Source: Plantactinospora soyae
GTDB lineage: Bacteria; Actinomycetota; Actinomycetes; Mycobacteriales; Micromonosporaceae
Direction of reading: 5' to 3'
NCBI RefSeq assembly: GCF_014874095.1
Contig: NZ_JADBEB010000001.1
Coordinates: 7,254,001 to 7,318,000, forward strand
DNA: 64,000 nt
Both the position numbers and the translations under genes were made by a program. Positions 1-64,000 of the stretch are shown piece after piece. The notes under the pieces were generated by a model. It was given only the letters and a program-made list of their open reading frames with translations, made no database searches and had not been told where the DNA came from. Positions within the stretch are counted from its first letter, which is position 1. Each line of letters begins with the position of its first letter.

Positions 1-1070
1 CCGAGGATGAGGCCGTGTCGGCCCAGTGGCTCGACCGTACCGTCGGCGCGGCGGATCAGCGGGGCGTCGTGGCCGCCGCAACTGACCCGGGCGGTTACCC
101 CGTCCGGGTGGGGGCGCAGAGTGGCGTAGACCGCGGTGAGGTACTGGCTGCTGTCGGTGTACCAGGCGCGTAGGGCGGTGTTCAGCGTGGCGAGGTTGGT
201 GCTGGGCGTGGCGCACCGTACTGCGGCGGCGCGCAGCGTGTAACGGGCCAGGGCGGTGGTTTTGGCTGCTTGTGGGCCTTTGCCGGAGACGTCGCCGACC
301 ACAGCGGCCCACGCCCCGCGTACCGAGGGGAACACGTCGTAGAAGTCGCCGAGCACATCTGTGCCACCGGCACCGCGCCGGTACCGGACGGCAACCTCGA
401 CGCCGGGCACCTGCGGCAGGTGCGGCGGTAGCAGGCTCTCCTGAAGCGTGTCGGCGAGTTGGCTCGCCTGCGCGCCGACCTCCTCGGCCAGGGCTGTCGC
501 CGCCTCGGCGATCGCGGTGGCGTGCTCAGCCTGGGCGGTCGCCGCCCGCGCCACGTCGACGGCCTCCCGTAGGGCGATCTCCCCGGCCGCCGCCTGCGCC
601 AGGGTGGACAGCACATCGACGTCGCGCCGGGTCCACTGCCGCACGGCGGTGTCGACCGCGCAGAACGTGCCGAGGACCTGCCCGTCCGGGGAGTGGATCG
701 GGAAACCGGCCCACGCGGCGACGCCCATCAGCTCGATCGACGGGTTCCCTGCCGTGCGCACGTCTGAGCGGGCGTCCGGCACGATCAACTCCGTGCCGGA
801 GCCGATGACGTACTGGCAGAACGACTGCTCGACCCTGTTCTGCCGATCGGCGGGATCGTCACTGTCCACCCCGACGCAGCTCTTCCAGAACGACCGCGTG
901 TCGTCCGCGATCGTGACGAACGCGAACGGCGTACCGAGCAGCGTGGCCGCCAGCCGGGTCAGCCGGTCGAACGCTTCCTCCGGCCCGGTGTCCAGCAACC
1001 CCGTCCGGCGCACGGCGGCCAACCGGCCGCTGTCGAACACCAACGCCGGTACGTTCGTCGACACCGTCAC
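1..1070 (-). CDS. GAF-SpoIIE (PP2C-type) serine phosphatase, partial
   Basis: The frame is open from GTG 1070 to the left edge, so about 356 residues are present and the C-terminus is missing. Residues ~20-165 form a GAF domain (FWKSCVGVD, FCQYVIGSG, LGTFCAVD). An Ala/Glu-rich helical linker (~170-215) follows, then a SpoIIE-type PP2C domain with LQESLLPPHLPQVPG at its entry and the metal-binding Asp motifs GGTDVLGDFYDVF and VVGDVSGKGPQAA. The family dephosphorylates anti-sigma-factor antagonists in partner-switching pathways; the GAF domain would sense the signal. The start codon overlaps the stop of the upstream antitoxin-like gene (GTGA), which suggests translational coupling. GTG 1064 is an in-frame alternative start. 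The family call is firm; the signal and partner are unknown. Confidence 0.85.
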   Translation of the reverse strand, partial: MTVSTNVPALVFDSGRLAAVRRTGLLDTGPEEAFDRLTRLAATLLGTPFAFVTIADDTRSFWKSCVGVDSDDPADRQNRVEQSFCQYVIGSGTELIVPDARSDVRTAGNPSIELMGVAAWAGFPIHSPDGQVLGTFCAVDTAVRQWTRRDVDVLSTLAQAAAGEIALREAVDVARAATAQAEHATAIAEAATALAEEVGAQASQLADTLQESLLPPHLPQVPGVEVAVRYRRGAGGTDVLGDFYDVFPSVRGAWAAVVGDVSGKGPQAAKTTALARYTLRAAAVRCATPSTNLATLNTALRAWYTDSSQYLTAVYATLRPHPDGVTARVSCGGHDAPLIRRADGTVEPLGRHGLIL

Positions 1071-1402
1071 CGTCCCAGCCGTTCCACCCGCGCCGGCCCG
1101 ATCACGAGGCCGGCGGGGGCGCCGGAACGGATGCGCGTCCGAGCGTCGTCCACCGTCGAGTCCTGACCACGAGGGCACACCCGGTCCAGCAACTCCCACA
1201 GCTGCCCCACCGTGGCCCGCGCACCCGCGAGGTCGGCACCCACAGCGGCAGGCACGATTGCCGCAGCCGGCCGACCGTGCTTGGTCAGCACCGTGACCTG
1301 ACCCAGCAGATCGGCGCGGGCGACCAACTCCGAGAAACTGGCCTTCGCTTCCCGTAGCGGCACCCACACCATCGCACCGCTGTCACGATCACCGCTCGCC
1401 AT
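1067..1402 (-). CDS. Phd/YefM-like antitoxin
   Basis: About 111 residues from ATG 1402. The N-terminal half carries the Phd/YefM DNA-binding signature (VWVPLREAKASFSELVARA, then VTVLTKHGRPAAAIVPA). The C-terminal half (TVGQLWELLD and the acidic/arginine-rich remainder) is where the toxin-binding segment would lie. Classical partners are a downstream Doc, YoeB or PIN toxin. Here the next gene, overlapping by four bases, is a SpoIIE phosphatase, and no toxin is visible nearby. It may be an orphan antitoxin used as a local repressor. An internal ATG at MVWVPLREAK would give a start closer to the family's usual N-terminus. Confidence 0.65.
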   Translation of the reverse strand: MASGDRDSGAMVWVPLREAKASFSELVARADLLGQVTVLTKHGRPAAAIVPAAVGADLAGARATVGQLWELLDRVCPRGQDSTVDDARTRIRSGAPAGLVIGPARVERLGR

Positions 1403-1432
1403 GTGGTCAGTATGACCCCAACCGAAGAACAC

Positions 1433-1823
1433 CCAAGGATCACTATCTGCACCTCAGTCAACACCGGGTAGGAAGCTGACCCCTATTGCCTCAGCGGCGA
1501 GAGATCCGCCGCCCAAGGATGTGCCGAAAGCACACCAGACGTACCTTTGAGATCGCCTCCGAGGACTTTCGATCTGAGCGAAAAGTCCCGCCGCCGCCGG
1601 GCTGCTGCCCCCGCCGTCGCCGGGGCACACGCGCGGCGCGGACACTATGAACTCGGACACGACGCGCCACCGGCGCTAGGGATCGCCGCGGCGTCCACCG
1701 AACTCGCCCGAGCGATCTGATCCCCATCGGATACCGAACTCAGCGTGTCCATCGAACTGAGAATGCAACAGCGCCTCGCGAAGAGGCTACGACCGCGCGC
1801 CACGACGTGCAGCCCCGCCCGGG
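1433..1823. other. Intergenic stretch without a supported gene
   Basis: About 390 bases between the antitoxin-like gene and the decayed gene at 1894. Short open frames on both strands have arginine-rich, low-complexity translations with no recognisable domain or ribosome-binding site. I see no clear promoter or terminator. Confidence 0.5.
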
Positions 1824-1893
1824 CTAGCAGGTCCGGGCAGGGCTGTGTCCGGCAGCGGGGCTGCCTCCGGGTGGATCGATCTGCCAGGTGCGC

Positions 1894-3160
1894 TCAGGAA
1901 CCGAACCTGACCTGGTACGTGGTCTCGGCGCCGCTGCCGGGCATGACCCTCCCCTCCTGGTCCGAGGCAGCGTCGACCGTACGGTCACCGGGCCGGACGG
2001 GACCGCCGACTCGGTCGAGAACATGAACGTGATGGCGCGGTTGGCACCGGGCAGGAGCGGCTCCGAGATGCAGAGGATCTTGTCCGGACGGCGCAGCACC
2101 ATCGGGCATGGCCAGGTGGCCGACCAGTCCTGGTTCTGGCCGTCGACCGGGAAGGTGATCATCGGGCTCGCGGCGGTGGCGTCACCGGTGTTGGTGATGG
2201 TCACCGTGGTGCTCCCGGTGCGGGAGCCAGATCCGCCCACTGGTCCGTAGACGAGGTCGGTGGCGGCGATGCCGAGTGTGGTGAACCCGGCCGGCGGCAT
2301 CGCCGGTCCGGAGATGTCGATGTCGAACGAGAGGTTGTTGTTCGCGGGCGTCTTCTCCGGCACCACTCCCGTGCCCTCCCACCGGGTCTCCAGGTGGCCG
2401 CTGGCCCGCACCACGCCCGGCTCGGCATCGGCCGGCGCCTCGAAGAGCAGGTCGAAGGTACGCTCTTCGCCCTGCATGAACGATCCGCCCGGTACGTCGC
2501 AGCTGTCATGGCAGGCCACGGTTACAGGGTCGGTGCCGACGAACCGGACGCCGGGTGCGGACGCGTCGACCGAGAGCCGGTTGTTCGCGGCGTCGCCGTC
2601 GTAACGGACCGTCGCCCGGACGCGGCCCTCGAACCGGCTGTTGGACTGGCGGACCAGGGTCACCTCGTCGTCGGCGAGCGTGATGGACGCCTTGGCGACG
2701 GTGTCCTGCTTGTACGTGCGCGGGTTGTGCAGGCTACCGGTGGTCGACCGGAACAGCGTGGAGAAGTTGCCCCACCGGCTGTACGGCGCGCCGACGCCGT
2801 CGGCGATGGCGACCCGTCCGCCGTCGACCTGCATGGCGTACGGCCGGGTCTTGGTGAGGGCACGGAACTTGATCTGGAACGTCTGGCTCGACTTCGGCGC
2901 GATTCCGCTGAGAAAACAGTCGTAGGTCAAGCGCGATCCGGCGGAGTCGAAGTCGGGCTGACAGAACGGCTCGAGCGCGAATGTGTCGTAGGACCCGGCG
3001 ACCGGCTCCTGGAAACACAGCCGGAAGTGCCCGGCCTCCGTACCCTCGTTCTTGACCGTGATCTGCAGGGCGGGGTGGACGCCGCGATCGCCTCCTCGGT
3101 GACGGCGATGGCGGCGATGGCGGCGTACTCGTGGTTGGCCGATGAGTCGGTGGCGTGATC
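1894..3160 (-). pseudogene. Decayed exported protein with CARDB/DUF11-like repeats
   Basis: The minus strand encodes beta-rich repeats typical of secreted actinobacterial proteins: LQITVKNEGTEAGHFRLCF, then RVRATVRYDGDAANNRLSVD and TTVTITNTGDATAASPMITF. Two defects are visible. The 5' end has no start codon or signal peptide; in-frame coding fades near 3070-3160, exactly where a transposase remnant begins on the other strand. Near 1975-1985 the frame breaks: it reads on into arginine-rich nonsense ending at 1824, whereas the neighbouring frame gives a sensible ending (TVDAASDQEGRVMPG...YQVRFGS) with a stop at 1894. A single-base deletion or a sequencing error explains the second defect. Role unknown; probably once a cell-surface protein. 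Confidence 0.6.
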
Positions 3161-3338
3161 ACCGGCAGGTCATCAATACAATCTGTTGGATGGAGTGGAC
3201 TTCGACAAACTCGCCGTCCGGTACCAGGCCACTGTCCACCTCCTCGCGATCAACGAGTGGTTCCACCACCACTTCACCCCCATATCCGCAGCCCACGCCT
3301 GCGGCACCCGGCAACGCCTGGATGCCGAGTTCAGTTGA
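3159..3338 (+). pseudogene. Transposase C-terminal remnant
   Basis: About 59 codons without a start, ending at TGA 3336-3338. The peptide contains FDKLAVRYQATVHLLAINEWF, which resembles the extreme C-terminus of IS4/IS5-type DDE transposases. No N-terminal domain, DDE motif or terminal inverted repeat is left. It abuts the truncated 5' end of the decayed exported-protein gene, and its last bases overlap the 3' end of the ECF sigma gene. The family assignment rests on resemblance only. Confidence 0.4.
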
Positions 3339-3834
3339 GGTCGGCGAGGATGTCGCGCAGGTTCTTCATGGCGTGGTGGGTCTGACTGGTCACGGTGCCG
3401 GCAGAGCAGCCGAGCATGAGCGCGGTCTGTTCGACGCTGAGATCCGCCCAGAACCGCCAGGCGATGATCGCCCGTTGTCGCGGCGCCAGCTGGTTGACCG
3501 AGTCGATCAGTGTGCTCCGGTCGACCACTGCCTGGTCGAGATTGCGGTCACCCGGCACCGCCGCGACATCCTCCGGCAGTTCGCCCTGCGCGATCTCGTA
3601 TTTCCACCGCTGTAGTCGACGTTCGCTGACATAGGTGTTCCGCAATGCCTGCCGGAGGTACCCGGTCAGCTTTTCGTGCTCGGTAAGCCGGTCCCACCGA
3701 CGATAGAGCTTGTGCAGGGTCACCTGCACCAGGTCTTCGGCGAGGTGCCAGTCGCCGCACAACCGGTAGGCCTCCCGGTGGAGCCATGGACGGACGGAGC
3801 GGGCATACGAGTCGAAGTCAGCCTGGCTACTCAT
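3331..3834 (-). CDS. ECF RNA polymerase sigma factor, SigE-like family
   Basis: 167 residues from ATG 3834; GGGGAG lies just upstream and decides this start over an in-frame one about 35 codons earlier. Region 2 spans ~10-75 (HREAYRLCGDWHLAEDLVQ, then LYRRWDRL). Region 4 spans ~110-160 (LAPRQRAIIAWRFWADLSVEQTALMLGCSAGTVTSQ). Length and sequence fit the small SigE-like ECF group common in actinomycetes. It would direct RNA polymerase to a stress or envelope regulon. No anti-sigma gene sits beside it; the divergent neighbour encodes an exported protein. Its 3' end overlaps the transposase remnant by eight bases. Confidence 0.9.
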   Translation of the reverse strand: MSSQADFDSYARSVRPWLHREAYRLCGDWHLAEDLVQVTLHKLYRRWDRLTEHEKLTGYLRQALRNTYVSERRLQRWKYEIAQGELPEDVAAVPGDRNLDQAVVDRSTLIDSVNQLAPRQRAIIAWRFWADLSVEQTALMLGCSAGTVTSQTHHAMKNLRDILADLN

Positions 3835-4035
3835 GATCTCCCCGTGGCGCCAGTTATGAGGTTCTAGGTGGCGCGATGCAGTGTTTTCGGCATCGACCGC
3901 GTGTAGGTGATTAGAAGGGCGTAAGCGAAGCCGGCTCACATAGACGTTATTGGGGAAGGCCGGCGTTTTGGTCGATGTGTCTGCTTCGCGACGCCACGGT
4001 CAAGTACTCCAACAAGCACTCACGGGGAGGGCTAA

Positions 4036-5007
4036 GTGACAACAAGATTGATCATGGCTGGTGGGTTGGTCGCCGCGATGGTGGCCGTCGGCACCGGGCT
4101 GACCGCCGCGCCCGCGATGGCCGCCGCGAACGACCCCGCCGCCATCACCTCACTGGCTGCGGCCGCGGCCGACCGGGCCGCCGCCACGGAGGGTATGAAG
4201 GCCGCCGCCACGCCGGGCACCAAGGTGGAATTCGCGGTGCCGGTCGTCGAGGGCCGGGTGGACGTGCGGTTGCCGAAGGACGCCACGGCCGCGGTGACGA
4301 TCCAGGTCGGCTCCGCGACCATCGCGATGGAGTTGCCGAGCGTGGGGGCCGCCAAGGCACACCGGACGTCTGCCGACACCACCGTCCGGGACGGCCGTAA
4401 GACGGATCTCGTCCTGCGCCATGCGGCCGACGTCGCGCAGGTCATGACCGTCCTAACCGACGACACCGCGCCGACGTCGTACGTCTACCGGTTCCGCGGT
4501 GCCGAGCTGGTCGCGCTGCCGCAAGGCGCCGTCGCGGTGTTCCAGGACAACCAGGCCGCTGGCGTCAGCGGCCACGCCGCACTGGTGCGCGCGCCGTGGG
4601 CGACCGACGCCACTGGCAAATCACTGCCCACCAGCTACGCCGTCGAGGGTGAGTACCTGACCCAGCGGATCGACACCACCGGGGCGGTGTTCCCAGTCGT
4701 GGCGGACCCGAGCGTCGACGTCGAGTCGGTGCTGCCGCCGGTGGCCGTCATCACCCTGAACCCGGCGGATCAGCGCATCATCCTGTCCTCCGGCGGGGCG
4801 GCGGTGGGCGCGGGACTCGGCGCCCTGATGTGCTCGTCGTTCCCGGTCGTCGGCCAGGCACTGTGTGCTGCGGCGGGCGCGCTCATCGTCACGGCCGTCA
4901 GTGAGGCGTTCAAGGAGTACGGCGTCCACGAGGGCTGCGACTGGAAGGTTCGCTATGAACTGCTCGGCGGCGGCGTGACCGACCTCTGGCGCGAGGGCAG
5001 CTGTTAG
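4036..5007 (+). CDS. Exported protein of unknown function with C-terminal hydrophobic region
   Basis: 323 residues from GTG 4036, preceded by GGGGAGGG. Residues 1-30 form a Sec signal peptide (hydrophobic core GGLVAAMVAVGTGL, AMAAAND cleavage region). Residues ~70-230 look like a beta-rich extracellular domain. Residues ~250-290 form a glycine/alanine hydrophobic hairpin (GGAAVGAGLGALMCSSF, VGQALCAAAGALIVTAV). The C-terminus has two cysteines (EGCDWKV and the final C). First gene of a three-gene unit with the two small membrane proteins downstream, and divergent from the ECF sigma gene. I do not recognise the family. Similar proteins in Micromonosporaceae are annotated only as hypothetical. 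Confidence 0.8.
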   Translation: MTTRLIMAGGLVAAMVAVGTGLTAAPAMAAANDPAAITSLAAAAADRAAATEGMKAAATPGTKVEFAVPVVEGRVDVRLPKDATAAVTIQVGSATIAMELPSVGAAKAHRTSADTTVRDGRKTDLVLRHAADVAQVMTVLTDDTAPTSYVYRFRGAELVALPQGAVAVFQDNQAAGVSGHAALVRAPWATDATGKSLPTSYAVEGEYLTQRIDTTGAVFPVVADPSVDVESVLPPVAVITLNPADQRIILSSGGAAVGAGLGALMCSSFPVVGQALCAAAGALIVTAVSEAFKEYGVHEGCDWKVRYELLGGGVTDLWREGSC

Positions 5008-5039
5008 TGTGACAAAGGTCCGTTTTTCTGGAGGTGCAC

Positions 5040-5282
5040 ATGCGCATCAGTGAAAGGCAGAACCCAACCGTCAGGTCGCGATCCATGGCGAGGTTCGTGG
5101 GCCGGTTCGTGACGATGCTCGGTGTCGTGATCCTCTTCAGTGGGATTGCCGCCACCGCGGCGTATCTGTCACAGGCGTACCGGGAACCGAACCCGCGCGG
5201 TCTCGTCACACTCACGCTGGTCGCCCTCGCCACGACGATTTTCGGCCTCTGCGTTCGCCAGCGCCTCCAGGACAACCGATGA
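5040..5282 (+). CDS. Small membrane protein
   Basis: 80 residues from ATG 5040, with GGAGG at a good distance; a GTG six bases earlier is less likely. Two transmembrane helices are visible (~22-42, FVTMLGVVILFSGIAATAAYL, and ~52-70, LVTLTLVALATTIFGLCV) with a basic tail. It follows the exported protein by 32 bases and overlaps the next gene by ATGA. Function unknown. Confidence 0.6.
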   Translation: MRISERQNPTVRSRSMARFVGRFVTMLGVVILFSGIAATAAYLSQAYREPNPRGLVTLTLVALATTIFGLCVRQRLQDNR

Positions 5283-5461
5283 AGCTCAACCGGACACAGA
5301 TCTTTGGTTTGTCCTGGATAGGCTTCAGCCTGTTCTTCGTCTTCCTGCAGTACCTGTTCAACGACACGACAAGCGGTTTCGCGATCTTCCTCAGTGCCGT
5401 GGCGGCGATCCCGGTGGCGGCTCTGTTGGCCTACCGGGCGCGCCGGGCACGCCAGCGCTAG
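5279..5461 (+). CDS. Small membrane protein
   Basis: 60 residues. The start overlaps the previous stop (ATGA), so translation is probably coupled. Two hydrophobic helices (FGLSWIGFSLFFVFLQYLF and FAIFLSAVAAIPVAALLAY) are followed by a basic tail RARRARQR. Last gene of the three-gene unit; a strong hairpin follows 24 bases downstream. Function unknown. Confidence 0.6.
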   Translation: MKLNRTQIFGLSWIGFSLFFVFLQYLFNDTTSGFAIFLSAVAAIPVAALLAYRARRARQR

Positions 5462-5484
5462 TTGGTGACCGAACCGACGGAACG

Positions 5485-5522
5485 CAACGGTCCCTAGGGG
5501 AATACTCCCCTAGGGACCGTTG
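5485..5522. terminator. Perfect 17-bp hairpin terminator
   Basis: Arms 5485-5501 and 5506-5522 are perfectly complementary, with a four-base loop (ATAC). There is no T-tract, as is common for actinobacterial terminators. It closes the three-gene operon on the plus strand and, being symmetric, could stop minus-strand transcription too. Confidence 0.8.
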
Positions 5523-5850
5523 ACGTCGGACGATTTCCTGCCGACCACCGCGCTGCATCCCCATGACCACGCGCCTTCGCGAAGTGGGTCAGCTGTAACG
5601 AGGCCAGCAGACCCACGGCCAGCGGACCGAAGATGGTCGCCTCCACCTCCTGGGTGGGAGCGCTTGCCAAGGCCGCCGGCGCCACCGACATCATCGTGGT
5701 GGCACCGGGCAATGCGCAGCACCCGCCGGATTACGACCCAAAGCCGAGCGCCCTGGCCGCCGTCACCGACCCGGCTTCGCCGCGAAACTGATCCAGCCCA
5801 GGACGCCAAGGTCCTGGGCCGGAGTAGTGCCACGGCTGTCGGCCGTGCGA
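5523..5850. other. Intergenic stretch, possible membrane-protein fragment
   Basis: No supported gene. On the minus strand a short frame (about 5712-5540) reads like part of a membrane protein (ATIFGPLAVGLLASLQLTHF), but it has no start context and ends inside the terminator hairpin. A CebR-like 14-mer at 5655-5668 (TGGGAGCGCTTGCC) lies here without an adjacent start. Confidence 0.3.
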
Positions 5851-6531
5851 TCAGGAGATGTTGATGTCACTGCACCACATGTAGGCCTGGTCGAGGTGCG
5901 ACGCCTGCCAGATCACGAACAGAACGTGAGCTCCAGTGCGTCCGGAGGTCGAGACGTTGAACGAGATGTTCTGCGCCGGCGCGTAGCGCCCGGTCGTCGT
6001 GATCAGGTCGAGGTTTCCCCAACCGACGCTCTGGGTGGCCGGGTTGAACCCCTGCTTGGTGACGTAGACCCGGAAGTAGTCGGCACCGTGGCTGGCCTGG
6101 TCGTACAGCTGAACCGTGAAGCTGCGGCCGACGTTGCTCCTCTTCCACGCACCGGCCCGGTTCACGCTGTTGTTCCTGGACAGGCCGTTGCTGCACAGCT
6201 GTCCGTCGGGGGTACGGGCTTGGAACTGTCCACCGAGACCATCCCGCAGCGCGCTCATCCAGTTCCACATGGTGTCCGGGTTGGCCTGGAATGCCTGGTA
6301 GCACATGGGGTCCTGTTGCTGCATGGCAGGGTTCGTGTGGTTGTTGCCCCAGTCCTGCCAACACTGGTAGGCCCGAGACCTTGGGTTGATGATGGTCCCG
6401 TGGGCTTGGGCTACGCCGGCCCAGGGCAGTACGCCCACCGTCATGGCGAGTACCAGGGCAAGCACTCGGACGGGCTGGCGGACGGCCGACCGGAATCGCC
6501 CACCGGGTTGATCGAGGTTGCGTGAACGCAT
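5851..6531 (-). CDS. AA10 lytic polysaccharide monooxygenase, secreted
   Basis: 226 residues from ATG 6531, preceded by GGAGAAGG. The signal peptide ends AQA-H, so the mature N-terminus is His44 (HGTIINPRSRAYQCW), the first ligand of the copper histidine brace. His148 (ASHGADYF) fits the second. Cysteines in QCWQDW, PMCYQAF, QLCSNG and MWCSDI fit the AA10 fold. The protein ends after the catalytic domain, so there is no carbohydrate-binding module. The position usually held by an axial Phe near the C-terminus appears to be Tyr217 (DQAYMWCSDI). Acts outside the cell by oxidatively cleaving crystalline chitin or cellulose; the substrate cannot be read from sequence. A CebR-like operator lies 37 bases upstream. 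Confidence 0.9.
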   Translation of the reverse strand: MRSRNLDQPGGRFRSAVRQPVRVLALVLAMTVGVLPWAGVAQAHGTIINPRSRAYQCWQDWGNNHTNPAMQQQDPMCYQAFQANPDTMWNWMSALRDGLGGQFQARTPDGQLCSNGLSRNNSVNRAGAWKRSNVGRSFTVQLYDQASHGADYFRVYVTKQGFNPATQSVGWGNLDLITTTGRYAPAQNISFNVSTSGRTGAHVLFVIWQASHLDQAYMWCSDINIS

Positions 6532-6567
6532 GATGCCTTCTCCGTTCTTCGGCGGCGGGAATCGCCG

Positions 6568-6581
6568 TGGGAGCGCTTCCG
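6568..6581 (-). promoter_or_regulatory. CebR-like (LacI-family) operator upstream of the LPMO gene
   Basis: TGGGAGCGCTTCCG matches 12 of 14 positions of the CebR operator known from Streptomyces (TGGGAGCGCTCCCA), with the central CG typical of LacI-family sites. It sits 37 bases before the LPMO start, where it could block transcription until cello-oligosaccharides are present. No cebR gene is in the window, so the regulator would act in trans. Confidence 0.55.
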
Positions 6582-6960
6582 TGAGTATCACATCGACGGA
6601 CTCCGATATCAAGAATGATCTGATTGATATACGTGTGCGTTGAGTTGCCGGAGTCACCGTTACGCCGATGAGCCGGCTCGCCGAGGTGCCCGTTGCGCTC
6701 ACGTGCCGATCACCCCGGAATACCGCCTGGACCGCTCCGGCACAGCCGCGCACCTCCGGTCGGTCCGCTCGTCGCCGACCTCTCGGGCGATGCCGGCCAC
6801 ACCATCAAGCGGGACGCAGCCACGAGCAAGGGGTCGAGGACGCACTCTAGACTGAACCGTTTCACACAGTGGACGCCGAGCAGCCCGACCGGGTTTCATC
6901 TCTGCCGACCTTGGGGTGTCGCCGACACTTCCGGTGCCCGGAAGTGCCGACATCACCCTC

Positions 6961-6989
6961 TTGACTTAATCGGTTAAGCAAGGCAGGCT
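6961..6989 (+). promoter_or_regulatory. Promoter with overlapping LacI-type operator for the mannanase gene
   Basis: TTGACT (6961-6966) and CAGGCT (6984-6989) are separated by 17 bases and fit a housekeeping promoter. The near-palindrome CTTAATCGGTTAAG (6965-6978) has a central CG and one mismatched pair, the usual form of a LacI-family operator. It overlaps the -35 element and the spacer, so a bound repressor would exclude polymerase. The mannanase start is 48 bases downstream. Confidence 0.55.
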
Positions 6990-7037
6990 GCCGATCCATG
7001 ACATAGATGTCTCTGGATCTTTTCAGGGAGGTTACGG

Positions 7038-7769
7038 ATGGGACATCGAAAGCTGCTCACCCTCGGCGCCGTGGCGACCGCCTTCGGGCTGGCCCTGGTC
7101 GCGGGTCCAGCTCAGGCGGAACCCGCGCCGAATGGGTACCCGTACTGCAACAACGGCAGCGCCAGCGATCCCGACGGGGACGGCTGGGGCTGGGAGAACA
7201 ACCAGTCCTGCGTCGTCCGCGGAAGCCGCGCCGATCCCGCCGCAGGCACCGGCGGCGGCAGCAGCGCCGCCTGCCCCTCGGGTGCTACCTGCGGGTCGTA
7301 CACGGTCAGCGGGCTCGGCAACCGCAAACGGGCCATCACCGGCGCCGGCGGCGACACCCTCGACCTCGCGATCGCCATGCTCGAAACCGAGAACATGACC
7401 ACCAACTACCCGTACGGCGACAACAAGAGCGGCGACGCGGCAAACTTCGGCGTCTTCAAGCAGAACTGGCACATGCTGCGCAACGCCTGCTCCCGCTTCC
7501 AGGGGCAGTCCTCCGGCAACTACAACAACGGCGCCGCGCTCAACAGCAACCTGAGCGCCGACATGCAGTGCCTCAACCAGGCGCAGGGTTACTACGGCAT
7601 CGACCACTGGTTCGCCGGACACCGCAACGGCGAGACCGGGTTGAACAACCCCAACACGGCGGACATCCAGCGGTACCGCACCGGCGTCCACTGGATCCGC
7701 GACCAGATCAACGCCAACGGTGCGCAGGGCAACGACACCCGCTACTGGGTGAACGTTCCCCCGATCTGA
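7038..7769 (+). CDS. Secreted GH134-like beta-1,4-mannanase with CBM10
   Basis: 243 residues from ATG 7038 after GGGAGG. A signal peptide (to ~27, AGPAQA) is followed by a CBM10-like module (~33-60: YPYCNNG, DGDGWGWENNQSC) and a Gly/Ser/Ala linker. The catalytic domain (~85-243) resembles GH134, lysozyme-fold inverting mannanases first described in Aspergillus and Streptomyces. Glu116 (LETEN) and Asp128 (YPYGDNK) are 12 residues apart, the spacing I recall for the catalytic Glu45/Asp57 of the Streptomyces enzyme, and GDAANFGVFKQNWHMLR matches the family style. It would cleave mannan outside the cell. A LacI-type operator overlaps its promoter and a hairpin terminator follows. Confidence 0.75.
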   Translation: MGHRKLLTLGAVATAFGLALVAGPAQAEPAPNGYPYCNNGSASDPDGDGWGWENNQSCVVRGSRADPAAGTGGGSSAACPSGATCGSYTVSGLGNRKRAITGAGGDTLDLAIAMLETENMTTNYPYGDNKSGDAANFGVFKQNWHMLRNACSRFQGQSSGNYNNGAALNSNLSADMQCLNQAQGYYGIDHWFAGHRNGETGLNNPNTADIQRYRTGVHWIRDQINANGAQGNDTRYWVNVPPI

Positions 7770-7796
7770 CTCCACGATTCTGCTTCCCATGATGGC

Positions 7797-7826
7797 GGCC
7801 CGGGCGAACTCGACCTCGCCCGGGCC
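7797..7826. terminator. Hairpin terminator after the mannanase gene
   Basis: An 11-bp perfect stem (GGCCCGGGCGA, 7797-7807, with its complement at 7816-7826) and an 8-base loop, 27 bases after the stop codon. Confidence 0.65.
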
Positions 7827-8116
7827 CTTCGCTGCCCACCAGGAGTTCCCGCACGGCTGTACAAGCAAGGCACGTGGCGACGGCCACGACAACGGTCGGT
7901 GCGGTCCTCTCCGCCAGCGCCATCTTCGCCGCCTCGGCCTGTGCGGCGCCGGGATGCCCGCTACCGGCTCGGCCGCACATCCGCCGACCTACTGAACGGC
8001 TCCCGGGCCTGCCGGACCGGTCCGATCCGCCCAGGTCCGGCGGGCACCCTTTCGACCGGCGAGCCCGGTTCGGCGTTCGCGATCGCCGCGCCTCTGCCGT
8101 CCTGCCGATCCGAACC
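7827..8116. other. Intergenic stretch without a supported gene
   Basis: Open frames exist on both strands (for example one beginning MATATTTVGAVL near 7874), but they run into the 3' end of the DUF1963 gene and show no domain. I see no further signal here. Confidence 0.4.
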
Positions 8117-8947
8117 TCAGGGGTTCCAGTCCACGAGAACCTGCACGCGGCCGAAGCGTTGCGCGATCAGGTCATCGCGTTGGATCGCCCAGAAGATGCT
8201 CGCGCCCGCGCCCGGCCTGCTGACGTTGCACTCGGCCAGTAGGACCCAGTCCTCGGCGTTGGGTGATGTCGTGCCGGCGGGTCGGTAGCCCGACCGCTCC
8301 GCCCTGATCGCCACGCTGGCGGCTGTCCCGACAGGATCGCCGCCGTTGTAGTCCGTGCCGTATCCGCCCAACAGCATCGGCGCTCCGCCCCACTGGTTCT
8401 CCCACACTTCGGCCAGTTCCTCGGAATGGGGATGTCCAGGGACCGGTGCCGCCCACGGAGGTGCCTGGAGCTCGACCGTGCCGACGAAGGGCAGCGAGAC
8501 ATCGACCGTAAGGTGCAGCTCGCCCTCTGGAAGCTCCCGGTAGACCCCGGCATACTCCGGCTCGTCGGGCGGGAAGGCGGAGGGGTACTTCTGTCGCTCC
8601 TCGACGGCCGCGCCGGCCGGCACGTACACCACGTCGCCCATGCCGTCCTCGTCAGGCCAGCCGAAGAAGAGCAGCCGGCCGTCAGACGGCAGCGGAAGAT
8701 CCGTCACGCCCGTCGGAAGGGCCGCGCAGTCGATGGTGGCGAGAAGGGGGCACTCGGGGTCCTCGGCGTCGGCAGGCAGCATTACCGGACCGCCGAACCG
8801 CCCCACGACCGGGCCATCCCCGCCCTCCGTCAGGAGCGCGCACGGGCGGACGAGGTCCATCCATCGCTCCACGTCGGCGGCCGGGATGTTCCTCCGCAGC
8901 GCCTCGGCGCGAATCTGGTCGAGGATCTTCACATTTCGCGAAATCAC
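8117..8947 (-). CDS. DUF1963 (YwqG-like) protein
   Basis: 276 residues. The central part matches DUF1963: GRFGGPVMLPAD near residue 50, then CPLLATIDCAALP, GRLLFFGWPDEDG and the late GGYGTDYNGGDP with a terminal FWAIQRDDLIAQRFGRVQV. The family is cytoplasmic and of unknown biochemical role; members often occur near polymorphic-toxin immunity or other accessory genes. The start is GTG 8947; a second in-frame GTG (before KILDQIRAE) is possible. It stands alone between the mannanase terminator and the FetB-like gene. Confidence 0.8.
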   Translation of the reverse strand: MISRNVKILDQIRAEALRRNIPAADVERWMDLVRPCALLTEGGDGPVVGRFGGPVMLPADAEDPECPLLATIDCAALPTGVTDLPLPSDGRLLFFGWPDEDGMGDVVYVPAGAAVEERQKYPSAFPPDEPEYAGVYRELPEGELHLTVDVSLPFVGTVELQAPPWAAPVPGHPHSEELAEVWENQWGGAPMLLGGYGTDYNGGDPVGTAASVAIRAERSGYRPAGTTSPNAEDWVLLAECNVSRPGAGASIFWAIQRDDLIAQRFGRVQVLVDWNP

Positions 8948-9134
8948 GGGAGAACGATAGAGCAGAGGCGCGACACTTTTCGGTGCCCTGCAACGGCTAC
9001 GGCGACGAGCGGCGCTGTTGCGTGGCGGATGGATGGCAGCGCTGAGCCGCGTCGGGAGTGGGGTCAGGTCGCTCGGGCCGGGTCACGGGCTTCGGCTCCG
9101 GCGGGATCTCGGTACCGACGGCGGACCGCCCGAC

Positions 9135-9893
9135 CTAACGGCGGAGCACACCTCGGGCGATCAGCTCGACCGTGGCCGCGATGGCGGCGGTCTCCACCGC
9201 CAGCAAGGCGATGAGGATCAGCAGCTGCGTTGCCCCGGCCTGGATCGGGCTCGCGCCTCCGAGCAGCACCCCGACGAACGCACCGGGAAGCGTGACAAGC
9301 CCGACTGTCCGGGTCTGGTCCAGCGCGGGAACCAGCGCCTGACCGGCGGAAGTCCGGCAGACCTCCAGGACAGCGTCCCGTTCACCGAACCCGAGCGCGA
9401 GTCCCGCCTCGTACTCGCCATGCCGGGCATGCAACTCGTCGAGAGCGCGTCGACCGGCCAGCGTGGTGGCGGTCATCGCCCCGCCGGTCAGGATTCCGGC
9501 CGTGGGTAGCACCGCCAGCGGTGTGGCGGGCAGCGCGTGACTCGCCACGAGCAGACCGAGGGCGGGAAACACCCCGAACCCGATCGGCACGGCCGCCGCC
9601 CACCGGGCACGCCTGGAGTTGATCCTTCGAGCCGAGGTAACCGAGGCCACGACGTACATGACGGCGATGAAGGCACCCGTGCTCCACCACGACGCGAGGA
9701 CGGCAACGATGATGAGCGAGACCACGCCGAGTTGCAGGACGGCCCGCACCGCCGCCCGCGCGACGGCCGGGCCGGACCCGAGCCGGGTCAGCCCGAACAC
9801 GGTCGCGGCGAACAAGGTCAACGCGGCCAGGACCAGGAACAGGACTGGCCCGACGTCGATCACGGTGCTGTCCATCGGCGCATTCTCGCCCAT
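9135..9893 (-). CDS. FetB/UPF0014-type ABC transporter permease
   Basis: 252 residues with about six to seven transmembrane helices: VGPVLFLVLAALTLFAATVF near the N-terminus, LGVVSLIIVAVLASWWSTGAF next, and QLLILIALLAVETAAIAATV near the end. The family motif region includes LPGAFVGVLLGGASPIQAGATQL. In E. coli FetB works with the ATPase FetA in metal (iron) efflux. No FetA-like ATPase is adjacent; the nearest ATPase (10719) is of the MacB/LolD type and belongs elsewhere. The start could be ATG 9875 instead of 9893. Confidence 0.8.
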   Translation of the reverse strand: MGENAPMDSTVIDVGPVLFLVLAALTLFAATVFGLTRLGSGPAVARAAVRAVLQLGVVSLIIVAVLASWWSTGAFIAVMYVVASVTSARRINSRRARWAAAVPIGFGVFPALGLLVASHALPATPLAVLPTAGILTGGAMTATTLAGRRALDELHARHGEYEAGLALGFGERDAVLEVCRTSAGQALVPALDQTRTVGLVTLPGAFVGVLLGGASPIQAGATQLLILIALLAVETAAIAATVELIARGVLRR

Positions 9894-10039
9894 GACGAAG
9901 CCGTCACGCGGTGACGGCCGGCACCTCGGTGACGGGACACGGATCCCGGCGAGGGCTGGTTGGCCTCCGCGTCGCCGCCGCGACCGCCACTTTCACGCAC
10001 CCCCGCAACGCTGCGGCCGGTCGTCTGATGTCGAGGACG

Positions 10040-10549
10040 TCAGGAACCCGTACCCGGGCCCGGCGATCCCTTGTCGGCCCTCGGCGGCTCGTACTGACGA
10101 CATGCTTCTCGAGCGCCACGCATCGCCGGCCCGTTCTCCGCCGCTCGCAGCTGGTCCGACAGCGGGAAGTTCCCGTCCTCGTCCGGGTCGGGGAACTCCG
10201 GTACGCCCTTCTCACGAACGCACGCGGAGTACCGACGCCGTTGCTGCATCTCTTCGGCCGTCCGCCCGTTCTCCTGGTCACCCGCCTTCTGGTTCCTCAC
10301 CAACCGCGCACACGGCTCCGGCACCTCGTAGTTGCGCAGAGAGTCGGGGAAGGTCCAGTTGTCCTCGTCGTCCCGGACCGGATCCGGAAAGTCGGGATAA
10401 CCGTTTGCCCGCATACAGTTTGCGACGTCGAGGGCCGTGGGGCCCTCAGCGGTGGGTGAAGCGGTCGGCTGGCCGCCGGAGGCGCCAGTGCAGCCGGTCA
10501 GGGCGACCATCGCCACTCCGACCGCGACGAGCGTACGTAGCTGATTCAT
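10040..10549 (-). CDS. Lipoprotein with duplicated PDFPDP motif
   Basis: 169 residues from ATG 10549. The lipobox LTGC places the lipidated cysteine at Cys20, followed by a Ser/Pro/Thr spacer. The exported part contains two copies of one motif: [13 protein letters not shown] at ~47-59 and [13 protein letters not shown] at ~109-121, suggesting an internal duplication. Similar lipoproteins in actinomycetes lie next to MacB-like ABC exporters, and here the gene is divergent from the ATPase of such a system (170 bases apart). Likely an envelope accessory subunit; the specific role is unknown. Confidence 0.75.
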
Positions 10550-10718
10550 GTGCCCAGGCTCCCGACCAGGCACCCCAGCCCGCTCCCCCCAAATGTGGCG
10601 ACCCCGCACCCCCATTGTGGGGACCGGTTGGCAGCCTCCCGCACACCCCCGAAAGTGGGCGGCCGGAGTCGACCGTGGAGGGAAGCATGACGCGGTCCGG
10701 CGTACCAGCATGAGGGCC

Positions 10719-11384
10719 ATGACGGTGCTGGAGCTGCACGACGTACGCAAGACGTATCCCGGTGAGCCCCCGGTCGAGTCGGTACGTGGTGTGAGCCTGA
10801 CCGTGCAGCCGGGCGACATGCTCGCCGTCCGGGGGCCGTCGGGATCAGGCAAGTCGACGCTGTTGAATCTGATGGCCGCCCTGGATCGGCCGACCGGCGG
10901 CTCGGTCCGGCTGGCCGGGCAACCCGTCGAGCAGTTGACCGACCGGCAGTTGGCCGGGCTGCGCGCCCATCGGGTCGGCGTCGTCTTCCAACAGTTCTTC
11001 CTGCTCGAATCGCTGAACGCGGTGGAGAATGTGGCCACCGGACTGCTCTACCGAGGGGTGCCACCCCGGCATCGCCGCGCGGCGGCCACCGAGGCGCTGC
11101 GCCGGGTCGGTCTCCGCCATCGGACGCAGCACCGGGTCCCCAAACTCTCCGGCGGGGAGCGTCAGCGGGTGGCCATCGCCCGCGCGCTGGTCGGCAGACC
11201 GGCGATCGTGTTCGCCGACGAGCCCACCGGCAACCTCGACTCGAGCACCGGCGCGGAGATCCTCGCCCTGATCCACGAGCTGAACGCGGACGGCACCACC
11301 TTTGTGATCGTCACCCACGAGGAGGCGGTGGCGAAGGCGTGCCGGACCCGGATCACAATGAGCGATGGCCGGATCGTGGCGTGA
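10719..11384 (+). CDS. MacB/LolD-type ABC transporter ATP-binding protein
   Basis: 221 residues from ATG 10719 (an in-frame ATG lies nine bases earlier). Walker A is GPSGSGKST, the Q-loop [17 protein letters not shown], the signature [15 protein letters not shown], Walker [14 protein letters not shown] and the H-loop VTHEE. The length and the missing membrane domain fit the LolD/MacB ATPase class. Its permease and adaptor are probably the genes at 14937 and 13841, on the same strand but separated by a convergent two-component operon that ends 10 bases downstream. Confidence 0.9.
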
Positions 11385-11393
11385 CCGCTCGCG

Positions 11394-12053
11394 TCACTCC
11401 TCGTTGCGCAGTGCCTCGCCAAGCGGCACCAACCCCTGCTGTAGTCCGAAGATCGCCGCCTGGGTCCGGTCCTGGAGATCCAGCTTGGCCAGGATGCTGG
11501 ACACGTACGATTTCACCGTCTGCTCGCCGAGTGAGAGCGCGCGGGCGATCTCCCGGTTCGACCGCCCCCGGGACAGCGCGGCGAGCACGTCCCGTTCCCG
11601 GGCCGACAGCCTCGCGAGTGGTCCGGTCCCGTCGTTGGCCCGGACGCTGCGGACCAGCATCGCGGCAACGTCCGGATCGAGTACGCTGCCGCCGCTGGCG
11701 GCGGCCCGTACCGCCGCCACGACCGTGTCGACGGCGGTGGTCTTCGACAGGTAGGACGCGGCACCGGCGCGGACCGCGTCCATTGCCCGGTCCTCGGCGG
11801 GGAACGAGGTGAGCACGATGACGGCGGTCGGGTCCGCCCGTTCGCGCAGGGCGTGCAGCACGGCCATCCCGTCCAGACCCGGCATCACCATGTCCAGCAG
11901 GACCACGTCCGGCCGCAGCGCGCTGATCCGGGTGAGCGCCGTCTTCCCGTCGGCGCACTCACCGACCACCTCGAAGTCGGGCTCCTGGTCGAGCACGAAC
12001 CGCAGCCCCTGGCGGACCACCTCGTGGTCGTCCACGACCAGGATCCGGATCAT
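11394..12053 (-). CDS. NarL/FixJ response regulator
   Basis: 219 residues. Receiver domain with acidic pocket Asp8/Asp9, phospho-acceptor Asp54 (VVLLDMVMPG), Thr in IVLTSFP and Lys in LSKTTAV. C-terminal LuxR-type helix-turn-helix (~150-205: LSARERDVLAALSRGRSNREIARALS). The start overlaps the kinase stop (ATGA), so the two are coupled. Its position between ATPase and adaptor of the MacAB-like system suggests that the system is its target. Confidence 0.9.
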   Translation of the reverse strand: MIRILVVDDHEVVRQGLRFVLDQEPDFEVVGECADGKTALTRISALRPDVVLLDMVMPGLDGMAVLHALRERADPTAVIVLTSFPAEDRAMDAVRAGAASYLSKTTAVDTVVAAVRAAASGGSVLDPDVAAMLVRSVRANDGTGPLARLSARERDVLAALSRGRSNREIARALSLGEQTVKSYVSSILAKLDLQDRTQAAIFGLQQGLVPLGEALRNEE

Positions 12054-13609
12054 CCGGCACCCGCCGGCAGCAGCACCCGTACCGTCGTCCCTCGTTCCGG
12101 CGCGCTGACCAGGTCCAGCGTTCCACCCAGCTCGCCGACGCGTTCGCGCATCAACGTGAGGCCCATCCCATGCCTGTCAGCCGTCGCCGCTGGGTCGAAG
12201 CCCCGCCCGTCGTCCTGGACCGTCACCGCCACCTGCCCGCGGATGGCGGCGACCCGCAGCTCTATCGTGCCCGGCTCGGCGTGCCGTACGGCGTTGCCGA
12301 GCGCCTCCTGGACCACCCGCAGCACGGCGTGCTCGACCGGGGCGTCGAGCCAGGGCGGCTCGATCGAGGTGGCGATCGTTATGCCGAGCCGCACCTCATA
12401 CGCCCGGCACAGCTCGGCCAGCGCCTCGGCCAGACCGGCGTCCTCCAGGGCGACCGGCCGCAGCTCCAGCAGCATCGCCCGCATCTCCCGCATCGTGCGC
12501 TCCAGGGACCGCTCCAGGGACTCGGCCTGCGGTCGCAGTTCGGCACTCGTCCGCAGCGCCTTGCGCAGACCGCCCGCCAGCAGGCTGGCGGAGAAGAGCT
12601 CCTGTGTCATCGAGTCGTGCAACTCCCGGGCGATCCTGGTCCGCTCGGCCCGCCGCGCCTCGGAGCCCGCCGCCCTCCGTTCCGCCTGCCGGGCCGCCTC
12701 CAGCCGTTCGGCCATCGCGTTGAACGCCTGCTCCAGTCGACCCACCTCGTCGGCGCCGGAGACGGGGAGCCGGGCCCCCAGGTCGCCGCCGGCCATCGCC
12801 GAGGTGGCCCCGGCCAGCCGTCGGATCCGTCGAATCAGCCGACCGGTGCTGAACAGCCCGAACAGCGCGCCGACCGGAAGCAGCAGGACCAGGACGACCG
12901 CGCCGGGTAGGACCAGGGAACCGATTCCCGGAACGATGGCGTCCTCGGGTTTCCGTCCACCCTCTCCCGCCGCGCTGGTGGTTCCGTTGACCGGCTTGCT
13001 CGCGTCGCGCTTTCGAGCCGGGTCCGGGTCCCACAGCAGGGCGTACGCGATCCCGATCACCCGGCGGGTTCCCGTCGGGTCGGTGATCTCCACCGGCTCG
13101 GCGGCCCAACTCGCCGGCCGCCCGTTCGCCTCCGTCCGACCGCCGCGCGCCGAGTCGCTGATCGCCTCGGCGGGCAGCCGGAGGTTCCGGGCGACGTGGC
13201 CACCAGGCCCGCTGCCGACGACGCGACCGTCCACGGTCGCCAGTGCCCGCAGGTGGTCGCTTACCCCGTCTCTGTGTTGCTCCGGCTGCGACGGCCCGGC
13301 GACGACGGTCGCCGCCGCGACGAGCAGTTTCTCGTCCGAGCTGCCGAGCAGTCTGCCGGCGGCGGCCACGCTCGCATCGTCGCCCGCGGCGGCTGCGGTC
13401 TGCAACGCCAGGAACTCCGCCTTGCCCTGGCGGGCGGTGTCCTGGGCTTCGATCGCGCGCTGCCGCGCCTGCTCGAGGGTGTCGTTCGCGGCACCGATCC
13501 GCGGCACCATGACCGCCAGCACGGCCGTCTCGACGACAAGTACGGCGGCCGCCGAGACGAGCACGTACGACACGGCCATCCGGGACCGGAGACCGAAACG
13601 GGAGAACAT
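12050..13609 (-). CDS. Sensor histidine kinase, HisKA_3 type
   Basis: 519 residues from ATG 13609. TM1 is at ~12-36 and TM2 at ~228-252, enclosing a ~190-residue extracytoplasmic sensor region. A HAMP domain (~253-308) contains RRIRRLAGATSAMAGGDLG. The dimerisation/phospho-acceptor helix carries His331 (RIARELHDSMTQEL). The HATPase domain (~400-519) has EALGNAVRHA (N-box), DDGRGFD (G1) and GMGLTLMRERV. Many alanine and glutamine residues in the sensor region suggest helical structure. It would phosphorylate the regulator at 11394. Confidence 0.9.
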   Translation of the reverse strand: MFSRFGLRSRMAVSYVLVSAAAVLVVETAVLAVMVPRIGAANDTLEQARQRAIEAQDTARQGKAEFLALQTAAAAGDDASVAAAGRLLGSSDEKLLVAAATVVAGPSQPEQHRDGVSDHLRALATVDGRVVGSGPGGHVARNLRLPAEAISDSARGGRTEANGRPASWAAEPVEITDPTGTRRVIGIAYALLWDPDPARKRDASKPVNGTTSAAGEGGRKPEDAIVPGIGSLVLPGAVVLVLLLPVGALFGLFSTGRLIRRIRRLAGATSAMAGGDLGARLPVSGADEVGRLEQAFNAMAERLEAARQAERRAAGSEARRAERTRIARELHDSMTQELFSASLLAGGLRKALRTSAELRPQAESLERSLERTMREMRAMLLELRPVALEDAGLAEALAELCRAYEVRLGITIATSIEPPWLDAPVEHAVLRVVQEALGNAVRHAEPGTIELRVAAIRGQVAVTVQDDGRGFDPAATADRHGMGLTLMRERVGELGGTLDLVSAPERGTTVRVLLPAGAG

Positions 13610-13840
13610 CGACCGCCTCCAAGGGAACGGAGTCGTTCCGCGATCCAGGCTACCGAGCGGAGGCGGCGCTTCCAGTGCTCCGACCTCCCCGAATAAGAGG
13701 GGGCCCGGACACCTCTTCCGGGGGAAGTGCTCACCCGGCGAGGCGGGCCATCGTGGGCGGATGAACGGACGCAGCGATCGTGCCCGCCCGGCACGCGGCC
13801 ACACCCCTACCCCGCGCCGACGACGCGAAGGGTCGGCGAG

Positions 13841-14950
13841 ATGAGCCGCAGACGTACGACGGTGGTGACCGGGGTGGCAGTCGCCGCCGGCCTGGCCGGA
13901 GCAGCGGGCATCCTGGTGACGAACAGCCGGGCGCAGGACGTCGAGGGGCCTCCGGCGACCACCGTGAGCACCGGAACCGCCGAGGTACGCACCGCCGACC
14001 TGTCGGAGCGTACCCAGGTCAACGGCACGCTCGGCTACGCGGGCGCGTACCAGGTGATCGCGCCGGGTCCCGGAATCCTCACCCGGTTGCCGGCCGCCGG
14101 CCAGACCGTACGTCGGGGCAGGGTCCTCTACGAGGTCGACGGCAAGCCGGTAGTGCTGATGTACGGCAGCCGCCCCTCCTGGCGCACTCTCGAGATCGGC
14201 ATCGACGACGGCGCCGACGTTCAACAACTGGAGGCCAACCTCAAGGCTCTCGGGCACGGCGATCGGATGACCGTGGACCGGCGTTTCAGCCTCGCTACCC
14301 ACTACGCGCTCCGCCGCTGGCAGCGGGACGCCGGCCTGGCGGTGACCGGTGCACTACCACTCGGGCGGGTCGTCTTCATGCCCGACGCGATCCGGATCGC
14401 CGGCCACGACCTCGGACTGGGTACCCAGGTGCAGCCGGGCGTGCCGGTGCTACGCGGCACCAGCGAGCAGTCGGCGGTCACCATGGCGCTCTCGCCACAG
14501 CAACTGCCCAGCGCGAAGGTGGACGACCCGGTCCTGGTGACCCTGCCCGACGGGGCGACCCGGGACGGGAAGATCACCCACATCGGTGCGGTCGCCGCCA
14601 CGTCCAGCGGGTCGGACGGCAGCGCCAACTCCGCCGGTGGCGACATCTCGACCGGGCCGACGGTGCCGGTGACGGTGCGGATGACCGGAGCCGTCAGCGG
14701 CTTCCTGGACCAGGCCCCGGTACGCGTCGCGATAACCGTCCAGTCCCGCCGCGGCGTGCTGACGGTACCGATCACCGCGCTCAACGCCGTACCCGGCGGC
14801 CAGTACGAGGTCGTCGTGGTCGACGGCGGGACGAGCCGGCGGGTGTCGGTACGGACCGGACTGTTCGACGAGACCGCCGGACTGGTCGAGGTGAGCGGGC
14901 ACGATCTGACCCAGGGCCAGCAGGTGCGGGTGCCCCGTGACAACGCCTGA
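13841..14950 (+). CDS. Periplasmic-adaptor-like protein with peptidoglycan-binding domain
   Basis: 369 residues from ATG 13841. A single N-terminal helix (~5-27) anchors or exports it. A HlyD/MacA-like beta-barrel and lipoyl part begins around TQVNGTLGYAGAYQVIAP. A peptidoglycan-binding type-1 domain lies at ~125-175 (GADVQQLEANLKALGHGD, ALRRWQRDAGLAVTGAL). The C-terminal half (PTVPVTVRMTG, VLTVPITALNAVPGGQYEVVVVDGG) is the MacA-type membrane-proximal domain. In Gram-positive bacteria such proteins pair with MacB-like permeases. The 3' end overlaps the permease gene by 14 bases. Confidence 0.85.
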   Translation: MSRRRTTVVTGVAVAAGLAGAAGILVTNSRAQDVEGPPATTVSTGTAEVRTADLSERTQVNGTLGYAGAYQVIAPGPGILTRLPAAGQTVRRGRVLYEVDGKPVVLMYGSRPSWRTLEIGIDDGADVQQLEANLKALGHGDRMTVDRRFSLATHYALRRWQRDAGLAVTGALPLGRVVFMPDAIRIAGHDLGLGTQVQPGVPVLRGTSEQSAVTMALSPQQLPSAKVDDPVLVTLPDGATRDGKITHIGAVAATSSGSDGSANSAGGDISTGPTVPVTVRMTGAVSGFLDQAPVRVAITVQSRRGVLTVPITALNAVPGGQYEVVVVDGGTSRRVSVRTGLFDETAGLVEVSGHDLTQGQQVRVPRDNA

Positions 14951-16133
14951 TTCGCCGCGTAGCCGACTGCGCACCCGAGACCTGCTGCCGACCGGCACCC
15001 TGGGACTCCGCTCCCGCCGAGTACGCGCCCTGCTCTCCGGCCTCGGCATCGCGATCGGCATCGCCTCGGTCGTGTCGGTGATCGGGCTGACCCGGTCCAG
15101 CCAGTCCCATCTACTGGCCCAGATCGACCAGCTCGGCACCAACCTGCTGACCGTCGGCAACGGCACCGACTCCAACGGTGCCGAGACGCGACTCCCGACC
15201 AGCGCGACGCCGATGATCCGGCAGATCCCCGCCGTACGGTCGGTGGCGCCGACCGCGAAGCTGAGCAGCAACATCTACCGCAACGACCGGGTGCCCGCCG
15301 GCCGGACCGGTGGACGGGCGGTACGCGCCTGCGACGCCTCGCTGCTCGCCACGCTCGACGGGTCACTGCTCACCGGCACGTTCCTGGACGCCGGCCCGTA
15401 CCCGGTCACCGTGCTCGGCTACCAGGCCGCCACGACGCTCGGCATCGACGACGTCAGCGCGGGTCCCCGGGTGTGGCTCGGCAACCACTGGTACACCGTC
15501 GTCGGCATCCTCACACCGTTCCCGCTCGCGCCGGAGATCGACCAGTCCGCCCTGGTGTCGTTCGCCTCGGCCGAACACCTCCTCGGGTACGACGGTCACC
15601 CGAGCCGGCTCTACCTGCGTACCGACCCCGAGCGGGTGACAGACGTCGCGGGGCTGCTCGCCGGCACCGCCAACCCGGTCGACCCGGCCCGGGTGGAGGT
15701 CAGCCGACCGTCGGAGGTGCTCACCGCCCAACTCGCGGTGAAGGAAGCCGGCGCCGGCCTGTTCCTCGGACTCAGCGCCATCGCGCTACTGGTCGGCGCA
15801 ATCGGGATCGCCAACGTCATGGTGATCTCGGTGCTGGAACGGCGTACCGAGATCGGGCTGCGTCGGGCGCTCGGCGCGACACGCGGCCACGTCGCGGCGC
15901 AGTTCCTCACCGAGGCGCTGGTGCTCTCCACTCTCGGCGGGGGCGCCGGCATTGCCGTCGGCACCGGCGTGACGACGGCGATCTCCGTCCACCAGGGCTG
16001 GATCGTCCTGATCCCGCCCGGGGCGCTCTGGGGCGCGACCGCCGTCTCAGTCGCCGCCGGGATGATCGCGGGGCTCTATCCCGCGCTACGCGCCGCCAAC
16101 GTCCCTCCCACCGACGCCCTACGGACATCCTGA
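14937..16133 (+). CDS. MacB-like FtsX-domain ABC permease
   Basis: 398 residues from GTG 14937. TM1 is at ~30-52 (VRALLSGLGIAIGIASVVSVIGL), followed by a MacB periplasmic core domain (~60-265) and three C-terminal helices with the FtsX signature (GAIGIANVMVISVLERRTEIGLRRALGATRGHVAAQFL). Lacks its own nucleotide-binding domain; the ATPase at 10719 is the probable partner. Together they would export a peptide, lipid or antibiotic, or signal through the envelope, using energy from ATP. Confidence 0.88.
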   Translation: MTTPDSPRSRLRTRDLLPTGTLGLRSRRVRALLSGLGIAIGIASVVSVIGLTRSSQSHLLAQIDQLGTNLLTVGNGTDSNGAETRLPTSATPMIRQIPAVRSVAPTAKLSSNIYRNDRVPAGRTGGRAVRACDASLLATLDGSLLTGTFLDAGPYPVTVLGYQAATTLGIDDVSAGPRVWLGNHWYTVVGILTPFPLAPEIDQSALVSFASAEHLLGYDGHPSRLYLRTDPERVTDVAGLLAGTANPVDPARVEVSRPSEVLTAQLAVKEAGAGLFLGLSAIALLVGAIGIANVMVISVLERRTEIGLRRALGATRGHVAAQFLTEALVLSTLGGGAGIAVGTGVTTAISVHQGWIVLIPPGALWGATAVSVAAGMIAGLYPALRAANVPPTDALRTS

Positions 16134-16416
16134 CCCACCGGATCAGCCGGATGCGGTGTTGCTCCCACCGGTCGTCGCGGCCACCGCCGCAAAGCTTGGT
16201 GCGGACCCGGTCTGCCTCCGGGATCCTGGACATCATCAGCCTCGTCGGCAAGCTCGACTCCCTGACGTCCACATCGAAGAGTTCCGCCAACGGCTTCGGC
16301 GAGATCAGCGGCGACTGCCCGCTGCCCGAACTGCCCACCGTTCCTGCCCTGCCCCACTGACACCGCGAGTCCCCGTCCCGCCGAGCTGCGAATTGGATCA
16401 ACGTAGAGGTGACCCG
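16134..16416. other. Intergenic stretch without a supported gene
   Basis: A plus-strand frame ending at 16360 reads ILDIISLVGKLDSLTSTSK near its end but has no ribosome-binding site or start that I trust. I see no clear terminator after the permease gene. Confidence 0.35.
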
Positions 16417-16797
16417 ATGAACGAACGACCGGCCGACGTCACGGTCGAGAGCCTTCTCGCCAAGTTCTCCCAAACCTCCTACGGCGAACTGCTGCACGAC
16501 GACCAGCGCCGCCGGCACCTGCTGGCCACGATGATGGCGGACAGCACCAACCCGATCTTGAAGGAAATGGGCGAGCAGCTACGGGACGGAGTGACCACCC
16601 CGGGGCAGCTCATCTCCGTACCGGCGTACTGGGAAGAGCTTCAGCACGGCTACCGGGGTCTCGCGGAGGTCCCACAAACTGCGGTCAGGCGAGGCCGGCG
16701 TCGTGGGCGAGAAGGGCGATCTGGGTACGGTTGTCGAGGTCGAGCTTGGTCAGGATGTGCGAGACGTGGGTCTTCACGGTGGCCAGGGTCATGTTGA
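16417..16797 (+). CDS. Small hypothetical protein, 3' end antisense to a regulator gene
   Basis: Up to 126 residues from ATG 16417, with GAGGTGA upstream. The first ~88 residues look genuine: acidic and helical, with VESLLAKFSQTSYGELLHDD and ISVPAYWEELQHGYRGLAEV. After about residue 88 the sequence becomes arginine/glycine-rich and lies antisense to the 3' end of the response regulator gene. The native C-terminus was probably lost by truncation or a frameshift. Function unknown. Confidence 0.5.
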   Translation: MNERPADVTVESLLAKFSQTSYGELLHDDQRRRHLLATMMADSTNPILKEMGEQLRDGVTTPGQLISVPAYWEELQHGYRGLAEVPQTAVRRGRRRGREGRSGYGCRGRAWSGCARRGSSRWPGSC

Positions 16798-17338
16798 GTG
16801 CCTTGGCTGTCTCGTTGTTGTTCCGGCCCTGGGCGATCGCCACCACGACGTCGTGTTCGCGCGGGCTGAGCGCGGCGAGGGTGGCCCGGGCGCGGGCGTA
16901 GCTGCCCGCCTGGACGGCGACCCGGTCCATCAGGCGACGGGTGATCCGTGGCGACAGGATCGGCTCACCCGCGGCGACCTGCCGGATCGCCTCGGCGATC
17001 CGGGGTGGCGGGGTGTCCTTGAGCAGGAAACCGCTGGCTCCGGCGCGCAGCGCGTGCAGGATGTTCTCGTCGGTGTCGAAGGTGGTCAGCACGATGACCT
17101 CGGGCGGGCGCGGGCGGGCCCGCAGGCGGCGGGTCGCGGTGATGCCGTCGACCCGGGGCATGCGCAGGTCCATCAGTACGACGTCGGGGCCGTGTGCGTC
17201 GGTCGCGGCGGGGGCCTCGTCACCGTCGGCGGCCTCACCGACCACGGCGATGCCCGGGGCGCCGTCGAGCATCATGGTCAGCCCGGCGCGGACGAGCGCG
17301 TCGTCATCGACGACGAGCACGCGTACCGGCGGGGTCAT
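16685..17338 (-). CDS. NarL/FixJ response regulator
   Basis: 217 residues from ATG 17338, which overlaps the kinase stop (ATGA). The receiver domain has Asp11-13, phospho-acceptor Asp57 (VVLMDLRMPRVDG) and Lys in LLKDTPPPR. The LuxR-type helix-turn-helix lies at ~150-210 (LSPREHDVVVAIAQGRNNNETAKALNMT). Forms a two-component system with the kinase at 17335. Targets are unknown; the divergent DUF6069 gene upstream of the kinase is a candidate. Confidence 0.9.
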   Translation of the reverse strand: MTPPVRVLVVDDDALVRAGLTMMLDGAPGIAVVGEAADGDEAPAATDAHGPDVVLMDLRMPRVDGITATRRLRARPRPPEVIVLTTFDTDENILHALRAGASGFLLKDTPPPRIAEAIRQVAAGEPILSPRITRRLMDRVAVQAGSYARARATLAALSPREHDVVVAIAQGRNNNETAKALNMTLATVKTHVSHILTKLDLDNRTQIALLAHDAGLA

Positions 17339-18504
17339 GCCGGCCATGGTAGCGCCGCGTGCAGCCGGAACTCGCCGTCGATCGCCTGGTGGTCGAGCTG
17401 CCCTCCGGCCAGCTGCACCCGCTCGGTGAGCCCGACCAGGCCGGCGCCCCCGGACCACCCGGGCAGCGTCGTACGGTGCGGTGCCAGCGTGTTGCGGACG
17501 TCGATCTCCAGTCCCGCGCCGGGCCCGCCGCGCAGGTCGACTCGAACCTGCTGGCCCGCGGCGTGCTTGCGGGCGTTGGTCAGGCCCTCCTGGATCACCC
17601 GGTACGCCGTACGGGCCACCGCCGGCGGCGCCTCGGTCGGCTCGTCCACCGCCGCACGCAGCGACACCTCGGTACCGGCCTCGCGGGACTCCTCGACCAG
17701 GCGCGGGACGTCGGCCAGCACCGGCTGCGGGCGGATGCCCTCGCCGTGCGGCGGGTCGTCGTCGCGCAGCAGCGAAATCACCTCGCGCAACTCGTCGAGC
17801 GCCTGGTGCACGCCGTCCCGGACAACGCCCGCGGCCCGGGACAACCGCTCGGGTGAGGAGTCCGGGCGGTACTCCATCGCGCCGGCGAACGTGGCCAGCA
17901 GGGACAGGCGGTGTGCGAGGACGTCGTGCATCTCCCGAGCGATCTTGCGGCGTTCCAGCATGCGCGCCTCCGCCACCCGGCGGCCCTGCTCCGCCTCGGC
18001 GCGGCGGGCCCGCTCGTGCAGCGAGCCGATCAGGGCCGCACGGGCCTGTGCCCAGGCGCCCCAGCCGAGCAGCGCGCCGTAGCTGATGGCGGTCAGGACC
18101 AGCCACCATCCGTACGACATGCCGCCGTGAGACCGCCAGAGACCCTGGACCGCGTGCGCGGCGACCCCGGCCGCCGCCACCGCGATCGCGACCGGGGCGC
18201 GCCTGCGTCGCGCCACCTGCAGCGCGCCGATCGTGGCCGGTGGAGTGGCCGCCGGCGACACCGCGGCCAGCACGGTGAGGACGGCGGTGGCGGCGACCGG
18301 CCGCCACAGCGTCAGCGCCGTCACCAGCCAGCTCAGCACACCGACGGTGACGTCGAACGCGAGCAGCGGACCGGGTGGGCGGTCGCTCCACCATCCCAGG
18401 ATCGTGACCGCGATCAGCACCCCGGACGGGCCCAGGATCGCGGCGAGGGCAGCGGTGCTGACGCGGTGGTCGCATTCCTCCGGCCGGGGCGCGATGCTGT
18501 TCAC
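17335..18504 (-). CDS. Sensor histidine kinase, DesK-like HisKA_3 type
   Basis: 389 residues. The N-terminal ~150 residues hold about five hydrophobic helices with little extracytoplasmic sequence, so the signal is probably sensed in the membrane. His193 lies in KIAREMHDVLAHRL. The HATPase domain at ~285-389 is short, with EGLTNARKHA (N-box) and a G2-like GGAGLVGLTERV. GTG 18504 is the assigned start. Pairs with the regulator downstream. Confidence 0.88.
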   Translation of the reverse strand: MNSIAPRPEECDHRVSTAALAAILGPSGVLIAVTILGWWSDRPPGPLLAFDVTVGVLSWLVTALTLWRPVAATAVLTVLAAVSPAATPPATIGALQVARRRRAPVAIAVAAAGVAAHAVQGLWRSHGGMSYGWWLVLTAISYGALLGWGAWAQARAALIGSLHERARRAEAEQGRRVAEARMLERRKIAREMHDVLAHRLSLLATFAGAMEYRPDSSPERLSRAAGVVRDGVHQALDELREVISLLRDDDPPHGEGIRPQPVLADVPRLVEESREAGTEVSLRAAVDEPTEAPPAVARTAYRVIQEGLTNARKHAAGQQVRVDLRGGPGAGLEIDVRNTLAPHRTTLPGWSGGAGLVGLTERVQLAGGQLDHQAIDGEFRLHAALPWPA

Positions 18505-18635
18505 CCGGCGAGGCTAACCGTGGGCACCCGGAGCCGGCATCATCCGGAAGATGGTGGTCGGCTTCTCCTAAGACGGCATCGGCGCAGCTTGCGGGCCGAT
18601 GCGGGCACAGGTCCCGCACCATGATGCTTCTCGGC

Positions 18636-19061
18636 ATGACGAGCCAGATGCAACGAACCGACACGAACAGGACCATCACCCGACGTACCGGCCGTGCGAT
18701 CACGGTCGCCGCCGGATCGGCCGGCGCGCTCCTGCTGTGGGCCGTCAACGACCCGTGGGGCGGCATCGACCTCGCCGTCCGGCAGGGCGGGGGTACCCGG
18801 CACATCGACCCGGCCGCCGTCGCGGTCAGCGCGCTGATCGCCGGCCTGGCCGCCTGGGGCCTGCTCGCGCTGCTGGAGCGCACCGTCGGCCGCCCCGTCC
18901 TGACGTACCGCATCATCGCGTCGATCGTGCTGCTGCTCTCGCTGGCCGCGCCGCTGGGCAGCGGCGTCGACACGAGCAGCCGGCTGGTGCTGCTCGGCAT
19001 GCACCTGACGGTCGGTGCCATCCTGATCATCGGGTTGCCCCGCCGACTGAACTGCCGATGA
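18636..19061 (+). CDS. DUF6069 four-helix membrane protein
   Basis: 141 residues from ATG 18636. Four transmembrane segments: AITVAAGSAGALLLWAV; AAVAVSALIAGLAAWGLLALLE; IIASIVLLLSLAAPLG; and LLGMHLTVGAILIIGLP. Layout and the R/T-rich N-terminus match DUF6069 proteins of actinomycetes, which have no assigned function. Divergent from the two-component operon, 131 bases away. A fragment reading IVISVALLAF follows at about 19085-19150 without a start; it may be a gene remnant. Confidence 0.75.
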   Translation: MTSQMQRTDTNRTITRRTGRAITVAAGSAGALLLWAVNDPWGGIDLAVRQGGGTRHIDPAAVAVSALIAGLAAWGLLALLERTVGRPVLTYRIIASIVLLLSLAAPLGSGVDTSSRLVLLGMHLTVGAILIIGLPRRLNCR

Positions 19062-19281
19062 CGATGACAGCGCGACGATCGGATCGTCATCTCCGTCGCG
19101 CTCCTGGCGTTCTGCACCGCGGTGTCCAGCGCGGCCGGCCCGCCGTCCTGGTCCGGCGGGCGCTCGCGACCGGCACGGTGCCGCGGCGTGCCCTCTTCCC
19201 CGGTTCCGCTGATACGCCAACAAATCGATCATGGCGGGTACAGTCGTCGTACCCTCGCCGACCGTTCACCGGAGACGACAG

Positions 19282-20283
19282 ATGCGCTCGCACGACCTGG
19301 TGCCGCTCGGGCGTAGCGGCGTCTCCGTCAGCCGACTCGGTCTTGGCTTGGCCCCCATCGGTGGCATGTTCGCTTCGGTCGACGGCGGGCAGGCCCGCGC
19401 CACCATCGACGCCGCCTGGGACCTCGGCGTCCGGCTCTACGACACCGCACCGGTCTACGGGTACGGCCGCTCGGAGACCCGTACCGGGCTGGCGCTGGGC
19501 CCCCGGCCGCGCGACGAGTACGTCCTGTGCACCAAGGTGGGCCGGTTGATCGAGCCGGATGGACCGGACACCCAGTCGATCTGGGCTGACCCGCCATCCG
19601 GCGTCGGCCCTCGTCTTGACTACCGCTATCCCGCCGTGATCCGGTCCGTGGAACAGAGTCTGGAACGCCTCGGCCTCGATCGGGTCGACGTCCTGCACGT
19701 GCACGATCCGGATCAGGACTACCCCACGGCCCTCGCCGAGGCGTACCGGGCGCTGGCCGATCTTCGCAACGCCGGAGTGATCCGAGCCGTCTCGCTCGGC
19801 GTGAACCACGCCGACGTGGCGGCCCGATTCATCCGCGAGGCACCCGCCCCCGGACCCGACTGCGTCCTGCTCGCCGGGCGCTACACGATGCTGGACCAGT
19901 CGGGGCTGGCCGACCTGCTGCCACTGTGCCGGCAGCGTGAGATCGCGGTGATGGCGGCGGGCGTATTCCAGTCCGGCCTGCTCGCCGAGCCGAGAACCGG
20001 CGCCGCCTACGGCTACTCCCGGGTACCCGACGCGCTGCTCTCCCGCGTCCGCGCACTCCGGGACCTCTGCCACCGGTACGACGTTCCGCCACTGGCCGCC
20101 GCGATCCAGTTCGCGTTCGGGCACCCGGCCGTCGCGACCGTGGTGGTCGGCGCGCGGAAACCCCACGAGGTGGACGAAAGCTCCGCACTGCTGGCGTATC
20201 CGATCCCGCCCGAACTCTGGCGAGGAATGAAGGACACCGGCCTGCTACCGGAAGACGTGCCGACCCCGTCCGGCGATAGCTGA
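19282..20283 (+). CDS. Aldo/keto reductase, aldose dehydrogenase-like
   Basis: 333 residues from ATG 19282 after GGAGACGACAG. (beta/alpha)8 family motifs are present: GLGLAPIGGMF at the N-terminus, the catalytic DTAPVYGYGRSE (Asp, Tyr), CTKVGR (Lys) and the HVHDPD loop. The long DYRYPAVIRSVEQSLERLG segment and GVFQSGLL match the D-threo-aldose 1-dehydrogenase/L-fucose dehydrogenase subgroup. It would oxidise free sugars with NAD(P) in the cytoplasm. The neighbours give no sugar context. Confidence 0.85.
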   Translation: MRSHDLVPLGRSGVSVSRLGLGLAPIGGMFASVDGGQARATIDAAWDLGVRLYDTAPVYGYGRSETRTGLALGPRPRDEYVLCTKVGRLIEPDGPDTQSIWADPPSGVGPRLDYRYPAVIRSVEQSLERLGLDRVDVLHVHDPDQDYPTALAEAYRALADLRNAGVIRAVSLGVNHADVAARFIREAPAPGPDCVLLAGRYTMLDQSGLADLLPLCRQREIAVMAAGVFQSGLLAEPRTGAAYGYSRVPDALLSRVRALRDLCHRYDVPPLAAAIQFAFGHPAVATVVVGARKPHEVDESSALLAYPIPPELWRGMKDTGLLPEDVPTPSGDS

Positions 20284-20404
20284 CCCGGCACCCGGGCGAC
20301 CAGGAGCCAGACCCGGTGACTCGCGTACCGCCCGGGCTGCCCCGTGTTCGTGGTGCCGTCGTCTTCGGTCGACGGGAGACTCCTGATGTCGTGGCGCCTC
20401 CGAC

Positions 20405-20455
20405 TTGTCGCAACCATCCGGTTGCGATAGTGTCTATCGCAACCGGATGGTTGCG
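20405..20455 (+). promoter_or_regulatory. Promoter enclosed in a 47-bp perfect inverted repeat
   Basis: Arms 20409-20430 and 20434-20455 are perfect 22-bp complements around the loop TGT. Each arm also contains the smaller inverted pair CGCAACC/GGTTGCG, so two operator copies face each other. TTGTCG (20405-20410) and TAGTGT (20428-20433), 17 bases apart, fit a promoter inside the repeat. The SRPBCC-ArsR-VOC operon starts 14 bases downstream, so the ArsR protein is the obvious binder. The repeat could also form a hairpin in the leader RNA. Confidence 0.7.
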
Positions 20456-20469
20456 AAGGAGCTAAGGGT

Positions 20470-20910
20470 ATGGCTGTCCCTGACCGGATAGAACGAACTG
20501 TTGACCTTGATCACTCCCCCGACCGGGTGTGGGCGGCGCTGACGACGGCCGAAGGGCTGGGTAGCTGGTTCGGCGACAGCGCCGACGTTGACCTGCGTCC
20601 GGGCGGCGAGGCACACGTGCGTTGGGTGGAGTACGGGGCGCACACACTCTGGATCGAAGTCGTGGACCCGCCACGTCGCTTTGCCTACAGCTGGGCCGTC
20701 GACGGGCTCGGACCCAGTGACCCACGCCGTACGCACGTCGAGTTCAGTCTGGAGCCGATCGGCGCCGGCACCCGGCTGACCGTCGTCGAGACCGGCTTCG
20801 CTCAACTGCCGGACGAACTCGTCGACGCCTTTCACGGCAACGCCGAAGGTTGGCGGGACGAGCTCGCAGAACTGGTCGAATATCTCAATGCCGCCGCTGC
20901 CGAGGAATGA
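20470..20910 (+). CDS. SRPBCC (AHSA1-like) domain protein
   Basis: 146 residues from ATG 20470 with AAGGAG upstream. Helix-grip fold features: IERTVDLDHSPDRVWAALT at the start, LGSWFGDSADVDLRPGG, and the long C-terminal helix ELVDAFHGNAEGWRDELAEL. AHSA1-type SRPBCC proteins bind small hydrophobic ligands; in actinomycetes they are commonly paired with an ArsR regulator. Overlaps the ArsR gene by 23 bases. Confidence 0.88.
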   Translation: MAVPDRIERTVDLDHSPDRVWAALTTAEGLGSWFGDSADVDLRPGGEAHVRWVEYGAHTLWIEVVDPPRRFAYSWAVDGLGPSDPRRTHVEFSLEPIGAGTRLTVVETGFAQLPDELVDAFHGNAEGWRDELAELVEYLNAAAAEE

Positions 20911-21250
20911 GGACGAAGCAGAGGCGGTCGCTGCCGCGGTGTTCACCGCACTGGCCGACTCGACCCGACGGCGCATTCTCACCGAACTGGCCTCCGGCGG
21001 CCCGGCCACGGCCACCGACCTGTCCCACCGCCTGCCCATCTCCAGGCAGGCAATCACCAAACACCTGACCCTGCTGTCGGACGCCGGCCTGGTCCAGACC
21101 CAGTCCGTCGGGCGGCGGATCCTCTTCCAGCTCCAGTCCCGGCCCATGGCCGTGGCGCAGTCGTTCCTTTCCGCGCTGAGCCGAGACTGGGATACCCACC
21201 TACGGGCTCTGCAACATCACCTGGATCAACAGTCGAAGGACAACCCATGA
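20888..21250 (+). CDS. ArsR-family transcriptional repressor
   Basis: 120 residues. Winged helix-turn-helix with VFTALADSTRRRILTELA, the recognition helix region RLPISRQAITKHLTLLSDAGLV and the wing SVGRRILFQL. No cysteine metal-binding site is present, so it senses something other than the classical metals. Sits between its probable partners, the SRPBCC protein and the VOC protein, with overlaps on both sides. It probably represses this operon through the 47-bp repeat. Confidence 0.9.
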   Translation: MPPLPRNEDEAEAVAAAVFTALADSTRRRILTELASGGPATATDLSHRLPISRQAITKHLTLLSDAGLVQTQSVGRRILFQLQSRPMAVAQSFLSALSRDWDTHLRALQHHLDQQSKDNP

Positions 21251-21654
21251 CACCGCAGTTCCGCGGCGGCCAGAACATTGCCATGAAGCTGCCCAAGGCA
21301 CAGTTCGAGCAGACGGTCACCTTCTACCGGGACGTTCTTGGCATGGACGTCACAGACGAGACCGGCGAAGGCGTGGAGGGAGTCGTCTCGCGCTGTGCAT
21401 CCGTGCAGTTTGGCCCGGTGAAGCTTTGGCTCGACCAGGTCGACAACTACGCACGCGCCGACATCTGGCTCGAGCTGTTCACCGACGATGTGGCAGTGGC
21501 CACCGACCACCTCGCACGGCATGGCGTCATACCCCAGGACGAACTCGAGCCGTTCCCGTCCGGCCTGGCCGCCCACTGGATCAGCAACCCGGTTGGCATT
21601 CCCCACATCGTCCGGATCGCCGACCCGGTTCAGCCATCGATGATGGCGCCCTGA
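21247..21654 (+). CDS. VOC-family (glyoxalase-like) protein
   Basis: 135 residues; the start overlaps the ArsR stop (ATGA). One VOC domain of about 120 residues: QTVTFYRDVLGMDVTDETG, VQFGPVKLWLDQVDN, DIWLELFTDDVAVATDHL and the terminal NPVGIPHIVRIAD. VOC proteins act as dioxygenases, glyoxalases or binding proteins for antibiotics. The metal ligand set is incomplete by eye, so a binding or resistance role is possible. Third gene of the operon. Confidence 0.85.
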   Translation: MTPQFRGGQNIAMKLPKAQFEQTVTFYRDVLGMDVTDETGEGVEGVVSRCASVQFGPVKLWLDQVDNYARADIWLELFTDDVAVATDHLARHGVIPQDELEPFPSGLAAHWISNPVGIPHIVRIADPVQPSMMAP

Positions 21655-21672
21655 AGGCATGCGCCTAACCTC

Positions 21673-21696
21673 CGCCCGGACGGGCTGTGCCGGGCG
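21673..21696. terminator. Hairpin between convergent genes
   Basis: A seven-base stem (CGCCCGG / CCGGGCG) with a ten-base loop lies between the VOC stop and the 3' end of the aminopeptidase gene on the other strand. It may serve both. Confidence 0.4.
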
Positions 21697-21701
21697 ATGG
21701 G

Positions 21702-22520
21702 TCAGGAGGCCGTGGCCGGCTTCTTGCTCGGATCGGCCGAGGCGGCACCGTGGGTGGGGCGGCGGGTCAGGACCTGGGGGCCGGATTCCGTGATGGCGAC
21801 CGTGTGTTCGGAGTGGGCGGTGCGGGAGCCGTCGGCAGAGCGGATCGTCCAGCCGTCCTTGTCGAACTTGATTTTGTCGGTGGAGCGGCAGAACCAGGGC
21901 TCGATGGCGATGGTGAGGCCGGGGTCGAGTTTCACGCCACGGCGGGGGCGGCCGTTGTTGGCGACGTGCGGGGCCTCGTGCATGGTACGGCCGATGCCGT
22001 GCCCGCCGAACTCGGCGTTGACGCGGTAGCCGTACGAGTGGGCGACCTGGCCGATCGCGGCGGAGACGTCGCCGAGGCGTCCGCCGGGCTGGGCGGCGGT
22101 GATGCCGGCCTCCAATGCGACCTCGGTGGCCTCGATCAGCTTCAGGTCGGCCGGGTCCGGGGTGCCGACGATGACGGAGAGCGCGGAGTCGGCGACCCAG
22201 CCGTCGATGCCGGCCGCCATGTCGATGCTGAGCAGGTCACCGTCCCGCAGAACGTAGTCGTGCGGCAGGCCGTGCAGCACCGCGTCGTTGACCGACAGGC
22301 ACAGCACGTTGCGGAACGGGCCCCGGCCGAACGAAGGAGCGTAGTCCCAGTAGCAGGACTCGGCGCCGCGTTCCTTGATCCGGCGGCGGGCCTGGTGCTC
22401 GAGGTCCATCAGGTTGACGCCGACCGCGGCCGCACCACTCAGCTCGCCGAGCAACTCGCCGACGAACTGGCCGGCCACCGCCATCCGGCCGATCTCCTCG
22501 GCGGACTTGAGCTCGATCAC
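21702..22520 (-). CDS. map: Methionine aminopeptidase, type I
   Basis: 272 residues from GTG 22520, preceded by GGGAGG, giving VIELKSAEEIGRMAVAG at the N-terminus. The metal ligands are all present: Asp in SIDMAAGI and WVADSA, His in GGHGIGRTMHEAPHV, Glu in IAIEPWF and Glu in TAHSEHTVAI. It removes the initiator methionine from nascent proteins in the cytoplasm. The Ser/Lys-rich tail is slightly long for a type Ia enzyme. Divergent from a small XRE regulator with a tandem 14-bp repeat between, which suggests this is a regulated second copy rather than the housekeeping gene. Confidence 0.9.
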   Translation of the reverse strand: MIELKSAEEIGRMAVAGQFVGELLGELSGAAAVGVNLMDLEHQARRRIKERGAESCYWDYAPSFGRGPFRNVLCLSVNDAVLHGLPHDYVLRDGDLLSIDMAAGIDGWVADSALSVIVGTPDPADLKLIEATEVALEAGITAAQPGGRLGDVSAAIGQVAHSYGYRVNAEFGGHGIGRTMHEAPHVANNGRPRRGVKLDPGLTIAIEPWFCRSTDKIKFDKDGWTIRSADGSRTAHSEHTVAITESGPQVLTRRPTHGAASADPSKKPATAS

Positions 22521-22543
22521 GACAGCCTCCCTCTCCGGATGCG

Positions 22544-22571
22544 GTATTTTTATACCAGTATTTTTATACCA
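22544..22571. promoter_or_regulatory. Tandem 14-bp operator repeat between map and the XRE gene
   Basis: GTATTTTTATACCA occurs twice in direct tandem (22544-22557, 22558-22571). Each unit is itself a near-palindrome (GGTA...TACC). The AT-rich block stands out in this GC-rich DNA and contains TATAAA-like -10 sequences on the minus strand, toward map. The XRE regulator encoded 40 bases away is the likely binder. Confidence 0.6.
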
Positions 22572-22610
22572 CGCCAGGTCGGGGACGCCCCGGAGGGATA
22601 TCCTGCTGTC

Positions 22611-22877
22611 ATGGTTCGCCAACCGCTCACCGCCGAACAGATCGCAGCGGGCCAACGCCTCGGGGCCGCCCTCCGGGTCGCGCGGGCCGGCCGTAGCCAC
22701 GTCGAGGTGGCCCTGGCGGCCGGCATCTCCCCAGAGACGCTGCGCAAGATCGAGGCGGGCCGCCTTCCCGCACCGGCGTTCGGCACCGTGGTCTGCCTCA
22801 GCCAGGCCCTCGACGTCCCCCTCAGCGACCTGGCCGACGTCTGGCTGGCCGACATGCCCATCCGCCAGGCGTCCTAG
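22611..22877 (+). CDS. XRE-family helix-turn-helix regulator
   Basis: 88 residues from ATG 22611. Nearly the whole protein is a single Cro/C1-type domain: AGQRLGAALRVARAGRSHVEVALAAGISPETLRKIEAGR, then CLSQALDVPLSDLADVW. It has no sensor domain, so its level or an unseen partner must control it. Divergent from methionine aminopeptidase; it probably binds the tandem repeat between the genes and regulates both. Confidence 0.85.
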   Translation: MVRQPLTAEQIAAGQRLGAALRVARAGRSHVEVALAAGISPETLRKIEAGRLPAPAFGTVVCLSQALDVPLSDLADVWLADMPIRQAS

Positions 22878-22898
22878 AGACAGACCAGCCGCCCCGAT

Positions 22899-25673
22899 CT
22901 AGCCCTCGCCTGCCCGAAGCACCTCGCCCAGCCGCCGGTGGCGCCGTACCGCGAACTCGACCTGCACCACCACGACGACCGCCACCAGCAACGCGACGGA
23001 GAGCAGGCCGACCTCCCACCACGGCAGCACCAGAGTGGAGTCGGCAACCTGCAGGGTGAGCAGCCGCAGGGCGAGCGGACCGATCGTCAGGCCGGCGAGT
23101 ACCACCCCGAGCAGCGGACCGCCCACCGCGGCGACGACCACCGGCGGTAGCAACTCGCCGACGGCAATCCGGCGGGCCTCCGTCGGCCGCACGCCGAGCG
23201 TCCTCAACCTGGTCAGTGTCTGCCATCGCTCAGGTGCGCCCGCTGCCGCGCCGAGCGCCAGTCCGAGTAGGCCCATCGCCAGAAACATCACGATCGAGGC
23301 CGCCCACAGCCGCAGCAGCCCGGCGGAGAGCGGCGCGGTGCGGCGTTGCGCCAGCACGTCCTCGCGTACCACGACGTCGGCCGCGACCGCACTGTCGGCG
23401 ACCGCCCGACCCGCGCCGGGGCCAGCCGCCCACACCGTGTTCGGAACGACCGGCACCCCGGCGGCGGCGATGGCGGCGGCGTCGACGATGACCACGTCGT
23501 CCGCGTCGCCGACGGCGGGCGCCGCACCGACCACCGCGAGTTGGAGGCTCGGACCGTCCTCGCGGCGCAGCTCCATCCTCGTGCCGGACCGGAGCCGGCC
23601 GTCGGCGGAGCGCACCAGTGCCGGGACGGAACCGGGAGCGGCGCCGGTCACCGCGAGCCGGTCGAGTTCCGGCCCGCCCGGCAGCGGCGTGGCGGCCCGG
23701 AGCCGCGCAAGAGCGGCGGCGTCCACGATCACCAGGCGGGGTGCGACGAGCGTCGAATCGACCGCGAGCCGCGCGCCATCGATCACCTGCGCGGCCACCA
23801 CCTGCCGCACTCCGGGCGCGGCGGCGATGCGCTGGGCGAGGGCTGCGGTGGAAGCGGCGCCGGCGGGGCTCACGTCGAGTCGGGCGTCGGCGCCGACGGT
23901 GCGCCACGCGCCCTCGGCGAGGCCCTCGACGGCGGTGGCCCGGAGCGTGAGGGCGAACGACGCCAGCGCGACGGAGGTCACCAGGACCAGCAGTGGAAGG
24001 ACGCGTGCCGACGTCACGGCCGCCCGCGCCGCGCCGAACACCGCGAGCGGCCGGCGTGAGCGCAGGGAGTGCCGCAGCGCGAGGCGGGTACCCAGGGGCA
24101 GCAGCCGCAGCAGTACCAGCGCGCCGGTGAGCGCCCCGAGCGCGGGGGCGCTCGCCGGCAGTGCCACGCCGCCGTCCTCCCCCGGCCCCGGGCCGGTCGG
24201 CGCGGCGGAAACGGCCGGAAGGATCCCGCGCTGGTGCAGCGCGGTGAAGGCGGCCACCGCGGCGACCAGGACCGCGACCTCCAGGGTGGCCCGGCGCAGT
24301 TGCCCGGTCCGGCGGATCCAGCGGCGCGCGCCCCGGTTGGCGGGGACGCGTCGGTCCCGGGTGGCCCGGGCGGCGGTCAGGGTACCGAGCATTGGGGCGG
24401 CGACGGCCGCGGCGAGGAGCACCGGCGCCGCCCAGCGCCAGGAGATGCCCGGTGCGACCGCGACCACCAGCCCGAGCCCGGCCACGGCGGCCAGCAGCGT
24501 CACCAACGTGGACTCGATCAGCAGTTCCGAGGCGAGATCCGGCAGGGCGGCTCCGCGCTGCCGGGCGGCCGTCAACGCCAGGGATCGGCGACGGACCAGC
24601 AGGTCGGCGGCGAGCACCAGCACGAGTACCGCGACGGTCAGTATTCCCACGAGCAGCACGGACGCCTGCGCGGTCGCGGCACCGACTTGGATCCGCGCCT
24701 GCCGCAGCACGGCGTCGAACCGGGTCTCCCAGCGCAGGGAGCTGTCCCGGACGCCGGAGGAGGCCGACAACGTCTTCAGGGCGACCACGGTCGCGGCGAC
24801 GGCCTCCGCGGAGTCACGGGTGAGTATCTCGGGATCGGGATCGAACCAGACGACGCGCTCCAACTCCTCGTCCGGGAAGGCGAGCCGGGCGTCGGGCAGG
24901 GATTCTGCGGAGAGCAGTCCGGCGAGCCGCGTGCTGCCCACGCCGTCCACACCGGAAACGGGCCCCAGCAGCCAGGGTGCGAGCTGCCAGGCCGGATCGT
25001 CGCTGTCCGTCGGCTGGAAGACGCCGCTGACCAGGATGTGCTTCTCCCGCTTCCGCTGGTCCACCACCGGGATGCGGTCCCCCGGACCCACACCGAGAGC
25101 ATCGGCGTCCGCCTTGGAGAGGCCCACCTGCACCGGCCACGGCGGACCGCCGTAGGGCACCTCGATACGGCTCTCCACCTCCGGGACAGCGGGCCGGGGG
25201 GCTCCGCCCGCGATCCAGGTCAGGCCCGGTCCCCCACCGGCGGGGTCGCTGCCGAGATAGTTGAGCTGGAAGGTACGTTGCACGCTGCCGTCTGTGATCT
25301 TGAGTACGCTGCTGCTGACGGTGGCGACGGGTGGACGCAGCACGGACCGCAGTTCGGATCCGAGTTCGTCCCGGGCCATCCCGCGCAGGTCGTCGACGGC
25401 CTCGGCGAGGTACGGGTCGCGGACCCGCCCGCCGCCCGGACCGGTGTCCGGCTCCCATTGGGCGTGCACCCGGACCGCGGCGTCGTCGCCGGCCCGGTGT
25501 ACCGCGTCCTGCACGGCGTCGTCGGCGGTGGCCCGGATCAGCGGCGGCACGGCACCGGCGAACAGCACGACCACCGCGACGACGATCCCGGTCAACAGCA
25601 GCGGCCCGGCATCGGCGCGGGGGCGGCTACGAACGGTCGGCCAGTGCACCGCGGGGCGCCGCAGCCGGATCAC
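22899..25673 (-). CDS. FtsX-type ABC permease, large (second subunit)
   Basis: 924 residues from GTG 25673, overlapping the upstream permease stop (GTGA). One N-terminal helix (LLLTGIVVAVVVLFAGAVPPL) is followed by a large exported domain and then about nine further helices arranged as two FtsX-like blocks (ASVLLVGILTVAVLVLVLAADLL; IVMFLAMGLLGLALGAAAG; the C-terminal VVVVVQVEFAVRRHRRLGEVLRAGEG). Works with the neighbouring 1064-residue permease and the two ATPases at 28881 and 29582. The substrate is unknown; the architecture suits extraction or transport of large envelope molecules. Confidence 0.85.
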   Translation of the reverse strand: MIRLRRPAVHWPTVRSRPRADAGPLLLTGIVVAVVVLFAGAVPPLIRATADDAVQDAVHRAGDDAAVRVHAQWEPDTGPGGGRVRDPYLAEAVDDLRGMARDELGSELRSVLRPPVATVSSSVLKITDGSVQRTFQLNYLGSDPAGGGPGLTWIAGGAPRPAVPEVESRIEVPYGGPPWPVQVGLSKADADALGVGPGDRIPVVDQRKREKHILVSGVFQPTDSDDPAWQLAPWLLGPVSGVDGVGSTRLAGLLSAESLPDARLAFPDEELERVVWFDPDPEILTRDSAEAVAATVVALKTLSASSGVRDSSLRWETRFDAVLRQARIQVGAATAQASVLLVGILTVAVLVLVLAADLLVRRRSLALTAARQRGAALPDLASELLIESTLVTLLAAVAGLGLVVAVAPGISWRWAAPVLLAAAVAAPMLGTLTAARATRDRRVPANRGARRWIRRTGQLRRATLEVAVLVAAVAAFTALHQRGILPAVSAAPTGPGPGEDGGVALPASAPALGALTGALVLLRLLPLGTRLALRHSLRSRRPLAVFGAARAAVTSARVLPLLVLVTSVALASFALTLRATAVEGLAEGAWRTVGADARLDVSPAGAASTAALAQRIAAAPGVRQVVAAQVIDGARLAVDSTLVAPRLVIVDAAALARLRAATPLPGGPELDRLAVTGAAPGSVPALVRSADGRLRSGTRMELRREDGPSLQLAVVGAAPAVGDADDVVIVDAAAIAAAGVPVVPNTVWAAGPGAGRAVADSAVAADVVVREDVLAQRRTAPLSAGLLRLWAASIVMFLAMGLLGLALGAAAGAPERWQTLTRLRTLGVRPTEARRIAVGELLPPVVVAAVGGPLLGVVLAGLTIGPLALRLLTLQVADSTLVLPWWEVGLLSVALLVAVVVVVQVEFAVRRHRRLGEVLRAGEG

Positions 25674-28600
25674 GAGTTCATCCTCAGGTACCCGGCGTCG
25701 GCGCGGCGGGTCCGGACGGTGACCACGACCGCCACCGCGAGCAGGCAACCGGCCAGCAGCAGGGCGAGCAGCGCCGTCTCGGCCGCCCACGGCCAGTACG
25801 GCACGACGGGCGGGACCGGCGCGGCACCGAGGTCGGAACGGACCAGCGGGGGCGCGACGACGACAGTGGCGAGCGCGCCGACGGCCGCGCCTGCCAGGAG
25901 CAGCGGCAGCAGGAGGCCGGCGTACTGGCCGAACAGCACCGTCCGGACCTCCCGTCGGGTCATCCCCAGCCCGCGCAGCCGCGCCACCTCGACGGCCCGG
26001 GCCCTCAGGTCGACGAGAACATGCAGTACGACACCGGCGACCAGCAACAGGACGGTGGCCGGGACGAGCAGCCCGAGCGCGGCCGGCAGGCTGGCGCGCA
26101 GCGGCCCGCCGGCGAGCCGGTCGGTCTCGCCGGCACGGGTGGTGATCGTGCCGACGTGCAGGGCGGCGGCGCGGGCGGCGGCGTCAGCCCGCGCGGGTCG
26201 ACCGACCCACCAGCCGTCGACCGGATACTGCAGGTTGCCGGCGACCACCATGGCCCGGGAGATGAGATCCAGGTCGGCCAGGATGGCGGCGGCACCGGGG
26301 GCCGACGGCACCTCGGGCACCACCTCGACGACGACCACGGAGACGGCCGAGATGCCGACGGTGATGCTCAGGGACGAGCCGGGACGTACCCCGAGTTCGT
26401 CGAGGAGGCGGGCCGAGACCGCCACGGGCACCGCCTCGGGTACGGGAAAGGCGGTCGCGACGAGGTCGCGGGCCGCCCCTTCGGGACCGGCGAGCTGGAC
26501 GCTCGTCGTCATCCTCAGTTCGGTCCCCGAAGCGGTGCTGGCGAGCGCGGCGGCCGAATCCGTGAGCTGCTCGGGTGCGGGCGGCGCGGAGGTGGCCGTC
26601 CACGAGGGCGCGCCGGCCGGGGCGACCGCCCCCGGGGCCGTCAGCGTCACGGCGACGCGGCTACGGCCAGGGCCGGCCGGCCCGGCGGACGGATCGGCCA
26701 CCATCGGCAGGGAGGCGGCGACCAGCTCCAGCCCGTCGGTCGGCACGCACTCCGGGAGTCGGTGCACCGCGCCGTCGAGCGGAACGGGCGCGCCGATACA
26801 GGTCGTCCGCAGGCCCGTGGCGTCCTGCAACAGCAACCTCGGGGTCACCAGGACCGGGGTCGCACCGGTCGACGTACCGGTCAGGGTCAGTGCGGATCCG
26901 GCCGGGAGGGCAACGCCGACGGCGCGGGACGACGGCGCCAGCGCGGCGCCCACCTGCGCCCAGCTACGGTCGCCGTCCAGCCGGCCGCGGAGCAGGGCCC
27001 CGGCCCGGCCGCTGTCCACGGCGACCAGCCGGGGTGCGTCACCGGCGGTGCCGAGCCACTGACCGATGGCGACGCCACGCCCGGCGACCGGGCTCACCGC
27101 TCCACCGGTCGCCGCGCTGACGGCCACGCCCTGCCCGGCGACCGGCGAGGTCGTCAACGCGATCGCCAGGTCGGTACCGACCGCAAGGTCGGCCTGGTCG
27201 TGCTGTGACCGTTCCCAGGTGGCGTCGAAGGCGACCCCGAAGGTGCCGGCTCCGCAGGCAAGGCCGATCAGCAGGCCCGTGGCGACCGCCTGGGGTCGGC
27301 GCGCAGCCTCGAACGCGGCCAGCGGAAGTGCCAGCCCACGGGCGCGGCGGGCCAGCCGCTCGACACCGTGCAGCGCGGGCGGCACCAGACGCAGGGCCAG
27401 CGAGGCGCCCGCGACCAGCAGCAGCGTGGGCGCGACCACCCGGACCGCGTCGAGCCGGGTGTCGGCGCCGGTGGTCTGGGCGTGCAACTGCCACAGGCCG
27501 ACGGCGGCGAACGCCACGAGCAACACGTCGGCACCGGAACGGACCAGCAGCGCACGCAGGTCACGCCGGTCGCCGGCCGCGGCGGCGGGCCGTACGGCGA
27601 GGACCACCAGCACGGCGGCGAGCACCAGTACGCCGCCAACGACGACGAGCACCTGCGGGGCGGTCACGGTCGGTGGCCCGGCGAGGCCGGCACCCGCCAG
27701 CGGTGGTAGCCGGGTCAGGCCGGCATGCAGCAAAGACGAAGCGGGCAGCGCGAGCGCGGCGGCGACCAGTGCGAGCGCACCGCCCTCGACGGCCGTTCCG
27801 GCGGCGAGCCGACCACGGCTGAAGCCCAGCGTCAACAGCAGGCCGGTCTCGCCGGCACGTACCCCGGCGGTGAGCCTGCTGGCCAGCGCCAGGGCGACCG
27901 CGGTCAGGACACCGCCGAGCAGGGCGATCGCGAGCACCGTGGCGGCGGTCACCCGCTGCTGTTCGCGGGCGGTCAGCAACGTCTGCGGCAGCGGCGAGGC
28001 AAGGTTCTCGATCCGCACCCGGTCACCGAGGATTCCCGCCAGCCGGCGGTCGGCGTCGCGTACGGCCCCGGCGACGATATCCAGGTCGTGACGGGCGGGG
28101 GCGGACAGGTCGGGTCGGGCGGTGATCTCCATCCGGTCGACGGTGTGGCCGCCGGAGAGCAGATCGGCGAGATCGACCACGACCGGACCGTACGCGTGTA
28201 CCAGTTGCGGCTGGCGCCCGTCGCTGAAGGCGAGGTTGTAGCCGGCTCCGCCGAGCGGGTCACGGTCCCAGCCGGTGCCGGGCAGCGGGCGTACGACGCC
28301 GACGACGGTCACCTCGACCGGCGGGGCGGGTTCGCTGTTCAGCTCCGCGCCGAGCCGGACACGGCTGCCGAGGGTGAGCCCGAGCAGCCGCGCGGTGGGT
28401 TCGAGCAGGACGGCCTCCAGCGGCGCGCTCCCGCCCCCGCCCGCAGCCCGTGGCCAGCGCCCGTCGACCAGGTCGGCGCGGGCCGGCAGGTCGTCCATTG
28501 CCGACAGGTACGTCTCGGTCGGGACGTCGGTCTGGCCGGCCAGGCCCTCCGGCACCGTCCGCAGCGCGGATGACGCCCGTGTGGTCGTCGTCGCGGAGAA

Positions 28601-28864
28601 CGGGGCGAGGGTCGAGGTCACCAGTTCGCGGGTGTCGGCGGCCACGGTGCCGGCGTGCACCCCCGGCACCGTGACGATGTAGGCGGTGACGTCGACCTCG
28701 CCGGGGGCGGCGCGGGCCGCGGCGACCTCGTACGCGCGATCGGCGGTACTGGTGATCAGCAACGCACAGGTGCCGAGCAGGGTCGCGCCGAGCGCGACGA
28801 CCGCCAGCAGCGCGGCGAGCAGCGGCCACTGTGCGCGGGCACGGAACCCGAGCAGCCTCAGCAC
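25670..28864 (-). CDS. FtsX-type ABC permease, large (first subunit)
   Basis: 1064 residues from ATG 28864. TM1 (WPLLAALLAVVALGATLLGTCALL) is followed by a ~250-residue exported domain, a block of helices (AATVLAIALLGGVLTAVALALASRL, FSRGRLAAG) and a second exported domain (~540-870). A terminal FtsX block contains LRGLGMTRREVRTVLFGQYAG, and two helices end the protein. Duplicate FtsX layout and size resemble the DUF214/FtsX permeases of actinomycetes. Sixteen bases separate it from the ATPase gene upstream. Confidence 0.87.
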   Translation of the reverse strand: MLRLLGFRARAQWPLLAALLAVVALGATLLGTCALLITSTADRAYEVAAARAAPGEVDVTAYIVTVPGVHAGTVAADTRELVTSTLAPFSATTTTRASSALRTVPEGLAGQTDVPTETYLSAMDDLPARADLVDGRWPRAAGGGGSAPLEAVLLEPTARLLGLTLGSRVRLGAELNSEPAPPVEVTVVGVVRPLPGTGWDRDPLGGAGYNLAFSDGRQPQLVHAYGPVVVDLADLLSGGHTVDRMEITARPDLSAPARHDLDIVAGAVRDADRRLAGILGDRVRIENLASPLPQTLLTAREQQRVTAATVLAIALLGGVLTAVALALASRLTAGVRAGETGLLLTLGFSRGRLAAGTAVEGGALALVAAALALPASSLLHAGLTRLPPLAGAGLAGPPTVTAPQVLVVVGGVLVLAAVLVVLAVRPAAAAGDRRDLRALLVRSGADVLLVAFAAVGLWQLHAQTTGADTRLDAVRVVAPTLLLVAGASLALRLVPPALHGVERLARRARGLALPLAAFEAARRPQAVATGLLIGLACGAGTFGVAFDATWERSQHDQADLAVGTDLAIALTTSPVAGQGVAVSAATGGAVSPVAGRGVAIGQWLGTAGDAPRLVAVDSGRAGALLRGRLDGDRSWAQVGAALAPSSRAVGVALPAGSALTLTGTSTGATPVLVTPRLLLQDATGLRTTCIGAPVPLDGAVHRLPECVPTDGLELVAASLPMVADPSAGPAGPGRSRVAVTLTAPGAVAPAGAPSWTATSAPPAPEQLTDSAAALASTASGTELRMTTSVQLAGPEGAARDLVATAFPVPEAVPVAVSARLLDELGVRPGSSLSITVGISAVSVVVVEVVPEVPSAPGAAAILADLDLISRAMVVAGNLQYPVDGWWVGRPARADAAARAAALHVGTITTRAGETDRLAGGPLRASLPAALGLLVPATVLLLVAGVVLHVLVDLRARAVEVARLRGLGMTRREVRTVLFGQYAGLLLPLLLAGAAVGALATVVVAPPLVRSDLGAAPVPPVVPYWPWAAETALLALLLAGCLLAVAVVVTVRTRRADAGYLRMNS

Positions 28865-28880
28865 CCGCCGCTCCGGCCGG

Positions 28881-29585
28881 TCACTCGGGGGCCGACCCGT
28901 CGGGCTCGTCGTCGAGCCGGCCGTCCTGGATCCGGATCACCCGGTCCGCCAGCGCCATCATCACCGGGTCGTGCGTGGAGACCAGTGCCGTGACACCCTC
29001 GGACTCCACCCCCCCACGCAGCAACGACATCACCGACAGGCCCGTCTCGGCGTCCAGTTGTCCGGTCGGCTCGTCGGCGATCAGCAGCCGTGGTGAGGCG
29101 GCGAGGGCCCGGGCGATCGCGACCCGTTGCTGCTGGCCACCGGAGAGTTCGCCGGGCCGCTGTCGGGCGTGGTCGGCCAGGCCCACCAGCTCCAGCAGCA
29201 GCGCGACCCGGCGTTCGCGGACCGGTGCCGGAGTACGGACCAGTCGCAGCGGTGCGCCGACGTTCTCCGCGGCCGACAGCACCGGGATCAGTCCGAACGT
29301 CTGGAACACGTAGGCGACCGTCGCGCGTCGCAGCCGGGAGAGCCCGTCCTCGTCGAGGGCGGTCACCTCGGTGCCGTCGACGACGACGGTGCCGAAGTCC
29401 GGCCGGTCCAGCCCGCCGACGATGTTGAGCAGGGTGGTCTTGCCGGAACCGGAGCGGCCGACCAGGGCCACCATCGTGCCGGCCTCGACCTCGAACGACA
29501 CGTCCCGCACCGCGTGTACGACCGTCGGTCCGACGCCGAAGCTTCGCCGCACGCCGCGTACGGACAGCAGCGGGGCGGCGCTCAT
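28881..29585 (-). CDS. ABC transporter ATP-binding protein, LolD-like
   Basis: 234 residues. Walker A GRSGSGKTT, Q-loop YVFQTFGLIPVLSAAEN, signature [16 protein letters not shown], Walker B LLIADEPTGQLD, H-loop VSTHDP. The start overlaps the stop of the other ATPase (29582-29585). Two different ATPases for two different FtsX permeases suggest a heteromeric transporter. Confidence 0.9.
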   Translation of the reverse strand: MSAAPLLSVRGVRRSFGVGPTVVHAVRDVSFEVEAGTMVALVGRSGSGKTTLLNIVGGLDRPDFGTVVVDGTEVTALDEDGLSRLRRATVAYVFQTFGLIPVLSAAENVGAPLRLVRTPAPVRERRVALLLELVGLADHARQRPGELSGGQQQRVAIARALAASPRLLIADEPTGQLDAETGLSVMSLLRGGVESEGVTALVSTHDPVMMALADRVIRIQDGRLDDEPDGSAPE

Positions 29586-30448
29586 CCGCGGTCGACGCGG
29601 TCGGGGTGGATCGCGACGTGGTCAGCCTCCAGCGCGAGCCGGACCCGCCTGGTCAACGCCAGCGCCTCGCGGTACTCCCGGGGCACCTGGACCCGCCCGG
29701 CACGATCCATCACGGCGTACTCCTCGGCGACCACCCCCACGTCGCCATCGGCACCGGTCGTCGCCCGCCGCAGTACCTCACTGCTGGTACGCCCGTCGCG
29801 GATCGCCACGGTCCGCTCGACCTTGCCGCTGACCTCGGAATCGTGGGTCACGACGACGACGGTGACCCCGAGTTGCCGGTTGACGTCCCGTAGCGCCCCG
29901 AAGACCTCCGCCGAGGTGGCGGTGTCCAGCTCGCCGGTCGGCTCGTCGGCCAGCAGCACCCGGGGCTCGTTGGCGAGGGCGACCGCGACGGCGACCCGCA
30001 TCTGCTGTCCGCCCGACATCTGCGCGGGACGCCGGTCGGCACAGTCCGCGACGCCGAGGGCGGCCAGCAGTTCGCCGACGCGGGCCCGGCGGGTACGGGC
30101 CGGTGTACGGGCCGCGGTCATCGGAAGGTCGACCATCTGCCGCGCGGTCAGGTACGGCACGAGGTTGCTCGTGCTCTGCTGCCGGACGAACCCGACGGTG
30201 TGGCGCCGGTAGCGGACGCGGTCGGCCCGGGACATCGCCAGCAGGTCCGACCGGTCGACGCGGGCCCGCCCGGCGGTGGGGGCGTCGATCCCGGCGAGGA
30301 TGGAGAGCAGCGTGGACTTGCCCGATCCGGACGCCCCGACGATGGCGACCATCTCGCCGCTCTCCACGACGAGGTCCAACCCCTGCAGCGCCTGCACCTC
30401 GATCGACCCGGTCTGATAGATCCGGACCAGGCTCTCGCAGACGATCAA
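29582..30448 (-). CDS. ABC transporter ATP-binding protein with C-terminal extension
   Basis: 288 residues from TTG 30448. Walker A GASGSGKST, Q-loop FVRQQSTSNLVPYL, signature MSGGQQMRVAVAVALA (Met in place of the usual Leu), Walker B VLLADEPTGELD, H-loop VTHDSEV. An ~60-residue C-terminal tail (VMDRAGRVQVPREYREAL...RVRLALEADHVAI) resembles an AbrB-like swapped-hairpin segment. The coding frame appears to continue 19 codons upstream of the TTG (LSLPPPRRAPEFGRDA) to an ATC at 30505 behind a strong GGAGGAGAGG. The true start may therefore be non-canonical. Confidence 0.85.
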   Translation of the reverse strand: MIVCESLVRIYQTGSIEVQALQGLDLVVESGEMVAIVGASGSGKSTLLSILAGIDAPTAGRARVDRSDLLAMSRADRVRYRRHTVGFVRQQSTSNLVPYLTARQMVDLPMTAARTPARTRRARVGELLAALGVADCADRRPAQMSGGQQMRVAVAVALANEPRVLLADEPTGELDTATSAEVFGALRDVNRQLGVTVVVVTHDSEVSGKVERTVAIRDGRTSSEVLRRATTGADGDVGVVAEEYAVMDRAGRVQVPREYREALALTRRVRLALEADHVAIHPDRVDRG

Positions 30449-30696
30449 CGCGTCCCGGCCGAATTCCGGTGCTCGCCGTGGTGGCGGCAGAGACAGCGGT
30501 GTGATGGTGGTACCTCTCCTCCTGCGCCCGACGCGCCGACTCTAGACGGTTTGGGGAAACCTGGTTGACCGGCCCGAGGCCGCATCCGCGGAGGCCGCGC
30601 CTTCCTAACGTCACGGGATGACGCCCCCGCATACCGAAACTCCGGGGTTCCTGGAATTCGTGACGGGCACCCCGATCCACAGGTCTTGACTATTCC

Positions 30697-31689
30697 TCAA
30701 CTAATGAAGCTGAGGAGAAGTCCGGCTGTACGCGGAGGATCTTCGAGCATGGGTGAGTGGCCGACACCGCGCACCAACTCGACCTTCGCACCTGTGATGG
30801 AGCGGTACAACGCCGCCGAGGAGGACCGCCACCTCTGGTCGAGCTCGCCGAAGATGACCAGCAGTGGTGTGGCGAGGCTCGTGAGCCGATCCGGAAGTGG
30901 TCGCTGGGCCAGATAGTCCTCGGACGCCCGCGATGTTGCCGTGAGCGCGTGATAGGTCATGCTGCGCGTGTCGTCGACGAGCTGCTGCGGGACGTGGAAG
31001 CCTGGCGCGAACGCGGTGCTCAAGCCCCGGCGCAGAATCCCATCGGTCCGAAGTCGCCACAGTAATTGACCCAGCACAGGGACGAAGACGAGCTTGCCCA
31101 CCGGCCCGTCCGAGATGAAGGTGTCCAGGCGAGGTCCAGTGTTGATGAGCGCGAGCGCGGTCACCAGGTCGCTTCGGTGTTCGGCGAGCGCGGTGGCGAC
31201 GTAGCCGCCGGTGGAGTGACCGATCACTGTGGCGTGTTCGACGCCGAGCTGGTCGAGTGCCTGCCCGACGCGGCGTCCTTGCTGTGGGATCGCATAGCCG
31301 CCGCCGGCCGGTTTGGCGGACCGGCCATGTCCGAGCAGGTCGATTCGGATGACACGATAGGACGTTGCCAGCGTCGGGACTATCGGACTCCACCACTCGG
31401 TCGAGGCGCCGAGGCCGTGGATCAGCACGAGTGCCGGGGCGTCGCGGGGTCCGTCCTGGCTGACGTGGATGTCGCCGCCGTCGAGATGCAGGGTCGAGTC
31501 TCCGGTGGCGGGGGCGGCCTGCCAGCTCACCATTGCCGCGTTCGCCAGGAGCAATCCGACGACCGTGAGTAGGGTTGTCGAGGCGATGATGCGGGGCCGC
31601 CGGCGGACGCGACTCCTACGCGGCTGCTGGTCGGGCGAGCGCGGGTCAGCCTCGTCGAGCTGGTTGCCGGAAGCTGGCGATGTCGTCAT
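30697..31689 (-). CDS. Membrane-anchored alpha/beta hydrolase
   Basis: 330 residues from ATG 31689. A basic N-terminus precedes one helix (~31-53, IIASTTLLTVVGLLLANAAMV), so the catalytic domain lies outside the membrane. Oxyanion motif LIHGLGAS, nucleophile elbow GHSTGGY, acid in FGELDQRW and His in VGHSPMLEDPP complete the triad. Substrate unknown. Divergent from an AraC-family regulator, 77 bases apart, which probably controls it. Confidence 0.87.
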   Translation of the reverse strand: MTTSPASGNQLDEADPRSPDQQPRRSRVRRRPRIIASTTLLTVVGLLLANAAMVSWQAAPATGDSTLHLDGGDIHVSQDGPRDAPALVLIHGLGASTEWWSPIVPTLATSYRVIRIDLLGHGRSAKPAGGGYAIPQQGRRVGQALDQLGVEHATVIGHSTGGYVATALAEHRSDLVTALALINTGPRLDTFISDGPVGKLVFVPVLGQLLWRLRTDGILRRGLSTAFAPGFHVPQQLVDDTRSMTYHALTATSRASEDYLAQRPLPDRLTSLATPLLVIFGELDQRWRSSSAALYRSITGAKVELVRGVGHSPMLEDPPRTAGLLLSFIS

Positions 31690-31766
31690 GAGCCCACTGT
31701 CGTTGCCGTGCGGCACCGCTGGCTTGAACAAATGTTCTGGTCGACCGGCCCGGGTAGCATCCAGTG

Positions 31767-32669
31767 ATGCGTTCCACCGTTCGCGGACGTGGCGGTGCGA
31801 CCCCCTGGGAGGTCACTCGCCCCGCGCGGCCCAGCCGGGTGGCCGGTGTCAGCATGGCCGGATTTCGTGATCGCGGCGTGGCCGCGGTCGGCCAGCGGGT
31901 GATCCCACACCCGGCGGTGACGCTGGCCCTGGAGTTCGGCTCCGGCCCGCTCATCGTGGACGATGCCGCAGGGCGGCAACAACGGGGAAGTCTCGTCGCC
32001 GGGCTCGGATTCGGATCCGACGCGCTCTGGGTGCGCGGCGAGAATTTCGAGGCCGTGCAGGTACGCCTGTCCCCGGTCATCGCTCGCGCAATTCTAGGCG
32101 TGTCGCCGAGCGACCTGAACGGTGCCGTAGTGACCCTCGACGACGTGTGGGGCCGACAGGCGTCGCACGTGCGTGAGCAACTGTGCGACGCCTCGTCGTG
32201 GGAGGACCGGTTCGCGTTGGTCGACGCGTTGCTCGCCGACCGGTGGCACGCCGGCTCGCGTACCGCAGGATCACCCGTGGATCCGGAGGTGGCCTGGGCC
32301 TGGAAGCGGATCCTCGTCAGTCGTGGCCAAACCCGGGTCGACAGACTGGCGGCCGAGGTCGGCTGGAGTCGTAAGCGTATGTGGTACCGGTTCCAGTCGC
32401 AGATCGGCGCGGCGCCCAAGCGCGCCGCCAAGCTGGTCCGTTTCGACCACGCGATCCACCGCCTGGTCGCGGGTGAACACGCAGCCCGAGTCGCCGCCGA
32501 TAGCGGCTACTCCGACCAGTCCCACCTACATCGCGACGTCGTAGCGTTCACCGGATCGACCCCGGCGACCGCAATCGGTCAACCATGGCTGGCGGTCGAC
32601 GACATCGCCTGGCCCGATCGCAACGCAAGCCAGCGAAAAGCCGCTCACACCCCCGTGCAGCTCCAATAA
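31767..32669 (+). CDS. AraC-family transcriptional regulator
   Basis: 300 residues from ATG 31767 (a GTG three bases earlier is possible). The N-terminal ~180 residues form an effector domain (HPAVTLALEFGSGPLIVDD) like that of other actinobacterial AraC regulators. The C-terminal AraC double helix-turn-helix spans ~190-275 (DRLAAEVGWSRKRMWYRFQSQIG, then AARVAADSGYSDQSHLHRDVVAFTG). Likely regulator of the divergent hydrolase. Confidence 0.88.
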   Translation: MRSTVRGRGGATPWEVTRPARPSRVAGVSMAGFRDRGVAAVGQRVIPHPAVTLALEFGSGPLIVDDAAGRQQRGSLVAGLGFGSDALWVRGENFEAVQVRLSPVIARAILGVSPSDLNGAVVTLDDVWGRQASHVREQLCDASSWEDRFALVDALLADRWHAGSRTAGSPVDPEVAWAWKRILVSRGQTRVDRLAAEVGWSRKRMWYRFQSQIGAAPKRAAKLVRFDHAIHRLVAGEHAARVAADSGYSDQSHLHRDVVAFTGSTPATAIGQPWLAVDDIAWPDRNASQRKAAHTPVQLQ

Positions 32670-32794
32670 CGACCTCCCGGCACCGCCCACCCTCCTGGCG
32701 CTGAGAAAGCCTCCGCACCACCGAACGCCATGGTCATGTGGGCACTCATGCCGCGTGGCGCGCGTTCGCAGTCGGAGGCCGCGAAGGCGACGGG

Positions 32795-33154
32795 TCAGGC
32801 TTCGTCCCACCGCTCGGCGTCGGCCCCCCACCCGGACGGCGCTGCCTGACGTACGTCGTCTCGGCTCACCACCTGCAGGTCGACCGCTCGAACCTTCACG
32901 ACTGGCACATCGAATGCGAACTCGACGTTCGACCCGTCTGCGAACGAGACCATCACGTGAGTGCCGGGACCTGCTGGATGGTTGTCCATCCATTGCACGT
33001 GGACGACCTCAGCCGTCAGGGATCCGTCCGGACGGACCAACACGCTTCCCTCGAGGTCACCCTGGACGACATCCGGATGGAGCCGCTCACGCTGCTCCGC
33101 AAGCTGCTGCTCTCGCCAGCGCCGTCGTGCGTCGGTGTTCGCCACGGAGTGCAT
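32795..33154 (-). CDS. Hypothetical protein
   Basis: 119 residues. The N-terminal third is charged and helical (DARRRWREQQLAEQRERLH); the rest alternates hydrophobic strands (SLTAEVVHVQWMDNHPAG, THVMVSFADGSNVEFAFD, VVKVRAVDLQVVS), suggesting a small beta domain. Composition fits the surrounding genes, so I accept it as coding. It ends the ordinary region; the IS110 copy follows on the same strand. Family not recognised. Confidence 0.6.
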   Translation of the reverse strand: MHSVANTDARRRWREQQLAEQRERLHPDVVQGDLEGSVLVRPDGSLTAEVVHVQWMDNHPAGPGTHVMVSFADGSNVEFAFDVPVVKVRAVDLQVVSRDDVRQAAPSGWGADAERWDEA

Positions 33155-33220
33155 TCTTCAACGGGCCACGCAGCCGCCAAACCCGCGGCCTGCACAGCCC
33201 TCGAAGTACGAACGTCCGGA

Positions 33221-33277
33221 CATGCCGCCGACCGTGCGCGTCCCCACCAGCCGAAGTCGTTACGCTCCGTGGCCGGC
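33221..33277. repeat. 57-bp imperfect direct repeat, left copy
   Basis: Aligns without gaps to 38375-38431 with 46 of 57 identical positions by eye. The two copies flank the IS110 and phage-like genes. See the right copy. Confidence 0.5.
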
Positions 33278-33299
33278 TCCCGTGCCGGATCGCTGACCG

Positions 33300-34720
33300 G
33301 ATCTGGCTCCCCTCTGTGTCAAGCCATCGTCGGGAGCGGGGTTCTAAGCTGGGTGGCGGCGGGTCCGGGAAGTGACTTCTCCGAAGAGCCGGCATGGGGA
33401 TGTGAGCTGGTCACGCTGGAGTCAGTAGTCGTTCCTCGTTGTCCTCCCGGGCCCGTCACCTGGCCGGCCGTGGCGTCGTCGATCATCTGCCGGTAGACGA
33501 TGTCGGACAGGCGTCGTTTCAGCGCCCGCATCGCTTCCATCGACGTCTTCCCGGCGGTCTTCTTCCGGTCGAAGTAGGCGCGGCCCTCGGTGGGGTTGCG
33601 TAGTTGGACGGTGGCCATGATGTGCAGGACTCGGTTGATCTGCCGGTTCCCGGCGCGGGAGAGCCGGTGGCGGACTTGTTCGCCGGAGGAGGCGTCGATG
33701 GGGGCGGTGCCGTTCCAGGAGGCGAAGTGGGCCCGGTTCGGGAACCGGGTGACCTCGCCGACCTCGACCAGCAGTCGGGCGGCGCCGGAGGGTCCGATGC
33801 CGTGCAGGTCCATCAGCGTGGTCCCGGTGGAAGCCACGAGCTCTTTCAGTTCCTTGTCGGCTTCCTTCGTGCGGCGGTAGACGCGTTCGAGGTCACCGAT
33901 CAGTTCCGCGGCGACCCGGCGCCGGGTCTTGCCGACGACGTCACGGGGCCGGACCGTGGCCAGCAGTGCCTTGGCCTGGGCGGCGGACAGGCTCTTCTTC
34001 GCGCCGCCCGGTATGAGCTCCAGCAACAGTTGGTGCAGCTGGGACACCATCCGGGTGTGGTCCTCACCAAGCGACCGACGACGGTCGACCAGAATCCGAA
34101 GCAAGGCGAGCTGCTCATCGTTGACGACCGGACGCAATCCGGCCATCCGGGTGCCGACCAGCGCGATGGAGTGGGCGTCGGTGGCGTCGGTCTTGCGACC
34201 CTGGCCGGTCGCGAACACCCGCGCCCTGGCGGACAGCTTCGGCGGGACGTCGACGACCTGCTCACCGTCGGCCAACAACCGGTTGGCGATGTGCCGGCCG
34301 ATGCCCTGGCAACCCTCAATCGCCCACACCCGGACCGGCCACTGGCCGGTGTACTGTCTCATCGCCGCGTAGCCGTCCCGACCGGTGTCGAACCGGCCGC
34401 CGCCGACGATGGTCTCGTCGCCGGCCATGACCTCGATCGTGGCAGAGCGCTTGTGCGGGTCCATACCGATGACCACACGATCCGACGTGACCTTCAACGC
34501 GTCCTCCGATGCTCGATCCACCTGAGTTGTCGAGCCGGGAGGGCAACGCTGCTTCGAGCTACGCAAACCCCTCTCGAGCCTCTCCCCGCCCTGGCGGCGC
34601 CCGGGACTGCGCAGGCCAAATGAGAGCCACACGACCAGCGTGGGCAGCCGATGTGAGAGCGACAGCCCGGGCACCTGGACCAAAGCCTGGCCGGGCTACG
34701 GTCCTACCGCAATGAAACAA
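33300..34720 (-). mobile_element. IS110-family insertion sequence (ends not resolved)
   Basis: Defined by the IS110-type transposase at 33319-34497. IS110 elements lack clear terminal inverted repeats and target duplications, so I cannot place the ends; the limits given are approximate. The stretch upstream of the transposase (34498 onward) is where IS110-group elements encode their bridge RNA. Confidence 0.45.
33319..34497 (-). CDS. IS110-family transposase (DEDD recombinase)
   Basis: 392 residues from TTG 34497, chosen because GGAGG lies five bases upstream; the frame is also open further upstream. N-terminal RuvC-like DEDD domain: VVIGMDPHKRSATIEVM (first Asp), WAIEGCQGIGRHIA (Glu), RKTDATDAHSIA (Asp pair). 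C-terminal transposase_20 domain: LMDLHGIGPSGAARLLVEVG, FASWNGTAPIDASSGEQ with the catalytic serine region, then RALKRRLSDIVYRQM. It looks intact. It excises and inserts its own element through a circular intermediate guided by a bridge RNA in characterised relatives. Confidence 0.93.
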   Translation of the reverse strand: MKVTSDRVVIGMDPHKRSATIEVMAGDETIVGGGRFDTGRDGYAAMRQYTGQWPVRVWAIEGCQGIGRHIANRLLADGEQVVDVPPKLSARARVFATGQGRKTDATDAHSIALVGTRMAGLRPVVNDEQLALLRILVDRRRSLGEDHTRMVSQLHQLLLELIPGGAKKSLSAAQAKALLATVRPRDVVGKTRRRVAAELIGDLERVYRRTKEADKELKELVASTGTTLMDLHGIGPSGAARLLVEVGEVTRFPNRAHFASWNGTAPIDASSGEQVRHRLSRAGNRQINRVLHIMATVQLRNPTEGRAYFDRKKTAGKTSMEAMRALKRRLSDIVYRQMIDDATAGQVTGPGGQRGTTTDSSVTSSHPHAGSSEKSLPGPAATQLRTPLPTMA

Positions 34721-34873
34721 GCAGCCGATGAGAGGGCGTCGCGTTCGCTGTCGTACCGATGTGAGTTCGCCGAGAAGTGGCCGTGGGCGCCGGCCTGGTC
34801 GCGCAAGTCTTGTATGGCGACCGTACTTCTCGGCGATGTGCGGGCCTGCTGGCAGACGCTGATTGTCGGCGGG
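34498..34873. other. Non-coding stretch upstream of the IS110 transposase
   Basis: About 375 bases without a credible gene. It contains a 12-bp inverted repeat (TCGCCGAGAAGT at 34767-34778; its complement at 34825-34836) that could fold into a long-loop stem, and part of it may be the IS110 left end with bridge-RNA coding. Confidence 0.4.
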
Positions 34874-35269
34874 CTACAGGTTGTTGATTCGGGCCAGCAG
34901 CTCTGCCTCGGTCAGGTTTTCCAGGACCGCGTCCTGCTTGCGGCCCAGGACTGCCAGCAGCTTTTCCTTCTCCAGTTTCTTGGCTGCCGCGGCCTTCGCC
35001 GACTGGTCCTCCGCTAGGCGAATGGCGATGATGTGCTTGACGACCTCCAGCTTGGTCTCCAAGGTTGCCTTGGCCGGATTGGTCTCGGTGGCCACGAACG
35101 ACTCGGTGTCGATGGCCTTGAGTTCGACGTTGACCGCCTTGGCCACGTCGTCGAGGCTGAAGCCGGACTTGGCGGTCAGCGGAAGCTCCCACAGCTGTTC
35201 CGTGGTCAGCAGTCCCTTGGACGACGGGTAGCGGAATTTCTCCCGCGTGGCCTTCTCAAAAATGGTCAC
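34874..35269 (-). CDS. Phage-like small protein, partner of the 669-residue protein
   Basis: 131 residues from ATG 35269. Begins TIFEKATREKFRYPSSKG, LLTTEQLWELPL, then a long charged helical region (LEVVKHIIAIRLAEDQ, AAAAKKLEKEKLLAVLGRKQ) and ends LTEAELLARINNL. I recall similar small proteins in phage and prophage genomes, always beside a large protein like the one upstream here. The helical part may form a coiled coil. Function unknown. The gene lies 32 bases after the large gene, in one operon. Confidence 0.75.
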   Translation of the reverse strand: MTIFEKATREKFRYPSSKGLLTTEQLWELPLTAKSGFSLDDVAKAVNVELKAIDTESFVATETNPAKATLETKLEVVKHIIAIRLAEDQSAKAAAAKKLEKEKLLAVLGRKQDAVLENLTEAELLARINNL

Positions 35270-35301
35270 GATGGCCTCTCTCAGATTTTCTGGTTAGGAA
35301 A

Positions 35302-37311
35302 TCAGAACTGGATACTGATGAGGTGGCGCCGGCCGTCGGTCATGGTCACCTTGGCGACCACAGAGCTGCGGACCGTGGAGCTGAAGCCGAGGCCGGACAG
35401 CTGATCCGGGGACGGCTCGCACTTGGTGCGATCGCCGAGAACCTCGAACACCTTGCGGTGCGGTTGCAGGTCGCCGCGGAGGAACTCGTTGTAGATTCCC
35501 CGGGTCGGCTGGTCGTTCACGCACCCTTTCAGGATGAAGAAGTAGTGGCGGTTGCCGACCTCGCTGTCGTCGAAGTAGTTCGGCGAGTACATGATGGTGG
35601 ACACCGGCGCGAACTGTTCGGTGGTGATTCCCCACAGGTCCTTGCCTGCGCTGCCCGGCTGCATGTCCTTACCCGGCCGGAAAGCGGTGATCACCTCGTC
35701 GGCGACCGTCATCCGGCCCACCTCGACGGTCTCCTTGTGGCCGACCGCCCGCTCGTGGCTGTAATGCTCGATTTTGCCGTTGCTCTCGGTCTCGATCACG
35801 AAGCCGACCTCGGTGCTTTCCCGCTTGTTGAACTGGTTCACCTCGATCCGGTACTCGCCGTTGGGGACGTTGTCGGTCCAGGTGACGTTCTCCACCGGCT
35901 CGCGCGAGAACGTCCCGCCCGCGTTCATGTCGACGTCCAGCTTGTTGCGTTTGTCCTTGTACCAGATGTGGTCGCCGTTGGGTTCGAACACGTGCAGGTC
36001 GAGGTCGTCGTGGTTGAACCAGGACAGGCTCACCCGCAGCTTGCCGGTGACGTTGCCGCCGGCCCGCTTGACCTTGTCCTTGATCGAGTCGGTGACGTTG
36101 CCGTTGTAGGACCAGCCGAAATCGTTGTCCCAGGTGAACAGCCGCGGGGCGGCCGGGTGCCGGCCGGTGGTGAGACTGACGAAGTGCGGTTCGTGGCTGT
36201 TGGCGACCCACAGGTCGATCGTCGCGGCGCCGGGCAGGATGTCTTTCATGAAGGTGACCACGGGAATCTCCTCGGGCTTCGCGTCACGAAGGCGCCCACC
36301 TGCCGACCTCATGGTGGCCGCCCGCATGAGCAACCCTTCGATGCCGTCCTTCATCCGCGACTGTGTGTCGTTGTCGACCCACAGCACGTTGGTGACCGAC
36401 ACGTCGGACAGCCGGGCGAACCGTCGCTGCAACGACTCCTCGATGCCCAACTCGTCGATGGTCTTCATGGCAGCCTTGACCATGGCCGGGGTGATCAACG
36501 CCGTGGGGCGCTGGTAATTCTGCGGTGCCACCTTCGTCTCGAACGACCGGACCGCCTGCTCCAGGTCGACGCCCGCGGAGAGATCCTGGACGAGGGTGCC
36601 GATCACCGTGTTGCGGAACCGGGCCGCCGGGTTCATCGCGTTGGCGAAAATGAAGGCCTGTCCGTCGGCCGCCTTCGTCCACCGGTTCTGCAGTGACCGG
36701 AACTCGGTCACCGCCCGACGATGCTCCGTGCCGCGGTAGAGGGCATTGTCGTCGATCAGGTCGACGACGGTGTCCAGCGCGTGCTGGGCCAGCTCGGCCA
36801 GGCCACGCTGGAACACCTGCACTGCGGCGTCGAAGGTGCCCCGTGCCGCGCCGACGTCTTTGATGCGATGCCGCTTCTCCACCCGGCCGTACAGGTGGTG
36901 CCACACCTCGACCTGGCCGTCGCGCAGCGTCCGGGTCGTCCTCGCCCCGTACTGCGCCTCGGTGGACCGAAAAATGGTGGAAATCGGCAGCGTGCTGACG
37001 AATTCGTCCATCGCGGCGGCGACGACGGAGAAGACCGGGTCGGATGCAGACACCCCGGACCAGACGGAGCGGACCTGTCCGTTGTGGATCTCGACGATGT
37101 TACCGAAGTTCTTGATGAACCCGCGGCAGGTCGAGCAGTCGTACTCGGACCGCTCACGGAACCGGAGATTGGCGCCGGCGGGGAAGGAATCGAGAAAGGT
37201 GAGCCAGAGTGAGTCCCGGTCGAGACCGTCGCCGACGACGTACAACTCGCCTTTGGACATTGCGGACAGACGTATGGTCACATCCGTCACGAACTGCTGG
37301 AAATCGCCCAC
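35302..37311 (-). CDS. Large phage-like protein with DUF2135-like beta domain
   Basis: 669 residues from GTG 37311 behind AAGGAGG. The N-terminus reads DRDSLWLTFLDSFPAG, then RERSEYDCSTCRGFIKNFGNIV with a Cys pair that may bind metal. The middle (~150-370) is helical (FQRGLAELAQHALDTVVDLI, NALYRGTEHRRAVTEF). Residues ~430-530 contain LRVSLSWFNHDDLDLHVFEP, resembling DUF2135/YfaP-type beta-sandwich domains. The end reads NEFLRGDLQPHRKVFEVLG and DQLSGLGFSST. I recall this family from phages and mobile regions of many phyla, without assigned function. Operon with 34874. Confidence 0.75.
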   Translation of the reverse strand: MGDFQQFVTDVTIRLSAMSKGELYVVGDGLDRDSLWLTFLDSFPAGANLRFRERSEYDCSTCRGFIKNFGNIVEIHNGQVRSVWSGVSASDPVFSVVAAAMDEFVSTLPISTIFRSTEAQYGARTTRTLRDGQVEVWHHLYGRVEKRHRIKDVGAARGTFDAAVQVFQRGLAELAQHALDTVVDLIDDNALYRGTEHRRAVTEFRSLQNRWTKAADGQAFIFANAMNPAARFRNTVIGTLVQDLSAGVDLEQAVRSFETKVAPQNYQRPTALITPAMVKAAMKTIDELGIEESLQRRFARLSDVSVTNVLWVDNDTQSRMKDGIEGLLMRAATMRSAGGRLRDAKPEEIPVVTFMKDILPGAATIDLWVANSHEPHFVSLTTGRHPAAPRLFTWDNDFGWSYNGNVTDSIKDKVKRAGGNVTGKLRVSLSWFNHDDLDLHVFEPNGDHIWYKDKRNKLDVDMNAGGTFSREPVENVTWTDNVPNGEYRIEVNQFNKRESTEVGFVIETESNGKIEHYSHERAVGHKETVEVGRMTVADEVITAFRPGKDMQPGSAGKDLWGITTEQFAPVSTIMYSPNYFDDSEVGNRHYFFILKGCVNDQPTRGIYNEFLRGDLQPHRKVFEVLGDRTKCEPSPDQLSGLGFSSTVRSSVVAKVTMTDGRRHLISIQF

Positions 37312-37570
37312 TGTGTCATCCTCCTTGATCACCGGAGATCCTATGGAGTGCCTGCAATCGGAGAAACGCATTTCCGGCTGTCCCCACGGTCACGGACGGG
37401 CGCTGGTGGCCGGTGGCCAGTCGACCGGATTCGCGTACGGCGGTAGGATGCCGAGCCGGCGGTCAGCAGTTCCGCCAGTTGGCCGGTGGCGCCGTTGAGC
37501 AGACCCGGCTCACGCCGTGTTGCCTTCCCGGGCACCGGCGGACCCGGGTGGTCGGGGCATGCTCCGCAGG

Positions 37571-37666
37571 ATGATTTTCCTCGTCACCAACAACTCCACC
37601 GACTACTGCGAGGAGACCGGTGTCCTCGCGCTCGAACTATGTGCCGAGATCGAGAGGGTCGCCTGA
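37571..37666 (+). CDS. Very small open frame or gene fragment
   Basis: 31 residues from ATG 37571: IFLVTNNSTDYCEETGVLAL with an acidic helical end (ELCAEIERVA). Too short to assign. It may be the remaining end of a deleted gene; the surrounding 250 bases on either side hold no other supported gene. Confidence 0.25.
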   Translation: MIFLVTNNSTDYCEETGVLALELCAEIERVA

Positions 37667-37876
37667 GACCTGACCCGAGTAGCGGATCTCGAACAGCTTC
37701 TCAAGCACGCCAGGCTCGCACCGAGGGACCGGGTGAAGGCGGGCTTGATCAGGTGCTCGCTCATGCCGCGTTGGTGCGCGGCGGCTGCCATCACCGCAGC
37801 GAGTGACGCGACCCCGTCCAAGCTCGTACCGCATCACAGGCCCACAGGGCCTCAGCGTCTCCGGCCTGCTGACCCG

Positions 37877-38353
37877 ATGGACTACGAGGTCAACCCTGCG
37901 ATCATGAACCTTATGGCAGAGGCTGCTCGGGACGTGCCGTCATACCGCGACCGTATGGCTGGCTATCGGCGGGTACTCGAGGCGCGTTCAGCAGAAACGA
38001 TCCCGGAGCGCTTGCGAGGGCTGGCCGACAGCCCGGTCCGCCCGGTTCGGCTGTGGGTGGCTCGGAACCCGAGGACGCCACCGGACGCGCTGGACCGGCT
38101 GCTGCACGATTCGGACAGCTGGGTTCAATGGAACGCGTTGCTGCACCTGGACACACCCGGCACTGCCCTGGAGCGTCTCGCCGATGACGAAGCAGCGAAA
38201 TACGGCAGCCGTACCTTTCACCACCGGAGCCTCGTTGCCCACCACCCAAACGCGTCGATCGAACTACGGCATCGCCTCGTGCGGCAGGGCGCGTGCCGTT
38301 GCCCGGACTGGTGCGCTGGCCAAGTCTTCGAGCGGATCAACTCACTCCGCTGA
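37877..38353 (+). CDS. Helical-repeat (LRV/HEAT-like) protein
   Basis: 158 residues from ATG 37877. Repeated units of about 24 residues with the pattern LA-xx-P-xx-VR-xxVA-x-NP: LADSPVRPVRLWVARNPRTP, then LLHDSDSWVQWNALLHLDTP and LVAHHPNASIELRHRLV. This matches variant leucine-rich (LRV) or HEAT-like repeats used for protein-protein contact. A Cys-rich end (GACRCPDWC) recalls the cysteine cluster of LRV proteins. Partner unknown; the gene lies inside the island between the 57-bp repeats. Confidence 0.6.
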   Translation: MDYEVNPAIMNLMAEAARDVPSYRDRMAGYRRVLEARSAETIPERLRGLADSPVRPVRLWVARNPRTPPDALDRLLHDSDSWVQWNALLHLDTPGTALERLADDEAAKYGSRTFHHRSLVAHHPNASIELRHRLVRQGACRCPDWCAGQVFERINSLR

Positions 38354-38729
38354 CAGTTCCCTGCCGCATTCGCTCATGCCGCAGACGGTGCACGCCGCCG
38401 CCAGCTGAAGCCGTCACGCTCCGTGGGCGACCTCAGGTTCCGGTCGATGTCCGGTCCTGCCGATGAGCAGATGTCGACAAGCGGCGGCGTTGATCGAGGG
38501 ATGTGAGCCATGAGGACTTCCGAAGGTTGAGCGGGGTTCGCGGCTGACGGCGGCTTGGGCGTAGAGGGCTCACAAATGTACCGGCCCGTACCGGCTGGGC
38601 CGCCTGACGATAATGCCCGAGTGTCGGTGGTAGTTGGTGGCGTCAGCGTGCGGGAGAAGTGCATTGCGCGCTTTCCTTTATCTGCCGAATCGGGGGGCGC
38701 TGTCGCCCAGCCGGCCGTCCCTGATGCCG
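38354..38729. other. Intergenic stretch holding the right 57-bp repeat
   Basis: No supported gene in about 375 bases. Contains the right copy of the island repeat at 38375-38431. Confidence 0.4.
38375..38431. repeat. 57-bp imperfect direct repeat, right copy
   Basis: Ungapped match to 33221-33277 (46 of 57). Most differences in the right part fall at every third base in one frame (AE-V/A-VTLRGR), which suggests the copies descend from coding sequence rather than from a recombination site. Confidence 0.5.
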
Positions 38730-39050
38730 CTACCAGATGATGATGCCGCCGTGTACCGCCTTGGCTCGCTCCACAGCGTGCCGCACATTGGCCAGGTTAT
38801 GGAGGATGCGATCCGCGTCGTATCCAGTCGCGGCGGATAGTTGCTCGACGTTCTCTGCCAGGAGTACGCACTCCTGCTCGAAGGCGTCGAGCTGGCCGGG
38901 CGGGACCTGGAGATTCCCACGGTTCTCGACCGTGATGTCAGCAAGTTGCGGCAGGAACGTCGCGCCGAGACGCCGAGCGGCTACGGAACCCCACAACTTA
39001 TGACGAAAGCCTTCAGCTCCTACTCCAGTGCTGGTGCCCGGCGGATCCAC
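38730..39050 (-). CDS. Hypothetical protein, conserved-looking, uncertain start
   Basis: 106 residues from GTG 39050, with no ribosome-binding site at that codon. The protein looks real: LWGSVAARRLGATFLPQLADI, NLQVPPGQLDAFEQECVLL, AENVEQLSAATGYD and LANVRHAVERAKAVHGG, ending IIIW. The same frame continues upstream with sensible sequence (SISRWIPDDDAYAGRDVVVD) to TGA 39108-39110 without an ATG/GTG/TTG. Either the start is non-canonical (ATA 39101) or the 5' end is damaged. The family resembles small proteins found near polymorphic toxin or immunity loci; I do not know its function. Confidence 0.55.
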   Translation of the reverse strand: MDPPGTSTGVGAEGFRHKLWGSVAARRLGATFLPQLADITVENRGNLQVPPGQLDAFEQECVLLAENVEQLSAATGYDADRILHNLANVRHAVERAKAVHGGIIIW

Positions 39051-39268
39051 GACAACGTCCCGACCGGCGTAGGCGTCGTCGTCCGGTATCCACCGAGATA
39101 TCGAGGCTCATCCTCACACTCCCGCCATTTCTCGAAGCACGGCTACTGTAAGCGATGACCAGGTGCGCTGGGTGGTCTCCGACCGGAGCACGAGGAGACG
39201 GGGAAGCCAGCTCGCGAATTTGCCTGAGGCCGCCTTTGACATGTCCGGATCTGCCACTGTACGGGCGT

Positions 39269-40225
39269 TCAGTGGGGAAACGCGCGCGGGATACGGGTGG
39301 AGATTTCGTTCCGGAACGCCGCGATGCGCCCGATCACCTGACGCCTGCCGATGGTGTTCTCGATACGGTCGAGGTAGAGGCATCGGGCGGCGAGTTTGTC
39401 GAGGTCGACGGTGAAGTAGACCGCCATCAGCGGATTGACGAACAACGCGCTGCCGCTGGTACGCCGGGTGAACTGGACATCTCCGAACGCGCCGCTGGTG
39501 GCGGCTGCGATCTGTCCGTTGACGATGCTCGGCCGCATCGGGGTGCCGGCCTGGGCGTCGGCGACGGCGTCGCGGTACAGCACCGCCTCCCGGCTCGCGC
39601 CAGGTATGGACAACGCGCCGAGGTAACCGCCGCTGCGGTCGAGCGCGGCGATGTTCTCCAGCACCTGAACGTGGTTGACCCCGTCGTAGGCGTCGATGCC
39701 GAAGCCGAGACAGGTGACCAGCTTCACCGGGATATCGAGGCCCGCCACGGCGGCGAGGCTGGTGATGTCCTCCACCGGCGTGCCGAGGGTGCTCTCGTCG
39801 CCGCGCAGCAGGACGTCGGTGCCACCGTCGACCAGCACCACCGCGTCGATGCCCAGGCGTTCCATCAGGTACCGGTAGGCGTCCCGCAACGGCTGGACAC
39901 CGAGCGGAGGGAAGGCATACACCGTCGACGGCAGGTCGTGGGCCGCCAGCCATCGGGCCAGGGTGAGCTCGGGGAAGTACCAGTCCGGACTGGTCGAGTC
40001 CGGCGTGACCGCTGCGACGTGCTCGGCCGCCCACGAGTCACGGTCCATCAGTTCGAGTTCCGAGAACGACAGGTTCGCCAGGTGCACCCGCACGCCGCTG
40101 TGCCACAGCGCGAGGGCCAGCGGCAGACCCGCGTACACGTCGAATCCGCCGCCCGCACCGGCGATCAGGACGCTCCGGGCCGGAGCCAGGGCGGCGAACA
40201 GTGGTGGGGTGGCCAACGAGAACAT
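39269..40225 (-). CDS. DUF1152 protein
   Basis: 318 residues from ATG 40225, giving the usual family start MFSLATPPLFAALAPARSVL. GAGGGFDVYAGLPLALAL is the glycine-rich nucleotide-binding-like loop; VVLVDGGTDVLLRGDE and LVTCLGFGIDAYDGV are further DUF1152 hallmarks. The family has no established biochemical role. Divergent from formate dehydrogenase, with about 290 bases between that include a 7-bp tandem repeat and a palindrome. A GTG at 40261 is an alternative start. Confidence 0.82.
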   Translation of the reverse strand: MFSLATPPLFAALAPARSVLIAGAGGGFDVYAGLPLALALWHSGVRVHLANLSFSELELMDRDSWAAEHVAAVTPDSTSPDWYFPELTLARWLAAHDLPSTVYAFPPLGVQPLRDAYRYLMERLGIDAVVLVDGGTDVLLRGDESTLGTPVEDITSLAAVAGLDIPVKLVTCLGFGIDAYDGVNHVQVLENIAALDRSGGYLGALSIPGASREAVLYRDAVADAQAGTPMRPSIVNGQIAAATSGAFGDVQFTRRTSGSALFVNPLMAVYFTVDLDKLAARCLYLDRIENTIGRRQVIGRIAAFRNEISTRIPRAFPH

Positions 40226-40310
40226 GTCAGATTCCACGGGAGACGCGGCAGGGCTTATCACCGGTCCATGATCAGCGACCGACGCAACCCGCCCGGTGAT
40301 CCCACCACCG

Positions 40311-40350
40311 ACCGGCTACCGGCTACCGGCTACCGGCTACCGGCTACCGG
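40311..40350. repeat. Tandem 7-bp repeat (ACCGGCT)
   Basis: Five full copies of ACCGGCT and a partial sixth, in the DUF1152/formate dehydrogenase intergenic region. Copy number is likely to vary between strains by slippage. Confidence 0.8.
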
Positions 40351-40473
40351 CCCAGCCGACCAGATCGGCCAGCCCGGTCCGCGACCAGGTCGATGCCGGC
40401 ACCGAGACCCCAGATAGCCGACGACTATCGCCTGATAGTGAATTTCGTTTTGACCGGCAGCTCTGGCGACAGG

Positions 40474-40489
40474 ATGCTGTATACAACAT
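40474..40489. promoter_or_regulatory. GntR-type palindrome upstream of formate dehydrogenase
   Basis: ATGCTGTATACAACAT is a 16-bp palindrome with one mismatched pair, centred on GTATAC, like operators of FadR/HutC-type GntR regulators. A possible -35 (TTGACC, 40450-40455) lies upstream, so the site would cover the -10 region. No GntR gene is in the window. Confidence 0.45.
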
Positions 40490-40514
40490 CCCGCTAGCGA
40501 ATGGAGCCGACATC

Positions 40515-41690
40515 ATGGCGAAAGTGCTCTGCGTGCTGTACGACGATCCGATCGACGGCTTTCCCACCTCATACGCCCGGGACGACCTGCCCCGCATCGA
40601 CCACTATCCGGGCGGGCAGTCCACCCCGACCCCGCGGGATGTCGACTTCACCCCCGGACACCTGCTCGGCAGCGTCTCCGGCGAACTCGGGCTGCGCCGC
40701 TTCCTGGAGGAGCGCGGACACACTCTGGTCGTCACCTCGGACAAGGACGGCGCCAACTCGGTCTTCGACCGGGAACTGCCCGACGCGGACGTGGTCATCT
40801 CGCAGCCGTTCTGGCCGGCGTACCTCAGCCCGGAACGGATTGCGAACGCCCGCAACCTCAAGCTCGCGATAACCGCCGGCATCGGTTCCGACCACGTCGA
40901 CCTGGACGCCGCGATCGCCGCCGACGTCACCGTCGCCGAGGTGACCTACTGCAACAGCATCAGCGTCGCCGAACACGTCGTCATGATGATCCTCTCGCTG
41001 GTCCGCAACTACCTGCCGGCCCACCGCTGGGCGAGCGAGGGCGGCTGGAACATCGCCGACTGCGTCGCCCGGTCGTACGACGTGGAGGGCATGCAGGTCG
41101 GCACCGTCGCCGCCGGCCGGATCGGGCTGGCCGTACTGCGCCGACTCAAGCCGTTCGACGTGCGGCTGCACTACACCGACCGGCACCGGCTGCCCCGGGA
41201 GCTCGAGGAGGAACTCGGGCTCACCTTCCATCCCAGCGCCGCCGAGATGGTGCCCGAGTGCGACGTGGTGACGATCAACGCGCCGCTGCACCCGGAGACC
41301 GAGGGACTGTTCGACGACACACTGATCGGCAGCATGAAGCGCGGCGCGTACCTGGTCAACACCGCCCGGGCGAAGATCTGCGACCGCGACGCGGTGGACC
41401 GCGCGCTGCGGAGCGGGCAGCTCGCCGGGTACGCCGGAGACGTCTGGTACCCCCAACCGGCCCCGGCCGACCACCCGTGGCGGACGATGCCCCACCAGGG
41501 GATGACCCCGCACATCTCCGGCTCGTCGCTCTCCGCGCAGGCCCGGTACGCCGCCGGCACCCGGGAGATCCTGGAGTCCTGGCTGGACGGTACGCCGATC
41601 CGTGACGAGTACCTGATCGTCGACAAGGGCGGGCTGGCCGGCACCGGCTCGCACTCCTACTCGACCGGAAGTTCCACACCCGCAAAATAG
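40515..41690 (+). CDS. fdh: NAD-dependent formate dehydrogenase
   Basis: 391 residues from ATG 40515 behind GGAG. Oxidises formate to CO2 with NAD+ in the cytoplasm and needs no metal. Active-site residues match the Pseudomonas sp. 101 enzyme with numbering one higher: Asn147 (YCNSISVAEH), Arg285 (NTARAKICD), Gln314 (DVWYPQPAP) and His333 (MTPHISGSS). Asp222 in HYTDRHRLP fixes NAD specificity. The nucleotide loop is VGTVAAGRIG. Ninety bases upstream of cyanase on the same strand, so probably one transcript. Confidence 0.95.
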   Translation: MAKVLCVLYDDPIDGFPTSYARDDLPRIDHYPGGQSTPTPRDVDFTPGHLLGSVSGELGLRRFLEERGHTLVVTSDKDGANSVFDRELPDADVVISQPFWPAYLSPERIANARNLKLAITAGIGSDHVDLDAAIAADVTVAEVTYCNSISVAEHVVMMILSLVRNYLPAHRWASEGGWNIADCVARSYDVEGMQVGTVAAGRIGLAVLRRLKPFDVRLHYTDRHRLPRELEEELGLTFHPSAAEMVPECDVVTINAPLHPETEGLFDDTLIGSMKRGAYLVNTARAKICDRDAVDRALRSGQLAGYAGDVWYPQPAPADHPWRTMPHQGMTPHISGSSLSAQARYAAGTREILESWLDGTPIRDEYLIVDKGGLAGTGSHSYSTGSSTPAK

Positions 41691-41780
41691 CCGAGCAGGT
41701 CCCAATTCTGGATCGGAACCCGGGCGGGCCCGGCGAGTGGGGCTCGGACGGGTCCGTCGCACACCGTCGGAGGCACCGCA

Positions 41781-42224
41781 ATGAACCGAACTGACGTCAC
41801 CGAGCTTATCGTCGCCAGCCGCATTCAAAAGGGGATCAGCTGGGCGAGCATTGCGGAGGCGGTTGGCCTGAGCAAGGAATGGACGACCGCCGCCTGCCTC
41901 GGACAGATGACAATTTCCGCAGAGCAGGCGGCGATCGTCGTGAGCCTCCTCGACCTGCCCGATGAGGCGGCCCTCATCCTGCAGACCGTACCGTACAAGG
42001 GTTCGCTGCCGACCACCGTGCCGACCGACCCGCTGATCTACCGGTTCTACGAGCTGGTCAACGTGTATGGCACAACCTTCAAGGCACTCATCCATGAGGA
42101 ATTCGGCGACGGCATCATGAGCGCCATCGACTTCCGGATGAATCTCACTCGGGAGCCGGATCCGGCGGGCGACCGGGTCAAAATCGAATTCAGTGGCAAG
42201 TATCTTCCGTACAAGCAGTACTGA
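41781..42224 (+). CDS. cynS: Cyanate hydratase (cyanase)
   Basis: 147 residues from ATG 41781. Converts cyanate and bicarbonate to carbamate, which decays to ammonia and CO2. Catalytic Arg88 (LIYRFYEL), Glu91 and Ser114 (IMSAIDF) keep the exact spacing of E. coli Arg96/Glu99/Ser122. The N-terminal helix-turn-helix-like fold (SWASIAEAVGLSKEW) and the C-terminal DRVKIEFSGKYLPYKQY are typical. Forms a decamer in known cases. Co-transcription with formate dehydrogenase is plausible: one enzyme consumes bicarbonate and the other releases CO2. Confidence 0.95.
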   Translation: MNRTDVTELIVASRIQKGISWASIAEAVGLSKEWTTAACLGQMTISAEQAAIVVSLLDLPDEAALILQTVPYKGSLPTTVPTDPLIYRFYELVNVYGTTFKALIHEEFGDGIMSAIDFRMNLTREPDPAGDRVKIEFSGKYLPYKQY

Positions 42225-42377
42225 ACGCACGGCCCCTACGTCCCGGTGGCCGAGGCTCGGGAAAACTCCGTAGACCGTGTCCCCGGCTGGGGTGGCCGAT
42301 ATCCCCTGCGCTGCGCGCGGTGTTCGGCGGTGTCGACAGAGGAGGCATGCGGCCCGGACGCGCCGGGCACCGTGCCG

Positions 42378-43139
42378 TCAGGAGATCTTGCGGCGGTAGA
42401 CGACCATCGCGAAGACGTACGCGACGACGAGGATGCCGAGGCACCAGCCGAGCGCGATCCAGATGTCGGTGCCGACCGACTGCTGTGTGAACAGGTCGCG
42501 AATGGTGTTGACGATGGCCGTCACCGGCTGGTTCTCGGCGAAGGCGCGCACGGGGCCGGGCATGGTGTCGGTGGGCACGAATGCCGAGCTGATGAACGGC
42601 AGGAAGATGAGTGGATAGGAGAACCCGCTCGCGCCGTCCACGGAGTTCGCGGTGAGGCCGGGGATCACGGCGAGCCACGTCAGTGCGAGGGTGAACAGGA
42701 TCAGGATGCCGGCGACCGCGAGCCAGGCCAGCACTCCCGCTCCCGAGCGGAAGCCCATCAGGAGAGCGACGCCCACGACGACCACGAGCGAGATCAGATT
42801 GGCGACCAGCGAGGTCAGCACGTGCGCCCACAGCACGGACGACCGTGCGATCGGCATGGACTGGAATCGCTCGAAGATGCCGCTCTTCATGTCCAGGAAG
42901 AGCCGGAACGCGGTGTAGGCGATGCCCGATGCGATCGTGATCAGCAGGATGCCGGGCAGCAGATAGTTCACATATGTGCCCGTCCCCGTGTTGATCGCGC
43001 CGCCCAACACGTAGACGAACAGCAGCATCATGGCGATCGGTGTGATCGCGGTCGTGATGATGGTGTCCACGCTGCGGGTGACGTGCGTCAGGGATCGTCC
43101 CAGCAGGACGGCGGTATCGCCGAAGAAGTGCTTGGTCAT
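42378..43139 (-). CDS. ABC-2 type exporter permease, DrrB-like
   Basis: 253 residues from ATG 43139 (ATG 43142 is an alternative). Six transmembrane helices (TTAITPIAMMLLFVYVLGG, LLPGILLITIASGIAYTAF, NLISLVVVVGVALLMGF and others). The ABC-2 signature PLIFLPFISSAFVPTDTMP before the last large loop and the amphipathic FRLFLDMKSGIFERFQSMPIA fit daunorubicin-resistance DrrB relatives. The gene starts ten bases after the ATPase stop. Likely exports a hydrophobic drug or metabolite. Confidence 0.9.
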   Translation of the reverse strand: MTKHFFGDTAVLLGRSLTHVTRSVDTIITTAITPIAMMLLFVYVLGGAINTGTGTYVNYLLPGILLITIASGIAYTAFRLFLDMKSGIFERFQSMPIARSSVLWAHVLTSLVANLISLVVVVGVALLMGFRSGAGVLAWLAVAGILILFTLALTWLAVIPGLTANSVDGASGFSYPLIFLPFISSAFVPTDTMPGPVRAFAENQPVTAIVNTIRDLFTQQSVGTDIWIALGWCLGILVVAYVFAMVVYRRKIS

Positions 43140-43149
43140 CATGGATCCT

Positions 43150-43956
43150 CTACTTGTCCGCGTCGACGCTGTGGGCATTGGCGGCGCCGTCCTTGCCGTC
43201 GGCCCCGACGATGGCGAAGAAGACGTCCTCGAGGGTCGGCTGCTTCTCGACGTACTCGACCTTCGCGGGCGGAAGCAGTTGCTTGAGCTCGGTGAGGGTG
43301 CCGTTGACGATGATCCGACCCTGGTGGAGGATCGCGATCCGGTCGGCGAGTTGTTCGGCTTCGTCCAGATACTGCGTCGTGAGCAGCACCGTCGTACCCT
43401 GGCCGGCGAGTTTTCTGACGGCCTGCCACACCTCGATGCGCGCCTGGGGGTCGAGCCCGGTCGTCGGCTCGTCCAGGAAGATCACCGGCGGATTCCCGAT
43501 GAGGCTCATCGCGATGTCGAGGCGGCGGCGCATGCCACCCGAGTAGGTCGACACCTTCCGCGCGGCCGCCTCGGTCAGCGAGAAGCGGTCGAGCAGGGCA
43601 TCCGCGATCGTGCCCGGATTCTTCAGGTGCCGTAACCGGGCGACCAGGAGGAGGTTCTCCCGACCGGTGAGGATCTCGTCAACGGCCGCGAACTGCCCGG
43701 TCAGGCTGAAGGACTCGCGTACGTCCGCCGCCTGCGTGGCGACGTCGAAGCCGTTGACGCTGGCCGTCCCGGCGTCCGCTTTGAGCAGCGTGGACAGGAT
43801 CTTCACCACGGTGGTCTTGCCCGCCCCGTTCGACCCGAGCAGGGCGAAGATGCTGCCCCGCTGCACGTCGAAGTCCACGCCACGCAGCACGTGCAGCTGC
43901 TTGTACGACTTCTCCAGACCCTGCACCCGGATCGCCGGGACCTGTGGTGCTGTCAT
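43150..43956 (-). CDS. ABC exporter ATP-binding protein, DrrA-like
   Basis: 268 residues from ATG 43956. Walker A GSNGAGKTT, Q-loop SLTGQFAAVDEILTGREN (typical of DrrA), signature YSGGMRRRLDIAMSL, Walker B VIFLDEPTTGLDP, H-loop TTQYLDEAEQLADR. The C-terminal ~50 residues (VEYVEKQPTLEDVFFAIVG) are the DrrA-type tail. The start overlaps the stop of a 24-codon leader frame (TGATG-type junction). Confidence 0.92.
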   Translation of the reverse strand: MTAPQVPAIRVQGLEKSYKQLHVLRGVDFDVQRGSIFALLGSNGAGKTTVVKILSTLLKADAGTASVNGFDVATQAADVRESFSLTGQFAAVDEILTGRENLLLVARLRHLKNPGTIADALLDRFSLTEAAARKVSTYSGGMRRRLDIAMSLIGNPPVIFLDEPTTGLDPQARIEVWQAVRKLAGQGTTVLLTTQYLDEAEQLADRIAILHQGRIIVNGTLTELKQLLPPAKVEYVEKQPTLEDVFFAIVGADGKDGAANAHSVDADK

Positions 43957-44030
43957 CAGACTGCCTTCTCTTCCTCGGCGCGGGCGATGGCGTCGGTCAG
44001 CCTCTTCCGTGCACGGGTGGTGACGGACAT
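43956..44030 (-). CDS. 24-residue leader frame coupled to the exporter ATPase
   Basis: ATG 44030 to TGA 43956: a charged helical peptide (SVTTRARKRLTDAIARAEEE). Its stop overlaps the ATPase start, so ribosomes could re-initiate there. It may be a translational leader or the remnant of a DUF1048-like gene often found upstream of such exporters. Confidence 0.4.
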   Translation of the reverse strand: MSVTTRARKRLTDAIARAEEEKAV

Positions 44031-44115
44031 GGTCAGTTGCCCCCTTCGTGGAGCTGTTCGAGCGGTTCCGCGAGGAAGTCATGGACCGTCTCCCCCGCCG
44101 CAAGGTACTCGGTGC

Positions 44116-44137
44116 TACTGACTACCGGTACACAGTA
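44116..44137. promoter_or_regulatory. 22-bp palindrome upstream of the exporter operon
   Basis: Arms TACTG...CAGTA surround a centre TACCGGTA; 18 of 22 positions are symmetric. It lies 86 bases before the leader frame, at promoter distance, and looks like a TetR- or PadR-type operator. No such regulator gene is adjacent. Confidence 0.5.
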
Positions 44138-44532
44138 ACACTGAATAGCGACGCCGCAAGCCTGCACGTGACGGTGGAAGGTGTCGGCCCCAACTATCGA
44201 AAGGGCCCGAACGGCGGGAACCGCGAGGTCTTCGAGGTCGACCCCGGCAGGCGCGGCCCGGCACGGCGGCGCGGTCTGATCACGGCACTATCCCCGGCGT
44301 CGACGACGGCCCGCCGACAGCGCCCGGTGGAGTAGGTGGCATCGTCGAACGCCCTCGACGGCGCCCGCCCTCCTCGGCGCGCAGGCCCGAGGCGCGGAGG
44401 GCCTCTTGGTGGCCGGCGCTCGTCATCGCGCTGACCGGCGACGCCTTCCGCCGGGTACGCCGCGTGACGGCCCGGCGGACGGACGGCCGCCCGGCGCCGT
44501 GGTCCGGGTGGACGTCGGGCGCCGTGGCGGTG

Positions 44533-44964
44533 TCACTCGCAGAACACCTGCACCTTGGTGTCGGGCTGGTCGACGTCGACGCTGAGATCGTCGAGGTGCT
44601 CGACGAGGTCCTCGATGTGCTGCGGTTTGAGCTGGGTGAGGTCGACCGGCACCCCTGATTTGCTCAGTTCCGCGTTGACCTGGGTGAGCGCCTGCGGAGG
44701 GATGAGGCTCGCGAGTCGGACCCCGGCGCGCAGCAGCTGCAGTGGGACCCGGATGTTGACCCGGCCCGGCCCGTCGCCACCGGCGGTGTCCTCCGAGTTC
44801 ACCACCACGCGCAGGTACTTGGGTCGGGCTTTCGGGCGGGCCAGGGTCCCCGGCGCAGCCTCGGGCTCTTCTCGTTCGAGGGCGTCAATCAACCGCTCGG
44901 CCTCGTCTGCGTTGATCTTTCCGTCGACCAGCATCTGCAGGATCTGACGGCGCTGTTCGTTCAT
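44533..44964 (-). CDS. YvlB/SHOCT-like domain protein
   Basis: 143 residues from ATG 44964 behind GGGGGAGGAG. The N-terminal ~35 residues (RRQILQMLVDGKINADEAERLIDAL) match the short helical SHOCT-like domain found at the N-terminus of YvlB-type proteins. Then NIRVPLQLLRAGVRLASLIP and a final acidic segment (DLVEHLDDLSVDVDQPDTKVQVF). Relatives take part in envelope-stress operons with small membrane proteins. Last gene of a three-gene operon. Confidence 0.75.
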   Translation of the reverse strand: MNEQRRQILQMLVDGKINADEAERLIDALEREEPEAAPGTLARPKARPKYLRVVVNSEDTAGGDGPGRVNIRVPLQLLRAGVRLASLIPPQALTQVNAELSKSGVPVDLTQLKPQHIEDLVEHLDDLSVDVDQPDTKVQVFCE

Positions 44965-44986
44965 TTGTTGCTCCTCCCCCTCCGAC

Positions 44987-45247
44987 TCATCTGACACTCA
45001 CCAGCACGGCCATTTGGCCGTACTCCATTTCGAACCGGGTGCCGGGCAGCGCGCACAACAGTTGCCCTGCGCCGCGCAACGCACCCACCAGGCTGACCCG
45101 GAAGATGAAGCAGGCGACCACGCCGGCGAGCAGGGCGACCAGCAGCAGCGGTGACAGCACCAGCACCAGCGGCACGACCGGGACGTACAGCCGCAGCCAG
45201 CGGCCATCGCGACGGCGTTGGCGGTACGTCACCAGCTGCGGGATCAT
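44987..45247 (-). CDS. Small membrane protein
   Basis: 86 residues from ATG 45247, overlapping the DUF2089 stop (ATGA). Basic N-terminus, then a hydrophobic hairpin at ~23-60 (YVPVVPLVLVLSPLLLVALLAGVVACFIF) and an amphipathic end. Middle gene of the operon with DUF2089 and the YvlB-like protein. Confidence 0.7.
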   Translation of the reverse strand: MIPQLVTYRQRRRDGRWLRLYVPVVPLVLVLSPLLLVALLAGVVACFIFRVSLVGALRGAGQLLCALPGTRFEMEYGQMAVLVSVR

Positions 45248-45606
45248 CGGGACCTCTCCAGCTCGGTCAGCGCCTCCTGGACGCTGATCTCCCCGCGCCG
45301 CAGGCGGTCGACGACGTCGGCGCCGGTGGGTGCCGGGTCGGTGTCGACGAAGTCGAGCTGCTCGGCGATCCGGTTCAGTCGGGACTTGATCGTTGGATAG
45401 CTCACCCCGAAGATCCGCTCCATCTCCTTGATCGATCCGTGCGACCGTACGAACGCGGCAACGAACACCTGGTCGTCGATGCTGAGCTGCGCCAGCTGGG
45501 GCGGCTCGAACTGACCTTCGACCACGATGCCGCTGCCGGCGAGACGAACCCGCTCGACCACGAACGGCTGTCCGCGCGTCAGGTCGGTCAGTTCCTGCCA
45601 GTCCAC
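45244..45606 (-). CDS. DUF2089 transcriptional regulator
   Basis: 120 residues from GTG 45606, preferred because AAGGGAG lies at a good distance; upstream in-frame codons TTG 45645 and GTG lack one. Contains the DUF2089 helix-turn-helix (LSIDDQVFVAAFVRSHGSIKEMERIFGVSYPTIKSRLNRI) and a SHOCT-like C-terminal helix (VVDRLRRGEISVQEALTEL). Probably regulates its own operon. The 5' UTR would be about 33 bases from the promoter at 45646. Confidence 0.82.
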   Translation of the reverse strand: MDWQELTDLTRGQPFVVERVRLAGSGIVVEGQFEPPQLAQLSIDDQVFVAAFVRSHGSIKEMERIFGVSYPTIKSRLNRIAEQLDFVDTDPAPTGADVVDRLRRGEISVQEALTELERSR

Positions 45607-45645
45607 CTTCGGCTCCCTTGCCCTCACCGTCGCGCTTACTATCAA

Positions 45646-45674
45646 TTTTTACCTTGATTTTTTTAAGCTGTCAA
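45646..45674 (-). promoter_or_regulatory. Near-consensus promoter of the DUF2089 operon
   Basis: On the minus strand TTGACA (45674-45669) and TAAAAA (45651-45646) are exactly 17 bases apart, in an AT-rich block unusual for this genome. The start codon of the DUF2089 gene is 40 bases further on. Confidence 0.7.
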
Positions 45675-45891
45675 CGTCGGGTACTTAATTTTACTGATTT
45701 GATCTTGAATAGCTCGGATCGCACGCCCTGTCATCCGCCCTCTGCCGTGGCCTCGACGTGTCCGACAGGTCGATCACCACGCCGCACGCCTCGGCCGGCC
45801 CGCTCGGCTCGTCAAGCCCTGAATGACCGCAGGCGGCGGCAGAGGCAAATTCGCCACAGGAGTCGCTGAGGACGCCAGGCCCTTGCTGCCG

Positions 45892-47268
45892 CTACCCGGA
45901 CACCGGACCGGGGCGGTGGGCGCCGAAGCGGAAGACGTCGGCGGGGTCGTAGCTGGTCTTGATCTGCACCAGGCGACGACGGATGGCTTCCTCCCAGGTC
46001 GACGTCATGGTGGCACCGTCGTTGACATCGTTGCTGAAGTTGGCCTGCGGACCGCGTAGGGTCCACGGCGAGAGCGCGTCCAGGACCCGGGCCGCCGCGG
46101 CCGGTATCTCCGTCCCGAACAGATCCGGCTCCGGCACACCCGCGATGATGACGACGTAGCCCGCATCCCGTCCGCTGATCGCGTCCGCCAGCCGTGGCGT
46201 GGCTGCCATCACACCGCCCAGTTGCCGAATCTCCACCTCCATCAGCGGCACACCTGAGGCGGCCCCGGCGGTCGCGAGCACGGCGGCCGCGGCGTCGGCC
46301 GGAAACTCGCGCAACTGGCCGGAGGTGAGCCAGATCGGCAACGGATCGGGTGGATCGTTGTGGATGGTCCCGATCGCCGTGTACGGCATCCGACCGATCG
46401 TGCCGAGCAGGGGCTCGCCGATCGCCCGCAGCGGGGCGACGATCGCCTCGCCAGAGGCGTCCTCGCCGATGTGCGCGACTCTGATGTGGACGACGAAGCG
46501 GTTGCGAATCTCCGGCGGCACCACGGGCTGGTCCGCCAGCCTCAGCAGGGCCACCGAGGTCGTCGTGTCCTCCGACAGGCTCGCCGCCCAGTCCGCCCAC
46601 GTTCGCAGCGCGACCTCGGCGAGGTCGGCGTCGAAGTACAGCCCGCCGCCGTACAGCGAGCGCAGGGGCACCAGATCCAGGTCGACCGAGGTCACGATCC
46701 CGAGCCCGGCCCGCCCGCCGCGAAGCGCCCAGAACAGGTCTGGTTGGGACTCCTGCGTGACGTGCTGAACCGTACCGTCGCAGGTGACGATGTCCAGCCC
46801 GATGAGCCGGTCCGACCCGAAACCGAAGGTCCGCCCCACCGGACTCAGTCCCCCGCCGAGAAGCCAGCCGACCACCCCGACACCGGGCGACGATCCGGTG
46901 ATGCCGGCCAGGCCATGCTCGGCGACCGCCGGCATGAGGTCCGCCCACGCCAACCCGGCGCCGACGTGCGCCGTGGCCGCCGCAGGGTCGATCACCAGGT
47001 CGCGCATTCGACCCGTGGTGATCAGCACGCCGTCGGTGAACCCGGACCCGATCCCGTGCCCTGTCCCCTGCACTCGCACCGGCAGATCGTGCCGCGTCGC
47101 GTACGCGACTGCGGCGAGCACGTCCTCGACCCGCTCGGCCCCGATCGCTACGACCGGCCGGTTCTTCGCAAACGCGTTGTAGCCGGCCACCTCATCGGCG
47201 AATCCTGGATCCCCCGGTTCCAGGACCGGACCCCGCAACTGAGCGCGCAGCCCACGAACATCGGCCAT
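45892..47268 (-). CDS. FAD-linked oxidoreductase (BBE/PCMH family)
   Basis: 458 residues from ATG 47268. The PCMH FAD domain spans ~30-205: the His of VQGTGHGIGSG (His71) is the usual covalent FAD attachment site, and SSPGVGVVGWLLGGGLSPVGRTFG follows. The berberine-bridge end (FSNDVNDGATMTSTWEEAIRRRLVQIKTSYDPADVFRF) closes the protein. No second FAD-binding cysteine is evident at the usual CxxV position, so attachment is probably single. Oxidises sugars or alkaloid-like substrates; the actual substrate is unknown. Confidence 0.87.
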   Translation of the reverse strand: MADVRGLRAQLRGPVLEPGDPGFADEVAGYNAFAKNRPVVAIGAERVEDVLAAVAYATRHDLPVRVQGTGHGIGSGFTDGVLITTGRMRDLVIDPAAATAHVGAGLAWADLMPAVAEHGLAGITGSSPGVGVVGWLLGGGLSPVGRTFGFGSDRLIGLDIVTCDGTVQHVTQESQPDLFWALRGGRAGLGIVTSVDLDLVPLRSLYGGGLYFDADLAEVALRTWADWAASLSEDTTTSVALLRLADQPVVPPEIRNRFVVHIRVAHIGEDASGEAIVAPLRAIGEPLLGTIGRMPYTAIGTIHNDPPDPLPIWLTSGQLREFPADAAAAVLATAGAASGVPLMEVEIRQLGGVMAATPRLADAISGRDAGYVVIIAGVPEPDLFGTEIPAAAARVLDALSPWTLRGPQANFSNDVNDGATMTSTWEEAIRRRLVQIKTSYDPADVFRFGAHRPGPVSG

Positions 47269-47529
47269 CCCGGCTCCCCCAGGGCGCTCGCCCGATCGTC
47301 TCCCGCCGTCCGCACCCTACCCAGGCCGTTGGCCACCAGCCGCCAGCTTTCCGTAACCCCACCCCCTGGGATGATTCGCGGCCTTGTCCAGCGTGCCGCG
47401 ACGGCGCCGCTCGCCCCGGTGATCATGCGGTCCATCCGGGCCGGCAGGCAGGGCCTCGGGCCACACCACGGCCTTGAGCGGTGATTGCGCCGACGGACCC
47501 GGGTGTGGGTGCCGTGAGAGGATGCGTCG

Positions 47530-48363
47530 ATGTCGACCGATGGACGGGCCCTGGTGCTGGGCGGCGGTGGCGTCACCGGCGTCGCGTGGGAGATCGGCCT
47601 GCTGCACGGCCTCACTCAGTGCGGCGTCGATCTCTCTGTCGCGGACACCGTCATCGGCACCTCCGCGGGTGCGTCGGTGGCCGCGCAACTCACCGGCGGG
47701 ACTTCCCTCGCGGACGTCTACGCCGCCCAGACCGACAACGGATCCGGTGAGCTCCCCGCCCGGATCGGCTTGGGAGTTCTCCTCCGTTTCCTGGTCGCGG
47801 CCGCGTGGCCCGGCGACCGGCGGCACGGCCGGGCCTGGCTGGGACGAGCCGCACTGAGCGCGAAAACCGTCTCCGAAGCCGAACGGCGAGCGGTCATCGA
47901 ACGACGAGTACCCGACCGGCGGTGGCCCGACCGCCAGCTTCTGCTGACCGCCGTCGACACCCAGACCGGCGCGGACATCGTCTTCCACGCCGACAGCGGC
48001 GTGCCGCTGATCGACGCGGTCGCGGCCAGTTGCGCCGTCCCGCTGATCTGGCCACCCGTCACGATCAACGGACGGCGGTACATGGACGGCGGCGTACGAT
48101 CGGTCGCCAACGTGGACCTCGCCGCCGGTCACAGCCGGGTGGTCGTGATCGCACCCACCACTGCGGCCCTGCGCCGCGCCGATCGTCCCCAGATCCAAGC
48201 AGCGGCACTCGGGGTGCCGAACATCGTCGTGACACCGGACGCCGCAGCCCGTGACGCGATCGGTGACAACATGCTCGACCCCGCGCGGCGGCCGGCCGCC
48301 GCCCGCGCCGGACGCGACCAGGCCGCATCGATCGCGGACCAGATCCGCGAGGTCTGGTCATGA
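47530..48363 (+). CDS. Patatin-like phospholipase
   Basis: 277 residues from ATG 47530. The oxyanion loop is LVLGGGGVTGVAWEIGLL, nucleophile Ser45 lies in VIGTSAGAS, and the catalytic Asp is in RYMDGGVRS. Together these form the Ser-Asp dyad of patatins. It would hydrolyse acyl lipids. No signal peptide. Tail-to-tail with the LtrA gene, 19 bases apart. Confidence 0.9.
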   Translation: MSTDGRALVLGGGGVTGVAWEIGLLHGLTQCGVDLSVADTVIGTSAGASVAAQLTGGTSLADVYAAQTDNGSGELPARIGLGVLLRFLVAAAWPGDRRHGRAWLGRAALSAKTVSEAERRAVIERRVPDRRWPDRQLLLTAVDTQTGADIVFHADSGVPLIDAVAASCAVPLIWPPVTINGRRYMDGGVRSVANVDLAAGHSRVVVIAPTTAALRRADRPQIQAAALGVPNIVVTPDAAARDAIGDNMLDPARRPAAARAGRDQAASIADQIREVWS

Positions 48364-48382
48364 CGGGCCGCCCGGGTCCGGC

Positions 48383-49576
48383 TCACGTCGCCGGCCGATC
48401 CGTTCCGGTACGCCTCGAACGGCCCTGGACGACACTGACCACGACCAGCGTAACCAGCAGGACGGCCAGCGCCTCGATCGACGCCGGCACCAGCGGGGTC
48501 AGCAGCGCCAGTACGACACCCAGCGGCATCGCCAGCAGCGCCGGCCCGGACTGGTGCGGACGCAGGTGCAGCAGCCAGACGAAGAACAGATAAACCGCAA
48601 CCGGTACGGCGATCGCGTATCCCGCCCGTACGTCCGAGATCTTTGAATGGTGCGCCGCGTGGTCGACCGCCACGCCCAGGCCGGCGCCGACGGCCGCCGC
48701 CGACGCCAGGATGAAGTAGTGGCCGTAACTCCACAACAGCGACATACGCAACGAGGTCAGCAGGATGTGTGCGGGCCGGTCGAAGTAGAGCCACCAGAGC
48801 AGGAACACGATCACCAGGCCGGCGACCGCGACCCGCAACAGGGCGCCCACGTGGTCGCCGCCCTCGTTCAGCGCGGCGCGGAAGGCAACCGTGGACGACG
48901 CGACCGCCTCGCCCAACACGATGATGGTGAAGAGTCCGTACCGCTCGGCGATGTGCCGCGGATGGAACGTGGTCGGTCCGCCGGGGGCGGCCTCGGCCCA
49001 GATCGGCACCGCCAGTTCGAGCACGATCAGCACGGCGACGGTCGGCAGGAACAGGCCCGAGTCGGAGGCGACGAACAGGTGCAACAGCCAGAGGCTCTGG
49101 ATGGCGACGACGTCGATCGCGTACCGGGTGGCGGTCTTCCTGCGCTTCTCGTCGGTGCGGGCGGCGCGCAGCCATTGGCTTACCAGCGCAAGCCTCATCA
49201 CGACGTAGCCGATCGTGCTCGTCCGCATGTCGCCGGTGGCGAAAGCGGGGCCGATACCCGCGGCCAGCACCAGCGCGCCGGCGATCTGTACCAACGTGGT
49301 GACCCGGTAGACCACGTCGTCGGTGTCGTAGGCGCTGGCGAACCAGCTGAAGTTCACCCACGCCCACCAGATCGCGAAGAACACCACGAAGAACCCGCGC
49401 AGGCCGTGTGCCACGTGGTTCTCGGCGATGTCGTGGTGCAGCGGGCCCGCGGCCTGCGCAACCGCGATCACGAAGCAGAGGTCGAAGAGCAGTTCCAGCG
49501 GCGTCGAGGCGCGATGTGGTTCGTCGGCGGCACGCGCCCGCATCGGGGTCATGAGCCTGCGGTGTGGTCCGGTCAT
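48383..49576 (-). CDS. Low-temperature-requirement protein A (LtrA) family membrane protein
   Basis: 397 residues, about ten to twelve transmembrane helices. LtrA signatures: STPLELLFDLCFVIAVAQAA, WWAWVNFSWFASAYDTDDV, FHPRHIAERYGLFTIIVLGEAV and LSYGHYFI-like LLWSYGHYFILAS. The family is widespread in actinomycetes and of uncertain function (named from a Listeria cold-growth mutant). The start may be ATG 49552. Confidence 0.88.
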   Translation of the reverse strand: MTGPHRRLMTPMRARAADEPHRASTPLELLFDLCFVIAVAQAAGPLHHDIAENHVAHGLRGFFVVFFAIWWAWVNFSWFASAYDTDDVVYRVTTLVQIAGALVLAAGIGPAFATGDMRTSTIGYVVMRLALVSQWLRAARTDEKRRKTATRYAIDVVAIQSLWLLHLFVASDSGLFLPTVAVLIVLELAVPIWAEAAPGGPTTFHPRHIAERYGLFTIIVLGEAVASSTVAFRAALNEGGDHVGALLRVAVAGLVIVFLLWWLYFDRPAHILLTSLRMSLLWSYGHYFILASAAAVGAGLGVAVDHAAHHSKISDVRAGYAIAVPVAVYLFFVWLLHLRPHQSGPALLAMPLGVVLALLTPLVPASIEALAVLLVTLVVVSVVQGRSRRTGTDRPAT

Positions 49577-50023
49577 GCGCCCGCTCCTCGCTCGTTCCCG
49601 ATGGGCAGGACGAACGTCGAGCGGCGACGTTCACCGATGGCCGGCAGAGTCACCCGGATCACACTGGCAACCTTCCGCCGGTGCGGCGGTGGTGCGCGTC
49701 TGCGCCCAGGCCCGAGCGCAGACGCGCGTCGCCCATGGCGAATTCCTTGAGATCGTTCACGACTGCCCCTTGAGGATCAGCTGGTGCATGGGGGTGTTCG
49801 GCCATCGGGTCGAGGAGAGGTCTGCGCGCGCGACCGAACCGCCTGGCGAAGGTCCAGGCACGGCATCCCGGCCAGCACGTCCACGGTCAGACCGTCGAGG
49901 ACGACCGGTGTGGGAGCTTCTGTGGGCGGCCGGGGTTGCCCGCGCCGAGCCCGTTCGAGAGCGATACGGGTGCCCACCAATGTGGACCGCTCAACAGCGG
50001 TGTGCCGTTCATCTGATGCGGCT
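49577..50023. other. Intergenic stretch without a supported gene
   Basis: About 450 bases. A minus-strand frame at 49777-49980 (67 codons, containing PVVLDGLTVDVLAGM) is weakly protein-like but has no ribosome-binding site or recognised family. It may be a fragment. Confidence 0.35.
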
Positions 50024-50965
50024 TCAGGCCCCGGAGTGGTCCCGGTGCTTGGCCAGGAAGTCGGCGAAGCTGAGCCAGTCCGGGTTGATCGAGCGCATCA
50101 ACTCGACGTCGCGCCGCCCCAGGTACGACTCCGGGAACTCGGCGTAGTACTGGAACATGTTCCCCAGCTCGACCGCGCCCGGGAAACCCAGCGCGCGGAA
50201 CTGGTCGTGGCTCAGTGGCCGGTAGGCGACCGGCTCGCCCATCACCCTGCTGAAGGCGGCGGCGAGCTGGTCGCCGGTCAGATGTTCGCCGGCGATGCCG
50301 AGGGTGACGCCGATCGTCTCGGCGGGCCGTTTGAGCGCACTTAGCACGGAGCGGCCGATGTCCTCCGAGGCGATCCCGGCGATCGGCGTGTCGCCGACCG
50401 GCAGGTGCAGCGCGAGCGTCCCGTCGGGATCGCGCTGCGGCTTCACGTCGGTGAGCAGGTTGTCCCAGTAGAAAGACACCTGCAGGTACGTGGTGGGCAG
50501 GCCCGACTCGGCGAACATCGCATCGGCGACGCCGCCCTTCACGTCGAAGTGCGGCACCTTGTAGATCTCGTCGAGGGTCGGCATCCGGTCGTCGGTGACG
50601 GGAATGGCCTCGCGGGTGTCCTCCAGCGTCGACCAGACCACGTGCTGGAGTTCGGTGGCCTTGGCGGCGCTGATCAGGTTCCCCACCTCGATCAGTTCCT
50701 TGGCCGCGGACATGTGCTCCCAGAAGGGCGTGACCAGAAACGCGCCGTAGGCCCCGTCGAAAGCCTTCCGCAGGCTGGCTTCGTCGTTCAGGGTCGCCTC
50801 GACCACCTCGGCACCGAGGGCCGCCAGGGCCTGTGCCCTTGCCGAGGACGCGTTGCGGGTGATCGCGCGAACCTCGAACGTGCCGTCGGCGAGCAGCGCC
50901 CGGGCGACCGCGCCACCCTGCACACCGGTCGCACCCAGCACAGAGATTGTGTTGTTACCGGACAT
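50024..50965 (-). CDS. NmrA-family NAD(P)-binding protein
   Basis: 313 residues from ATG 50965. Rossmann motif SVLGATGVQGGAVARALL with GATGxxG, then AFLVTPFWEHM and VVWSTLEDTREAIP. These are NmrA/HSCARG-type redox-sensing or oxidoreductase proteins with an atypical SDR active site. The gene is preceded by a 37-bp inverted repeat that shares its half-site with the promoter of the MarR gene just upstream, so MarR control is likely. Confidence 0.88.
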   Translation of the reverse strand: MSGNNTISVLGATGVQGGAVARALLADGTFEVRAITRNASSARAQALAALGAEVVEATLNDEASLRKAFDGAYGAFLVTPFWEHMSAAKELIEVGNLISAAKATELQHVVWSTLEDTREAIPVTDDRMPTLDEIYKVPHFDVKGGVADAMFAESGLPTTYLQVSFYWDNLLTDVKPQRDPDGTLALHLPVGDTPIAGIASEDIGRSVLSALKRPAETIGVTLGIAGEHLTGDQLAAAFSRVMGEPVAYRPLSHDQFRALGFPGAVELGNMFQYYAEFPESYLGRRDVELMRSINPDWLSFADFLAKHRDHSGA

Positions 50966-51031
50966 AGGGGCGTCTCCGCTCGTGAAAGGCCCGGCGTCGG
51001 AGCCGCCGGGTATCTCGATGCGCCAACCGTA

Positions 51032-51068
51032 ATAGTCCGGAAGCTTGACCGTCAAGTTTTCGGACTAT
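51032..51068. promoter_or_regulatory. 37-bp inverted repeat upstream of the NmrA gene
   Basis: Arms 51032-51049 and 51051-51068 pair at 16 of 18 positions. The outer half-sites read ATAGTCCG; the inner part CTTGACCGTCAAG is a perfect palindrome. The outer motif recurs in front of the MarR gene. Confidence 0.65.
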
Positions 51069-51175
51069 CGCCCTCGCGTTACGCCGGCCACCCTCGACCC
51101 GGTGCGGGTCCAGCCCGTTCGCCGGTGCTCGCGGCCGGTCAGTCGGCGCTTACGGAGCTTCGCCCCGGGGCGGAG

Positions 51176-51622
51176 TCATTCCTCGTCTACCTCCGCGTCT
51201 TCGGTGATCGCCGACAGAGCCTGAAGGAACTGCTCGTACGCCTCCCGGCCGATCTTCGCTGCGTACCTGTCCTCGATCTCCGCGATGATCCGGTCGGAGA
51301 GCTCCGCCAGCCGTAAACCACGTGCCGTGGGCACGATCAGTTTGGCCCGGCGGTCGGCCGGATCGGGTACGCGCGAGACGTAGCCGAGTTTCTCCAGCTC
51401 GTCGATCATCGTGCCGATGGTCTGCTTGTTACGGCCGGCCAGCCGGGTGAGATCGGTCTGCCGCAGACCGTTCTCGTCCAGGTGGGCCATCACCGCACCG
51501 TGACGCGGGCGAAGGTCGCCGAAGCCCTCCTGGGCGCTGCGCCGGAACAGCTCGGACTGCAACCCGAACAACAGGCGGGTGGCCAGCACACCGAGATCCG
51601 CGGCGCGGGTGCTCCGTCCCAT
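51176..51622 (-). CDS. MarR-family transcriptional regulator
   Basis: 148 residues from ATG 51622. Winged helix-turn-helix with LRPRHGAVMAHLDENGLRQTDLTRLAGRNKQTIGTMIDELEKLGYV and wing VPDPADRRAKLIV. Flanking helices for dimerisation (residues 5-30 and the acidic end). The NmrA gene downstream on the same strand and the shared ATAGTCCG motifs suggest autoregulation and control of NmrA. Confidence 0.9.
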   Translation of the reverse strand: MGRSTRAADLGVLATRLLFGLQSELFRRSAQEGFGDLRPRHGAVMAHLDENGLRQTDLTRLAGRNKQTIGTMIDELEKLGYVSRVPDPADRRAKLIVPTARGLRLAELSDRIIAEIEDRYAAKIGREAYEQFLQALSAITEDAEVDEE

Positions 51623-51637
51623 GTAACCCCCATCACG

Positions 51638-51672
51638 ATAGTCCGATAATCGGACGGTCCAGTCTTTGGACT
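51638..51672. promoter_or_regulatory. MarR operator cluster at the marR promoter
   Basis: GTCCGATAATCGGAC (51641-51655) is a perfect palindrome; the leftward extension gives ATAGTCCG, the half-site also found upstream of NmrA. A further near-palindrome AGTC...GACT lies at 51661-51672. The start codon of the MarR gene is 16 bases away. Confidence 0.65.
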
Positions 51673-52074
51673 TATTCTCGTCACATTACGCACCGCAGGT
51701 TCTGATGACCACCGTCGAACCACCCGCTTCCGGGGTCGATCCCGTACGCGAGAACGACCTGTTGCGGGCCCGGCCCCGGATACGGGCGAGGCGTGGTGCG
51801 TGGGCGGGCCACCTGGCGTCAGCTCCGGCAGGAGCCGTTCAGGAATCCGTTGACGTCGAGATCACGCGGCCTCATCTGCGGTAACCCGCCACCCGGGCGC
51901 CGCCTGAGCCCCGGGACGGCGCAGCGCGGTCGACACCTGTGCCGGCGCCGACAGCCCGGCGGGTGCAACGACTCATTTCGGCAAACCCCGCCGAGTGAGA
52001 TCCAATTCCGGGCAAGATGGAACAGATTCGCCCAGCGAAACGGTAAGCGGGGGTCGTCTGTGAACGAAGGATTG
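51673..52074. other. Intergenic stretch without a supported gene
   Basis: About 400 bases between the MarR operator and the DUF302 gene. A short plus-strand frame (MTTVEPPASGVDPVRENDLL, from about 51703) runs into nonsense; it could be the 5' fragment of a lost gene. Confidence 0.35.
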
Positions 52075-52446
52075 ATGACCAGGCGCAGCGCCCACGGTGT
52101 CGACGAGACGGTCTCCGCTCTGCGGGCCGAGGCGGAACGTGTGGGCGCCGTGGTGGCGGTGGTGGTCGACCATGCGGCGGCCGCCCGCAAGGTCGGGCTG
52201 AGCATGCCCGACACACAGGTGATCATCTTTGGCAATCCGCAGGCGGGCACTCCGCTCATGCAGGGCTGTCCCGAGATCGCCATCGACCTGCCGATGCGGC
52301 TCATGGTCCGGGACGACGGCCAGCCCGGATCGCTGGTCACCTGGCAGGACCCCGCATACCTCGCCCAACGGTACGGGCTGGGCGAGGATCAGCTGGCACC
52401 CCTGAACGCCCCCGCCAAGATCGCCTCTGCGGTTGGCGCGGGCTGA
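52075..52446 (+). CDS. DUF302 protein
   Basis: 123 residues from ATG 52075 (GTG 52060 is an in-frame alternative). DUF302 features: VDETVSALRAEAERVGAVVAVVVDH, RKVGLSMPDTQVIIFGNPQAGTPLMQ and PEIAIDLPMRLMVRDD. Members bind small molecules or metal centres in a few characterised cases, but the role is not established. Followed after 130 bases by a TehA-like channel gene on the same strand. Confidence 0.85.
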   Translation: MTRRSAHGVDETVSALRAEAERVGAVVAVVVDHAAAARKVGLSMPDTQVIIFGNPQAGTPLMQGCPEIAIDLPMRLMVRDDGQPGSLVTWQDPAYLAQRYGLGEDQLAPLNAPAKIASAVGAG

Positions 52447-52576
52447 GCACGGCGCTGAGCACGGCCCGGACCGACCACTCACACAGCGTGCGAAGCCACC
52501 CCGGCGCCGCCTCGTCGCGGGCTCGGCGGCGGCCCTCGGCAGCGTGCACCCAAGGCTCTAGCAGGGAGGTCCCCCG

Positions 52577-53551
52577 ATGGCTGCCGTCCGCGTCCCGCCG
52601 AACTTCTTCGGCATTCCGTTCGGGCTGGCCGGGCTGGCGGGCAGTTGGGTGGTCGCGGCGGGCAACGGCAACGCGCCGAGCTGGGTCGGCGATGCCCTGC
52701 TCATCCTCGCGGCGGTGGTCTGGCTGGCCACCACGGCCGGCTACGCGGCCTACGCCTGGTCGGTCCGCCGCACACTCGTCGCCGACCTGCTCGACCCGGT
52801 GCTCGCCCCGTTCCTCTCGCTCGCCTTGATCACGCCAATCCTGCTCGCCGCGCAGGGCCTCACGCCGCGCAACCTCGGCGCCGCCCGGATCGTCGTCGAC
52901 GTGTTCCTCGTCCTCACCGTGCTGTTTGGCGGATGGATAACCGGCCAATGGATCTACGGCCCGCTCGACCTCGACCGCATGCACCCCGGCTACTTCCTAC
53001 CCACCGTGGCCGGCGGATTCGTCGCCGCCGCCGGCGCCGCGGTCGTCGGACAGCGCCTACTCGCCGTGCTCATGCTGGGACTCGGGCTCGTCTGCTGGCT
53101 CGTCATCGGCTCGCTGACGCTCAACCGGCTGTTCTTCCGGCCGCCGCTGCCGCCGGCGCTGATTCCGACGCTGGCCATCGAGGTGGCGCCCGCCGCGCTG
53201 GCCAGCGTGGCGATACTCGCCCTCAACGGGGAGCGGATCGACTTCTTCGTCTCACTGATCTCCGGGTACGGGCTGCTGATGGTCCTCGCGCAGGTCCGGC
53301 TCCTGCCCGCGTACCTGCGCCTGTCGTTCGCCCCCACGTTCTGGGCGTTCACCTTCCCGTTCGCGGCGGTGGCGACGACCACGTTGCACTGGATCTCCTA
53401 CTACCGGCCGTCCGGGCACCGGATCTACGCGTACCTGGTGCTGGCCGCGATCACCGCGCTGATCGGTGGCATCGCCGTCCGGACGGTCGTCGCCGCGGCC
53501 CGTGGGCAACTGCTGCCAACGCCTCCGGCACCCACCCGACCGCAACGCTGA
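52577..53551 (+). CDS. TehA/SLAC1-type (TDT) anion channel or transporter
   Basis: 324 residues from ATG 52577 after AGGGAGG. Ten hydrophobic helices; VPPNFFGIPFGLAGLAGSW at the start and LNRLFFRPPLPPALIPTLAIEVAPAALAS in the middle are characteristic of TehA/SLAC1 proteins. Members carry chloride, nitrate, malate or tellurite-related anions. The substrate is not decidable here. No tellurite methyltransferase (TehB) is adjacent. Confidence 0.87.
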   Translation: MAAVRVPPNFFGIPFGLAGLAGSWVVAAGNGNAPSWVGDALLILAAVVWLATTAGYAAYAWSVRRTLVADLLDPVLAPFLSLALITPILLAAQGLTPRNLGAARIVVDVFLVLTVLFGGWITGQWIYGPLDLDRMHPGYFLPTVAGGFVAAAGAAVVGQRLLAVLMLGLGLVCWLVIGSLTLNRLFFRPPLPPALIPTLAIEVAPAALASVAILALNGERIDFFVSLISGYGLLMVLAQVRLLPAYLRLSFAPTFWAFTFPFAAVATTTLHWISYYRPSGHRIYAYLVLAAITALIGGIAVRTVVAAARGQLLPTPPAPTRPQR

Positions 53552-53633
53552 ACACCCGGCCCGGCACAACGAGGAGGGCACGCTCCGGGTGCAACGGTCC
53601 GGATGCCGCGACCGAGGTCCTGGCGTACCGGGA

Positions 53634-53826
53634 TCACCCGCCTCCGCCGCTCCCGCAGCCCCCGCCTCCGCCGCAGCCGCTGCTCCCACCGGAGTCGCCG
53701 CTGCGCCGTAGCCGCTGCTCCCACCGGAGTCGCCGCCTGCGCCGTAGTCAACGGGCGAGCCGCCGTAGTAGCCGCCGCTCCCGGCAACGCTGCTGTCGCC
53801 GCCCGAACCGCCGGAGGCGGCGCCGA
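53634..53826 (-). pseudogene. Gly/Ser/Cys-rich tail of a TIGR04222-like membrane protein
   Basis: The minus strand ends in a Gly/Cys-rich tail (GCGGGGGCGSGGGG then TGA 53634) like that of TIGR04222-domain proteins, preceded by GGSGGDSSVAGSGGYYGG. Nothing of the membrane domain remains: the frame meets another gene's remnant near 53826. Inside the tail a 35/36-bp tandem duplication (53676-53746) differs by one base, putting the two halves out of frame with each other. Confidence 0.5.
53676..53746. repeat. Tandem 35/36-bp duplication
   Basis: Copies 53676-53710 and 53711-53746 are identical except for one extra C in the second, within the Gly-rich coding tail. The one-base difference changes the reading frame. 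Confidence 0.8.
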
Positions 53827-53831
53827 CCCGA

Positions 53832-54152
53832 TGGGGGATCGCAGCCCTGGCAGCGAACTCCGGATCGGTCGCCATCTCCGTCACCGACTTCGTGCACGGG
53901 ACCCAGCCGGAACTCGGGACGATCTCCGGCGACGCCGTGACGTACTGGTCCGGACCGGCACTGGCCACCAGCGGCACCGGCACCTTCGTCGCCCAGTCCG
54001 GCCTCGTCCTCTCGGCGCCCCAGACCGCAGCCCAGTGGTTCGGCCCGATCGAGGAGAACTCCGCCACCTGGAACCCCAGCGTGGTGGTCGCGTTTCCGCC
54101 CGGCGTCATCGCCGGCGACTATCAGGGAACCGTCACCTTCTCGGTCGCCTGA
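53832..54152 (+). pseudogene. 3' fragment of an exported beta-sandwich protein
   Basis: About 106 in-frame codons to TGA 54150-54152: IAALAANSGSVAISVTDFVH, then WFGPIEENSATWNPSVVVAFPP and the ending VIAGDYQGTVTFSVA. This is the usual C-terminus of WxL/Ig-like exported proteins. It lacks a signal peptide and start; coding appears to begin where the TIGR04222 tail on the other strand stops. ATG/GTG codons within could still give a short product. Confidence 0.5.
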
Positions 54153-54222
54153 CCCATACCCACGGCCGGTGGAAGCCGCCACCCATGGCGACCCGCCACC
54201 GGGATCCAGTGACGGGCCACGG

Positions 54223-54834
54223 TCAGCGACCCGACATCGGGAACATGCGACTCAGGCGTGGGTACCGTCGAGCCATCTCGCCCTGATCACGGAAGTTCCA
54301 CTGTTCGTCCTGCGGATCGGGTGAGGACTGACGGAGGAGGTGACCCCGAGCCTCCAACGCGTCGTCGAGCGCGTCCGCCCGCGCTATTGCCCGCTCGTGG
54401 GCCTCGTCAGCCACGCAGTCCAACAACTCCCAGGCGGGCCACTCGTCGTCGCTCAGCTCGCTCAGCCTACGGCCTACGAGTTGCTGCACGAGAGGCACCT
54501 CGGCCAGCAGGTCCGGATCCACGGCGACCCGCTCGAACTGCTCCCGTCCCAGACCCACCAACCAGCACTGGAAGTACCAGAACCCGTCGTCGGAGCAGAG
54601 GCCGTGGCGGATCCGGTCGGCGGCACCCCACATGTGCCAGGTGTCGACCCGTTGCCGCACGACATCGAGATGGATCTGAAAGTCCTCGATGTCCACCGTC
54701 GGCATTCGCGCGAGCCGATCGGTCAGCCACTCGGCACGTTGATCCTGATCAACGGTTGCGGCCCTGCTTTCCTCGATGAGGCGCCAGAACGCGTCGATAT
54801 CCACGCCGGGCAGGATCGCACCCGGGTACGACAT
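54223..54834 (-). CDS. DUF4240 protein
   Basis: 203 residues from ATG 54834. DUF4240 features: VDIDAFWRLIEESRAA at the start, the region AEWLTDRLARMPTVDIEDFQ, WGAADRIRHGLCSDDGFWYFQCWLVGLG and FERVAVDPDLLAEVP. Cytoplasmic, function unknown; in other genomes often near toxin/immunity or WGR-type genes. Its 3' end lies between the gene remnants and the MFS gene. Confidence 0.85.
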   Translation of the reverse strand: MSYPGAILPGVDIDAFWRLIEESRAATVDQDQRAEWLTDRLARMPTVDIEDFQIHLDVVRQRVDTWHMWGAADRIRHGLCSDDGFWYFQCWLVGLGREQFERVAVDPDLLAEVPLVQQLVGRRLSELSDDEWPAWELLDCVADEAHERAIARADALDDALEARGHLLRQSSPDPQDEQWNFRDQGEMARRYPRLSRMFPMSGR

Positions 54835-54891
54835 GTCGACGCCGCAAGTCGGCACCGTTCTGCGGCGGACGCTGGAGCTGTGCCGCCGTCC

Positions 54892-56346
54892 TTACCGCCG
54901 TTTGCGCGGCAGGGCGCTGAAAAGCGGCGGGGTCTCCCAGGCGGGTTCGCCTCGGCCCTGCCAGCGCTCCAGGTCTGGCGTTTCCAGACGGGGCCGGCCC
55001 GACAGGTACAGCGCGGTAGCACCGACGAAGCCGATCGCGGCAATGCCGAGACAGATCCAGAGCGCACCGCGGGTGCCGGTTGCCTGGTCATCGCTCAGGG
55101 TTCCGGCGAGGAACACGAGGATCGGGGCGGTGAGGAAGGCAGTCACGGCCCGCAGCAGCTCGATCAGGGCGAAAACCCGCTGCAGCATCTTCGACCGCAG
55201 GGAGAGACCCGCCAGGAACAGGGCCGGTGATACCGCCGCTGCCACGCCCAGCCCGAGCAGGCCGGTGGCCACCGCGAGGGCGGGACTGACCGTGGGGAAC
55301 GTGGCTATCAACAGTGCCGCGGATGCCACGACCATCAGCAGGCCACCGGCGGTCAGCAGCGGGGTGAACCGGGTCCGGAACAGTAGCGCGAACAGTACGG
55401 CGACGGCGACGGCGGCAACGAGTTCGGGGATGAAGATTTGCGCGATGATGCTGGGTTTGCTGCTGGTGTGCAGCGCGGTCAGGAGGAGTTCGGTGGCGCC
55501 GATGGCGGCGGCACTGGCGGTGAGGGCGGCGAAGATCCCTGCCAGGGGAACCGAGGTGGCGAGTTGCTTGACCGGTACGAGCGGGTTGGGCAGCCGGTAC
55601 TCGTAGACGACCAGGAACGCGATCAGGGCGGCTCCGGCGGCCAGGGGAACGATCGACTGCACGTCGGCGCTCATGCTGGCCTGCAGTTGACCCGCGCCGT
55701 AGAACGCGGCACCGCAGCCGATCACACCCAGACCCAGCGCGACGAAGTCCCAGGGCGCGCTGGGATCTTGAGGCGGGACGTCGCGGAAGGTCAGGACGGA
55801 GAACAGCAGCGCCAAGCCGGCTATCCCCGCCACGCCCCAGAACAGCCACCGCCAGCTTCCCCCGGTGGCTTGCAGCGCGCCGATGGTCGGGCCGGCGGCC
55901 ACGGCGCCGAAGATGCACAGGTTCAGGAGGCCGGCACTGATCGGCATCTTGGAGACGGGCCAAGAGGTGACCAACGGCGGTAACGCGGCGATCAACATGA
56001 GGCTGGTCAGCAGCCCCTGGGCGATGAAGGCCGCGATGAACACCGTCGCGTTCGGCGCCGCGGCAGCGAGGATGGATGCGACGAAGAAACAGACCTCATA
56101 GATGATCAGCATGCGTCGCGGCGGAAGGTGCATGGCGAGCTGCGCGGCCAGCAGCGTGCCGACGGCGTACGCACCCGCGGACAGGCTTGCCGTCACCTGC
56201 AACGTTGCGCGGGACATGCCGAGGCTGGTGGAGATGATCTCGCCGAGCGGGATGACGGCCACCGTCAGGACCAGGTACGGGGCCAGGGAGAAAACGACGA
56301 GTGCCACCGCGCCCAGGTAGCTTTTTGCAAGGGGCCCCTGACGCAT
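54892..56346 (-). CDS. MFS transporter, 14-helix drug-exporter type
   Basis: 484 residues from ATG 56346. About 14 transmembrane helices. The N-terminal half has LVLTVAVIPLGEIISTSLGMSRATLQVTASLSAGAYAVG and the motif A-like region around AMHLPPRRMLI. A cytosolic tail (LETPDLERWQGRGEPAWETPPL) ends it. Likely exports sugars or drugs. Divergent from the GH43-like gene; the LacI-type operator at 56414 lies between, so it may belong to the arabinoside regulon. Confidence 0.85.
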   Translation of the reverse strand: MRQGPLAKSYLGAVALVVFSLAPYLVLTVAVIPLGEIISTSLGMSRATLQVTASLSAGAYAVGTLLAAQLAMHLPPRRMLIIYEVCFFVASILAAAAPNATVFIAAFIAQGLLTSLMLIAALPPLVTSWPVSKMPISAGLLNLCIFGAVAAGPTIGALQATGGSWRWLFWGVAGIAGLALLFSVLTFRDVPPQDPSAPWDFVALGLGVIGCGAAFYGAGQLQASMSADVQSIVPLAAGAALIAFLVVYEYRLPNPLVPVKQLATSVPLAGIFAALTASAAAIGATELLLTALHTSSKPSIIAQIFIPELVAAVAVAVLFALLFRTRFTPLLTAGGLLMVVASAALLIATFPTVSPALAVATGLLGLGVAAAVSPALFLAGLSLRSKMLQRVFALIELLRAVTAFLTAPILVFLAGTLSDDQATGTRGALWICLGIAAIGFVGATALYLSGRPRLETPDLERWQGRGEPAWETPPLFSALPRKRR

Positions 56347-56399
56347 CTCGCCTGTTACCCGCGACAGACTTCGATAAACCCGGCAGCGACGGCACCGGG

Positions 56400-56427
56400 T
56401 TGTGGGCCGATCTTGTATCGTTACACT
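56400..56427 (+). promoter_or_regulatory. LacI-type operator and promoter of the GH43-like gene
   Basis: TGTATCGTTACA (56414-56425) is a 12-bp near-palindrome with central CG, identical (in reverse) to the site at 58502. TTGTGG (56400-56405) and TACACT (56422-56427) 16 bases apart would make a promoter whose -10 overlaps the operator. Transcription would then begin at or next to the GTG 56434, giving a leaderless mRNA. Confidence 0.65.
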
Positions 56428-56433
56428 ACTGGA

Positions 56434-57387
56434 GTGCCAGCCATTCCGCGCCCGCTCTACCGTGACCCCGTCTTCGATGGCGCGGCCGATCCGGTCCTGG
56501 TGTGGAACCGCGCTGAGCAGGCATGGTGGATGGTCTATACCAGCCGCCGGGCCAAGGCGCCCGATCTGCCCGGTGTGAGTTGGATCCACGGCACCGACCT
56601 CGGTGTGGCCTCGTCGACGGACGGTGGCGCGACCTGGCTCTACCGCGGCGTCATCCAGGGTCTGGACACCGAGTGGGGCCGGCACACGTACTGGGCTCCC
56701 GAGATCGTCGATGACGGCACCACCTACCACATGTACGTGTCGACCATCCGGGGCGTGCCGGCGCAGTGGGCCGGACACGAGCGGCACATCCGGCACTACT
56801 CCAGCCCGGACCTGGTGACCTGGCGCTACCACGCCACCCTCGCCCTCTCCTCGGACTACGTGATCGATGCCTGCGTCGCCGCACGGCCCGGTGGCGGCTA
56901 CCGGATGTGGTACAAGGACGAGGCCGACCGTTCGCACACCTGGGCCGCGGACAGCGACGACCTGTACGCGTGGCGGGTCCGCGGGCCGGCGGTACGCATC
57001 TGCGCGCACGAGGGCCCCAACGTGTTCACCCTCGGCGGATTCCACTGGATGCTCGTCGACGAGTGGCACGGCCAGCGTGTCCTGCGATCGGACGACATGG
57101 ACAGCTGGCAGCCGCAGGGGCTGATTCTCGACGCGCCGGGTCGGCACCGCGACGACGCCACCGTCGGTCTGCACGCCGACGTGGTCGTACGCGGGGACGA
57201 CGCACTGGTCTTCTACTTCACGCACCCCGAGCGGCGTCCGGACACCGCGCCGGCCACGTACGCGACTCGGCGCACGTCGATCCAGGTGGCCCGGGTGGCG
57301 GTCGAAGACGGCCGGCTCGTCTGTGACCGTGACGAGTCGCTGTCGGCGCCGATCCTTCCGCCGGGTCCGGGCGATGGCCTGCAGTAA
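56434..57387 (+). CDS. GH43-like five-bladed beta-propeller glycosidase
   Basis: 317 residues from GTG 56434; no spaced ribosome-binding site, so a leaderless message is likely. Beta-propeller features of GH43-type enzymes: general base Asp in FDGAADPVLVWN, the WAPEIVDDGTTYHMYVS strand pair, a pKa-modulating Asp in SDYVIDACVAARPGGG, and acid Glu in CAHEGPNVF. No signal peptide, so it acts inside the cell on imported oligosaccharides. Arabinofuranosidase or xylosidase activity fits the GH51 and ABC genes of this locus. Confidence 0.78.
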   Translation: MPAIPRPLYRDPVFDGAADPVLVWNRAEQAWWMVYTSRRAKAPDLPGVSWIHGTDLGVASSTDGGATWLYRGVIQGLDTEWGRHTYWAPEIVDDGTTYHMYVSTIRGVPAQWAGHERHIRHYSSPDLVTWRYHATLALSSDYVIDACVAARPGGGYRMWYKDEADRSHTWAADSDDLYAWRVRGPAVRICAHEGPNVFTLGGFHWMLVDEWHGQRVLRSDDMDSWQPQGLILDAPGRHRDDATVGLHADVVVRGDDALVFYFTHPERRPDTAPATYATRRTSIQVARVAVEDGRLVCDRDESLSAPILPPGPGDGLQ

Positions 57388-57429
57388 CATGAACCCGGGC
57401 GGGTCCTGAACGGTTTACCGGGAGCAGAC

Positions 57430-58437
57430 GTGGCGACGATTCAGGACGTGGCGAAGGCCGCCGGGGTCTCACCGATGACCGTGTCGCACGTCATCAACGA
57501 CCACCCTCACGTGCGCAAGTCGACGCGGGAAAAAGTCCTTCTCGCGATGGCCAAGCTCGACTACCGCGTCAACGTCGCGGCCCGCAATCTCCGCAAGGGC
57601 CGAACCGGCACCATCGGACTGGCCGTCCCCGAGGTCAACCGCCCCTACTACGGCCAGCTCGCGGCCCTCATCATCGCGGCCACGGAGAAGTACGGCATCA
57701 GGGTCAGCATCGAGCAGACCGGCGCCTCGCGGGAGAACGAACTCGATGCCCTGTCCCTGTCCCGCAACCGGCTCTACGACGGACTGATCCTGAGCACGGT
57801 GGGGATGGGCCCGAAGGATGTCGAACGCCTCAAGGTGGACTACCCCGTGGTCATCCTCGGCGAGCGGATCTTCGACGGTCCCGTCGACCACGTCGCCATG
57901 CCGAACGTCGATGGGTCACGAGCGGCCACTCGTCACCTGATCGACCGCGGCTGCCGGCGCATCGCGATGCTCTCCGGACAGGTCGGGGACGAGGTTGACG
58001 TGTCGAGCCTGCGGCGTTCCGGTTACCGGCTGGCACTGGAGAGCGCGGGCATTCCCTACGATCCGGCCCTCGTGCACGAACTCGGGTCGTCCACCATGAG
58101 GGCTGGCGCCGAGCGGATCCGGGCGATGCGCGACGGGGGCGCGGACTTCGACGGTGTGTTCTGCGTGACGGACACCGTGGCGGTAGGAGTGCTGCGCGGG
58201 CTGGCCGACCTGGGGATCCGGGTACCCGACGAGGTCAAGGTGATCGGCTTCGACAACGTCGAGGAGGGCGAGTTCCTCGTGCCGTCGCTGTCCACCATCG
58301 ATCCGGACCACGTGATGATGGCGACCCGGGCGGTGGACCTGCTGGTCCGGCGGATCGAGGGATCCACGTCGGTTGACGGCCACGAGGAGTTCGTCAGCCA
58401 CTTCTCCCTGGTGGCGAGGGAGTCGACCGGCGGCTGA
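57430..58437 (+). CDS. LacI-family transcriptional regulator
   Basis: 335 residues from GTG 57430 with GGGAG upstream. Helix-turn-helix at 2-50 (TIQDVAKAAGVSPMTVSHVIN, hinge AARNLRKGRTGTIGLAVP). The rest is a periplasmic-binding-like sugar sensor (YDGLILSTVGM, DGVFCVTDTVAVGVLRGL, VIGFDNVEEGEFLVPSLST). It sits between the two copies of TGTATCGTTACA, which it probably binds to repress the GH43-like gene and the ABC operon until an arabinose-type sugar is present. Confidence 0.93.
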   Translation: MATIQDVAKAAGVSPMTVSHVINDHPHVRKSTREKVLLAMAKLDYRVNVAARNLRKGRTGTIGLAVPEVNRPYYGQLAALIIAATEKYGIRVSIEQTGASRENELDALSLSRNRLYDGLILSTVGMGPKDVERLKVDYPVVILGERIFDGPVDHVAMPNVDGSRAATRHLIDRGCRRIAMLSGQVGDEVDVSSLRRSGYRLALESAGIPYDPALVHELGSSTMRAGAERIRAMRDGGADFDGVFCVTDTVAVGVLRGLADLGIRVPDEVKVIGFDNVEEGEFLVPSLSTIDPDHVMMATRAVDLLVRRIEGSTSVDGHEEFVSHFSLVARESTGG

Positions 58438-58501
58438 TTCCGTCGCGTACCCGTAGGTCGGGTGGGTCCCGAGTTCCCTATTGTGCAACATTACGGAAAC
58501 A

Positions 58502-58513
58502 TGTAACGATACA
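58502..58513. promoter_or_regulatory. LacI-type operator of the sugar ABC operon
   Basis: TGTAACGATACA, the exact reverse complement of the site at 56414-56425. A possible promoter (TTGTGC 58481-58486, TAACGA 58504-58509) overlaps it. The binding-protein gene starts 180 bases downstream. Confidence 0.65.
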
Positions 58514-58693
58514 AAACATGGTCGAGGTCACATCCCCGCCTCCGGGCGGCGCGGTGATCGGGGTCAGCGGCAGGACGCCCACCCGCCCCCGGAGACGTGG
58601 CCGTGACCGAGGGCAGGCCCCTCCCCCGGCCGATCCACGATGCCGCCGACTGTCTGTCCACACGAACATTCGGGTAGCGAAAGGATCCTGACG

Positions 58694-59929
58694 ATGCGAC
58701 GACCCCTTGCCGTGCTGACCACCGCGCTCGCCGTGACCGCGCTGTCGCTGTCACTGTCGGCGTGCTCCGACGACGACGGCGGCGGGGGCAACACCCTGTC
58801 GGTGCTCTCCTGGGACAACGAGACCACGATGCAACCGGTGCTCGACGCCTTCCGGGCCGCGCACCCCGACATCACGCTCGAGATGTCGTACTCCCCGCCC
58901 GTCGCCGAGTACATCCAGACACTGCAGACCCGGGTGTTGTCCGGCAAGGCTCCCGACGTCTTCCTCATCGCCGCCGAGAACAAGACCAACCTCATCAACG
59001 GTAAGCACGTTCTCGACCTGTCGAACGAGCCGTTCATCAAGGGCCTACCGGAGATCAACACCAAGACGTACGGACGGGACGACGCCGTCTACGGCCTGTC
59101 GGTCAGTTCCTGGGGCGCCGGCATCATGTACAACAAGGACCTGCTGGCCAAGGTCGGCGCGACCGAGCCACCACAGACCTGGGACGAGTTCCTCGCCCTG
59201 TGCGCCCGGCTCAAGGGTGCCGGCATCACCCCGTTCCTGGAGGCGCTGGACGGCATGCCGACGGTGCTGTCGGCGTTCCTCGGTGCCCACAACGTCGCGC
59301 AGGGCCTCCAGATGGACACCAGAATCTTCAACGGGGAGTCGACGTTCGCGCGCGAGTGGGCGGAACCGCTCAGGCAGTACAACCGCATCTTCGCCGACGG
59401 TCTGGAACCGTCGTCGGTGGCCGGACTCAAGCCTGACCAGGTGGTCGACGAGTTCGCTACCGGCCGGGTCGCGATGTTCCCGTCCGGCCCGTGGAACATC
59501 GCGAGCATCCGGCAGAAGGCGCCCGACCTGAAGTTCGCGATGGTGCCCGTTCCGGCCGCGCCCGGGGGCAGCGTCTTCCTGGCCGGCGCGGCGGGCCCCG
59601 GCTGGGCGATCAGCGCCAAGTCCGAGAACGTCGACGCCGCCCGGACGTTCCTGACGTTCCTGGCCTCGGAACAGGGCATCAAGCCCTATCAGAAGGCCAG
59701 CAACGCGATCACCGTCACCGAGAACTTCGAGCCGCCGATCGACGAGGCGCTTCAGCCGATCGTGGCGAACGTACGCGCCGGCAGGTTCTACCTGCCGCAG
59801 ATCGCCTGGACCCGGGCCGAGGACCTGCTGAACGTCGAGGCGGTGGCGCAGTTGCAGCTCATGGCGCAGAAGCAGGCCACACCCGAAGAGGTCGCCGCCG
59901 CCCTCGACCGCAAGCTCGCCACGTCCTGA
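58694..59929 (+). CDS. Sugar ABC transporter substrate-binding lipoprotein
   Basis: 411 residues from ATG 58694 with AAAGGA upstream. Signal peptide ending LSAC, lipidated Cys24, then an acidic/Gly linker. SBP_bac_1 fold: LSVLSWDNETTMQPVLDAFRAAHPDI, VLSGKAPDVFLIAAENKTNL, YGLSVSSWGAGIMYNKDLLAKVG, ATGRVAMFPSGPWNIASIRQ. Oligosaccharide-binding members have this length and aromatic content. First gene of a four-gene operon under the LacI-type site. Confidence 0.93.
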   Translation: MRRPLAVLTTALAVTALSLSLSACSDDDGGGGNTLSVLSWDNETTMQPVLDAFRAAHPDITLEMSYSPPVAEYIQTLQTRVLSGKAPDVFLIAAENKTNLINGKHVLDLSNEPFIKGLPEINTKTYGRDDAVYGLSVSSWGAGIMYNKDLLAKVGATEPPQTWDEFLALCARLKGAGITPFLEALDGMPTVLSAFLGAHNVAQGLQMDTRIFNGESTFAREWAEPLRQYNRIFADGLEPSSVAGLKPDQVVDEFATGRVAMFPSGPWNIASIRQKAPDLKFAMVPVPAAPGGSVFLAGAAGPGWAISAKSENVDAARTFLTFLASEQGIKPYQKASNAITVTENFEPPIDEALQPIVANVRAGRFYLPQIAWTRAEDLLNVEAVAQLQLMAQKQATPEEVAAALDRKLATS

Positions 59930-59989
59930 CCCTCGCCGGTCCGGTGGCGGGCCCGGTGGCCCTCACCCCGTCCACAGGAGGAGACAGCC

Positions 59990-60946
59990 ATGTCTACGCT
60001 CGCACCTCCCGGCTCGACGGCGGCCGCCACGTCCGCCGTGGGCCAGCGGCGTCCGGGTCGCCGCGGCAGACGGGACGGGCTCACCGCACACCAGTTGTTC
60101 CTGATCCCGGTCGCCGCGGTCTTCGTGGTCCTGTTCGTCATTCCGCTCGGCCAGACCGCCTACTGGAGCTTCACCGATTTCAGTGGCTACTCGACCGACG
60201 TCACCTTCGTCGGCCTGAAGAACTACCGGCTGATCCTCTCCGACGCCTCGATGTTGGCAGGGCTGACGTTCACGATCCTGTTCGCGATCGGCACGACCCT
60301 GCTCGTCACCGTCGTCGCGGTCCCGCTGGCCGTCGCACTCAACCGTCGCTTCCTCGGCCGCAACCTGGTCCGGTCGGTGTTCTTCTTCCCGTCGGTGCCG
60401 AGCCTGGCCATCCTGGGACTGGTCTGGGGGTACATCCTGTCCCCGCTGGGCTCCGGCGTGCTCAACTCGGCGCTGGAGAAGCTGTTCGGTGCCGGGCCGG
60501 TCCCGTGGCTGTCGGACGCCAACCTGGCACGGGGATCCGTGATCGCCGTCGCCGTCTGGGGCACCGCAGGCTGGCACGCCGTGCTGTACCTGGCCTACCT
60601 CCAGTCCATTCCGGCGGAGTACTACGAGGTCGCCACCCTGGACGGCGCCTCGGCCCTGCAGCAGTTCCGGCGGATCACGCTGCCACTGCTGACACCGGCG
60701 ATCGTCATCAGTCAGTTTCTGCTCATGACCGGCGGGCTGAAGGTGTTCGACCTGCCCTACACGCTGACCAAGGGCGGGCCGGGGTACGCCACCCAGACCA
60801 TCACCCAATCGATCATCACCAGTGGCGTCGGGCAGGGCCGGTACGGCCTGGCCTCGGCGCTGGCCGTCGTCTTCACGATCGCCGTCGCGGCGTTCTCCAT
60901 CGGCCAACTGCTGGTGTCCCGCCGGATCGAGAGGAGTGTCCTGTGA
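59990..60946 (+). CDS. Sugar ABC permease, MalF-like
   Basis: 318 residues from ATG 59990 behind GGAGG. N-terminal cytosolic stretch of ~35 residues, then six helices. The EAA loop is EYYEVATLDGASALQQFRRITLPLL. CUT1-family permease, partner of the following gene. Sixty bases after the binding-protein gene. Confidence 0.92.
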   Translation: MSTLAPPGSTAAATSAVGQRRPGRRGRRDGLTAHQLFLIPVAAVFVVLFVIPLGQTAYWSFTDFSGYSTDVTFVGLKNYRLILSDASMLAGLTFTILFAIGTTLLVTVVAVPLAVALNRRFLGRNLVRSVFFFPSVPSLAILGLVWGYILSPLGSGVLNSALEKLFGAGPVPWLSDANLARGSVIAVAVWGTAGWHAVLYLAYLQSIPAEYYEVATLDGASALQQFRRITLPLLTPAIVISQFLLMTGGLKVFDLPYTLTKGGPGYATQTITQSIITSGVGQGRYGLASALAVVFTIAVAAFSIGQLLVSRRIERSVL

Positions 60947-61761
60947 CCCGCGCCCGGCGCGTACTGCTCTCGCTGGTAATGATCGCCCTCGCCGGTGTGG
61001 TCGGGCTGCCGCTGTACTACATCGTGGTCAACACGTTCAAGACACAGCCCGACATGACGGCCACACCGCTCGGGCTGCCCTCGCCGTGGTACTTCGGCAA
61101 CTACACGGAGATCTTCGACCGCGTCCAGATCCTGCGCAGCTTCGCCAACACCCTCTACGTCACGATCGGGTCGGTCCTCGTGCAACTGGCGGTGGGCGCG
61201 ATGGCCGCGTACGGCATCGTCATGCGCGCCACCCGGTTCAACCGGGTGGTCGGGGTGGTGCTGCTGATCGCCTTCGTGGTGCCCACCCAGGCCACCCTCA
61301 TCCCGCTGTACCGCACGCTGGTCGAGGTGGAGCTGGTCGACTCGCTCAACGGCCTGATCGTCATGTACGCCGGCGGCGCCATCTTCTCGTTCTTCCTCAT
61401 CCACGGGTACATGAAGACGTTGCCCTTCGAGATCGTCGAGGCGGCGCGCATCGACGGTGCGGGCGTGTGGCAGATCTTCTGGCGGATCGTCCTGCCGCTC
61501 ATCAAACCCATCCTGATCACCGTCGGCGTGTTCCAGACCATGTGGGTCTGGAACGACTTCATCACGCCCAACGTGTTCATCTCCTCGCCGGACAAGCGCA
61601 CCGTCGTCCTGCAGGTCTACAACGCCGTCGGCGAGTTCACGACCGACTGGCCGGCGTTCATGACGCTCTCCGTCGTCGCACTGGTCCCGATGGTCGTCTT
61701 CTTCGTCTTCACGCAGCGCCACATCGTCAACGGCCTGCTCTCCGGTGGTGTCAAGGGCTGA
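60943..61761 (+). CDS. Sugar ABC permease, MalG-like
   Basis: 272 residues from GTG 60943, overlapping the previous stop (GTGA). Six helices; the EAA loop is [27 protein letters not shown]. Completes the membrane part of the CUT1 transporter. No ATPase gene lies in the operon, so the shared MsiK-type ATPase encoded elsewhere would power it, as in other actinomycetes. Confidence 0.93.
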
Positions 61762-61804
61762 CCGGACACCGCGCACCCGACAACCACTTCCGAGGAGCAC
61801 AGCA

Positions 61805-63340
61805 GTGACCACCGCGCCCATCCACGCCGTCGTCAACCTCGACCTGCCCGGCCCCACCATCAGCCGCCACGTCTACGGCCACTTCGCCGAGCACCTCGGA
61901 CGGTGCATCTACGACGGGTTCTGGGTCGGCGAGGACTCCACGGTGCCGAACGTCGGCGGGATCCGCGCCGACGTCGTCGAGGCGCTACGGGCGATCGCGA
62001 TCCCGAACCTGCGCTGGCCCGGCGGATGCTTCGCCGACGAGTACCACTGGAAGGACGGCATCGGCCCGCGCGAGCAGCGACCCCGGATGGTGAACACGCA
62101 CTGGGGCAACGTCGAGGAGAACAACCACTTCGGCACGCACGAGTTCATGGCGCTGTGCGAACTTCTGGGCGCGGACCCGTACGTCAACGGCAACGTCGGA
62201 TCCGGCACCGTCCGGGAGATGAGCGAGTGGGTCGAGTACCTGACCCGCGACGGTGACTCCCCCATGGCCGCGCTGCGCAAGGCGAACGGACGTGACCGGC
62301 CATGGCGGGTGCCGTTCTGGGGCATCGGCAACGAGGCGTGGGGCTGCGGCGGCAACATGCGCGCCGAGGCGTACGCCGACCTGGCCCGCCGGTACGCCAC
62401 GTTCGTGCGCGACCACGACGGCAACCAGGTCTACCGCATCGCCGCCGGCGCCAACACCGACGACTACGCGTGGACCGAGACCCTGATGAAGACGCTGAAC
62501 TGCCTGGGGTGCTCCCGCCAACCGAAGGGCCCGTTCCAGGCACTCTCGCTGCACTACTACACCCACAACGGCGAGGGCGCCAAGCGCGGAACGGCGACCC
62601 GGTTCACGACCGACGACTACTACCTCACCATGCTCCGGGCCCGACACATCGAGGAACTGGTACGCGGACACGCCGCCGTCATGGACTGTTACGACCCGCA
62701 CCGGGCGATCGGGCTGGTCGTCGACGAGTGGGGCACCTGGTGGGACGTGGAGGAGGGAACCAACCCCGGCTTCCTCCACCAACAGAACACCATGCGGGAC
62801 GCGCTCGTGGCCGCGGTTCACTTCGACGTCTTCCACCGTTTCGCGGGACGGGTCGTCATGGCCAACATCGCGCAGACGGTCAACGTTCTCCAGGCGATGC
62901 TGCTCACCGACGAGCGGACCGGCGCGCTCGTCCGCACTCCGACGTACCACGTGTTCGCGATGAACACCGGGCACCACGACGCGCGGGCGCTCACCGTACA
63001 CCTGCGCGGTGACCTGCCCCGGGTCGATGTCGAGGGCGCCGAGCTGAGCGTGCTGTCCGCGTCGGCGTCCACCAAGGACGACTCCGCGCTGGTGTCGCTG
63101 ACCAACCTGCACGCCACGCAGGCCCAGACGGTCGTCCTGGACCTGCGCGGGCGGGAGTTCACCGGCCACGAGGCGCACCTGCTCACCGCCCGGTCGCTGA
63201 CCGACCACAACAGCGCCGAGAACCCCGACGGGGTCGTGCCGACACCACACACCGGTGTACGTACACACGCCCGCGGGCTCGAGGTCGACCTGCCGCCGCA
63301 CGCGTACGTGACGGTACGTCTGCGGCTCACGGCGATCTGA
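61805..63340 (+). CDS. GH51 alpha-L-arabinofuranosidase, intracellular
   Basis: 511 residues from GTG 61805 after GGAG. GH51 (beta/alpha)8 enzyme: [20 protein letters not shown] at the start, [20 protein letters not shown], acid/base Glu177 in [13 protein letters not shown], nucleophile Glu308 in VVDEWGTWW. The C-terminal ~130 residues form the family's beta-sandwich. No signal peptide. It cleaves arabinofuranosyl residues from imported oligosaccharides. Forty-three bases after the permease gene, in the same operon. Confidence 0.95.
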
Positions 63341-63506
63341 CGGTGTGCGTCCCGCAGGTGTCGGCCGGGTGCCGGGACGCGGAGGATCCGACTCGGGGAG
63401 CGGCTGTCACAGCGGCGGCCAGGCATTGGTCGATTCATCGTGTCATCGTCCCGTGCCGTCCGCGCATGATTGTCGACCGCCGGCGATGCGTCGGACGTCA
63501 GGATGG
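63341..63506. other. Short intergenic stretch after GH51
   Basis: No gene seen; leads into the hairpin at 63507. Confidence 0.4.
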
Positions 63507-63570
63507 CCGCGAGGTCTCCGGTATCTCAGGTTCTCGTTGATCGGTGAACCCTCTACCGGAGACCTCGCGG
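63507..63570. terminator. 17-bp bidirectional hairpin between convergent genes
   Basis: Arms 63507-63523 and 63554-63570 are perfect complements; the 30-base loop contains a further small pair (GGTTC/GAACC). It lies between the GH51 operon and the convergent gene at the right edge, so it probably ends both transcripts. Confidence 0.7.
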
Positions 63571-63594
63571 CTCAGACATCCCGGTGCAACCGGA

Positions 63595-64000
63595 TCAGTC
63601 GATGGGCTCGGCCACGATGAGTTGGAACTTGTCGAAGGTCAGCCTCACCGTGTTGTGCCTGGCGTCGACGGTGCCGAGGGAGACGCCGTTGAACGGGTCG
63701 GTCAAGCGGTACCTGGTCCGGCCCAGACCACGCAACTCGACCGTCCCGTCCCATTGGTCGGCGTAGAAGGCGTAGTGCAGGGCCCTGCCCTTGGTCACGA
63801 CATGCGCCTCGGGCTTGTCGAAGCCGACGTCGTACAGCTCGCCCCGGTACTCGCCGGTGGGCAGCATGTTCTCGTTGTACAGGCGCACCCATTTGCGCCA
63901 GAGAGCCTCCTTCTCCGAGGTCAGCAGGGTGTCGTTGTCCGGGCCCGCCGGGTAGGTGAACTTGGTCGACAGGACGGCTCCCACGCCGTAGCTGGAGGCG
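63595..64000 (-). CDS. C-terminal part of a glycoside hydrolase, alpha-galactosidase-like (partial)
   Basis: The frame is open from the right edge to TGA 63595; about 134 residues of the C-terminus are present. Recognisable stretches are SYGVGAVLSTKFTYP, EALWRKWVRLYNENMLPTGE, ELYDVGFDKPEAHVV, LHYAFYADQWDGTVELRGLG and the beta-sandwich end VRLTFDKFQLIVAEP. I recall the same ending in alpha-galactosidase-type enzymes (GH36-like), but the catalytic part is outside the window. Convergent with the arabinoside operon. Confidence 0.6.
   Translation of the reverse strand, partial: ASSYGVGAVLSTKFTYPAGPDNDTLLTSEKEALWRKWVRLYNENMLPTGEYRGELYDVGFDKPEAHVVTKGRALHYAFYADQWDGTVELRGLGRTRYRLTDPFNGVSLGTVDARHNTVRLTFDKFQLIVAEPID

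Follow-up and report, generated by a model that had tools for sequence, protein, structure and literature searches.

A candidate operator shared by two predicted operons of a LacI-linked, probable arabinoside gene cluster in Plantactinospora soyae

Introduction

In bifidobacteria, the LacI-family proteins AbfR and AauR are described as local, predicted repressors of arabinofuranosidase genes, of family GH51 in the case of AbfR and mainly of family GH43 in that of AauR, together with genes of a sugar ABC transporter (PMC5928203). The gene cluster reported here, located in a window of 64 kb of the Plantactinospora soyae genome (the whole stretch of DNA that was analysed, contig positions 7254001–7318000), resembles these regulons in the same respects and appears to work like them, and this kind of system is well known. 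A glycoside hydrolase of family GH159 takes part in the system of the window, whereas the available part of PMC5928203 mentions none for AbfR or AauR. The local sugar regulons of the LacI family, as far as they are set out in the available part of PMC4052901, share with the window an even palindrome with a central CG, few targets and autoregulation. Words beginning with "arabino" occur 0 times in the main text of that survey, in which Actinobacteria are under-represented by its own statement. The code by which Camas et al. (2010; PMC2978694) relate recognition residues to operator bases covers, in the available part of the paper, proteins with the motif TVSR and a G at base 6 of the half-site, whereas the regulator of the window has TVSH with a T. 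Palindromes predicted for the residue pair PM "lack an experimental test" according to the same text. Among the papers listed by literature searches, none dealt with this regulator as judged by its title or the beginning of its abstract.

Since the kind of system is well known, the value of the present analysis lies chiefly in annotation and in a ready test case. It assigns a candidate operator, unique in the genome, to a type of regulator that is found in several families of actinomycetes. It also links the little-studied family GH159 with an operon for uptake and with GH51 as its partner, and it proposes which residues pair with which bases in LacI proteins that do not belong to the TVSR class, the PM pair included.

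Genes of the cluster

The features of the locus are collected in Table 1, where L044 denotes one of the 80 GH159 loci compared below, with a LacI ortholog of 48–49% identity.

Table 1. Genes, candidate operators and candidate promoter elements of the locus (positions in the window)
Feature	Position	Strand	Remarks
Divergent MFS gene (DHA2/EmrB-like), outside the regulon	54892..56346	-	PF07690; TIGR00711 under cutoff
Candidate promoter 1, TTGTGG-16 bp-TACACT	56400..56427	+	Weak; read from the sequence, missed by the consensus scan
Operator 1 (candidate), TGTATCGTTACA	56414..56425	+	8 nt before the GH159 start codon
GH159	56434..57387	+	Match to Ch_Gaf159A (7zei); GH43 Pfam score under cutoff
LacI-family regulator (lacI), 335 aa	57430..58437	+	PF00356 and PF13377 over cutoff
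TTGTGC box	58481..58486	+	15 nt upstream of operator 2; might be a -35 element
Operator 2 (candidate), 12-mer TGTATCGTTACA	58502..58513	-	180 bp upstream of the SBP start codon
Sugar ABC transporter solute-binding protein (SBP)	58694..59929	+	PF01547, PF13416; L044 ortholog 69% identical
ABC permease (MalF type)	59990..60946	+	PF00528; 77% in L044
ABC permease (MalG type)	60943..61761	+	PF00528; 73% in L044
GH51 alpha-L-arabinofuranosidase, predicted	61805..63340	+	PF06964 over cutoff; 2vrk, E 6.4e-180

The lacI product belongs to the LacI family, with both a helix-turn-helix domain (PF00356, 67.4 bits at a cutoff of 27) and a periplasmic-binding-like effector domain (PF13377, 117.2 bits at a cutoff of 26.5). 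Its recognition residues are P15, M16, T17, V18, S19 and H20. The GH51 protein reaches 146 bits with PF06964, and its closest solved relatives, 2vrk among them, are alpha-L-arabinofuranosidases.

The gene preceding lacI had been called GH43-like in a preliminary description of the locus. This reading had to be replaced: PF04616 scores 23.9 bits against a gathering cutoff of 32.2, and a GH159 relative fits instead. The best solved relative is Ch_Gaf159A of Caldicellulosiruptor (7zei; E 6.8e-93 over residues 1–303), and the residues aligned with its catalytic D19, D142 and E190 are identical in the window protein. Changing these three residues abolishes the activity of GH159 enzymes according to the available part of PMC9278983. 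While the catalytic residues are kept, the window gene differs from that of Ch_Gaf159A in being part of an actinomycete cluster beside a LacI gene. By eye, the protein has no signal peptide, and the GH159 enzymes of PMC9278983 are likewise described as lacking one.

With GH159 in place of GH43, beta-D-galactofuranoside becomes a live alternative substrate. The same LacI protein and operators might serve a beta-D-galactofuranoside, for instance one from fungal galactomannan, with GH159 and GH51 releasing D-galactose and a galactofuranosyl oligosaccharide acting as inducer. When first described, GH159 was a family of beta-D-galactofuranosidases; its members cut pNP-beta-D-galactofuranoside and also certain arabinoxylan oligosaccharides, and for the three Caldicellulosiruptor enzymes examined, pNP-alpha-L-arabinofuranoside is a poorer substrate than the galactofuranoside (available part of PMC9278983). 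The Streptomyces GH51 protein ORF2125 is reported to have shown both activities (available part of PMC4560423). On the other hand, the closest solved relatives of the window GH51 protein are arabinofuranosidases, as stated above. Together with the distribution of GH159 among related loci given below, this leads us to consider a galactofuranoside ligand unlikely, though worth keeping in view.

The cluster looks accessory in the genus, since GH159 (E ≤1e-3) and GH51 (E ≤1e-50) each occur in one of seven genus genomes, namely the source genome only. Across the order, 9 of 298 genomes carry GH159. The divergent MFS gene, earlier proposed as a possible member of the regulon, was dropped: no close relative (E 1e-10) occurs in the best 80 GH159 loci and 20 LacI-ortholog loci, and at E 1e-3 a single weak match appears in one of them (L094; 26% over 186 residues).

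Operator sites in the window and the genome

A pattern search confirmed the 12-mer TGTATCGTTACA and its exact reverse complement at the positions given for them in the preliminary description (operators 1 and 2 in Table 1). The word is near-palindromic, with TGTATCGATACA as the family consensus, and the identity between the two sites extends to the 13 bp of TTGTATCGTTACA (56413–56425 on the forward and 58502–58514 on the reverse strand). Many unrelated copies genome-wide had been named beforehand as an argument against an operator; the whole genome (one contig of 9,715,930 bases) holds two exact copies of TGTATCGTTACA and none of the reversed control pattern, which also agrees with the compact regulon that had been claimed. 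With up to two mismatches, the 64-kb window contains operators 1 and 2 only, each found on both strands (4 matches; shuffled controls average 0.78, and none of 100 reaches 4). A weight matrix built from 32 sites of other genomes, picked by motif similarity and with the window left out, scores the two sites at 29.6 and 27.3, and the next best place in 64 kb at 8.8. Near copies of the 13-mer with up to three mismatches are not enriched genome-wide (81+79, i.e. 160, versus 113+96, i.e. 209, for the control).

The sites do bracket the LacI gene as described, except that two genes, GH159 and lacI, lie between them. From this bracketing we derive two operons, GH159-lacI and SBP-permease-permease-GH51, of which the first is predicted to be controlled by operator 1 and the second by operator 2.

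A third possible target lies at 4451371 (TTGTATCGTTTCA), the only one-mismatch place of the 13-mer, with a matrix score of 17.5. It directly follows a TTGACA-type promoter, and the gene of a PL11 rhamnogalacturonan lyase comes next. The same place differs by a single mismatch from TGAAWCGWTTCA, a motif with five places in the genome, of which one precedes a GH78-type gene and one is flanked by a different LacI gene and the gene of an ABC ATPase. Because it fits this separate motif equally well, it was left out of the regulon, though it may still belong to it. The araA gene at 7791978 has no operator site, and hence arabinose catabolism itself seems to lie outside the regulon.

The PL11 place bears on the possibility that the 12-mer is read by another LacI paralog or by a global sugar regulator, its adjacency to lacI being incidental. 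Many LacI paralogs are found per actinomycete (available part of PMC4052901), CG-centred palindromes are common across the LacI family, and a similar site does precede the PL11 gene. However, that site may as well be one of the TGAAWCGWTTCA series, and just two exact sites in the genome argue against a global regulator. We hold this possibility to be quite improbable, also in view of the loci compared below.

Promoter context and proposed mechanism

Each site had further been said to overlap a candidate promoter, which is weakly shown. A sigma-70 consensus scan of positions 56300–58720 gave 0 promoters, and TTGACA with up to two mismatches is absent from the 12–24 nt before either window site. 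At site 2 a TTGTGY box is present: the arrangement TTGTGY-N15-TGTAACGATACAAA is common to the window and two Actinoplanes species (L030 and L032). With candidate promoter 1, transcription would begin at GTG 56434 or right beside it, giving a leaderless mRNA. The 8-nt gap between operator 1 and the start codon recurs in Actinoplanes couchii (L030), there with ATG instead of GTG. Of 27 sites searched at 12–24 nt upstream (tandem sites counted once), four, each from a genome other than that of the window, have a perfect TTGACA at 20–22 nt (500 shuffles, mean 0.06, maximum 2); when one mismatch is allowed, the count of 4 of 27 is inside the shuffle range (mean 0.99, maximum 5). The operator positions suggest repression through blocking of the polymerase. 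For LacI proteins of Caldicellulosiruptor bescii, repression was likewise concluded from site positions (available part of PMC8579813).

We regard it as probable, judging from sequence and conservation, that the two 12-mers are operators of the LacI protein encoded between them, which as a dimer would repress both operons and be released by an arabinofuranosyl oligosaccharide or its product. The computed basis of this proposal comprises the sites, their uniqueness, their conservation with the regulator type and the gene families. The dimer would bind the CG-centred palindrome TGTATCGATACA, present in the window as TGTATCGTTACA. As operator 1 is placed directly before the start of the GH159-lacI operon, the regulator would also control itself, while operator 2 would place the genes for the SBP, the two permeases and GH51 under the same control. 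Without inducer, bound LacI would block RNA polymerase at both promoters. Once imported by the ABC transporter, an alpha-L-arabinofuranosyl oligosaccharide would be broken down in the cytoplasm by GH51 and GH159, and either it or one of its products, arabinose for example, would free the operators from the repressor. We infer binding, repression rather than activation, an arabinofuranosyl inducer, the operon structure and the exact promoters.

Conservation of the operator across loci

A profile scan with a GH159 alignment was used to retrieve related loci, of which the best 80 of 461 were kept. Twelve of the 80 have, within the fetched stretch, a LacI ortholog that is 68–76% identical, and L044 has the more distant one given above, although on short contigs (e.g. 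L037, L072 and L089) the LacI gene may fall beyond it. The GH159 proteins adjoining this LacI type in the 12 loci are 60–74% identical, which would also fit the galactofuranoside ligand discussed above. In six of the 12 loci (four Nonomuraea, two Actinoplanes) a site precedes the GH159 gene, as the exact 12-mer in Nonomuraea and as TGTATCGATACA in Actinoplanes. In A. couchii (L030, its SBP gene assigned by Pfam) and A. rectilineatus (L032), the reversed 12-mer lies between lacI and the SBP gene, as in the window; in L025, L029 and L031, a site is present ahead of GH159 and absent ahead of the ABC genes.

Further orthologs were obtained with the LacI protein as query, which gave 6 matches at E ≤1e-100 among 394 genomes of the class (source genome included) and, at E ≤1e-95, matches in 3 of 200, 7 of 22 and 10 of 199 genomes of three families. 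Of the 26 loci with this LacI type, 15 have the exact pattern TGTAWCGWTACA (14 of 25 when the window is set aside) and 20 have a site that deviates from it by no more than one mismatch; these loci were gathered by protein similarity and not by operator site, at an identity threshold chosen by the analyst, and are related rather than independent. Among the 67 GH159 loci without this LacI (within the best 80 of 461), 0 have the exact pattern and 4 a one-mismatch site, while the reversed control yields 4 such one-mismatch places, spread over 3 loci. Whole-genome searches in 15 genomes, with that of L032 left out, found TGTAWCGWTACA in 7 of them, at 11 places (each on both strands), all at this locus; the control gave 0. 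By its conservation with the LacI type, the 12-mer behaves as an operator of the adjacent LacI, as had been claimed.

Chance bears least weight among the alternatives. Short words do recur in large genomes, and the consensus scan had found no promoters at the sites; nevertheless, that the two identical 12-mers are functionless is close to negligible in probability, given the empty reversed-pattern controls in the own genome and in the 15 genomes, sites kept at matching positions in other genera, and 56 families of permuted half-sites each matching 0 of 26 loci of this LacI type.

Six of 13 searched genomes with a LacI ortholog have no exact site anywhere (L081, L085, L089, L092, L093 and L103), all of them Streptomyces-type. 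This would favour a reader of the 12-mer other than the adjacent LacI, against which stands the tracking of the site with the LacI type across families and the absence of an exact site from the 67 loci mentioned above. Near sites precede GH51 in L092 (TGTATCGCTACA) and L085 (TGTACCGCTACA). A site with at most one mismatch is lacking in 6 of the 26 loci, namely the Streptomyces records L081, L085 (best site with two mismatches), L089 (contig starting 134 bp before lacI), L093 and L103, as well as L122 (247 Ns). L103 has a weaker candidate, TTTACCGGTACA, at 8251 (matrix score 13.5). In L026 and L027, a close GH159 (73–74%) has no LacI ortholog nearby, and the genomes contain no exact site.

Genes behind the operator elsewhere

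In several genomes the operator lies ahead of arabinofuranosidase-family and sugar ABC genes, as judged from true starts set by eye where sites fall inside over-long mechanical reading frames. The exact operator precedes GH51 in L120, L124 and L141, and a near site does so in L123, L142 and L152. GH43 genes follow the operator in L148 (twice) and in L151, where it also precedes the gene of a large laminin-G/sialidase-N-domain protein, and a GH31 and GH51-type pair follows it in L150. Given that GH51 and GH43 genes stand behind the same operator in other genomes, arabinoside specificity of the regulon is likely; the arabinoside content claimed for the cluster agrees with GH51 in the window and with these relatives. 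As the LacI type and operator occur in L120, L124, L141 and L148 with no GH159 in the stretch, they also speak against a galactofuranoside as the ligand. As a side observation, a rhamnogalacturonan lyase gene directly adjoins lacI in L025.

Sister clade and recognition code

The LacI alignment comprised 34 rows, 26 with [P/A/L]M-TVS-[N/H] and 8 with [F/I]K-TVS-N, the latter forming a sister clade with a branch support of 100/100. The recognition residues covary with the site. Rows with [P/A/L]M-TVS-[N/H] carry TGTAT half-sites, and exact TGTAWCGWTACA sites occur in 0 of the 8 sister-clade loci. Instead, TTACAACGTTGTAA is found in six of these eight (L143–L147 and L154) and at no other place among the loci compared; L153 and L155 are without it. 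In L143–L147, which are close relatives and not independent, it precedes the SBP gene. The difference between the clades at residues 15/16, [P/A/L]M as against [F/I]K in the sister clade, is accompanied by one at bases 5/4, GT as against AC, whereas both clades have N or H at residue 20 and T at base 6 (half-site bases numbered from the centre by our own reading). The available part of PMC2978694 links residues 15/16 to bases 5/4 and residue 20 to base 6. The changes seen here agree with these positions, though both clades stand outside the TVSR class: TVSN or TVSH is present in 34 of 34 rows, TVSH in the window, and the outer T in 32 of 32 sites.

Grouping on the LacI tree was tested by setting "exact" against "near" site labels, with 13 unlabelled rows ignored. 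Five changes were counted for each, and 251 and 276 of 500 shuffles were as low, so that neither label is clustered beyond the shuffles. Because the test compares these two labels with each other, only the contrast with the eight-row sister clade is used here.

A bolder and tentative reading, which we consider possible but would not favour, is that the two clades form a specificity-swap pair beside sugar ABC/glycosidase operons and outside the TVSR code, [P/A/L]15-M16-N/H20 reading TGTATC and [F/I]15-K16-N20 reading TTACAAC, and that the window holds a LacI cluster built around GH159 for mixed L-arabinofuranose/D-galactofuranose furanosides. At the centre of the palindrome, the hinge residues A51 and L54 go with CG according to the available part of PMC2978694. 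The window LacI has both A51 and L54, and the CG is invariant in 32 of 32 non-window sites, which were picked by motif similarity.

Distribution of the cluster and other palindromes

The cluster at 56434-63340 looks accessory or horizontally gained, because GH159 and GH51 were not found in any of the six other species of the genus that were searched. Palindromes at other loci and one operator-like sequence are listed below.

Palindromes and operator-like sequence (G000:C1, the P. soyae genome; L, loci)
Feature	Position	Context
Perfect palindrome around TTACAACGTTGTAA	L143:10558-10577; likewise in L144-L147, L154	adjoins sister-clade LacI
TGAAWCGWTTCA palindromes (n=5)	G000:C1:1260323, 4537576, 4559126, 5974128, 6531811	loci L157-L161
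TTGTATCGTTTCA	G000:C1:4451371-4451383 (= L024:4972-4984)	ahead of PL11 rhamnogalacturonan lyase gene

The LacI next to the TTACAACGTTGTAA palindrome carries the sister-clade residues F/I15 and K16, and in L143-L147 a solute-binding protein gene follows downstream. The TGAAWCGWTTCA palindromes possibly constitute a separate regulon for rhamnose or rhamnogalacturonan. One of the five precedes a GH78 alpha-L-rhamnosidase-type gene; one sits between an ABC ATPase gene and a LacI gene other than that of the window. TTGTATCGTTTCA is equally close to the TGAAWCGWTTCA motif and to the operator; a strong TTGACA-type promoter lies immediately 5' of it.

Operator arrangement in relatives

Operators are paired in L149 and L151 (family f51), at spacings of 21, 24 and 46 bp. 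In L148 and L151, GH43 genes lie behind the operator, in the place held by GH159 in the window. A G+C-rich inverted repeat resembling GAGGAGGGC...GCCCTCCTC, perhaps the terminator of the gene upstream, is found immediately 5' of the operator in four Nonomuraea loci (L025, L028, L029, L031).
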